Below are positions 1 through 38,081 of a DNA stretch of 38,081 nt, in pieces. Source of the stretch: Rubellimicrobium sp. (GTDB taxonomy: Bacteria > Pseudomonadota > Alphaproteobacteria > Rhodobacterales > Rhodobacteraceae). The notes beneath the pieces are model-generated. The model made no database searches, was not told the DNA's origin, and saw only the letters and a list, made by a program, of their open reading frames with translations. Made by a program: the position numbers and the translations under genes. The stretch's first letter is position 1; every line of letters begins with the position of its first letter. The DNA is taken from the NCBI GenBank assembly GCA_020832515.1, contig JAFIEN010000003.1, forward strand, positions 1 through 38,081, given 5' to 3'.

Positions 1-161
1 ATCAGTTGATGGACGTCGCATATGACGATCAGGTCTATGTCGACGACCGCACGATCGACAGCCATATCAAGCGGCTGCGCAAGAAGATGCGGCAGGCCGA
101 CGACGATTTCGCCGCGATCGAGACGCTGTACGGAATCGGCTATCGCTACAACGAAGAGTGA
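1..161 (+). CDS. chvI: Response regulator ChvI, C-terminal part (partial)
   Basis: The window opens inside this gene; reading from base 3 gives about 52 residues ending at the TGA at 159-161. The visible part is the winged-helix DNA-binding domain of an OmpR/PhoB-type regulator: a recognition-helix segment [14 protein letters not shown] and the closing hairpin TLYGIGYRY. The receiver domain lies outside the window. ChvG starts 3 bases downstream, so the two form an operon, and the identification as ChvI rests on that partner and on the hprK-rapZ genes that follow. In alphaproteobacteria ChvI-ChvG responds to acid and envelope stress. The family is certain; the name ChvI is very likely. Confidence 0.88.
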
Positions 162-164
162 TCC

Positions 165-1937
165 ATGACGGCCGCCCCGAAGATCGACGTAAGGGATCTG
201 AACTCGGTCCGGCGGGCGGCCCGTGACATGGCCGGACAGGACCGGGGGCCCCAGGGATCCGGGGCCCAGGTCCTGCTGGGGGACGATTGGGTTGCGCCCT
301 CGACCCTGTCCGAGCGTGAGATTCTGGTTTCGCGCCGCAGGCGGGGCTTCATCACGCTGAACCGTTCGCCGCTGGCCCGCAAGATCATCACATTCAACCT
401 GATCGCCCTCATCCTTCTGGTGACGGGGATGCTCTGGTTGACCTCGTCGCGCGACAACCTTGCCCTGCAGCGTGCCAACGGCCTCGTGAACGAAGTGCAA
501 CTCGTGTCGAATTTGCTCGAGGCGCAATTGCCGCCGACCGGCTTCGGCAGCCTTGGCACAGCCGAGGGTTTCGATGCTGCCGGTGTGCTGGACCGGATCG
601 ACCTGCGGGGCGGCGCAGAGGTCTTTGTGTTCGACACCTCGGGCGACCTGATCGCCCGCAAGGTCGCGCCGCCGCGAAGCAGGTCGCAAGTCGGTCTTGA
701 ATACGACACCGGCGGCACCCTGATCATCGACCTTCTCAACGGCCTTTGGAACACCGCGTCGCGCGTCCTCTCGGTCGACCGGCAGCCTTCGTCCGAGCAC
801 GAACCGAGCCAGAGCCTGGCCGCTATGGTTCCCACGGTGCTTCAGTCGGGCATCAGGGCCGATATGGGTCTGGATAGCGAGGGGCGGACCAGCTTCACGG
901 CCGCAGCACCTGTGATGCAGAACGGCCGTCCTGTCGGGGTCGTGGCGATGACGGCCGCCGCCGGCGAAATCGACGCATTGGCCCGGCGCGAGCGCGAGCA
1001 GGTCCTGCAGATGTTCGTCGTAGGCCTTGTCGTGTCGATCGGCCTGAGCCTCGTTCTGGCCTCGACGATCGCCAATCCGATCGCCGATCTGGCAGCGGCG
1101 GCCGAGCTTGGGCGGGCACGCAATGCCCGGCGCATGTCGCCCGGCCGCATCCGCATCCCCGATCTGACCGCCCGTCCCGACGAGATCGGACGCCTCTCGG
1201 CCGCCCTGCGGGGCATGGTCTCGGCGCTATACGAACGGATCGAGGCGAATGAACAATTCGCAGCCGATGTCGCGCATGAGATCAAGAACCCGCTTGCCTC
1301 GCTTCGATCCGCGGTCGGCACATTGCGGGTTGCCAAACGCGACGATCAGAGAGCCACGCTGCTGGACATCATCGACCATGATGTCTCGCGGCTGGACCGG
1401 CTTGTCACGGATATCTCGCATGCCTCGCGGCTGGACAGCGAACTGGTGAAGGAGGATCAGCGGCCCTTCGACCTGTTGCGCATGCTCTCGCGGCTGGTGG
1501 AGCACCACGCGCGCGAGGCCGACAAGCTCGGCATCGACCTGATCGACGATCTGCCGCCCGGTCAGGTGATCGTCCACGGGCTGGAAGGTCGGCTGGCGCA
1601 GGTGTTCACCAATCTGATCGGCAATGCGGTATCTTTCTGCGACCAGGGCGATGCGATCCGGCTGTGGGTCCGCAAACGCGAAAGTCGCGTCCTGATCGTG
1701 GTCGAAGATACGGGGCCCGGCATTCCGGAAGATGCCCTCGAGAAGATCTTCCAGCGATTCTATTCCGAGCGTCCCCAAGGCCAGTTCGGGAACAACTCCG
1801 GGCTTGGTCTGGCGATCTCGAAGCAGATCGTCGAGGCGCATGGCGGCGTCATCTGGGCCGAGAACATCCGCCCGACCGAGGCCGATGCCACCTCGGAACC
1901 GCTTGGAGCGCGGTTCGTTGTCGGCCTTCCCGTCTGA
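165..1937 (+). CDS. chvG: Sensor histidine kinase ChvG
   Basis: 590-residue inner-membrane histidine kinase, partner of ChvI. A cytoplasmic N-terminal stretch rich in Arg leads to a first membrane segment (about residues 74-94). A periplasmic sensor region follows, then a second membrane segment (about 283-302), a HAMP-like linker, the phospho-acceptor box HEIKNPL with His371, and a HATPase domain with DTGPGIPEDALEKIF and the G2 box GLGLAISKQIV. The ATG at 165 follows the regulator stop by 3 bases. The 3' end overlaps the next gene (hprK) by 20 bases, which suggests translational coupling. The family role is to phosphorylate ChvI in response to pH or envelope signals; the specific signal is inferred from homologues. 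Confidence 0.93.
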   Translation: MTAAPKIDVRDLNSVRRAARDMAGQDRGPQGSGAQVLLGDDWVAPSTLSEREILVSRRRRGFITLNRSPLARKIITFNLIALILLVTGMLWLTSSRDNLALQRANGLVNEVQLVSNLLEAQLPPTGFGSLGTAEGFDAAGVLDRIDLRGGAEVFVFDTSGDLIARKVAPPRSRSQVGLEYDTGGTLIIDLLNGLWNTASRVLSVDRQPSSEHEPSQSLAAMVPTVLQSGIRADMGLDSEGRTSFTAAAPVMQNGRPVGVVAMTAAAGEIDALARREREQVLQMFVVGLVVSIGLSLVLASTIANPIADLAAAAELGRARNARRMSPGRIRIPDLTARPDEIGRLSAALRGMVSALYERIEANEQFAADVAHEIKNPLASLRSAVGTLRVAKRDDQRATLLDIIDHDVSRLDRLVTDISHASRLDSELVKEDQRPFDLLRMLSRLVEHHAREADKLGIDLIDDLPPGQVIVHGLEGRLAQVFTNLIGNAVSFCDQGDAIRLWVRKRESRVLIVVEDTGPGIPEDALEKIFQRFYSERPQGQFGNNSGLGLAISKQIVEAHGGVIWAENIRPTEADATSEPLGARFVVGLPV

Positions 1938-2391
1938 CACCGGGCAGAACAGCGCCCCGGTTCGGATTCTCCACGCGACCACCGTCGCATGGGAGGATCG
2001 GGCCATCCTCATCCTGGGGCGCTCGGGCGCGGGGAAATCATCGCTGGGCCTGCAGCTTCTGGCCCTTGGCTGCGGCCTTGTCGCCGACGACCGGACCGAA
2101 TTGCGCCGCGACGGAGACCGGCTTCTCGCGACTTGCCCCGAACGGCTGATCGGCCTGATCGAAGCCCGCGGCATCGGCATCCTGCGGGCCGAGGCGGTGC
2201 TCCGGGCCTGGCCCGTGATTGCCGTCGATCTTGACCGGCCCGCCCTCGAGCGATTGCCCCCGGAACGATCCATCAATATCGAAGGTGTTTGCCTTCCCGT
2301 CATTCACAAGGTCGACGACCCCTGTTTCCCCGCAGCCATCCTGCAATATGTAAAGGGTTTGACACCGCTTCGCGACAGGGCCGACAGATGA
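1918..2391 (+). CDS. hprK: HPr kinase/phosphorylase, short alphaproteobacterial form
   Basis: 157 residues, corresponding only to the catalytic C-terminal half of the longer Firmicutes HprK, which is the usual form in alphaproteobacteria. It carries a P-loop GRSGAGKSS (residues 34-42), the acidic DDRTEL segment, and the HprK signature [10 protein letters not shown]. The enzyme phosphorylates or dephosphorylates a serine of HPr (encoded 1.3 kb downstream, with Ser46 present). I chose TTG at 1918: it is preceded by GGAG with about nine bases of spacing and sits inside the end of chvG. An ATG at 1885 would also be in frame but lengthens the overlap. It ends in an ATGA overlap with rapZ. Confidence 0.9.
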
Positions 2392-3335
2392 CCCCGACAA
2401 GCGACACGCCCGGCGAGATGGCGCAGCCCGATCCCGAGGCCATGCGCCAGAGGATCGTTTTCGTGACCGGCCCCTCGGGGGCCGGACGCTCGACCGCAAT
2501 CCGCGCGCTGGAAGACCTTGGCTGGGAAGTGATCGACAACCTGCCGCTGTCGCTGCTGGGCCGACTGATCGCGGGGCCGCCCCTGACCCGGCCCCTTGCG
2601 CTTGGCGTGGATGTCCGCAACCGGGATTTCGGCGTCGATGCCCTGATCGAGGCGATCGACCGTCTCGTGAAGCGGCCCGAGATCGATGAGCATGTCCTCT
2701 ACATCGACTGTTCCGAGGATGAACTCGTGCGCCGCTATTCCGAGACCCGTCGCCGGCATCCGCTTGCACCCACCGGGTCGCCGCAGGCCGGGATCCGGCG
2801 TGAACAGGACCTTCTGACGCCGATCCGCGCCCGGGCGGACATCCTGATCGACACGACCGGCCAATCCCCGCATGACCTGCGGGCCGAGGTGGAAAGCTGG
2901 TTCGCCCCCAAGGAAGGACGCCCGCTTGTCATCACGATCCAGTCGTTCAGCTACAAGCGCGGCCTGCCGCGCGGGCTGGATCTGGTGTTCGACTGCCGCT
3001 TCCTGCGCAACCCGCACTGGGAGACGACGTTGCGCGCCATGGACGGCCGCGACGCGGCGGTGGCTGCACATGTTGCAACGGATCCGCGTCATGAGGGCTT
3101 TCTCGAGCGCCTGACGGATCTTGTGCTGTTCCTTCTCCCGGCCTTCAAGGCCGAGGGAAAGGCCCATCTGTCGATCGGTTTCGGATGTACCGGAGGGCAA
3201 CACCGCTCTGTCGCCGTGGCCGAAACGCTGGCCAAGACCCTTGCGGAGAAGGGTTGGCAGGTGTCTAAACGGCACAGGGAGATCGAGCGGCAGGTTGCGG
3301 CGGCGGCCGCGATCCAACGGGGACGCGAAGAGTGA
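2388..3335 (+). CDS. rapZ: RNase adapter RapZ (YvcJ/YhbJ family P-loop protein)
   Basis: 315 residues. The N-terminal P-loop domain reads GPSGAGRST (residues 28-36), so the usual Walker A lysine is Arg34 here. It is followed by the family segment [18 protein letters not shown]. The C-terminal domain has the conserved [10 protein letters not shown] around Cys267, which in E. coli binds RNA and glucosamine-6-phosphate. In E. coli RapZ directs decay of the sRNA GlmZ; alphaproteobacteria lack an obvious GlmZ, so the target here is unknown. The ATG at 2388 overlaps the hprK stop as ATGA. The gene ends in a GTGA overlap with the EIIA gene, placing it in one operon with the phosphotransfer proteins. 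Confidence 0.92.
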
Positions 3336-3745
3336 TCGGGATCGTGATCGTGGCACATGGCGGCCTTGCGCGCGAGTATCTCGCTGCGGTCGAACATGTC
3401 GTCGGTCGACAAGCCGGGGTGAAGACGGTCTCGATCCAGCCCGATGACGATCGCGCCGCCAAACAGTCCGAGATCTGCCACGCGGCCGATGCGGTGGACC
3501 GGGGCAAAGGCGTGGTGATCGTGACCGACATGTTCGGTGGCTCGCCATCGAATCTGTCGCTGCGCGCGTGCGGACCGGCGGATCGCCGCATCCTTTACGG
3601 CGCGAATCTGCCGATGCTGATCAAACTGGCCAAATCGCGGGGCAAGCCCGTCGACACCGCCGTGGCCGCCGCGACCGAGGCAGGCCGCAAGTATATCGAC
3701 AGCCAGATCGTCGGAGCGGATCTGGGGCTTGATCGGGCCGTCTGA
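3332..3745 (+). CDS. PTS EIIA component, mannose family
   Basis: 137 residues, a stand-alone EIIA domain of the mannose/sorbose PTS family. The phosphorylated histidine is His9 in [10 protein letters not shown], and [11 protein letters not shown] is the second family signature. Phosphate would come from HPr, encoded immediately downstream. No EIIB or EIIC sugar permease is present, so this looks like a regulatory rather than a transport chain, as in other Rhodobacterales. The GTG start at 3332 overlaps the rapZ stop as GTGA. Enzyme I (ptsP or ptsI) must be encoded elsewhere. Confidence 0.92.
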
Positions 3746-3746
3746 G

Positions 3747-4016
3747 ATGGCGCGGCTTCGGCTCAAGATACAGAATATCAAGGGTTTGCACGCACGTGCC
3801 TCGGCCAGGCTTGTCGAGGTGGTGGAAGCGCACGACGCAAGCGCGACCGTGTCCAAGGACGGAATGTCGGCGAGCGGGGACAGCATCATGGGGCTTCTGA
3901 TGCTGGGTGCATCGATCGGAACCTTCATCGAGGTCGAGACATCCGGCCCCGATGCCGATAAACTGTCTCTTGCGATCAAAGAGCTTGTGGCGAACAGGTT
4001 CGGAGAGGGCGACTGA
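3747..4016 (+). CDS. Phosphocarrier protein HPr
   Basis: 89 residues, the usual size of HPr. His15 in the motif GLHARAS is the site phosphorylated by Enzyme I. Ser46 in GDSIMGLLML sits at the canonical site modified by HprK, whose gene is in the same operon. The ATG is one base after the EIIA stop. With EIIA and HprK this makes a phospho-relay able to report carbon or nitrogen status. Either the name ptsH or npr could apply; I do not choose between them from sequence alone. Confidence 0.93.
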   Translation: MARLRLKIQNIKGLHARASARLVEVVEAHDASATVSKDGMSASGDSIMGLLMLGASIGTFIEVETSGPDADKLSLAIKELVANRFGEGD

Positions 4017-4024
4017 CCGGACCC

Positions 4025-4978
4025 GTGGGTGGGAACAGGGCGGAATTGACGGATTCGGCGAACCAGAGCATTCACAGAGACGTGCGACCCGCCCGGACCA
4101 CGACGGTTTATGACCGCCGCAGCCTGACTTATTCGAACACGTTCGAAAGCCCGCTGAAGCGGAGCCTGATTCGCGCGATCGAATGGATGACGGGAAAGCT
4201 GACCATCATTCGCCGGATTCGCGAATTCGAACGCCGTCCTGCACCGGTCGGGCAAGCGTTCTGGAGCGCCTGCCTCGAGGTGATGCGGGTCGATCTGCTG
4301 ACTCCTCCCGACGAAATGCGCCGTATTCCGACCCGGGGTCCGGTGATCCTTGTGGCAAACCACCCCCACGGACTTGTCGACGGGATGGTTCTGGCCGAGC
4401 TGATCGGACGGGTGCGCACCGATTACCGGATCCTGACCCGGTCGATCCTGACGGGAATCGACGAAAGCGCATCGACCTACATGATCCCTGTCCCCTTCCC
4501 GCATGAGGCGGATGCCCAGCGCAAGATGTTGGCGATGCGGAGCCAGGCGATGCAGCATCTTGAGGCTGGCGGCCTTGTTGCCCTGTTCCCTTCCGGCGTG
4601 GTCGCTGCCGCCGGGACAATGTTCGGACCGGCGATCGAGGCGGAGTGGAATGTCTTCACCGCCAAGATGATCCGCACCTCGGGCGCGACGGTCGTTCCGG
4701 TCTTCTTTCCCGGGTCAAATTCGCGCTGGTATCAGATGGCAAACCGCATTTCGCCCACGCTGCGGCAGGGGCTTTTGCTGCACGAGGTGGCCCATGCCCT
4801 CGACAAGCCGCAGCGGCCGGTGATCGGTCATCCGCTCAGCCCCGAGGACATGGCCCCGCATATCGCCGATCCGCGCGCCTTCATGGCGTGGTTGCGCGCG
4901 CATACGCTGGATCTGGGCCAGGATGTGGCGGTCGCACCAGGCGCCACGTCGCAGGCCGACGGGACGTCGGGCCGCTGA
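4025..4978 (+). CDS. PlsC-like lysophospholipid acyltransferase family protein
   Basis: 317 residues. A glycerolipid acyltransferase domain begins near residue 105: motif I is NHPHGLVDG (His113, Asp119), and FPSGVV (about 188-193) is the later substrate-binding block. This pattern matches the hemolysin-like putative acyltransferases that modify membrane lipids or lysolipids at the inner membrane. The GTG at 4025, 8 bases after HPr, is the most upstream start consistent with the operon; the nearest GGAGAGG lies about 16 bases upstream, so a later start is possible. It ends only 10 bases from the convergent hbd gene, leaving no room for a terminator. The exact lipid substrate is unknown. Confidence 0.8.
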   Translation: MGGNRAELTDSANQSIHRDVRPARTTTVYDRRSLTYSNTFESPLKRSLIRAIEWMTGKLTIIRRIREFERRPAPVGQAFWSACLEVMRVDLLTPPDEMRRIPTRGPVILVANHPHGLVDGMVLAELIGRVRTDYRILTRSILTGIDESASTYMIPVPFPHEADAQRKMLAMRSQAMQHLEAGGLVALFPSGVVAAAGTMFGPAIEAEWNVFTAKMIRTSGATVVPVFFPGSNSRWYQMANRISPTLRQGLLLHEVAHALDKPQRPVIGHPLSPEDMAPHIADPRAFMAWLRAHTLDLGQDVAVAPGATSQADGTSGR

Positions 4979-4988
4979 TCGGGCCTGT

Positions 4989-5864
4989 CTACCGCGTCGG
5001 TACCGGGCTTTCGCCGCGATAGTCGTAGAAGCCGCGGTTGGTCTTGCGGCCAAGCCAGCCGGCCTCGACATATTTGGTCAGCAGGGGGCAGGGGCGGTAC
5101 TTGGTGTCCGCCAGCCCGTCATGCAGCACGTTCATGATCGCAAGGCAGGTGTCCAGCCCGATGAAATCGGCCAGTTCCAGCGGCCCCATCGGGTGATTCG
5201 CACCCAGCTTCATCGACACGTCGATGGACTTGACCGACCCCACCCCCTCGTACAGCGTGTAGATCGCCTCGTTGATCATCGGCATGAGGATGCGGTTCAC
5301 GATGAAGGCGGGAAAATCCTCGGAACTCGAGGCGGTCTTGCCCAGCCGCTCGACCACGGCAAGGCAGGCGGCAAAGGTTTCCTTGTCGGTGGCGATGCCG
5401 CGGATCAGTTCGACCAGCTGCATCACCGGAACGGGGTTCATGAAGTGAAAGCCCATGAACTTCTCGGGGCGGGCCGTCCGTGCGGCAAGCCGCGTGATCG
5501 AGATCGACGACGTGTTCGAGGTCAGGATCGTGTCGGGGCCAAGATGCGGGCGCAGCTCGTCGAAGATGGCGTGCTTGATCGCCTCGTTCTCGGTCGCGGC
5601 CTCGATGACCAGGTCGCAGGGGCCAAGATCGGCAAGGGACAGGGTCGGACGAATCCGGCCCAGCGCGGCAAGCTTGTCTGCTTCGGTGATCGTCCCGCGG
5701 TTGACCTGCCGGTCCATGTTGCGCCCGATCGTCGAAAGGGCCCCATCGAGCGCATCCTGACTGACATCGGTGATCTGCACGTCATATCCCGCCAGGGCAA
5801 AGACATGGGCGATACCGTTGCCCATCTGCCCCGCGCCCACCACGCCAACCTGTTCGATACTCAT
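4989..5864 (-). CDS. hbd: 3-hydroxybutyryl-CoA dehydrogenase
   Basis: 291 residues. The N-terminal Rossmann motif GAGQMGNGIAH binds NAD(P), and catalytic His140 lies in GFHFMNPVPVM. The C-terminal dimerisation domain includes VNRILMPMINEA and GANHPMGPLELADFIG. It interconverts (S)-3-hydroxybutyryl-CoA and acetoacetyl-CoA, in butyrate metabolism, beta-oxidation or the ethylmalonyl-CoA supply route. The chosen start at 5864 begins MSIEQVGVVGAG just ahead of the nucleotide-binding fold; longer in-frame extensions have no family similarity. In Rhodobacterales this gene commonly follows etfB-etfA directly; here a DUF6473 gene of opposite strand lies between them. Confidence 0.93.
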   Translation of the reverse strand: MSIEQVGVVGAGQMGNGIAHVFALAGYDVQITDVSQDALDGALSTIGRNMDRQVNRGTITEADKLAALGRIRPTLSLADLGPCDLVIEAATENEAIKHAIFDELRPHLGPDTILTSNTSSISITRLAARTARPEKFMGFHFMNPVPVMQLVELIRGIATDKETFAACLAVVERLGKTASSSEDFPAFIVNRILMPMINEAIYTLYEGVGSVKSIDVSMKLGANHPMGPLELADFIGLDTCLAIMNVLHDGLADTKYRPCPLLTKYVEAGWLGRKTNRGFYDYRGESPVPTR

Positions 5865-6039
5865 CGTCTTCGTCCCCGTCTTTCTGCCACGCAGCATAGG
5901 CCCGGCCATGGCGGGGCCACAAGGGCGGGCGCGGTTGACGGGGCAATTCCTGACAATCTTCTGCAAATCCAAGGTTTAGAGGTTTGGCAATGGTTTCCGG
6001 TGACTCTGGCCCCGGGTGAGTTTGAGAGTGGTGGGAACC
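5865..6039. promoter_or_regulatory. Divergent intergenic region between hbd and DUF6473 gene
   Basis: These 175 bases separate two divergent starts and must contain both promoters. A TTGACG at 5935-5940 could be a -35 element for the + strand gene, but no convincing -10 box at the right spacing is visible, so no exact promoter is called. Confidence 0.45.
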
Positions 6040-6879
6040 ATGAAACACGACACGCTTGCAGAAGCGGGGCTAAGCTATGGGCTATGCCGGTACGGAAATT
6101 CGCGTCTTCTGTTCCGGGGGCCGCGCAAACCGCTTGAGGGGCGCTACATCGCCTTCGTCGGCGGCACCGAGACCTATGGCAAGTTCATCGAGCGCCCCTT
6201 TCCCGCGCTGGTGGAAGAGGCGCTGGGCGAACGGTGCGTGAACTTCGGCTGCGTGAATGCGTCGATCGACGCCTTCATGAACGAACCGGTCATCCAGTCC
6301 GCCTGTCAGGAGGCGACGATGAGCGTGGTCCAGATCATGGGCGCGCAAAACCTGTCGAATCGCTTCTACACCGTCCATCCACGGCGCAACGACCGGTTCC
6401 TGCGGGCCTCGACCGTGCTCAAGGCGATCTTCCCCGAAGTCGACTTCTCGGACATCTGCTTCACGCGGCATCTTCTGACCGAACTGCACGGCGTGGCGCC
6501 GGACCGCTTCTCGATCATCGTGACCGAATTGCAGCAGGCCTGGGTCGCGCGGATGCGAAGCTTTCTGTCCGAGATCGGGCCGCGGGCGGTGCTCTTGTGG
6601 TTTGCCGACCACCTGCCGTCCGACAGCCCCTGGGAAGAGCGGCCCGATCCCTTCCGGGCCGAGCCGCTGTTCGTGACACGCAAGATGGTGGACAGTCTGC
6701 GACCGCTGGTGCGCGGCGTCGTGATGGCACAGCCCTCGGCCCGCGCCTTGTCACGCCGAAGCACCGGCCTTGTGCATTCGTCGATGCGGTCGACTGCGGC
6801 GGCCGAACTTCTGGGCCCCGCCGCACATGCAGAGGCCGCAGAGGCGCTTGCCACATCGCTGCGCGCCGCGCTTCATTGA
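6040..6879 (+). CDS. DUF6473 family protein
   Basis: 279 residues of a family I recognise from Rhodobacterales as DUF6473, with no known biochemical role. It is soluble, with no signal peptide or membrane segment. Visible blocks are FVGGTETYGKFIERPFPALV, VNFGCVNASIDAFMNEP, MGAQNLSNRFYTVHPRRNDRFL and LLWFADHLPSD. The early GGTETYGKF and later LWFADH elements look like SGNH-hydrolase or sulfotransferase-associated folds, but that is only an impression. The ATG at 6040 follows GTGGTGGGAACC. The gene runs opposite to its neighbours hbd (divergent) and etfA (convergent). Confidence 0.8.
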   Translation: MKHDTLAEAGLSYGLCRYGNSRLLFRGPRKPLEGRYIAFVGGTETYGKFIERPFPALVEEALGERCVNFGCVNASIDAFMNEPVIQSACQEATMSVVQIMGAQNLSNRFYTVHPRRNDRFLRASTVLKAIFPEVDFSDICFTRHLLTELHGVAPDRFSIIVTELQQAWVARMRSFLSEIGPRAVLLWFADHLPSDSPWEERPDPFRAEPLFVTRKMVDSLRPLVRGVVMAQPSARALSRRSTGLVHSSMRSTAAAELLGPAAHAEAAEALATSLRAALH

Positions 6880-6898
6880 TCGTCGTCCGTGGCGGACA

Positions 6899-6921
6899 CC
6901 CGGGGTTTGGCCAACCCCGGG
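6899..6921. terminator. Hairpin between convergent DUF6473 gene and etfA
   Basis: A perfect 9-bp inverted repeat, CCCGGGGTT and AACCCCGGG, with a 5-base loop sits in the 67-base gap between two converging stops. It lacks a long T run on either side but is well placed to terminate both transcripts. Confidence 0.6.
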
Positions 6922-6946
6922 GCCGGGGCCTGTCACGACCTGGCCG

Positions 6947-7873
6947 TCAAAGCTTTTCGGTCAACTCGGGCAGGATGGTGAACAGATCGCCGACAAGGCC
7001 GTAGTCGGCCACCTGAAAGATCGGCGCCTCTTCATCCTTGTTGATGGCGACGATGATCTTGCTGTCCTTCATGCCCGCCAGATGCTGGATCGCGCCCGAG
7101 ATGCCCACCGCGACGTAAAGGTCGGGTGCGACAACCTTGCCGGTCTGGCCCACCTGCCAATCGTTCGGCGCATAGCCCGAATCGACCGCGGCCCGGCTTG
7201 CGCCCACGGCGGCACCAAGCTTGTCGGCCAGCTTCTCGATGATGGCGAAATCGTCTTTCGATCCGACACCACGCCCGCCCGACACGACCACCCCGGCCGA
7301 GGTCAGCTCGGGCCGGTCATTGGCGGCGACCTTGTCCTCGACCCATTCCGACAAGGCCGGGTCGCTGGCGGCATCCACCGCGCTGACCGCGGCAGACCCG
7401 CCCATCGGGGCCGCGTCGAAACCGGCGGTGCGGATCGTCATGACCTTGACCGGATCCGAGGATTTCACCGTCTGCAACGCATTGCCGGCATAGATGGGGC
7501 GCTCGAACGTGTCGCCGTCGATCACGGCCGTCACGTCCGAGATCACCATCACATCCAGCAGGGCCGCCACGCGCGGCATGATGTTCTTGGCATCCGTGGT
7601 CGAGGGTGCCACCACATGGCTGTAGCCGCCCGCAAGCCCCACGATCAGCGCGGCCGTCGGTTCGGCCAGCCGGTGGCCATAGAGCGGCGCCTCGGCCACC
7701 AGAACCTTGGCCACGCCCGAGATCCCTGCCGCTTCCGCCGCCGCATCCGCCGCACGCGCGCCGGTGCACAGCACCGTGACCTCGCCCAGAGCCTGCGCCG
7801 CCGTCACCGCCTTGGCGGTCGCGTCCAGCGCCAGTTGCCCGTCCGTCACTTCGCCGATCAGAAGAACAGCCAT
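6947..7873 (-). CDS. etfA: Electron transfer flavoprotein alpha subunit
   Basis: 308 residues. The C-terminal FAD-binding domain shows SGGRGVGS, then [20 protein letters not shown] and AIQHLAGM, the classic ETF-alpha signature. With EtfB it accepts electrons from acyl-CoA dehydrogenases and passes them to ETF:ubiquinone oxidoreductase. The ATG overlaps the etfB stop as TGATG, so the two subunits are translationally coupled. The neighbouring genes (hbd, quinone oxidoreductase, COQ9) fit a fatty-acid and quinone electron route. Confidence 0.96.
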
Positions 7874-8631
7874 CAGACAGCCCCCGCCTCTTTGAGTTTC
7901 TCGACCAGTTCGTCGACCGACTTGACCACGATCCCCGCCTTGCGCGCGGGCGGCTCGGCCGTCTTCATCACGCTCAGCCGCGGCGCCACCTCGACGCCGT
8001 AATCGGCGGGTGTCTTTTCCTCGAGCGGCTTTTTCTTCGCCTTCATGATGTTGGGAAGCGATGCATAGCGCGGCTCGTTCATCCGCAGGTCAACCGTGAC
8101 GACGGCGGGCATCCTGACCCTGATGGACTGAAGGCCCCCGTCCACCTCACGCGTCACGGTGGCGTGGTCGCCCTCGACCGCAAGCTCGGATGCAAAGGTC
8201 GCCTGCGCCCAGCCCAGAAGCGCGGCCAGCATCTGCCCGGTCGCGTTCATGTCATTGTCGATCGCCTGCTTGCCACACAGGACAAGGCCCGGCCCCTCGT
8301 CCTTGACGATGGCGGCAAGGATCTTGGCCACGGCCAGCGGTTCGACGTCCTGATGCACATCTTCGCCCGAGACGACCAGAATCGCCCGGTCCGCCCCCAT
8401 GGCAAGCGCTGTCCGCAGCGTTTCCTGCGCCTGCTTCACGCCGATCGAGACAGCGACGACCTCGTCGGCCTTGCCCGCCTCTCTCAGGCGGATCGCCTCT
8501 TCGACGGCGATCTCGTCGAATGGGTTCATCGACATCTTCACATTGGCAAGATCGACCCCGGATCCGTCGGCCTTGACCCGGACCTTGACGTTGTAGTCGA
8601 TCACGCGCTTCACAGGCACGAGGACCTTCAT
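7873..8631 (-). CDS. etfB: Electron transfer flavoprotein beta subunit
   Basis: 252 residues beginning [20 protein letters not shown]. It contains the ETF-beta stretch [16 protein letters not shown], the AMP-binding region with [10 protein letters not shown], and [31 protein letters not shown], a family signature. It holds AMP and completes the ETF heterodimer with EtfA. The start at 8631 is preceded by GGAGACGCCG, a good ribosome site; upstream in-frame Mets are unsupported. The 113-base gap to the quinone oxidoreductase gene probably contains the etf promoter. Confidence 0.96.
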
Positions 8632-8744
8632 CGGCGTCTCCTTGGACATGCGTGACTTCCGGCCGGACATAGCGCGGCGAAACCAGCCGTGACAGTGCAA
8701 AATCGACGCGGCAGGGGCCTAAGACGCCAGTCGCCGCGTTGGTT

Positions 8745-9728
8745 TCAGCCGATCCGCAAGACGATCTTTCCGATATGGTCGCCCGATTCCATCCGCGCAT
8801 GGGCAAGGGCCGCCTCTTCCAGCGCAAATTCGCTGTCCATCACCGGGGCAATGCGGCCCGCATCCAGCAGCGGCCAGACCTTTTCGCGCAGCGCCTCGGC
8901 GATGCGGGCCTTGGCAAGGTCGGATTGCGGGCGAAGCGTCGAACCCGTGATCGTGAGCCGCCGCATCATCAGGGGCGCGAGGTTCAGTTCCATCTTCGAG
9001 CCCTGCAGGAAGGCGATCTGCACCAGTCGCCCCTCATCCGCCAGCGCGCTCAGGTTGCGTTGCGTGTAGCTGCCGCCCACCATGTCAAGGATGACATTCG
9101 CGCCACCTGCCGCTTTCAGCACGGCGACGAAATCCTCGTCTCGGTAGTTGATCGCGCGCTCGGCGCCCAGGCCTTCGCAGGCGCGGCACTTTTCGGCGCT
9201 GCCCGCCGTGGCAAGGACGCGCGCGCCAAAGGCATGGGCCAGCTGGATCGCGGTGGTCCCGATGCCCGAGGATCCGCCGTGGACAAGGAACGTCTCGCCC
9301 CCCTGCAGCCCGGCCCGCTGGAACACGTTCGACCAGACGGTGAAGAAGGTTTCGGGCAGGCAGGCCGCCTCGCGCAGGGCCATGCCCTTGGGGACCCGCA
9401 GGCAATGGGCGGCGGCTGTCACGGCGAATTCGGCGTAGGAGCCGCCGGGAAACAGCGCCGTGACCTGATCGCCCGGGGCCAGCCCTGTGACGCCGGGGCC
9501 TGTTGCCGCAACGGTGCCCGCCCCTTCCAGCCCCGGAAGGTCGCTCGCCCCTTTCGGGGGCGCATAAAGCCCCGCCCGCTGCAGCGCATCGGGCCGGTTC
9601 ACCCCGGCATAGGCAAGGCGGACCAGCACCTGCCCGGGACCGGGTTCGGGGACCGGGCGGGTTTCGGGGGTCAGAACCTCGGGCCCGCCGGGGGCAGGAA
9701 TCGCGACAGCGCGCATGGATGCCGTCAC
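8745..9728 (-). CDS. NADPH:quinone oxidoreductase / zinc-independent MDR family
   Basis: 327 residues of the medium-chain dehydrogenase/reductase superfamily. The N-terminal GroES-like half contains VNRPDALQRAGLY and LPGLEGAG. The Rossmann half carries VHGGSSGIGTTAIQLA, the glycine-rich NADPH site of the quinone oxidoreductase (QOR, p53-inducible PIG3-like) group. No catalytic zinc ligands are apparent. GTG at 9728 makes a GTGA overlap with the COQ9 gene, and an ATG four codons later (9716) is the alternative start. Position between COQ9 and etfB suggests a role in redox metabolism, but the physiological quinone or enone substrate is not shown. Confidence 0.88.
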   Translation of the reverse strand: MTASMRAVAIPAPGGPEVLTPETRPVPEPGPGQVLVRLAYAGVNRPDALQRAGLYAPPKGASDLPGLEGAGTVAATGPGVTGLAPGDQVTALFPGGSYAEFAVTAAAHCLRVPKGMALREAACLPETFFTVWSNVFQRAGLQGGETFLVHGGSSGIGTTAIQLAHAFGARVLATAGSAEKCRACEGLGAERAINYRDEDFVAVLKAAGGANVILDMVGGSYTQRNLSALADEGRLVQIAFLQGSKMELNLAPLMMRRLTITGSTLRPQSDLAKARIAEALREKVWPLLDAGRIAPVMDSEFALEEAALAHARMESGDHIGKIVLRIG

Positions 9729-10453
9729 AGGCTGCCCTCGGGGGCCATGTCGCCGGACGGGGCGTCAGCGGGCGCGTCATCCGGGCCGCCCCCCCGGCGG
9801 TTGCGCGGCGGACGGATCATCCCTCCGATCCGGTCAAGCGAGGCGACCAGCGGCTTGAGAACCGGGTTCCCCCGGACCTGCGCCTTTGCCTTCTCGATCT
9901 GCATCACCTCGGCGATGCGGCGGTCGATGAAGGCATCGGTCGCCTGCTGGTCATAGCTGTCATCGCCAAGCCAGTAGAGCACCGTCGCGGCATAGACGCC
10001 CGAGAGGGTCGCGCGCTTGGTGTACCAGTTCACATCCTGGGCATCGTCGCCAAGCGTGGTCCAGATCAGATCGGCCGTGCCCCAGATCAGCCGCGCCCCT
10101 TCGGCCGTCATATGGGGCAGGGCAAAGAGTGCGCTGGCGCGACGCACGGCCTCCTTGTCGGTGATCGCGTCAAGGCGGGCGCGGATGGCATAGGCGATCC
10201 GGTCGCGGAAGCGCAGATCCGCAAGATTGGTGGCCTGCAGCGCGGCGACCATCGCGGCATCGCCCGTCTGGTGATAGGCCACGGCCAGATCGACGGCCCC
10301 GCGAGGACACAGGCGGCGCGCCTCGGCCCGGTCGAGGCCCGAGCGGGTCACGGCGATGTCGAATGCCTTTTGCGACCAGCCGTCGTAAGGCACTTCGGGC
10401 AGGACATGGTCGAGAAGCGACTGGACCTGCGGGTCGATCGTGATCTGCTGCAT
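9725..10453 (-). CDS. COQ9 family protein (ubiquinone biosynthesis)
   Basis: 242 residues. The core begins [22 protein letters not shown] and continues through a helical TetR-like domain. The C-terminal lipid-binding part includes [32 protein letters not shown], the characteristic COQ9 block. COQ9 binds polyprenyl quinone precursors and assists the COQ7 hydroxylase. The start at 10453 is preceded by GGAG with six bases of spacing; the ATG at 10465 is less well spaced. The tail of about 30 residues is Pro/Gly/Asp rich and probably disordered. It is divergent from rpsU, as in related genomes. Confidence 0.88.
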
Positions 10454-10562
10454 CGGGCACTCCATTGTGGTGCGGCTCTGTGCTGGACAAGCTAGGGTCA
10501 CTTTGCTAAGGGGGCAACTCCTGCAGTTCCCGCAGTTTAACCAGAAAGGTGGTGACAACCAC
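10454..10562. promoter_or_regulatory. Divergent promoter region COQ9 / rpsU
   Basis: These 109 bases lie between divergent starts. A TGGACA near 10483 could serve as the -35 box for rpsU, but the -10 is not clear. The rpsU ribosome site AAAGGTGGTG lies just upstream of its ATG. Confidence 0.4.
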
Positions 10563-10769
10563 ATGCAGGTCAGTGTTCGCGACAACAATGTCGATCAGGC
10601 GCTTCGGGCCCTGAAGAAGAAGTTGCAGCGCGAAGGCGTGTTCCGCGAGATGAAGCTCAAGCAGCATTTCGAGAAGCCGTCCGAGAAGAAAGCGCGCGAG
10701 AAGGCCGAGGCGATCCGCCGCCAGCGCAAGCTTGCCCGCAAGAAGCTGCAGCGCGAAGGTATGCTCTAG
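10563..10769 (+). CDS. rpsU: 30S ribosomal protein bS21
   Basis: 68 residues, highly basic, starting [20 protein letters not shown] and continuing [20 protein letters not shown]. This matches alphaproteobacterial bS21 over its whole length, with the Lys/Arg-rich C-terminal helix. It is a component of the small ribosomal subunit near the anti-Shine-Dalgarno region. The gene is monocistronic, with its own terminator 31 bases downstream. Confidence 0.97.
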
Positions 10770-10800
10770 GGCGTTCCAAAGACGTTGCGCGTAACGGATG

Positions 10801-10830
10801 ACCCCCGTGGCCCAAGGCCCGGGGGTTTGT
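10801..10830 (+). terminator. Rho-independent terminator of rpsU
   Basis: ACCCCCG...GGCC pairs with GGCCCGGGGGT across a CAA loop, with one unpaired base in the left arm, followed by TTTGT. It is placed 31 bases after the rpsU stop and before the convergent ExoD gene. Confidence 0.8.
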
Positions 10831-10875
10831 CATGTCGGGGCAGAGGGCGGGTGCAGGCCAGACGGCCAGCACATC

Positions 10876-11472
10876 TCAGAACCGGGCGATCACCAGCGTC
10901 GGCACCATCGCGGCCAGGCCCATGAAGGCAAGGCCGCACAGCAGCAACACCCCGTCGCGCGCCAGGATGCTGACCGAGAAGCAGACGACCGCGGCCCCCA
11001 GGATCGACGAGGACAGCGGCACAAGTTCGAGAAACGGCATCGACAGGCCCGAGACGAAACAGCCCAGCGGCGCCAGAAGGCCGAACGGCCAGCGCAGCAG
11101 CAACTCCAGCCGTGCCCGGGTGTGTCGGTCGACCCAAAGCCCGAGGCGTTCCAGAAAGCCCGACACCATGCCCACGCGCGCACCGGGCAGACTGCGGGCG
11201 ACAAGCACGCCCGGCAGCCAGAGATGCCGCCGACCGATCAGGATCTGCCCCGAAATCAGTGCGATGGTCAGCCCCATGATCGTCGGAAGGAAGAAGATGC
11301 CCGACAAGGGCGAGACGACGATCAGAGCAGGCACCATCAGGCCCGGCACGAAGGAGGCTTCGCCAAATTCCTCGATGACCTGACCAAGCGACACCTGGGG
11401 GCGATCGCTCAGTCCTTTCACCCGGTCGATGATCTCGCCGACGGATCGGCCGTTCGGCAGCGGGGCGGCCAT
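10876..11472 (-). CDS. ExoD family exopolysaccharide synthesis membrane protein
   Basis: 198 residues. A soluble N-terminal helix pair (VGEIIDRVKGLSDRPQVSLGQVIEEFGEASF) is followed by several hydrophobic segments, around residues 42-75, 127-150 and 155-195, giving an integral inner-membrane protein. The G-x-x-P pattern LMVPALIVVSPLSGIFFLPTIMGL and the IGRRHLWLP block match the ExoD family. Sinorhizobium ExoD affects exopolysaccharide and alkaline tolerance, but its molecular function is unknown. The start at 11472 gives MAAPLPNGRSVG; no strong ribosome site is apparent. Confidence 0.82.
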   Translation of the reverse strand: MAAPLPNGRSVGEIIDRVKGLSDRPQVSLGQVIEEFGEASFVPGLMVPALIVVSPLSGIFFLPTIMGLTIALISGQILIGRRHLWLPGVLVARSLPGARVGMVSGFLERLGLWVDRHTRARLELLLRWPFGLLAPLGCFVSGLSMPFLELVPLSSSILGAAVVCFSVSILARDGVLLLCGLAFMGLAAMVPTLVIARF

Positions 11473-11597
11473 GTCGGACCTGCTTCGTCGATACCCGCCT
11501 TCATTTGCGCCGGAAGCCTGCGTCTTTCAAGTGCCTCGCCCCGTCGCCCGGGCGCAATCCACCTGCGATCGCGCGCCGGCGGCCGGACGACCCGTGC

Positions 11598-12098
11598 TCA
11601 GCCCGCGCCCGGGGGCATGCCGCCGGGCGGCTCGGGGCACATGTCGGCGCTGACCGGATACATCACGAAGGCGCCCTCCGGCCCCCCGTCGGCGAGGAGC
11701 GAGATGGCGCCGTCCGCGTTGAACAGGCTTGCGCCATGATCGCCGGGGATGAGGCGCAGGCCGTCCTGATGCGCCTCGAGCGTGAAGGCGCCCTGTTCGC
11801 CGTCGACGAAGCAAAGGACCGGGTCGCTGTCCCGGCATTCGGCCCATTCGGCGAAACGGGCATCCGCGTCGCGCGTCCACACCTCGAGCACGACAGGCAT
11901 GAGGCCACCGGCCAGCGGTCCGGCAGGGCCGATGGCGATCTCGGTGACCTGCCGGGCAGGATCTGCCCGAAGCTCGGAAAAATCGAAGATCCGTCGATAG
12001 CAGCCGCTGTCTCCTGCGGCAGGAAGGCCCGGCAGGGCAAGCGCGCCAGCCACGGCGGCAAGGCAGGGAAATCCGTTCAATCGCATCCTGAAATCCAT
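11598..12098 (-). CDS. Hypothetical exported protein
   Basis: 166 residues that I do not recognise. The N-terminus (RLNGFPCLAAVAGALALPGLPAAG) is a plausible signal peptide cleaved near residue 28. The mature part has four cysteines (CYRRIFDFSELRAD, AECRDSD, VLCFVDGEQ, DMCPEPPGG), suggesting disulfides in the periplasm. The proline/glycine C-terminal tail is probably flexible. The ATG at 12098 is used; an ATG at 12086 is equally possible and shortens only the leader. The codon usage matches the neighbours. Confidence 0.6.
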   Translation of the reverse strand: MDFRMRLNGFPCLAAVAGALALPGLPAAGDSGCYRRIFDFSELRADPARQVTEIAIGPAGPLAGGLMPVVLEVWTRDADARFAEWAECRDSDPVLCFVDGEQGAFTLEAHQDGLRLIPGDHGASLFNADGAISLLADGGPEGAFVMYPVSADMCPEPPGGMPPGAG

Positions 12099-12147
12099 CC
12101 GTTCAATGGATCAAGGATGCCAGAGCCCTGCCCGCCCGGCAAGCGGC

Positions 12148-12399
12148 TCAGGGTTTTGCGAAGACGATGATCAGGCCGAAGCAGACCGGCACCAGCGACA
12201 GCGCCATGACGACCAATGCCGGCAATCCCCATGTGGCAAGCGACAGTCCGGCCAGGGTCACCAGAATGACCAGCGCGTACCAGATGTTGTCCTTGCTTCC
12301 GAAGACAACGTCGCGTGCGATCCAGCCGATCAGCGGGATGGACAGCGCGACACGCGCGGGCAGCGAGGTGCGGGGCGGGATGGGTGTCAGGATGCTCAT
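12148..12399 (-). CDS. Small membrane protein, unknown function
   Basis: 83 residues starting MSILTPIPPRTSLPARVALS. Two or three hydrophobic stretches follow: a short one around residues 17-28, then WYALVILVTLAGLSLATWGLPALVVMALSLVPVCFGLIIVFA from about 41 to the end, probably a helical hairpin. I know no function. A weak ribosome site precedes the start. It runs opposite to argS, with which it shares a 169-base upstream region. Confidence 0.6.
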   Translation of the reverse strand: MSILTPIPPRTSLPARVALSIPLIGWIARDVVFGSKDNIWYALVILVTLAGLSLATWGLPALVVMALSLVPVCFGLIIVFAKP

Positions 12400-12568
12400 G
12401 AGCGCGCACTTAATGCCGCGCTGCGGCATCGCCATGTGGCGGGATGCCACGGGACCATGCGAATGCCTGCTGCCCCGGCGTTGACGCGGCCCATGCCCAT
12501 GCTAAACCCCCATGGTCCACTTGACGGGGTGCAAGGCCCTTCGTGCCTGCGCGAAACGGGAGCCGGCA
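12400..12568. promoter_or_regulatory. Divergent intergenic region upstream of argS
   Basis: 169 bases between the small membrane protein and argS. It includes an imperfect hairpin at 12425-12448 (GGCATC...GATGCC with an inner GCCA/TGGC pair). No T-box or other known riboswitch is recognisable, and no promoter box can be fixed with confidence. Confidence 0.35.
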
Positions 12569-14311
<1,743 letters not shown>

Positions 14312-14400
14312 AGCGTGCCACCGCCGCGGGTTCGAGTGAGGCAGCAGAACCGACCGGCGTTCAGGCAGTCCCTGCCCCGTGCGCCGGCAGTGAGGCAAGG

Positions 14401-15375
14401 ATGGCAGCTGTATCCGACGGGCCCGGCGCGGCCCCCTTCGCGTCCCGTGCGGCAGAGCGCGCCGGTCGCTTCATTCACATAAGCGGCGCGGTGGTATCTC
14501 TGGCGCTTATGGCCGGGATCGGCCTCTGGGGCTACCGGCTTCTGGTGCGCGACGTGACCGGCATCCCGGTCGTGCGCGCGGTCGAAGGTCCGATGCGCGT
14601 GGCCCCGCCCGATGCAGGCGGCGAGATCGCGGCGCATGTGGGCCTTGCCGTCAACGCCGTCGCCGCACGGGGCGAGGCCGCCCCCTCGGAAGATGTGCTC
14701 GTGCTGGCACCCACGCCCGTGTCGCTTGCCCCCGAAGACATGGAGGTTCAGTCCATGGCCGAGGCCGGCGAACTGTCCCCCGCCGATGTGACGGGCGATG
14801 AACTGGTCCCGGTCCTTGCCGCGCTCGACGGGCCGCTGACCGCCGAAGACGTGCTGGCGCTGGCAGACCAGATCGCCGCAGGTGCCGAACCGATGTCGCT
14901 GCTCGATGCCCAGAACCCGGGCGCCGTGGCCGCGCCCGCCGGGGGGTGGTCGATGGAGATCATTCCGGCCTCGATCCCCGGCGTCAACGCCGCCCCCTAT
15001 CCGCCGACACGACCCGAGGGCTTTGCTCAGCTTGCCTCGGCCATCGCGACCGACCCCGGCCCCGCCGCCAGCACCGCCGCCCCCGCCGGCACCCTCCTGC
15101 CGCTGACCACCACCGAGATGCCGGTCGGCACCACCCTTGTCCAGCTTGGCGCCTTCGATTCGATCGAGATCGCCAGCACCGAATGGGCCAACCTCTCGCG
15201 CCGTTTCGCGGATTTCATCGGCGGCAAGAGCCCCATCGTCCAGGAGGCCGAAAGCGGCGGGCGGACCTTCTTCCGCCTGCGGGCAATGGGCTTCAACGAT
15301 CTGGCCGATGCGCGTCGCTTCTGCGCCGTCCTTGCGGCCGAGGATGCCAACTGCATCCCCGTCGTGGTGCGCTAG
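14401..15375 (+). CDS. SPOR domain-containing membrane protein
   Basis: 324 residues with a bitopic layout. About 28 cytoplasmic residues come first, then one membrane segment (ISGAVVSLALMAGIGLWGYRLL region, about 29-50). A long Ala/Pro/Glu-rich low-complexity periplasmic stretch follows, and a C-terminal SPOR domain (residues 242-324, starting VGTTLVQLGAFDS). SPOR domains bind denuded glycan strands at the division septum, so a cell-envelope or division role is inferred. It sits 89 bases after argS, and nagZ begins right after its stop. The neighbouring amidoglycan recycling enzyme fits a peptidoglycan theme. Confidence 0.88.
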   Translation: MAAVSDGPGAAPFASRAAERAGRFIHISGAVVSLALMAGIGLWGYRLLVRDVTGIPVVRAVEGPMRVAPPDAGGEIAAHVGLAVNAVAARGEAAPSEDVLVLAPTPVSLAPEDMEVQSMAEAGELSPADVTGDELVPVLAALDGPLTAEDVLALADQIAAGAEPMSLLDAQNPGAVAAPAGGWSMEIIPASIPGVNAAPYPPTRPEGFAQLASAIATDPGPAASTAAPAGTLLPLTTTEMPVGTTLVQLGAFDSIEIASTEWANLSRRFADFIGGKSPIVQEAESGGRTFFRLRAMGFNDLADARRFCAVLAAEDANCIPVVVR

Positions 15376-15376
15376 C

Positions 15377-16375
15377 TTGCCCGCCTCTGCCGTCATCTTC
15401 GGGATCGAAGGTCCGGCAGTCACGCCCCGCGAACGCGCCTTCCTGCGCGAGGTGGACCCGTGGGGCTTCATCCTTTTTGCCCGCAACATCGCCGATCCCG
15501 CGCAACTCAAGGCTTTGACCGCCGACCTGCGCGATGTCCTGGGCCGCGACGCCCCGATCCTGATCGACCAGGAGGGCGGCCGCGTTCAGCGGATGCGCGC
15601 GCCCCATTGGCGCGAGTATCTGCCGGCGCTTGACCAGATGGCATGCGCGCGCGATCCGCTTCGCGCACAATGGCTGCGCAACCGGCTGATCGCCGAAGAG
15701 CTTCACGCCGCCGGGATCGACGTCAACTGCGCGCCGCTTGCCGATCTGGTCGAGGCCGAGACCCATCCGATCCTGCTCAACCGCCTTTACGGCGATACGG
15801 TCGACACCGTCACCGCCGCCGCGCGCGCCTGTGCCGCGGGGCTTCTGGCCGGCGGCGTCCTGCCGGTTCTCAAGCATCTGCCCGGCTATGGACGGGCCAG
15901 TGTGGACAGCCACCTGACCCTGCCCCGCGTCACCGCCCCGCTGGATGACCTGCGCGCCCGCGACTTTGCACCCTTCGCCGGACTGGCCGACATGAAGATG
16001 GGGATGACCGCCCATATCGTGATCGAAGCCATCGACCCCGACCGCCCCGCCACCGTCTCGGCCCCGGTGATCGACATGATCCGGCACAAGATCGGGTTCG
16101 GGGGCCTTCTGATGTGTGACGATCTGGGGATGGAGGCGCTGTCGGGCAGCCTTGCGCAACGCACCGCCGATGTGCAGGCTGCGGGCGTGGATATCGTGCT
16201 TCACTGCTCTGGAAAGCCGTCAGAGATGGAAGAGGTTGCTGGTGCCCTGTCGCCCATGACGCCCCCGGCGTCCGTCCGCGCCGCCGCCGCGCTGGCACAG
16301 CGCCGTGCGCCCGAGCCGCTGGATGCCGCGGCCTGTCTGGCCGAACTGTCCGGCCTGCTGGACACCCCTCGTTGA
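15377..16375 (+). CDS. nagZ: Beta-N-acetylhexosaminidase NagZ (GH3)
   Basis: 332 residues, a single-domain glycoside hydrolase family 3 enzyme. It opens with the (beta/alpha)8 barrel block DPWGFILFARNI and LIDQEGGRVQRMR. The signature loop is KHLPGYGRASVDSH (Lys166-His179): the acid/base Asp177 and His179 are retained, but the usual second His of KH-x-PGHG is Tyr171. The nucleophile is Asp248 or Asp249 in MCDDLGM. It removes GlcNAc from anhydro-muropeptides during peptidoglycan recycling in the cytoplasm. The TTG at 15377, one base past the SPOR stop, is the only in-frame start giving a normal N-terminus; no clear ribosome site precedes it. Confidence 0.9.
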   Translation: MPASAVIFGIEGPAVTPRERAFLREVDPWGFILFARNIADPAQLKALTADLRDVLGRDAPILIDQEGGRVQRMRAPHWREYLPALDQMACARDPLRAQWLRNRLIAEELHAAGIDVNCAPLADLVEAETHPILLNRLYGDTVDTVTAAARACAAGLLAGGVLPVLKHLPGYGRASVDSHLTLPRVTAPLDDLRARDFAPFAGLADMKMGMTAHIVIEAIDPDRPATVSAPVIDMIRHKIGFGGLLMCDDLGMEALSGSLAQRTADVQAAGVDIVLHCSGKPSEMEEVAGALSPMTPPASVRAAAALAQRRAPEPLDAAACLAELSGLLDTPR

Positions 16376-17157
16376 GCGGCTTCGACCGGGACGCCCGCGT
16401 TGCCGGCCGGCTGGCCGCCGAGGCGCTGATCGTCGATGTCGATGGCTATGAGGGCCCGCTGGATCTGCTTCTGACGCTGGCGCGGACGCAGAAGGTGGAC
16501 CTGCGCCAGATCAGCATCCTTGCACTGGCCGAGCAGTATCTGGCCTTCATCGAACAGGCCAAGGCCCTGCGGATCGAACTGGCGGCCGATTACCTGGTCA
16601 TGGCGGCCTGGCTGGCCTTCCTGAAGTCGCGCCTGCTTTTGCCGCCCGACCCCACCGAGGACGGCCCCTCGGGCGAGGAACTGGCCGCCCATCTGGCCTT
16701 TCAGCTTGAACGCCTGCAGGCCATGCGCGAGGCGGCGGCCAAGCTGATGGCGCGCGACCAGCTGGGGCGGGATTTCTTCGCCCGCGGCATCACCGAGGAT
16801 GTCACCCGCTCGCGCCGCGTCACGCATACGGCGACGCTTCTGGACCTGATGCAGGCCTATGCCCGCATCCGCACCCGGGACGAGTTCCGCCCCTTCGTGC
16901 TGGACCGCGATGCGATCATGACGATGGAACAGGCGCTTGAACGGATGCGGCGGCTGATCGGCTTTGCCGGCGACTGGACCGAGCTGTCAAGCTACCTGCC
17001 CGAAGGTTGGGAGGTGGACCCGGTCCGGCGCCGCTCATCGACCGCGGCAACCTTTGCGGCAAGCCTCGAACTGGCCAAGGAAGGCCGGATCGAAATCCGC
17101 CAGTCCGATACCTATGCCCCCATCCTGATCCGCAAGAAGGCCCCCGGTGATGGATGA
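16372..17157 (+). CDS. scpA: Segregation and condensation protein A
   Basis: 261 residues. The diagnostic N-terminal ScpA block is YEGPLDLLLTLARTQKVDLRQISILALAEQYL, followed by AADYLVMAAWLAFLKSRLLLP. The C-terminal winged helix binds the SMC head. With ScpB and SMC it forms the bacterial condensin that organises and segregates the chromosome. The start is TTG at 16372, overlapping the nagZ stop (TTGA), a translationally coupled junction. It ends overlapping scpB by 8 bases. Confidence 0.95.
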   Translation: MSGFDRDARVAGRLAAEALIVDVDGYEGPLDLLLTLARTQKVDLRQISILALAEQYLAFIEQAKALRIELAADYLVMAAWLAFLKSRLLLPPDPTEDGPSGEELAAHLAFQLERLQAMREAAAKLMARDQLGRDFFARGITEDVTRSRRVTHTATLLDLMQAYARIRTRDEFRPFVLDRDAIMTMEQALERMRRLIGFAGDWTELSSYLPEGWEVDPVRRRSSTAATFAASLELAKEGRIEIRQSDTYAPILIRKKAPGDG

Positions 17158-17788
17158 GTCGGCGGAACGCTCGCTCTTCGAGGCCCCGCCGATGGCCGAG
17201 CAGGAGCGCATGGTCGAGGCGATCCTCTTTGCCAGCGCCGATCCGGTGACGGTGACCGAACTGATGAACCGCATGCCGCATGGCTGCGACGCGGCCGAGG
17301 CGCTGTCCCTCCTGCGCAAGCGCTATGAGGGGCGTGGCGTGAACATCCAGCGTGTGGGTGAAGCCTGGGCGATCCGCACCGCGCCGGATCTTGGGTTCCT
17401 CATGCAGAAAGAGGTGATCGAGACGCGCAAGCTGTCGCGCGCGGCGATCGAGACCCTGGCGATCGTCGCCTATCACCAGCCCGTCACCCGCGCCGAGATC
17501 GAAGAGATCCGGGGCGTCAGCGTCAGCCGGGGCACGATCGACCAGTTGATCGAGATGGACTGGATCCGGCTGGGCCGGCGCAAGATGACGCCGGGCCGCC
17601 CGGTGACCTTCGTGGTGACGCCGGCCTTTCTTGATCACTTCGGTCTGGAAAGCGCCCGCGACCTGCCGGGGCTGAAGGAATTGCGGGCCGCGGGCCTTCT
17701 GGACAACCGCCCGCCCCCCGGCACCGCCATGCCCGAGGACGAGGACAGGCCGGACGACCAGCCCGAACTGTTCGGCGGCGCGGGCTGA
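17150..17788 (+). CDS. scpB: Segregation and condensation protein B
   Basis: 212 residues with two winged-helix domains. MVEAILFASADPVTVTELMNRMP begins the first. The family signature LSRAAIETLAIVAYHQPVTRAEIEEIRGVSVSRGTIDQL lies in the second. It dimerises and bridges ScpA to the SMC complex. The ATG at 17150 is used, with GTG at 17147 as a one-codon-longer alternative; both overlap the scpA end. An acidic tail (EDEDRPDDQPELF) closes the protein. It is the last gene of the argS cluster, and the next gene is convergent. Confidence 0.95.
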   Translation: MDESAERSLFEAPPMAEQERMVEAILFASADPVTVTELMNRMPHGCDAAEALSLLRKRYEGRGVNIQRVGEAWAIRTAPDLGFLMQKEVIETRKLSRAAIETLAIVAYHQPVTRAEIEEIRGVSVSRGTIDQLIEMDWIRLGRRKMTPGRPVTFVVTPAFLDHFGLESARDLPGLKELRAAGLLDNRPPPGTAMPEDEDRPDDQPELFGGAG

Positions 17789-17821
17789 ACCGCAGGCACC
17801 GGTCGCCTCCGGCCCCTGGCC

Positions 17822-20200
17822 TCAGATGGGCGATCCTGCCGGCAATCGACCCCGGGCCGCCGTCCCGCGATCGCGGTCGCGCATGTCCAGCCGCACCAGC
17901 GCGCGCTCGATCGCCGCAAGGGCGATATCGGCATCGGCGGGGGTAAAGACCAGCGGGGGCCGCATCTTGATGATGTTTCCATGCACCCCTTCGCCGCCGA
18001 CAAGGATGCCTTCGTCACGCAGGTCGTTGATCAGGCGTTTCGCCTCGTCCGGGGCAGGCTCAAGCGTGGCGCGGTCGCGCACCAGTTCGACACCGAAGGC
18101 AAGGCCGGTGCCGCGCACATCGCCGATGATCGGAAACCGCTCCTGCAGCCGCAGGAGGCCGGCCTTGAAATGCGCGCCCGTAGTGGCGGCTGTGCGCAGA
18201 AGATCGCGGTCCCGGATTTCGTCAAGCACCGCAAGACCGGCCGCGCAAGAGACGTTGTTGCCGCCGAAGGTCGAGAAGAAATCCGTCTGCTCCATGAAAT
18301 GGTCAAGGATCTCGGGCCGGGTCAGGACCACGCCGATGGGATGCCCGTTGCCCGCAGGCTTGCCGATGGTCACGAAGTCCGGCACGACGCCGTGGTGCAT
18401 GTAGCCGAAGAAGTGCCCGCCCATCCGGCCGAAACCCGATTGCACCTCGTCTGCGATGCAAAGCCCCCCTGCCTTGCGCACCCGTTCGAACACCCCCGCG
18501 ACATAGCCCGGCACGGGTTCGAGCACACCATTCGTCATGAAGGCCATGTCGATCATCACCGCCGCAGGCTTCATCCCCGCCGCATCAAGCGAGGCGATGG
18601 CCCGGTCCACGTCTTCGGCATAACGCTCGCCCATGTCGGGTGTGCCGTGGCGGTGGATGCCGCGATAGCCGTCCGGCGCAAGCATGGTGCGCACATGGTC
18701 GGGCATCGTCCCCCGCCGCAGCGCCGATGGCGAGATCGCGTCGATTGCCTCGGTGACCCCGTGATAAGCGAACTCCTGCGTCAGGAAACCCCGGTTGCCG
18801 GTCCATGCACGGGCCATGCGCCATGCGATGTCATTCGCCTCGGAGCCCGAATTGACGAAGGCGCAGGCTGTCAGCGCGCCATCCGTCAGCGCGCCAAGCC
18901 GTTCGGCATAGTCCAGCACCAGTTCACCCAGATAGCGCGTGTTGGTGTTGAGAATGCGCGACTGCACCGCAATCGCCTGCGTTACGCGAGCGTTGCAGTG
19001 ACCGACGATCGGCACGTTGTTGTAGCAATCGAGGAAGGCACGGCCCCCGGCATCGAACAGCCGGCACCCCTCGCCCCGCACGATATGCAGGGGCGGGTCG
19101 TAGAACACATAGGGCCGCGACCCCATCACCGCCCGGCGCCGTTCCATCAGGCGCGCGACAGGCTGGGTCACGACCGCGGCCGACCGCCCGGTCGCCGCCG
19201 CAAAGATCGCCGTGGCGCGGTCGCGGCCGATCGCGGTCATGCGGTGCAGCGCCTCGGCCCCGCCGAACCCCGCCTCGGCCAGGTAGTCGTCCCGATCCGG
19301 CCGCTCGGCCGCGCGGGTGGCCGTGATGATCTGGGTGAGCAACTGGCGCGCGACCATCAGGTCGTAGATCAGGTCCAGCTCCTCGATCTCGATCGGCTGG
19401 ACTGAGTGGAAACCCGCGACAAGGGCCGACCAGATCGCCTCGGGATCGGGGGCGTGGTGGCTGAAGTCGGGCAGGGCATTGGCGACATCAAGGATCGCGG
19501 GGCCATGGAACGCGTCACCAAAGTCGATCAGGCCCGAGACGCGGTTGTCAGGACCAAGGATCAGGTTGTGCGGATGGATATCCCCGTGGATCACCTGCGC
19601 CCGCAAGGCGGGCAGGCGCGGCAGGACATGCGCCTCGAAATGGTCGATCAGCGCCTCGGCCGTTGCCCGGTCTGCGCCAAGATGGCGTGTCCGGTCGCGC
19701 AGATGGACAAGCTCGCGCAAGTCCCACAACAGGTGGCGATCCTGTGCCGCAGGGTGGATGTAGCCGCGCAGGCCCCGCTGCAGCCGCGCGATCATCGCGC
19801 CGAAATGGTGGAAATCCGCAGGGCCCAGGGTCTCGTCATCGGCCAGCCGCCCCGGCAGATAGGACAGGACGCAGACCCGCCAGCCGCGACCATCCGGCCC
19901 TGTGGCGACCGCCCAGTCCGCCCCGTCGCGCGTCCGGCGATGGCGTGGCACCGGCAGGCCGGGATCGACCATGGCAAGGTGATGCAAGGCACCAAGCTGG
20001 CAGGCGATGTCGGCATCGCCCTCGTCGGCGTTGAAGACCTTGATCAGCCAGTCCTGCCCCGCGCCGTCGGTCAGGCGGTGATTCAGGTCACGCTCGGAGT
20101 AAAGCGCCCTGATCTGCCCCTCCAGATCGAAGTCGTCCCGGACCAGCGCCCGCAGCCGGTCGAGGTCCAGGTCCGGCGGTGGGGTCGTAAGGAATTTCAT
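17822..20200 (-). CDS. Fused APH-type kinase and class III aminotransferase-like phospho-lyase
   Basis: 792 residues in two parts. Residues 1 to about 330 are an aminoglycoside phosphotransferase/choline-kinase fold: VIHGDIHPHNLIL has catalytic Asp207, and LIDFGDA has the metal-binding Asp226. From about 365 on it is a fold-type I PLP enzyme: NNVPIVGHCN, NTNTRYLGELV, NSGSEAND, ADEVQSGFGRMGG (Asp584) and PLP-lysine Lys614 in TIGKPAGNGHP. These blocks match the AGXT2L (ETNPPL/PHYKPL) group, which eliminates phosphate from phospho-amino alcohols rather than transaminating. The inferred two-step reaction is phosphorylation of an amino alcohol such as ethanolamine or hydroxylysine, then elimination to an aldehyde plus ammonia and phosphate. 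The start at 20200 gives MKFLTTPPPDL. It is divergent from an aldehyde dehydrogenase, which could oxidise the product. Confidence 0.88.
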   Translation of the reverse strand: MKFLTTPPPDLDLDRLRALVRDDFDLEGQIRALYSERDLNHRLTDGAGQDWLIKVFNADEGDADIACQLGALHHLAMVDPGLPVPRHRRTRDGADWAVATGPDGRGWRVCVLSYLPGRLADDETLGPADFHHFGAMIARLQRGLRGYIHPAAQDRHLLWDLRELVHLRDRTRHLGADRATAEALIDHFEAHVLPRLPALRAQVIHGDIHPHNLILGPDNRVSGLIDFGDAFHGPAILDVANALPDFSHHAPDPEAIWSALVAGFHSVQPIEIEELDLIYDLMVARQLLTQIITATRAAERPDRDDYLAEAGFGGAEALHRMTAIGRDRATAIFAAATGRSAAVVTQPVARLMERRRAVMGSRPYVFYDPPLHIVRGEGCRLFDAGGRAFLDCYNNVPIVGHCNARVTQAIAVQSRILNTNTRYLGELVLDYAERLGALTDGALTACAFVNSGSEANDIAWRMARAWTGNRGFLTQEFAYHGVTEAIDAISPSALRRGTMPDHVRTMLAPDGYRGIHRHGTPDMGERYAEDVDRAIASLDAAGMKPAAVMIDMAFMTNGVLEPVPGYVAGVFERVRKAGGLCIADEVQSGFGRMGGHFFGYMHHGVVPDFVTIGKPAGNGHPIGVVLTRPEILDHFMEQTDFFSTFGGNNVSCAAGLAVLDEIRDRDLLRTAATTGAHFKAGLLRLQERFPIIGDVRGTGLAFGVELVRDRATLEPAPDEAKRLINDLRDEGILVGGEGVHGNIIKMRPPLVFTPADADIALAAIERALVRLDMRDRDRGTAARGRLPAGSPI

Positions 20201-20364
20201 GGCAGATGCACCCGTCTTGGCCACGAAAACCATAGGGGCTTTGGGCGCCCGAGGCCAGAGAGCGCGGCACCCGGCCGATGGCCCCGCATGGTCGCAGGAC
20301 TGGACAAGGCCCGGCGGCAATGGTCTTTGCCCCTGAGACGAAAGCTCCAGAGGAGGACCGACCG
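20201..20364. promoter_or_regulatory. Shared divergent promoter region of kinase/phospho-lyase and aldehyde dehydrogenase
   Basis: 164 bases between the divergent starts. The dehydrogenase has a consensus ribosome site AGGAGG about nine bases before its ATG. No clear operator palindrome stands out and no dedicated regulator gene lies beside it. Confidence 0.45.
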
Positions 20365-21843
20365 ATGAACGACACATCGCTGAGCGCGCGTCTGAAGGAC
20401 CGCGACCTGCTGCGCGAAGACGCCATGGTCGCAGGCCGCTGGTGTCAGGGCACGGATGGCAAGCGGTTCGCAGTCACAAACCCCGCCAATGGCGAGGTTC
20501 TGGCCAATGTCGCCGATATCGGGCTGGACCAGATCCGCGCCGCCATCGCCGCCGCCGATACCGCACAGCGCGACTGGGCGCAGGCCACCGGCAAGGAACG
20601 CGCCGCCGTGCTGCGCCGCTGGTTCGAACTGATCCAGGAAAACCTCGAGGATCTGGCCGTCATCCTGACCGCCGAAATGGGCAAGCCCCTGCCCGAGGCG
20701 CGGGGCGAGATCGCCTATGGTGCAAGCTTCATCGAATGGTTCGGCGAAGAGGCCAAGCGCGTCTATGGCGACATCATCCCCGGCCATCAGCGCGACAAGC
20801 GCATCCTTGTGATGAAACAGCCCGTCGGCGTCGTCGCGGGGATCACGCCGTGGAACTTTCCCAACGCCATGATCACCCGCAAGCTCGCACCCGCGCTGGC
20901 CGCCGGTTGCGCCATGGTCTTCAAACCGGCGCGCGAAACGCCGCTCTCGGCCCTTGCCCTTGCCGTTCTGGCCGAGCGGGCGGGCCTGCCTGCCGGGCTT
21001 TTGTCGATGCTGCCCACCTCGCAATCGCGCGTCTTCTCTGCCGAGGTCTGCGAGAACCCGATCGTCAAGAAGCTGACCTTCACCGGCTCGACCGAGGTGG
21101 GCCGCATCCTGATGGAGCAGGCCGCGCCAAGGATCCTCAAGCTCAGCCTCGAGCTTGGCGGCAACGCGCCCTTCATCGTCTTCGACGATGCCGATCTTGA
21201 TGCGGCGGTGCAGGGCGCACTCATGTCGAAGTTCCGCAACAACGGGCAGACCTGCGTCTGCGCCAACCGCATCTTCGTGCAATCCGGCATCCATGACGCC
21301 TTTGTCGAGGCGCTGGCCAAGGCTGTCGCAGGGATGCAGGTGGGCGACGGGTTCGACGAGGGCGTGGTGCTGGGCCCGCTGATCAACGAGGGTGCCAAGG
21401 ACAAGTTCAACGAACATGTGACCGATGCGCTGTCCAAGGGCGCCCGCGTCGTGACCGGCGCGGCCCCCCATCCGCGCGGGGGCACTTTCGTGCAGCCCAC
21501 CGTGCTGACCGGCGTGACGGCCGAGATGATGGTTGCCCGCGAGGAAACCTTCGCCCCGCTTGCCCCCGTCTTCCGGTTCGACACGGTGGACGAGGTCATC
21601 GCCATGGCCAATGACACCGAATTCGGGCTGGCGTCCTACTTCTACGCCCGCGACCTTGCACAGGTCTGGAAGGTGGCCGAGGCGCTGGAATACGGCATCG
21701 TTGGGGTGAATACCGGCATCATCTCGACCGAGGTGGCGCCCTTCGGCGGGGTCAAGCAGTCGGGCTTCGGGCGCGAGGGGTCGCGCTACGGGATGGATGA
21801 CTACCTGTCGATGAAATACGTCTGCCTGGGCGAGATCAGCTAG
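20365..21843 (+). CDS. gabD: NAD(P)-dependent aldehyde dehydrogenase, succinate-semialdehyde dehydrogenase type
   Basis: 492 residues, full-length ALDH superfamily. Visible are the cofactor region TPWNFPNAMITRKLAPALAAG, the Rossmann loop FTGSTEVGRILM (about 239-250), general base Glu263 in LELGGNAPFIV, and catalytic Cys297 in NNGQTCVCANR. EETFAPLAPVFRF and GGVKQSGFGREGSRYG complete the signature and place it in the GabD subgroup. A strong AGGAGG ribosome site fixes the start at 20365. GabD-type enzymes oxidise succinate semialdehyde, but with the divergent phospho-lyase the real substrate could be another semialdehyde or acetaldehyde. The gene symbol is the family assignment. Confidence 0.9.
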   Translation: MNDTSLSARLKDRDLLREDAMVAGRWCQGTDGKRFAVTNPANGEVLANVADIGLDQIRAAIAAADTAQRDWAQATGKERAAVLRRWFELIQENLEDLAVILTAEMGKPLPEARGEIAYGASFIEWFGEEAKRVYGDIIPGHQRDKRILVMKQPVGVVAGITPWNFPNAMITRKLAPALAAGCAMVFKPARETPLSALALAVLAERAGLPAGLLSMLPTSQSRVFSAEVCENPIVKKLTFTGSTEVGRILMEQAAPRILKLSLELGGNAPFIVFDDADLDAAVQGALMSKFRNNGQTCVCANRIFVQSGIHDAFVEALAKAVAGMQVGDGFDEGVVLGPLINEGAKDKFNEHVTDALSKGARVVTGAAPHPRGGTFVQPTVLTGVTAEMMVAREETFAPLAPVFRFDTVDEVIAMANDTEFGLASYFYARDLAQVWKVAEALEYGIVGVNTGIISTEVAPFGGVKQSGFGREGSRYGMDDYLSMKYVCLGEIS

Positions 21844-21868
21844 GGCGCGCTGCGTCACACGCGTCGCT

Positions 21869-21892
21869 GCCGCCCGGCCCCCGGGCGGCGGC
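21869..21892 (+). terminator. GC-rich hairpin terminator after gabD
   Basis: Perfect 9-bp stem GCCGCCCGG / CCGGGCGGC with a three-base loop, 26 bases after the gabD stop and followed shortly by GGGTTTC. The stem is strong, but only three T residues follow. Confidence 0.65.
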
Positions 21893-21966
21893 GGGTTTCG
21901 GCCGGTGCAACCTCGCACCCGGGGACGGGGCTTCCTATATCGGCATGGCCATCGGGGATGATCGCC

Positions 21967-23355
21967 ATGACCTTCGACCCTAACATCGCCGAAACCCGCT
22001 TCGGCACCGGCCTGTCGCCCCGTCTGGCCCCGCCGGCCACGCTTGCCGACATGCTTGACAGGCTGGCCGGTCCCGACCGCATCGCCGCGCGGCACCGGAT
22101 CCCGACCTGGGCCGAAGCCGCCCCCACCATCCGCGAGTTCCGCATCCTCAGCCGTGCCCGCCGCGACGCCGCGGACACCCCGACCGAGGACGAGGCCGAA
22201 GCCGCCTTCGCCGCCATCCGGCTTGACGCGACCGAGGCCCGCGACCGGCGCCTTCTGTCGGTCATGGCCCGCCATATCGACACGGACGACGGCCTGCGCG
22301 AACGGCTTGTCGCCTTCTGGGCCAGCCATTTCACCATCAGGCCGCGCGATCCGTTTTCGGCCCATCTGGTCGTGCCCACCATCGAACAGGTCATCCGCCC
22401 CCATGTGACCGGCCGCTTCGCCGACATGCTGCGCGCGGTGACGACCCATCCCCTGATGCTGGTCTCGCTCGACCAGGTGGACAGCTACGGCCCCAACAGC
22501 CTGCTTGGCCTGCGCCGCGACCGTGGCCTGAACGAGAACCTCGCCCGCGAGCTTCTCGAGTTGCACACCGTGGGCGTGGACGGCCCCTATGACCAGACCG
22601 ATGTGCGCCAGCTGGCCAAGCTTCTGACCGGGCTGACCTGGGATCGCGATGCCGACCCCGCGGACCCACCCCTCTATCGTTTCGACATGGCCGAACCGGG
22701 CGCGGAGACCGTCATGGGCCGGACCTTCAGCGATGAGGCCTCGCTCGACACCGTGCTGGATGCGCTGGATGCGCTGGCCGATCATCCGGCGACGGCCCGG
22801 CATCTTGCCGGGAAATTCGCCCGCCACTTCGTGGCCGACACGCCAGACCCCGCGCTTGTCGCGCGGCTCGAGGCGGTTCTTGTCGCGACGGGGGGCGATC
22901 TGATGGCCCTGACCGAGGCACTGCTGACCCATCCCTCTGCCTGGGACCCGGTGCCACGCAAGGTGAAATGGCCGTTCGACTTCTGCGCCTCGGCCCTGCG
23001 CGCGCTGGCGATTCCGGCAGAGGATCTTTTCGTGCTCGACCGGCAAGGCGTCACGCGGCAATTCAGGCGACCGATGACCGTGATGGGGCAGCACTGGGAC
23101 GATCCGCCCGGACCCGAAGGCTGGCCCGAGGCGGCCGAAGCCTGGATCACGCCGCAGGGCATGGCGGGCCGGATCGACTGGGCGATGCGCGTGCCGGCCG
23201 AGTTTCGCCCCGACCTGCCCGATCCGCGCGACTTCGTGCAGACCGCGCTTGGCCCGCTGGCCGGCGAGGCGACGCTCTTTGCCGCAAGCGCCGCCGAAAG
23301 CCGCAGGGACGGGATCGCCGTCATCCTTGCCTCGACCGATTTCAACAGGAGGTGA
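21967..23355 (+). CDS. DUF1800 family protein
   Basis: 462 residues of the DUF1800 family. The recognisable blocks are ERLVAFWASHFTI, VVPTIEQVIRPHVTGRFADMLRAV, THPLMLVSLDQV, and the core ENLARELLELHTVGVDG followed by YDQTDVRQLAKLLTGLTW. No signal peptide is evident. Function is unknown; the gene is typically paired with a DUF1501 gene, as here. The ATG at 21967 has GGGG with ten bases of spacing, and an ATG at 21958 is an alternative. The DUF1501 gene begins four bases after its stop. Confidence 0.88.
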   Translation: MTFDPNIAETRFGTGLSPRLAPPATLADMLDRLAGPDRIAARHRIPTWAEAAPTIREFRILSRARRDAADTPTEDEAEAAFAAIRLDATEARDRRLLSVMARHIDTDDGLRERLVAFWASHFTIRPRDPFSAHLVVPTIEQVIRPHVTGRFADMLRAVTTHPLMLVSLDQVDSYGPNSLLGLRRDRGLNENLARELLELHTVGVDGPYDQTDVRQLAKLLTGLTWDRDADPADPPLYRFDMAEPGAETVMGRTFSDEASLDTVLDALDALADHPATARHLAGKFARHFVADTPDPALVARLEAVLVATGGDLMALTEALLTHPSAWDPVPRKVKWPFDFCASALRALAIPAEDLFVLDRQGVTRQFRRPMTVMGQHWDDPPGPEGWPEAAEAWITPQGMAGRIDWAMRVPAEFRPDLPDPRDFVQTALGPLAGEATLFAASAAESRRDGIAVILASTDFNRR

Positions 23356-23359
23356 CGGA

Positions 23360-24541
23360 ATGGACCGCCGCGGTTTCCTTCGTTCGACGCTTGCGCTGGG
23401 CTGCTCGGTCGCGGCCAGCCCGTTCCTGACACCGATCGCGCTGGCCAGCGCCCCCGGTGATGCGCGGCTTGTCGTCATCATCCTGCGCGGCGGGCTTGAC
23501 GGGCTCGACGCGGTCCAGCCGCTTGGCGATCCCGACTATGCCGCGCTGCGCCCCACGCTGGCCGATGGCCGCGCGATCCCGCTGGGCAACGGGTTCTGGG
23601 GGCTGCATCCGGCGCTTGCCCCGCTGCTGCCGCTCTGGCAGGCGGGCGAGGCGGGGGCGGTACAGGCGGTTTCGACACCTTACCGCGACCGGCGCAGCCA
23701 TTTCGACGGGCAGGATATTCTCGAGGCCGGCACGCCGGGCCTTGCGGGTGAAGCGCGGCGGGACGGCTGGCTGAACCGGATGCTTCTTGCGATGCCCGGG
23801 GCGCGCGGCGAGACTGCCTTCGCCATCGGCCGCGAGCAGATGCTGATCCTGCAAGGCGACGCCCCGGTCAGCCGCTGGTCGCCCGATGCGCGGCTTCGCC
23901 TGACGCCCCAGGCCCAGCGTCTGCTCGAGTTGGTGCATCACGAGGATCCGCTGTTCCGCGATGCCTCGGCCGAGGCGTTGATGATCGTCAACGCGCTGGA
24001 AAGCGAAGCGGCCGGAATGGCCGAGATGGGCGGCGGCCCGCCCGCGGGCGATCACATGCGGCTGGTCCAGTTCGCGGCCCAGCGGCTGCGGGCCGACACC
24101 CGGATCGCGAGCTTTTCCATGGGTGGCTGGGATACGCATGGCCAGCAGGCGCAGGGCCTGCCCCGCGCGCTCGAGCGGTTGGCACAGGCAATCGTCGGAC
24201 TGAAGGACGGGCTGGGGCCGGTCTGGGACCGGACGGCCGTGCTCTGCCTGACGGAATTCGGCCGCACCGCGCATGAGAACGGGACCCGGGGCACCGATCA
24301 CGGTACCGCCGGCGTGATGCTTTACGCCGGCGGCGCATTGCGCGGCGGGATGGTCGCCGGCGACTGGCCCGGCCTGTCCGAGGCCGCGCTCTATGCCCGG
24401 CGCGACGTGATGCCCACGCACGACATACGCGATCATGCCGCCTGGGTGATGCGCCGGCTTTACGGGCTGGACCGGGGTCTGCTGGAAACGACGGTCTTCC
24501 CCGGGCTGTCGATGGGCAGCGATCCCGGCCTTGTCCTGTGA
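23360..24541 (+). CDS. DUF1501 family protein, Tat-exported
   Basis: 393 residues. The N-terminus MDRRGFLRSTLALGCSVAASP is a twin-arginine signal (RRGFL followed by a hydrophobic stretch ending around LALAS), so the protein is exported folded to the periplasm. The mature part belongs to the alkaline-phosphatase/sulfatase-like fold: VVIILRGGLDGLDAVQP, SFSMGGWDTHGQQAQGL, LCLTEFGRTAHENGTRGTDHGTAG. The Asp and His residues in these blocks resemble metal ligands. The ribosome site AGGAGG overlaps the end of DUF1800, so the two are co-translated. The substrate is unknown. Confidence 0.9.
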   Translation: MDRRGFLRSTLALGCSVAASPFLTPIALASAPGDARLVVIILRGGLDGLDAVQPLGDPDYAALRPTLADGRAIPLGNGFWGLHPALAPLLPLWQAGEAGAVQAVSTPYRDRRSHFDGQDILEAGTPGLAGEARRDGWLNRMLLAMPGARGETAFAIGREQMLILQGDAPVSRWSPDARLRLTPQAQRLLELVHHEDPLFRDASAEALMIVNALESEAAGMAEMGGGPPAGDHMRLVQFAAQRLRADTRIASFSMGGWDTHGQQAQGLPRALERLAQAIVGLKDGLGPVWDRTAVLCLTEFGRTAHENGTRGTDHGTAGVMLYAGGALRGGMVAGDWPGLSEAALYARRDVMPTHDIRDHAAWVMRRLYGLDRGLLETTVFPGLSMGSDPGLVL

Positions 24542-24564
24542 CCTGCGGCACTTGGCCGCCCGCC

Positions 24565-25281
24565 TCAGATCATCGGACCAGCCGCCAGCCGCGCCTTCAC
24601 CAGCGCCGAAAGACGCGCAAGCTCGGGGCCGGGCGGGCCGCCCCGGCGGTGGCAAAGCGCCAGATCCTCGACCGCGGCACACAGACCCGCATCGCCAGCG
24701 CTATGCGCGACACCGCCCAGGAACTGCGTCAGATAGTCGATTTCCGCCCCCGCATCGGAGCCCTGCAACACCTCGGCCACATGGCAGAGGTCATCGCGAT
24801 AGGCCAGCGGATCGGGCGTGACGCTGTCATCGCTCAGCACCTGCAACCCGGCGGGATGGCGGTTTTGCGGCAAGTGACGCAGGATGGCCCGCTGAAAGTC
24901 GGCAAGCCGGGCCAGAGGCTTGGCGATAAAGCCATCCGCCCCGGCGGCAAGTGCGGTCTTGTGCAGGTCGGGATCCCCGCTGATGCCCAGAATGACGTCG
25001 ATCCGGGGGCTTGCCGCGGCCAGTTCGCCGATCAGCGCCGCACCTGGCCCATCGGGAAGGCCCATGTCGATCAGGATCGCCCCCGGCCGATAGACCATCA
25101 GGTGCCGCCGCGCCGACGCCAGCGTATCGGCCCTGCGGATCCGCGCACCCGACCGCTGGCACAGAAGCCTGAGCGCCTCCGAGGCGAAACGGCTGTCCTC
25201 GACCACAAGGACAGTCAGGCCCAGAAGCGGGCGGGAAGCCGTCGGCGGACGGCGCAGCATGTAGTCGTCAAGTGTATCCAT
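24565..25281 (-). CDS. Response regulator receiver protein with helical C-terminal extension
   Basis: 238 residues. The receiver domain spans about residues 22-140: acidic pair Glu28-Asp29 in LVVEDSR, phospho-acceptor Asp72 in AILIDMGLPDG, switch Ser101 in GISGDP, and Lys121 in GFIAKPL. The remaining 95 residues are helical (CHVAEVLQGSDAGAEIDYLTQFLGG...), with no DNA-binding or enzymatic motif that I recognise. No histidine kinase gene is adjacent. The start is at 25281 or the adjacent ATG at 25284. The gene is convergent with DUF1501 and divergent from the epimerase. Confidence 0.83.
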   Translation of the reverse strand: MDTLDDYMLRRPPTASRPLLGLTVLVVEDSRFASEALRLLCQRSGARIRRADTLASARRHLMVYRPGAILIDMGLPDGPGAALIGELAAASPRIDVILGISGDPDLHKTALAAGADGFIAKPLARLADFQRAILRHLPQNRHPAGLQVLSDDSVTPDPLAYRDDLCHVAEVLQGSDAGAEIDYLTQFLGGVAHSAGDAGLCAAVEDLALCHRRGGPPGPELARLSALVKARLAAGPMI

Positions 25282-25284
25282 CAT

Positions 25285-25434
25285 GAAGACCCCCGGATGA
25301 AGCAGCAGCAAGAGCGAGCGCCCCCAGAATGGCCCCGGATGGTGAATCGCGCGTTAACGGGCGCGACCTTTCGACCGGGGGCCTTGCGGGGCAGCCACTG
25401 CCGCGGGATAAGTGCCTCATCAGGGAGTTCCGCC
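25285..25434. promoter_or_regulatory. Divergent region between response regulator and epimerase
   Basis: 150 bases between two starts. The epimerase has AGGGAG seven bases before its ATG. A GCGCGTTAACGGGCGCG-like stretch at about 25346 is AT-interrupted and could be part of a promoter, but I can assign no boxes. Confidence 0.35.
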
Positions 25435-25839
25435 ATGATCGGCCGCCTCAACCATGTCGCCATCGCCGTGCCCGACCTTGCCGCGGCCACCGCACAATAC
25501 CGCGACACCCTGGGGGCCTGGGTCCGCGACCCCCAGGACGAACCCGACCACGGCGTCACGGTGGTGTTCATAGACCTGCCCAATACCAAGGTCGAACTGC
25601 TGCATCCCCTGGGCGAGGACAGCCCGATCGCCGCATTCCTGCAAAGGAACCCGGCCGGCGGCATCCACCACATCTGTTACGAAGTCGACGACATCCTTGC
25701 TGCCCGCGACCGCCTGATTGCTTCCGGCGCGCGTGTGCTTGGATCGAGCGCGCCGAAGATCGGTGCCCATGGCAAGCCGGTCCTCTTCCTGCACCCCAAG
25801 GATTTCAGCGGCTGCCTGATCGAGCTCGAGCAGGTCTGA
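25435..25839 (+). CDS. mce: Methylmalonyl-CoA epimerase (VOC superfamily)
   Basis: 134 residues, the two-repeat glyoxalase/VOC fold in its usual length. Metal-ligand candidates are His7 (RLNHVAIAV), Glu54 (KVELLHPLG), the His78-His79 pair (GGIHHICYEV) and Glu130 (CLIELEQV). GAHGKPVLFLHPKDFSGCLIELEQ is the epimerase signature. It converts (S)- to (R)-methylmalonyl-CoA in propionate and ethylmalonyl-CoA pathway metabolism. The start has AGGGAG with seven bases of spacing. It is 23 bases from DUF1467, a common Rhodobacterales pairing. Confidence 0.93.
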   Translation: MIGRLNHVAIAVPDLAAATAQYRDTLGAWVRDPQDEPDHGVTVVFIDLPNTKVELLHPLGEDSPIAAFLQRNPAGGIHHICYEVDDILAARDRLIASGARVLGSSAPKIGAHGKPVLFLHPKDFSGCLIELEQV

Positions 25840-25862
25840 GCAACCGACCGGAGGACCGACAC

Positions 25863-26141
25863 ATGACAATCACCGCCGCCATCGTTCTTTTTGCCGTGAT
25901 CTGGTTCATGGTGCTGTTCGTGATCCTGCCGCTGCGCCTTGTCACCCAGGCCGAGGCGGGCGAGGTCGTGCCGGGCACCCCCGCCTCGGCCCCCGTCGAT
26001 CCCAGGCTGCGCCAGAAGGTGCGCCTGACCACGATCTGGGCGGTGGGCCTGTGGCTGGTGATAGCGGGCGTGATCACATCTGGCTGGATCGGCATCGCCG
26101 ATATCGACATGTTCGGCCGGATGTCGCCGCGCGGCGACTGA
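25863..26141 (+). CDS. DUF1467 family small membrane protein
   Basis: 92 residues with two membrane helices: AAIVLFAVIWFMVLFVILPL (about 5-24) and TIWAVGLWLVIAGVITSGWIG (about 57-77). A polar loop between them contains DPRLRQKVRLT. This is the DUF1467 family of alphaproteobacteria, function unknown, regularly downstream of methylmalonyl-CoA epimerase. The ribosome site GGAGGACC precedes the ATG. It is probably co-transcribed with mce. Confidence 0.88.
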   Translation: MTITAAIVLFAVIWFMVLFVILPLRLVTQAEAGEVVPGTPASAPVDPRLRQKVRLTTIWAVGLWLVIAGVITSGWIGIADIDMFGRMSPRGD

Positions 26142-26146
26142 CCCGC

Positions 26147-26845
26147 TCAGGCCGGGCCCTGCGCCGCCAACCGGTGATAAAGATGGGTGAAGGTCGCGGC
26201 TCCAAGAACCGGCACCACAAGATTGACGATCGGAATCGACAGCGGCACCGCCATAAGGCATCCCGCCGCCCAGACCGCGCCCCGGTGCCGCGCCCGAAGC
26301 GCCTTGGCCCCCGCCCGCCCCTCGCGCCGCATGGCGGCGATCATGAAATACTCGCGCCCCAGCAGGAAACCGTTCAGCCCGTAGAAGATGACGGGCGCGG
26401 CCGGGGTGAACCAGACATACAGCGCCAGCGCGAGGATGTTTGCCCCGATCAGCACACCCAGAAAGTTCACCGTGTCGATCGCCGCCTCGGAAAAGGGCTG
26501 CGGCGACGCAGGCGGAAGATGGGGATAATGCCGGTCCTCGACCGCCTGCGCCACATCGTCAAGGAAAAGCGAGGTGATGGCCGAGGCGACCGGGATCATC
26601 AGGAACATCGACAGGACGATCATCAGCGCGATCGAGGCCCAGCCCAGAAGATCGCCGATCCAGGTCACCTCGCCGATCACCGGCAGGGTGTAACTGCCCG
26701 GGTCGAAGGTCTGCAGCGCCCATAGAAACAGCGCATAGGCCCCGACCAGAAGCGCCAGCGTCAGCGCAATCCCGACCCAAAACACCCGCCGGAACCGCGG
26801 GTCCAGAAGCTGCAGCACAGCGCGGGCGAAATCGACGAAGATCAT
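26147..26845 (-). CDS. EI24 / CysZ-like integral membrane protein
   Basis: 232 residues starting MIFVDFARAVLQLLDPRFRRVF. About four to six membrane segments are visible (around 25-47, 72-97, 135-160 and 195-218). The spacing and the F-x-x-DDVAQAVEDRHYP loop match the EI24 domain family, which includes the sulfate permease CysZ. Whether this protein moves sulfate is not shown; no cys genes are nearby. The start at 26845 avoids a leader overlapping the upstream nitroreductase stop. Confidence 0.78.
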   Translation of the reverse strand: MIFVDFARAVLQLLDPRFRRVFWVGIALTLALLVGAYALFLWALQTFDPGSYTLPVIGEVTWIGDLLGWASIALMIVLSMFLMIPVASAITSLFLDDVAQAVEDRHYPHLPPASPQPFSEAAIDTVNFLGVLIGANILALALYVWFTPAAPVIFYGLNGFLLGREYFMIAAMRREGRAGAKALRARHRGAVWAAGCLMAVPLSIPIVNLVVPVLGAATFTHLYHRLAAQGPA

Positions 26846-26853
26846 CGCGCGGC

Positions 26854-27432
26854 CTAGTCCGTGACCCATGCGGTGATCGCGTCCAGATCGGGACGCGGCC
26901 GGTCGGGCGGGGCCGAGGTCTCGGTCCCGACATGGATCAGCCCCGCGATGGTTTCGCCTTCGGCCAGCCCAAGGCCGCCGGCGCGGAATTCCGGGTCATA
27001 GACCGGCCAGCCCGAAAGCCAGTTCGCCCCCCATCCCGCCGCCAGCGCCGCATTCAGAAGCGACAGGCAGACGGCACCGGCGGAATAGGTCTGTTCGATC
27101 ATCGGGATCTTCTCGGTCGGACGCGGGACCTGCACCACGGCGACTGCCAGATCGGCATCGGCGAATTGCGACACGGATTTCGCCACCTTCTCGGGATCAA
27201 GGGACAGCGCGACACCTCGCTCGGCCACTAGGCCCGCCAACCGCCCGAGCGCCGCCTTTTCCAGCACGATGAAGCGCCAGGGTTCAAGCTTGCCATGATC
27301 CGGCGTCCGCGCAGCCGCCGTCAGGATCACGCGGAGCGCATCGCGATCCGGCACGGGCGTGCTCAGGGTGCGCGCGGGGCGCGAGCGGCGGGTCAGCAGA
27401 AAGTCGAGCGCGGCTGAATTGGGCTGGGGCAT
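26854..27432 (-). CDS. Nitroreductase family flavoprotein (YdjA-like)
   Basis: 192 residues. The nitroreductase/FMN pattern is seen in LLTRRSRPARTLSTP and AARTPDHGKLEPWRFIVLE at the N-terminus. EQTYSAGAVCLSLLNAALAAGWGANWLSGW covers the dimer interface and flavin contact. It is short, like the single-domain YdjA class, which uses NAD(P)H and FMN; the in vivo substrate is unknown. Eight bases separate it from the EI24 gene, so the two are probably one transcript. Confidence 0.88.
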   Translation of the reverse strand: MPQPNSAALDFLLTRRSRPARTLSTPVPDRDALRVILTAAARTPDHGKLEPWRFIVLEKAALGRLAGLVAERGVALSLDPEKVAKSVSQFADADLAVAVVQVPRPTEKIPMIEQTYSAGAVCLSLLNAALAAGWGANWLSGWPVYDPEFRAGGLGLAEGETIAGLIHVGTETSAPPDRPRPDLDAITAWVTD

Positions 27433-27450
27433 GGGATAGGGGGGTCCGGT

Positions 27451-27468
27451 GGCGGGATCAATCCCGCC
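27451..27468. repeat. REP-like palindrome / candidate terminator
   Basis: Perfect inverted repeat GGCGGGAT-CA-ATCCCGCC followed by CTACGTAC, in the 74-base gap between two - strand genes. It can form a short hairpin terminating the histone-deacetylase-like gene. From memory, near-identical 'GTAGGGCGGGATT...' palindromes recur between genes in Rhodobacterales, so it may be a member of a repeat family. Confidence 0.5.
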
Positions 27469-27506
27469 CTACGTACTCTCCCCGGGCCCGATTCACCAGT
27501 GCCGGG

Positions 27507-28634
27507 TCAAAGAGCTGCGGCCATCTCGCCGATCACCCCCTCGACAAAACCCTCCATCGCCGGGCCGGGCTGGCGCGCGGCAAAAACTTCGGCCATCGGG
27601 TCGGGTGCGCGGACGGCACTTCCCGACATCTCCTCCAGCACGGCATGGCCGCAGAAGGGGACATAGGTCTCGTTATACCCCCCCTCATGCACCATCACGA
27701 GGCGCCCACCACAGATGTCATCGGCCAGCGCCATCACCTGCCGGGTCATCTGCCGGAAGGTGTCCGCCGTGGCCAGCATCCGGCCCAGCGGATCGTTGAT
27801 CGCCGCATCGAACCCGCAGGCGATGATCAGCACCTCGGGGCGAAAGGCCCGGATGGCCGGCAGCGCCAGCCGCTCCATCGCCGCAAGGTAGCCGCGATGC
27901 CCGGTCCCCGGCGGCAGCGGGATGTTGAGGTTGAAGCCCTCGCCCGCCCCCCGGCCCCGGTCGGCGAAATCGCCGGTATCGACCGGATAGTTGTGCTCCT
28001 GATGGATCGAGACGGTCAGCACGTCCGCCCGGTCATGGAAGATCGCCTCCGTCCCGTTGCCGTGATGCACGTCCCAGTCCAGCACCGCGAACCGCCCGGC
28101 AAGGCCGGCGGCGCGGGCGGCCTCGATGGCGATGGCGATATTGGCCAGAAGGCAGAACCCGTTGGGGCAGTCGGGCAGGCAATGATGCCCCGGCGGGCGC
28201 GACAGGGCATAGGCATTGGCCATCCGCCCCGACAGCACCGCCCCAAGCGCGCCCAGGGCCAGCCCGGCCGACAGCGCCGCGATCTCGTACCCGCCGGGGG
28301 CAAAGGGTGTGCGCAGACCCAGCTCGCCCCCCTTGCCCTCCGACATCTCGCGGAAGGCCGTCAGATAGCTTTCGGGATGGACCCGCCGCAGGTCATCGTC
28401 CGAGGCAGCAGCCGCCCCGGTCATGACCAGGTCCCGCTCGAGGCCCGTCACCGCCATGAGGTTCTTCAACCGCCGCTTCGTCTCGGGGTTCTCTGGAAGC
28501 CCCCCGGTCGCGGCAGGCTGGATCAATCCCCCCACGGGGAACATCCCCGCGTAATTCCCGCCACCATGCCAGAAACACCGCTCGTCCCAGAAGAACCCGG
28601 TGCCCCGTCTCTCAGCCTGCCCCGCTTCCACCAT
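27507..28634 (-). CDS. Histone deacetylase-like hydrolase (acetylpolyamine/class II HDAC family)
   Basis: 375 residues, the arginase-deacetylase fold. The active site is visible: RPPGHH (146-151) with the charge-relay His pair, zinc ligands Asp188 and His190 in LDWDVHHGNGTEAIF, the third-ligand segment CGFDAAINDPLGRM, and the late tyrosine in HEGGYNETY. Such bacterial enzymes deacetylate polyamines, small amides or proteins; the substrate here is undetermined. The start at 28634 gives MVEAGQAERRGTGFFWDERC and is preceded by a G-rich stretch. Confidence 0.9.
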   Translation of the reverse strand: MVEAGQAERRGTGFFWDERCFWHGGGNYAGMFPVGGLIQPAATGGLPENPETKRRLKNLMAVTGLERDLVMTGAAAASDDDLRRVHPESYLTAFREMSEGKGGELGLRTPFAPGGYEIAALSAGLALGALGAVLSGRMANAYALSRPPGHHCLPDCPNGFCLLANIAIAIEAARAAGLAGRFAVLDWDVHHGNGTEAIFHDRADVLTVSIHQEHNYPVDTGDFADRGRGAGEGFNLNIPLPPGTGHRGYLAAMERLALPAIRAFRPEVLIIACGFDAAINDPLGRMLATADTFRQMTRQVMALADDICGGRLVMVHEGGYNETYVPFCGHAVLEEMSGSAVRAPDPMAEVFAARQPGPAMEGFVEGVIGEMAAAL

Positions 28635-28784
28635 GCCATCCCCCGTCCTTCCGGCAGCACCCTCGCGCCGCGGCCCGTCTTTCGCAAGGGGGCGGCCGGC
28701 CGCAGGGTGCGGGGTCCCGTGCACCAGCCCGGGCCACGGCAGCCCGGACAGACGGGCCGCCTCCGCGCGCCATCTTCAAGCTGC

Positions 28785-28883
28785 TTCTTTTGTTCCCAAA
28801 TATCCCGGGGGGAGCGGCGCAGCCGGGCGGGGGGCGCGCGGGCCCCCCCCCCCCCCGCCCCCCCCCCCCCCCCCCCCCCCCCC
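28785..28883. repeat. Intergenic repeat-like segment ending in a long poly-C tract
   Basis: The segment contains TTCTTTTGTTCCCAAATATCC followed by a GC-rich stem-like part. It ends in 14 C (28843-28856), one G, then 26 C (28858-28883). From memory, TTTTGTTCCCAAATATCC-type sequence recurs between genes in Rhodobacterales. It lies downstream of the 78-residue gene (- strand) and upstream of the histone deacetylase-like gene. Homopolymers this long are prone to sequencing or assembly error and to slippage. Confidence 0.6.
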
Positions 28884-28917
28884 GCACCCTTCGTCACCCC
28901 GCATCCGGACCCATCGG

Positions 28918-29154
28918 TCAGCTTCGCGGCTTGAGGCGGTAGATCCCCTCGGGCAGCCCCAGGGCCGCCTGCAATTCCTGCACCTGGCGGATCGAGAAGG
29001 TGATCTTCACCACATCGTCACGGCGCGGATCGTATTGCTCGACCGTGACGCAGTCCTCGAAGGCGCAGACGGTCACATCCTCCTGCAGGGGTGCGGGCCC
29101 CTCGTCGACCAGGGTGACGACGGTGGCGTCGAATTCGTGTTCTATCGTCAGCAT
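28918..29154 (-). CDS. Small conserved hypothetical protein
   Basis: 78 residues, acidic, no signal or membrane segment. It starts MLTIEHEFDATVVTLVDEGP and ends VQELQAALGLPEGIYRLKPRS. The alternating beta-strand then helix pattern suggests a small compact domain, but I do not recognise the family. Codon use matches real genes of the window. It ends just 34 bases from the long poly-C tract, which lies in its 3' flank. Confidence 0.65.
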   Translation of the reverse strand: MLTIEHEFDATVVTLVDEGPAPLQEDVTVCAFEDCVTVEQYDPRRDDVVKITFSIRQVQELQAALGLPEGIYRLKPRS

Positions 29155-29388
29155 GCCATCAGTCTAGGCCCCCGTGGCCCGGACGGCAAGCTTGCCTGGC
29201 CGGGCGACCAGCCTGCCGGAAACCGGCCCGCCCTGCCCCCGAGCCACATGCCCGGCAGGGCGCCTTCACGGCCGGGCACGGCATGCCGCGCGGTCGCGGT
29301 CGCGTGAATGTCACTGGCCGTCCCCGCTGCCGCGACATAAAAACTGAAAACCGGCAGGAAGGCCCGCGCTGCCTGTCATGGAGAGTTC
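29155..29388. promoter_or_regulatory. Divergent region with interrupted palindrome
   Basis: 234 bases between divergent starts. A strong hairpin spans 29177-29205: GCCCGG and CCGGGC flank the perfect palindrome GGCAAGCTTGCC (29185-29196). An AT-rich CATAAAAACTGAAAA near 29336-29350 is a plausible -10 region for the M48 gene, whose ribosome site is GGAGAG. Confidence 0.45.
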
Positions 29389-30168
29389 ATGCGCCCCGCC
29401 ATATTGACCTCAGCCAATCTGGCCCCGGCCCGCCTTGCGCTTGCGCTCTCTGCGCTGCTGCTTCTGATCGGCTGTGCCGTTGCGCCAGCGCCGCCAACGA
29501 TGCCCGGCAGCGCGCCGACGGAACGGCCGACAGCACGCGCACAGGGGCAGATCGGCGCGCCGGCCGATTTCCGCCAGCAGGCCCGCATGTTCATCGCGGT
29601 CGTCGACGCGGTCGAGCCGGTGGCCGAGGCCGAATGCCGCGCGCGAAACCCGCGCGTCAATTGCGATTTCCAGATCGTCGTCGATGACCGGCCCGGCATG
29701 CCGCCCAATGCTTTCCAGACCGTCGACAGGTCGGGTCGGCCGATCATCGCCTTCACGCTTGCCATGATCGCGGATGTCCGCAATCCCGACGAGCTGGCCT
29801 TCATCATGTCGCACGAGGCGGCGCATCACATCCTTGACCATCTCGACCGGCAGGCCCGCAACGCGGCCATGGGGGCGGCGGTCTTCGGACAACTTGCCGG
29901 TGTGGGCGGCCGCACCGCCTCGAACGACATCCGCACGGCCGAACGGCTGGGGGCCGCCGTCGGCGCGCGCAGCTTCTCGCGCGAGTTCGAGCTCGAGGCA
30001 GATGCGCTGGGCACCGTGATCGCCGCCCGTGCCGGTTTCAACCCGCTGCTGGGCGCCGAGTTCTTCAACCGCATCCCGGATCCCGGCAATCGCTTCCTTG
30101 CGACCCATCCCCCCAATTCGGAACGGCTTGCCGTCGTGCGCGAAGTGGCCTCGGGCCTCGGTCTCTGA
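29389..30168 (+). CDS. M48 family metalloprotease, lipoprotein
   Basis: 259 residues. A lipoprotein signal ends at the lipobox LLIGC with Cys29 as the lipidated residue, so it should be anchored in the envelope facing the periplasm. The zinc motif HEAAH (His142, Glu143, His146) and the third ligand Glu201 in EFELEADALG are present, followed by RFLATHPPNSERL, the conserved M48 tail motif. It resembles BepA/LoiP-type outer-membrane quality-control peptidases. The start at 29389 has GGAGAG three bases before it. It is convergent with the SDR gene. Confidence 0.93.
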   Translation: MRPAILTSANLAPARLALALSALLLLIGCAVAPAPPTMPGSAPTERPTARAQGQIGAPADFRQQARMFIAVVDAVEPVAEAECRARNPRVNCDFQIVVDDRPGMPPNAFQTVDRSGRPIIAFTLAMIADVRNPDELAFIMSHEAAHHILDHLDRQARNAAMGAAVFGQLAGVGGRTASNDIRTAERLGAAVGARSFSREFELEADALGTVIAARAGFNPLLGAEFFNRIPDPGNRFLATHPPNSERLAVVREVASGLGL

Positions 30169-30216
30169 GGCGCGCGGGGATCGGGAACACCGAACCTCAG
30201 GACAACGCCGCGCCCC

Positions 30217-30945
30217 TCAGCCCCGCCCGACGAAGGGCATCTTGGTCGCCATCACCGTCTGGAACAGGACATTGGCCTCGGGCGGCAGGTCGGCCATGCG
30301 ATAGACGGCGTCGGCCACGATGCCGACATCCATCGTATGGGGCACCGCCCGGCCGGCTGCCTTTTCCCGCTCGATCAGGGCCTCGACCATTTCGGTCCGG
30401 GCATTCCCGATGTCGATCTGCCCGCAGGCGATGTCGAATTCGCGCCCGTCATAGGCCAGCGTCCGGGTCAGGCCCGTCACCCCGTGCTTGGTCGTCGTAT
30501 AGGTGACCGACCCCTCGCGCGGGGCATAGGCCGAGATCGAGCCGTTGTTGATGATCCGCCCGCCCTGGGGTGCCTGCCGCCGCATCCGGCCGAAGGCGGC
30601 GCGGGCGCAGAGGAACATGCCGGTCAGGTTCACCGCCACCGCCTGATGCCAGTCCGCGACCGGGATCTCGTCGATGGGCGCGGGCGGGGTAAAGATGCCG
30701 GCGTTGTTGAACAGAACGTCGATCCGCCCCGCCTCGGCGACAAAGGCGTCGAAGGCGTGATCGACCTCGTCCTCCTGCGTCACGTCGCAGGGCAGCGGCA
30801 TGGCCGCGTCATGGCCCGCGGCCATCTCGACCAGCCGGTCGGCCCGGCGCGCGATCAGCCCGACACGCCAGCCCTCGGCCAGGAACTTTCCGGCCACGGC
30901 CCGGCCGATCCCGCTGGATGCGCCGGTCACGATGATGGTTCTCAT
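30217..30945 (-). CDS. Short-chain dehydrogenase/reductase
   Basis: 242 residues of the classical SDR family. The cofactor loop TGASSGIG (7-14), the NNAG motif in DVLFNNAGIF, and the catalytic Ser/Tyr/Lys set in NNGSISAYAPREGSVTYTTTKHG are all present. The N-terminal ARRADRL suggests NADP preference, an inference. The substrate is unknown. The ATG overlaps the stop of the helicase gene as ATGA, so the two unrelated products are co-translated. The ribosome site GGGAGAGGACGA lies within the helicase end. Confidence 0.92.
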   Translation of the reverse strand: MRTIIVTGASSGIGRAVAGKFLAEGWRVGLIARRADRLVEMAAGHDAAMPLPCDVTQEDEVDHAFDAFVAEAGRIDVLFNNAGIFTPPAPIDEIPVADWHQAVAVNLTGMFLCARAAFGRMRRQAPQGGRIINNGSISAYAPREGSVTYTTTKHGVTGLTRTLAYDGREFDIACGQIDIGNARTEMVEALIEREKAAGRAVPHTMDVGIVADAVYRMADLPPEANVLFQTVMATKMPFVGRG

Positions 30946-32468
30946 TCGTCCTCTCCCTTCAATTGCAGTCGCACAGGTGCCTGCGCCAGATCCTCGATCC
31001 CCAGCGCCGTTTGCGGTCGCGCCAGCATGGACCGGACGACCCAGCGCAATTCCCGCTCGGCCCGGGTGATCGCCACATAGGCCAGCCGTTTCCAGAGCGG
31101 CTGCCCCGCCTCGACCCGGCCCATCCGTGCGGCGATGGCGATGTCGGGGCCGAAGACCTGCACCACCTCCCATTGCGAACCTTGCGCCTTGTGGATCGTC
31201 ACCGCCGCCCCGTGCAGGAAGGTCGCGCCCATCTTGGCGGCATAGGGGATGAAGGGTTCGTCCTCGCCCTCCTGCTCGATCCGCACGATCGAGGCGGCAC
31301 TGATCTGCGGATCCTCGGCCCCCATCACATGCAGGCGCGAAAAGCCCGGCTGCCGACCGGGGCCGAGGTAGATCACCTGCGCCCCCTTGATCAGCCCGCG
31401 CGCCTCGAGATCGATCCGCCGCTTGCGTTGCTTGAGCGGCAGTTCGATCCCGTCGCAGATCAGCGGCTCGCCCGGCAGAAGGCGGTCGGGCGGTACGTCA
31501 TGGGCGGCGCGAAAGGCGTGGATCAGGCGAATGCGCGTCGCGTTGCGCCAGACAAGCACCGGGGACCGCGCCATCAGATCGGACTCGACCCTTTGCGCCA
31601 CCACGACGCGGGGGTCGCGGGCGGCGGCGTGTTCCACCATCGCCTCGAACCCCTCGAAATCCAGATCGGGGTCGCCCAGCGCATGGGCCAGGTCAAGGAT
31701 CGGATTGTCCGCATCCTGCCGGTGCACGCGGGTCAGATCGCAGCGCCGCCCCTCGGGCAGGCCGTCGAAGACCATCCCCCCCGTCCCCTGCACCGGGGGC
31801 AACTGCGCGGGATCGCCGAACAACAGGAGCGTGGGAAAGATCTCGCGCAGGTCGTCGAACTGGCGGGCGTCGAGCATCGAGCTTTCGTCGACAAAGCCGA
31901 TGTCCAGCGGCTCTTCCCGCCGTTTCCAGCCGGTGATGAAATCCGACCCCCGCAGCCCCGCAGCCGCCAGCGCCGCCGGCACCGAGGCATGGGACTGGTA
32001 CGACGCGAAGGCCCGGTCAAGCTGCAGGTCGCTCATGCCCTCGACCACCGGCCGGTCACCCTGGCCGGCCAGCCATTCGGCAACCTTCTCGTATTGCGGG
32101 TCATAGACCGGGGTGTAGAGGATGCGGTGAATCGTCGTGGCGGGCACGCCCCGCGCGCGCAGGACCGAGGCCGCCTTGTTGGTGGGGGCAAGGATCGCAA
32201 GCGTGCGCCGGTCGCGGCGCTTGCGCCCCTCCCAGTCGCCCGAGACGAGATCGACCCCCGCCTCGCGCAGCGCCCGCACCAGCGCGGCCAGAAGCATGGT
32301 CTTGCCCGACCCGGCCTTGCCGGTGATCGCCATGACCGCCGTCGCCTCGCCCTGGGGCGGGGTCAGAAGCTGGTCTTCAAGGTCGACGCCCGCCCCGCGC
32401 AACAGGTCCGCGACTGCATCCCAGGCCTCGGCCTGGTCGGGAGAGAATGTAAGGGCGGGCACGTTCAT
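30942..32468 (-). CDS. RecD-like SF1 DNA helicase
   Basis: 508 residues. Walker A is GKAGSGKT (50-57), Walker B is GFVDESSML, and motif III is LLFGDPAQLPPV. The C-terminal UvrD-type helicase half shows TIHKAQGSQWEVVQVF and YVAITRAERELRWV (motifs V and VI). The protein lacks the N-terminal HhH region of full RecD2 and the RecB/RecC partners, so it is a short RecD-like ATP-dependent 5'-3' helicase. The role is inferred as DNA repair or replication. The ATG at 32468 lies in the spacer following the luxI remnant. Confidence 0.9.
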   Translation of the reverse strand: MNVPALTFSPDQAEAWDAVADLLRGAGVDLEDQLLTPPQGEATAVMAITGKAGSGKTMLLAALVRALREAGVDLVSGDWEGRKRRDRRTLAILAPTNKAASVLRARGVPATTIHRILYTPVYDPQYEKVAEWLAGQGDRPVVEGMSDLQLDRAFASYQSHASVPAALAAAGLRGSDFITGWKRREEPLDIGFVDESSMLDARQFDDLREIFPTLLLFGDPAQLPPVQGTGGMVFDGLPEGRRCDLTRVHRQDADNPILDLAHALGDPDLDFEGFEAMVEHAAARDPRVVVAQRVESDLMARSPVLVWRNATRIRLIHAFRAAHDVPPDRLLPGEPLICDGIELPLKQRKRRIDLEARGLIKGAQVIYLGPGRQPGFSRLHVMGAEDPQISAASIVRIEQEGEDEPFIPYAAKMGATFLHGAAVTIHKAQGSQWEVVQVFGPDIAIAARMGRVEAGQPLWKRLAYVAITRAERELRWVVRSMLARPQTALGIEDLAQAPVRLQLKGEDE

Positions 32469-32480
32469 GGCGTGACCCTA

Positions 32481-32501
32481 GCCCCGGCGGAAGGCCGGGG
32501 C
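32481..32501 (-). terminator. Hairpin after the luxI remnant
   Basis: Perfect 8-bp stem GCCCCGGC / GCCGGGGC with a 5-base loop, between the end of luxI and the start of the helicase gene. No T tract follows. It is a plausible end of the quorum-sensing transcript. Confidence 0.55.
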
Positions 32502-32525
32502 CAGAGGGCAGGCGGAGGCTAGCGC

Positions 32526-33158
32526 TCAGGCCGTCAGCGGCAGGGCGACCGGATGGCCGAAGGACCGGGCGAACCAGTGTTCGGACAGATCCGACGTCAC
32601 CCCCGCCCGCGCAAGCAGGCTGTCGCGGACGCTGGCATCATAGTTCCAAAGGCCCACGCTGATCGCGCCGCGCCCGTGGCCACTTGTGCCCAGAACCTCG
32701 GGCAGGGCGCCGATCATCCGGTAGACCCGCGTCATATGCGCATCGAACACCCCCACGAAATGCGTCATGTCAAATGCCCGCATCAACTCCCCCCCCCCCA
32801 GCATGAGCGCCGAGGCCACCCGCGACGGCGCCTCGCGGGCAATTCAGAAGCGGGTGCATTCCCAGATGAAGGGGCTGCGGATCGGGACATCGTTGGTCAG
32901 ATGGCGGAAGTGGTCGTTCACCATCGTCCGCCCGGTCGTCGGCAGAAACCGCATCGAGCCGCCATGCCGACCATCGGGCAGTTCCCAGATCACGTAAAGC
33001 GGGTCAAGCGCGTCGTATTCATCCGTTTCCCAGCCACGCGCATCGACCGTGACGGGCCAGCCAAGGCGGCGCTGGAACTGGTCGGCTCGATCCAGGTGCA
33101 TCGAGGTCTGCAACCGGGGCAGCGACGACAGATCGTGCCCATGAATGTAGCGGAGCAT
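32526..33158 (-). pseudogene. luxI: LuxI-type acyl-homoserine-lactone synthase interrupted by in-frame TGA
   Basis: Read through, the frame is 210 residues, normal for LuxI. It carries the invariant Arg24, Phe28, Trp34, Asp46, Asp49, Arg70, Glu100 and Arg103 (QFQRRLGW, DEYDALDPLY, GSMRFLP, WECTRF). Codon 105 is TGA (32844-32846) where homologues typically have Cys in WECTRFC; a TGC-to-TGA change explains it. The remaining 105 codons stay in frame and still read as LuxI (FVGVFDAHMTRVYRMIGALPEVLG). The C-terminal half, which forms the acyl-chain pocket, would not be made except by read-through or from an internal GTG/ATG (32819, 32804). An 11-C tract lies inside it. A sequencing error cannot be excluded. 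Confidence 0.85.
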
Positions 33159-33210
33159 GCGGGAGAAACCTTTCCTGACAGCATCGGGCGATGCAATGCA
33201 GGCTAGGTCT

Positions 33211-33228
33211 GGACCGGTTACCGGGTCC
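33211..33228. promoter_or_regulatory. Candidate lux-box-like inverted repeat upstream of luxI
   Basis: GGACCGGTTACCGGGTCC is palindromic at 14 of 18 positions and lies 53 bases upstream of the luxI start, the usual distance for a LuxR-bound site overlapping -35. It could alternatively be a luxR terminator stem. It does not match the Vibrio consensus closely. Confidence 0.35.
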
Positions 33229-33278
33229 CTAAGCCACCGTCTGAATGTGGTAAAGCAGGCGTTAACGCGCGGCTATTC

Positions 33279-34052
33279 CTATTCGGCGTTCATCCTTTGT
33301 CGTCCGGGCCAGTCACCGCGCGCGCCGCGCGCCGCACCACCCAGAACAATCAGGCCATCGGCCAGTGCGCGCGCGACCGCATGGGTGGTGTTGGCGGCCC
33401 CCAGCTTGAACCGCGCGCTTTCGATATAGGCCCTGAGCGTATGCTCCGAGATGCAGAGCATCTCGGCCACCTGACCGCGGGCGTAGCCCATGGCAAGAAA
33501 GGTCAGCGCGTCGATTTCCCGCGGGGAAAGGCCGCGGGCGGGCTCCGGACTGCGTCCGCTCTCGAATTGAAGGGCCTTGAGGTTGAACGTATGCGCAATC
33601 AGGATCAGATCGCGCCGATGGGCCGCCGTGAAACGGGCCCATTGTGCATCTTCGCAATGATGCGACACGCTGAACAGCGCGAATTGGCCGTTCGGGCCAC
33701 GGATCGGGATGGAAAAACCCTGATTTCCCACTCCATGCGCAATTGCGTCAGCCAGAAAGGCCCGCGCCTGCCGCGAGGACCAGTCAAGCTCTTTCCAGTC
33801 GACGGGCTGGAACCTCTGGAAACAGCCGATGACCACCGGGTCGATCCGAAGATACTCCTGATCGACATAGCGCTGCGCCCAGACCGGATCGTAGGTGCCG
33901 CAGCCATATTGCTCACCATCGGAAGAGACCCAGTGGTAAACGACGTGATCGACGGCGTATTGATCGCGCAGGTCAAGGATCAGGGCCTGGACATCGGATA
34001 ACCCTCGTGCCTGTTCAACCCGCTCCAGAAAGTTCGCAACATCCAGTGGCAT
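33279..34052 (-). CDS. LuxR-type quorum-sensing transcriptional regulator
   Basis: 257 residues. The N-terminal autoinducer-binding domain keeps the conserved Trp58, Tyr62, Asp71-Pro72 and Trp86 (TYDPVWAQRYVDQEYLRIDPVV, QPVDW), positions that contact the acyl-homoserine lactone in TraR. The C-terminal GerE-type helix-turn-helix begins LSPREIDALTFLAMGYARGQVAEMLCISEHTLRAYI. A normal start is ATG at 34052, preceded by GGAG with nine bases; a TTG at 34061 is possible. It sits immediately upstream of the broken luxI on the same strand. All ligand-contact positions look intact, so it may still respond to outside signals. Confidence 0.93.
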   Translation of the reverse strand: MPLDVANFLERVEQARGLSDVQALILDLRDQYAVDHVVYHWVSSDGEQYGCGTYDPVWAQRYVDQEYLRIDPVVIGCFQRFQPVDWKELDWSSRQARAFLADAIAHGVGNQGFSIPIRGPNGQFALFSVSHHCEDAQWARFTAAHRRDLILIAHTFNLKALQFESGRSPEPARGLSPREIDALTFLAMGYARGQVAEMLCISEHTLRAYIESARFKLGAANTTHAVARALADGLIVLGGAARGARGDWPGRQRMNAE

Positions 34053-34212
34053 CAGCAGCAACTCCGACGGGATCCTCCGCGGATGCCTCGATCAACTCTC
34101 CCGCCGCCACTTGTGCGCATTCCTCAAGCTCGGCCGCGAGCAACGGCAGATCGTTGCACTCGGCAAAGGTCTTGAGATCGGCGAGCACATCGATGATCCA
34201 TCTCTGTCCCAT
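34015..34212 (-). CDS. Small acidic protein upstream of luxR, unknown function
   Basis: 65 residues, starting MGQRWIIDVLADLKTFAECN and rich in acidic and Ala residues (LLAAELEECAQVAAGELIEA), predicted as one long helix pair. It overlaps the luxR start by 38 bases, so translation of the two may be coupled. The ribosome site is weak (AAGAAAG). I do not know the family; small genes of this sort occur near luxR in related bacteria, to my recollection. The composition fits coding sequence of the window. Confidence 0.55.
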   Translation of the reverse strand: MGQRWIIDVLADLKTFAECNDLPLLAAELEECAQVAAGELIEASAEDPVGVAADATGCCELSGAG

Positions 34213-34233
34213 GGGTAACTTTCTTGGTCAAAG

Positions 34234-34250
34234 GTTAATGATGTATTAAC
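34234..34250. promoter_or_regulatory. Inverted repeat in the luxR-operon promoter
   Basis: GTTAAT-GATGT-ATTAAC, a perfect 6-bp inverted repeat with a 5-base spacer, lies 22 bases before the small gene's ATG in a locally AT-rich segment of a GC-rich genome. A CTATAGT stretch just upstream (- strand reading) may be a -10 element. It is a candidate operator. Confidence 0.4.
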
Positions 34251-34349
34251 AAGGCACTATAGCACGGCCTCGGCATCCACGAAATTCGCTGCTTTTCCCC
34301 CGCTGGAAATGGGGAGGGTGCCGTTCCGGGACCGTCGCCTTGTCCGGCC

Positions 34350-35108
34350 TTACCGGCGGACCAGCTGGAAGGCGACCGAGGCCAGCCAACCCGACACGAT
34401 AGCCAATGCAATGGCCAGAAGCCCGTAGACCAGAGGCTGATCATGGGCGAGGTTGAATAGCCACCGTTCCAGCCCGACCTTTCGCACGGCGATGGAGGTG
34501 CGGTAGATGTCCACGACCTCGCCATCGCGTGTCAGGAAGATCCGGGTGGGGTAAAAACCTTCGACCAGATCGGCCGGCAGCGCGATCTGGGTGCTGAACA
34601 GGCTATCGCGCGCCAGCACCACATCGCCGATCATCATGTGGTAATGCCCATCTTCCACCCGGATCCGGATCAGTGCCTCGACAAAGGCATCGGCATCCGG
34701 CACCTCGTTGCCGAAGGCGCGAATGGCGCGCGGGATCGAGACGGAGTGCCGCAGGTCCTCGGTATGGCTGAGAACCTCTTCGAACGGGCCCGTCGTGGCC
34801 ACGGCATAGAAGGATGGTGCCGCACTGATCCGCGCGGCATCGGTGTTGATCCACAGGCCGAACCTGCGTTGCTTGCGCCGCACGACCAGCGGGGTCACCG
34901 GGCCCGAAACGGTGACGACGACACCAAGATCCGAGTCATCGGGCGGGGGGGCCTCGCGGCGGATCGCACCGAAGATCAGGATGTTGGACCCATCGAAAGT
35001 GGCGGTGATCGCAACCTCGTCGCTTGAAAGGCCAAGCACGATCTCTTCGGCGCGGACCGGCGCCGCAAAGGCGATCAGTGCTGCCAGACAGGCGATCCAG
35101 CCCCGCAT
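34350..35108 (-). CDS. TIGR02186 family membrane-anchored protein
   Basis: 252 residues. An N-terminal signal peptide (MRGWIACLAALIAFAAPVRA, cut before EE) is followed by a periplasmic beta-rich domain starting IVLGLSSDEVAITATFDGSN. A single C-terminal membrane helix (about 226-247) ends VAFQLVRR. This is the TIGR02186 family of alphaproteobacteria, regularly next to a TauE/SafE exporter, as here; the two overlap by TGATG. The function is unknown, but an accessory role to anion or sulfite/sulfonate export is an inference from context. Confidence 0.87.
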   Translation of the reverse strand: MRGWIACLAALIAFAAPVRAEEIVLGLSSDEVAITATFDGSNILIFGAIRREAPPPDDSDLGVVVTVSGPVTPLVVRRKQRRFGLWINTDAARISAAPSFYAVATTGPFEEVLSHTEDLRHSVSIPRAIRAFGNEVPDADAFVEALIRIRVEDGHYHMMIGDVVLARDSLFSTQIALPADLVEGFYPTRIFLTRDGEVVDIYRTSIAVRKVGLERWLFNLAHDQPLVYGLLAIALAIVSGWLASVAFQLVRR

Positions 35109-36013
35109 CACAGCGGCTCGATGGAGTAAAGCTCGGCCGGGGGCAGGAGCAGGTCCAGCGCCAGCTGCAGGCACACCACAAGGACAAGCACGGCAAGCAG
35201 TGCGCGCAGCTGTTCGGCCCTGAGTCGCGCGCCCAGCCGTGTGCCGACCTGCGCGCCCACCACCCCGCCGACGATCAGCAGAAGCGCCAGCACGATATCG
35301 ACGGTGAAGTTGGTCGTCGCATGCAGAAGCGTGGTGAAGGCCGTGACGAACAGGATCTGGAACAGCGAGGTTCCGATCACCACCTTGGTCGGCATGCCCA
35401 GCAGATAGATCATCGCGGGCACCATGATGAAGCCGCCGCCAACCCCCATGATCGCAGCCAGTATCCCGACAAGAAAGCCAACGGCCAGCGGCGGGATGAC
35501 CGACAGGTAAAGCCCCGAGACACGGAACTTCATCTTGAACGGCAGGGAATGGATCCAGTTGTGCCGCCGCCGCCTTGGCGGTGCGCCCGCCTTGGCCCGC
35601 ATCAGCGCCCGCAGGCTTTCCGACAGCATGAGTCCGCCGACCGTGCCAAGGAAAACGACGTAACAGAGCTTGACCAGCAGATCGACCTGACCGGCCGCCT
35701 TCAGGATGTTGAAGATCGTGACGCCGATGGCAGATCCGATCAGGCCACCCGCAAGCAGGACAAGGCCCATCCGCATATCGACGTTGCGCCGCTTGAGATG
35801 TGCCAACAGGCCCGAAAAGGACGAAGCGACGATCTGGCTGGCCGCCGTGGCGACGGCAAAGGCGGGCGGGATGCCGGCCAGGAACAGAAGCGGCGTGATC
35901 AGGAACCCGCCACCCACGCCGAACATGCCCGACAGCACACCCACCAGCCCGCCAAGCCCCAGGATCAGAAGGGCATTGATCGAAACCTCGGCGATGGGGA
36001 GGTAGAGTTGCAT
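35108..36013 (-). CDS. TauE/SafE family anion exporter
   Basis: 301 residues with about eight to nine membrane helices in two internally duplicated halves. The repeated signatures are GVLSGMFGVGGGFLITPLLF and GILAAIMGVGGGFIMVPAMIYLLGMP. The two halves are joined by a basic cytoplasmic loop (RAKAGAPPRRRRHN). The family moves sulfite, sulfoacetate or organosulfur anions across the inner membrane; the actual ion is not shown. It is co-transcribed with TIGR02186, whose ATG overlaps its stop. The next gene on the same strand, pnp, ends 73 bases upstream. Confidence 0.92.
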   Translation of the reverse strand: MQLYLPIAEVSINALLILGLGGLVGVLSGMFGVGGGFLITPLLFLAGIPPAFAVATAASQIVASSFSGLLAHLKRRNVDMRMGLVLLAGGLIGSAIGVTIFNILKAAGQVDLLVKLCYVVFLGTVGGLMLSESLRALMRAKAGAPPRRRRHNWIHSLPFKMKFRVSGLYLSVIPPLAVGFLVGILAAIMGVGGGFIMVPAMIYLLGMPTKVVIGTSLFQILFVTAFTTLLHATTNFTVDIVLALLLIVGGVVGAQVGTRLGARLRAEQLRALLAVLVLVVCLQLALDLLLPPAELYSIEPL

Positions 36014-36065
36014 CGGCTATCCCGGGGACTTGTCCCTTGAAAGCACCCTTGGTCCTTCAATTCCA

Positions 36066-36079
36066 GCCCCTCGCGGGGC
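36066..36079 (-). terminator. Short hairpin after the purine nucleoside phosphorylase gene
   Basis: GCCCC-TCGC-GGGGC, followed on the - strand by TGGAATT. It lies 8 bases past the phosphorylase stop. The stem is only 5 bp, so it is a weak candidate. Confidence 0.4.
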
Positions 36080-36086
36080 AATGTGA

Positions 36087-36890
36087 TCAGTGCATCTCGC
36101 GCAGTGTCCTGCGCAACACCTTTTCCAGCTTGACCGCCCCGATCGGGGCCATCGCCTTTGTGTGATCATGGCTGATCGCCTCGTCCGACAGGCCCGCCGC
36201 CATGTTCGTCACGGTCGAGATGGCAGCGACTCGCAGGCCAAGGAAACGGGCGAGGATCACCTCCGGCACGGTCGACATGCCCACCGCATCGGCCCCCAGG
36301 ATGCGGATCGCGCGAATCTCGGCCGGGGTTTCGAACGAGGGGCCCGAGAACCATGCATAGACGCCGTCGAACATCTTCACCGCCTCGGCATCGGCCGCAG
36401 CGCGCAAGCGGGCGCGCAAGGCGGGGTCGTAGGCTTCGGTCATGGGCACGAAGCGGGCATCCGTCGCCTCGCCGATCAGAGGATTGAGGCCGGAGAAACT
36501 GATGTGATCGCTCAGGCACATGATCGAGCCGGTCGGCATCGCCGGGTCAAGCGAGCCGGCCGCATTCGTCGCGATCAGCGCCTCGGCACCAAGGTCCTGC
36601 AGCACCTCGAGCGGCAGGCGCATCGCGGCCGGGTCGCCCTTTTCGTAGTAATGCGCGCGGCCGCCGAAGACGGCGACGCGCACCCCTTCAAGGTCGCCGA
36701 TCACGAGGTTGGGGTCATGGCCCGAGACACCGGCATGGGGAAAGCCCGGCAGATCGCCATAGGGAATGGCCACACCATCGACGGCGCCGGCAATATGGCC
36801 AAGGCCCGACCCGAGGATCAGGCCGATCCGGACGGGATCGGTTCCGGCGCGCGCCCGGATGAGGGAAAGAAGCTCGGGGTTTCGGGGCAT
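36087..36890 (-). CDS. Purine nucleoside phosphorylase (trimeric PNP family)
   Basis: 267 residues. The phosphate-binding GLILGSGLGHIAG, HYYEKGDPAAMRLPLEV and TNAAGSLDPAMPTGSIMCLSDHI blocks are present. The base-binding WFSGPSFETPAEIRAIR and the Asn-containing STVTNMAAGLS complete the signature of trimeric PNPs acting on guanosine and inosine. It splits purine nucleosides with phosphate for salvage. The start at 36890 is preceded by GGAGAAGCC. The gap of 220 bases to rimI holds its promoter. Confidence 0.93.
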   Translation of the reverse strand: MPRNPELLSLIRARAGTDPVRIGLILGSGLGHIAGAVDGVAIPYGDLPGFPHAGVSGHDPNLVIGDLEGVRVAVFGGRAHYYEKGDPAAMRLPLEVLQDLGAEALIATNAAGSLDPAMPTGSIMCLSDHISFSGLNPLIGEATDARFVPMTEAYDPALRARLRAAADAEAVKMFDGVYAWFSGPSFETPAEIRAIRILGADAVGMSTVPEVILARFLGLRVAAISTVTNMAAGLSDEAISHDHTKAMAPIGAVKLEKVLRRTLREMH

Positions 36891-37110
36891 CGGCTTCTCC
36901 TTCTGTGCGCAGGGGGCGTTGCCGCGTGCGCGGCAATGTTGGTCATGGCGCGGTTATAGGGCAGTGTGTTCGGGAACTGAACCGCAAGGAGGGGCCGAAG
37001 GCGATCGCCGTCGGGCGCGCCGCGATGCACCTGCCGGTTTCGCAACCCGGGCACCGGGCATCCACGGCGGTCGACATCGTCACGGGCCTTGTCCTGTTGC
37101 GCCAAGACCC
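36891..37110. promoter_or_regulatory. Intergenic region upstream of purine nucleoside phosphorylase
   Basis: 220 bases, with reading frames on both strands that lack plausible protein character. It probably holds the pnp promoter and the end of the tsaB-rimI transcript. I see no strong repeat or hairpin. Confidence 0.4.
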
Positions 37111-37542
37111 TCAGTCCCGCCGCAGATCGCGCGCGAGAACGAGCGCTGTGACAGCGGCACGACCTTTCCGATGGTAATAGCCCGGTCGCGCGCCAACCTG
37201 CCGGTAACCCGCCACCCCATATAGCGCGCGGGCAGGGGCGTTGTCCTCGGCAACCTCCAGGACAACGCGCTTGGCCCCGCTGTTTCCGGCCAATCGCTCG
37301 AACCCGGCCAGACGGGCGCGGGCGCGGCCCTGCCGGCGATGATCCGGGTCGGTCGCGATCATGAGGACCTCGGCCTCGTCCAGCACGATCCGGCCCAGAA
37401 GGAACGAGGCACCGTCCGCGTCCAGCACCGTGCCGGGTGTCGCAAGAAGCGTCACGAATTCCGCAGCACTCCAGCTTCGCTCATGCCCCGACGCGCGGGC
37501 ATGCAGTGCGGCAAGCGCCTCGGCGGTGTTGGCGGGCGTCAT
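37111..37542 (-). CDS. rimI: Ribosomal-protein-alanine N-acetyltransferase RimI (GNAT)
   Basis: 143 residues, GNAT fold. The acetyl-CoA-binding loop is IATDPDHRRQGRARARLAGFE (the R-R-x-G-x-A block), and VVLEVAEDNAPARALYGVAGYRQVGARPGYYHR is the RimI signature. It acetylates the N-terminal alanine of bS18, or acts more broadly. The ATG overlaps the tsaB stop as ATGA, the classic tsaB-rimI arrangement. Confidence 0.93.
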   Translation of the reverse strand: MTPANTAEALAALHARASGHERSWSAAEFVTLLATPGTVLDADGASFLLGRIVLDEAEVLMIATDPDHRRQGRARARLAGFERLAGNSGAKRVVLEVAEDNAPARALYGVAGYRQVGARPGYYHRKGRAAVTALVLARDLRRD

Positions 37543-38081
37543 GGCAGGATCGGCGGGGGTGCATCGCGGGCGGGGGCTGCATCGGCGGCCCGCAGGTAAA
37601 GTGGCGCGGGGCGTGGTCGAGGTTGGTCAAGCCCGGCCTCGGCAAGCCGCGCGATGCCAAGGACAAGGGCGCCGGGGTCGGGGGACAGGCCCTCGCCGGG
37701 TTCGATCCGGGGGGAATGCTCGGTGCCGGAGGCGAACTCTCTGACATAGACCTGCCCGCGCGGGGCGGGCAGACGGATCGTCAGCGGGCGGGGGTGGCCA
37801 TCGGCCAGGGCCGCGAGCCCGTCCACGCCGATGGCCGGAATGCCAAGGCCCAGTGCAAGGCCGCGCGCTGCGGAAACCGCGATCCGGATGCCGGTGAAAT
37901 TGCCCGGACCGGTGCCCACGCCCAGCGCCGTCAGATCGGCCCAGCGCAGCCCGGCCCCGGTCAGGACCTCGTCAAGAAGGGGGATCAGCCGTTCGGCCTG
38001 CCCTGTCGCCATCGCCTCGATCCGGACCAGCGGCGGATGGCCCTCGCAAAGCAAAGCGGCCGCGCAATGCGCGGCCGATGT
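37539..38081 (-). CDS. tsaB: tRNA N6-threonylcarbamoyladenosine biosynthesis protein TsaB (partial)
   Basis: 181 codons inside the window; the N-terminus lies beyond base 38081. The frame begins TSAAHCAAALLCEG at the window edge, the end of the ILAFDTSA-type ASKHA phosphate loop, so only a few codons are missing. GTGPGNFTGIRIAVSAARGLALGLGIPAIGV is the conserved TsaB core. TsaB scaffolds TsaD/TsaE in making the t6A modification of ANN-decoding tRNAs. It overlaps rimI by four bases. The ending has the Pro-rich tail common in the family. Confidence 0.93.
   Translation of the reverse strand, partial: TSAAHCAAALLCEGHPPLVRIEAMATGQAERLIPLLDEVLTGAGLRWADLTALGVGTGPGNFTGIRIAVSAARGLALGLGIPAIGVDGLAALADGHPRPLTIRLPAPRGQVYVREFASGTEHSPRIEPGEGLSPDPGALVLGIARLAEAGLDQPRPRPAPLYLRAADAAPARDAPPPILP

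Follow-up and report, generated by a model that had tools for sequence, protein, structure and literature searches.

In our reading, the DNA described here holds the standard luxR-luxI locus of the Rhodobacteraceae, and it appears, on a balance tipped just past even, that in the Rubellimicrobium strain or population that was sequenced its luxI gene very recently gained a single nonsense codon. The case is one of ordinary, very recent gene loss or of a draft-genome error, and no new mechanism is needed to account for it. The features on which the argument turns all lie on the minus strand of the window, by which we mean the whole stretch of 38,081 nucleotides that was analysed, and are as follows.

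30942-32468, minus strand: RecD-like helicase/ATPase (function name inferred) downstream of luxI, a conserved neighbour that marks the orthologous locus
32526-33158, minus strand: luxI-type acyl-homoserine-lactone synthase frame, 210 codons with one interruption, orthologous to 45 intact Rhodobacteraceae copies
32789-32799, minus strand: run of 11 G inside luxI (C on the plus strand); in relatives, the longest G run of this gene measures 3-7
32844-32846, minus strand: premature TGA, codon 105 of luxI; Cys in all 45 orthologues read
33279-34052, minus strand: intact luxR, 257 aa, with autoinducer-binding and GerE helix-turn-helix (HTH) domains
34015-34212, minus strand: small ORF, 65 aa, overlapping the start of luxR; its place ahead of luxR is conserved in the family

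Results

The first-pass annotation had described a luxI frame with a single stop, placed where homologues carry a cysteine, and both points were borne out. Namely, translation of positions 32526-33158 on the minus strand gives 210 codons and a terminal stop, the sole interruption being the TGA at codon 105 (32844-32846 in plus-strand numbering); with this TGA at codon 105 of 210, a complete open frame for both halves of the fold is absent. In the alignment, codon 105 is a Cys in 39 of 39 homologues as well as in six nearer relatives, which makes 45 orthologues in all, and these intact copies use TGC or TGT there without exception, none of the 45 having a stop. Read through the stop, the frame scores 67.9 bits against the Pfam profile PF00765 (Autoind_synth, cut-off 24), and the 104 residues before the stop reach 54.1 bits by themselves. 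These residues keep the catalytic set that is conserved in the family (the R/F/W, D/D, R and E-x-x-R positions). The Cys at codon 105 is not known to be catalytic.

The gene order small ORF-luxR-luxI-helicase is conserved across the Rhodobacteraceae. In particular, among related whole genomes and 22 genome contigs, most homologues have luxR just upstream and the RecD-like helicase just downstream, and an orthologue or relative of luxI is present in 227 of the 395 family genomes surveyed. Given this shared neighbourhood and wide occurrence, the luxI locus is the standard chromosomal one and not a stray fragment; no plasmid match for the luxR-luxI locus was found. The LuxR beside luxI is encoded by one full-length frame and carries both domains by which a LuxR-type AHL receptor is recognised (Autoind_bind, 122.9 bits; GerE, 35.5 bits), and, judged by its length and domains, it is as intact as had been proposed. 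Among the approximately 150 matches listed in the family survey, the only stop-bearing luxI copies are the one from Rubellimicrobium and an orthologue in another genome (G273:C14:1433890-1434513, minus strand), in which a TAA falls inside the match, possibly near the variable C-terminus. The small ORF at 34015-34212, which is without a Pfam or NCBIfam match, is found at nearly all orthologous loci with a core resembling W-I-x-D-V-L-x-D-L-x-x-F-A-x-x-N-x-L, and it is perhaps a third, hitherto undescribed, member of the luxR-luxI operon.

Beyond the TGA, no second lesion was found in the whole luxI frame. At columns conserved in at least 90% of the other homologues, luxI departs at 1 of 42 before the stop and at 1 of 20 after it, which is in the range of intact copies and agrees with the earlier description of a C-terminal half that is otherwise intact. 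Of the 207 nucleotide sites at which ten relatives are identical, luxI departs at 4, the figure for intact copies being 3-10. Its similarity to relatives is 0.60-0.63 in the C-terminal half and 0.66-0.70 in the N-terminal half, and pairs of intact copies normally show such a ratio. Had the gene been useless for long, one would expect more lesions, and none are present; consequently, the lesion is either very recent or absent from the organism. This is the choice between very recent loss and sequencing error that had been put forward at the outset, and the artefactual look of homopolymer runs in the draft, described below, speaks for keeping both sides of it. The same evidence bears on the possibility that luxI is an older pseudogene and its LuxR by now a true solo. 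Such a history would fit an intact luxR adjoining an interrupted luxI, but a gene with neither a second lesion nor an excess of unusual substitutions makes it exceedingly improbable.

Were the stop absent from the organism, it would be an error of consensus or assembly, luxI would be intact, and the two genes would form an ordinary working luxR-luxI pair. We regard this as a serious contender, if somewhat short of an even chance. The Rubellimicrobium draft consists of 461 contigs, is 88% complete, and holds 2,534 overlapping 10-mers of G or C; among 20 other genomes searched, which were unmatched for GC content, the counts range from 0 to 680, with 14 genomes having at least one such 10-mer and none more than 680. 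In a sample of readable contigs, we find a G50 run at the 3' end of a contig (L106, 6807-6856), C21/C32 at the 5' end of a contig (L089, 1-54), and G22/C21 runs that face each other inside a contig; the runs at contig ends are what failing read tails would leave in a draft. In two-channel sequencing chemistry G is the unlabelled base (PMC11140927), and the long G runs of the draft look like read tails defaulting to it; what is more, Illumina substitutions are concentrated after GGG or CGG (PMC4787001). Inside the window, C14 and C26 runs with one G between them occupy positions 28843-28883, a stretch that poly-G sequencing most likely introduced into the assembly as an artefact, and luxI has its 11-G run at a distance of 45 bases from the stop. 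Measured against the nearest relative, codons 105 and 106 are both different, at two adjacent bases, and a single local fault in base calling could account for this. Finally, the lack of decay in luxI also fits an error.

That said, two ordinary changes would fit codons 105 and 106 too, as a few homologues have Ile at codon 106, and the 11-G run is in the correct frame, one synonymous difference away from relatives that already have G7. (Phase variation through this run was considered separately and rejected, since no relative exceeds G7 at this point and the frame is correct.) Most other genes of the window are long open frames, and, outside homopolymers, stops look rare in the part of the draft that was sampled. 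Namely, when a sample of the draft was compared with the proteins of two relatives, approximately 22,000 aligned residues yielded one other believable premature stop, in an A16 tract, in a survey of low power that comprised 83 alignable segments and in which many other hits were antisense or edge artefacts. With the one such stop inside a homopolymer, substitution-type stops look uncommon in this draft. The stop in question (L103, near 7576, contig C5) interrupts a conserved gene within the run of 16 A and is probably an assembly artefact; homopolymer damage, in other words, probably does break genes in this draft. Weighing these points, we lean slightly towards a real nonsense allele of recent origin rather than an error in the consensus.

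A TGA in the very place of an invariant Cys codon is also the classic signature of a selenoprotein, for which reason the selenocysteine machinery was looked for. A profile search of the 88%-complete genome returned only sub-threshold relatives of SelA and SelB, and in the search for tRNA-Sec the best matches examined were ordinary Ser, Gly, Lys, Leu and Arg tRNAs, with Ser at the top. (An apparent TGA within a SelB-profile match on contig C257 was dismissed, since it overlies an EngB/YihA-like GTPase whose own frame is open.) A 7-bp inverted repeat, CCCGCGA/TCGCGGG, does lie just downstream of the luxI TGA, but the minimum-energy fold does not form a hairpin from it, and in general folding the RNA downstream of the stop is no more stable than its shuffled versions (z -0.52). 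For selenocysteine to stand in place of the conserved Cys, three separate genes would need to be missing from the assembly; with SelA, SelB and tRNA-Sec not found in it, we reject selenocysteine at codon 105 as scarcely credible. An altered genetic code is excluded as well: TGA ends most coding sequences of the window (23 TGA codons among 27 approximate CDS counted), and, as the usual stop there, it leaves no room for a general reassignment.

One could also argue that the stop is leaky. Low-level read-through of the UGA, for instance by tRNA-Trp, would give traces of full-length LuxI, perhaps as a form of regulation, and both halves of luxI are indeed under normal constraint. The base that follows the UGA is an A, and a UGA followed by A is a leaky context in E. 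coli, according to the older literature. However, recency explains the normal constraint equally well, the downstream RNA structure is unremarkable by the z value given above, and the conserved stop by which programmed read-through is recognised is shared by 0 of the 45 orthologues read, on which ground conserved recoding was rejected. With the selenocysteine machinery undetected in addition, the regulated read-through proposed in the first-pass annotation found no support. We consider a leaky stop very unlikely, and its stricter form, in which a real TGA is maintained so that slight read-through provides lactone synthase in a small, adjustable dose, a shade more doubtful still.

Discussion

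What would a real recent nonsense allele mean for the cell? Translation would stop after 104 residues, and the truncated LuxI would lose the second half of its GNAT-like fold; with that half gone, it should be unable to make lactone. The only signal left for LuxR to answer would be that of neighbours or of the second luxI of the genome. Namely, contig C250 of the same genome carries a second luxR/luxI locus (L002 / L106) with an uninterrupted luxI of 226 aa, together with a full LuxR of 220 aa and a LuxR-like protein of 177 aa that has the autoinducer-binding domain only. This HTH-less protein recalls CerN of Cereibacter sphaeroides (PMC11655674). The idea that the cell listens without making signal was, therefore, right about the intact LuxR, while its other half, the absence of signal, is weakened because the second locus has an uninterrupted synthase.

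If the allele is real, we are dealing with a natural variant, signal-negative and receptor-positive, met at nearly the moment of its origin, one that would be useful for studying the spread of signal loss in the Rhodobacteraceae. If, on the other hand, it is an artefact, it serves as a warning that draft genomes damaged by poly-G are a poor basis for calling losses of quorum sensing.

It is instructive to set the locus beside systems that are already known. The chromosomal luxR-luxI systems of the Rhodobacteraceae, such as those of D. shibae with LuxI1/LuxI2, have the same order of small ORF, luxR and luxI with the helicase downstream, and the LuxI described here is approximately 47-71% identical to the orthologues found; the Rubellimicrobium luxI differs from them by one internal stop. 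With bacterial selenoproteins in which UGA stands for Cys, it shares a TGA at an otherwise invariant Cys codon, but differs in that the selenocysteine machinery was not found in the Rubellimicrobium draft. LuxR solos that arise by loss of luxI combine an intact LuxR with the lack of a working adjacent synthase, as the present sequence would if the stop is real; here, however, the interrupted luxI is still present and undecayed, and the genome has a second, uninterrupted one. Finally, D. shibae with an engineered deletion of luxI1 is signal-null and responds to added lactone (PMC6473078). Since added lactone rescues it, the signal-negative, receptor-positive state is workable and not novel, and this deletion strain would be a model for the behaviour of the present allele, if the latter is real.
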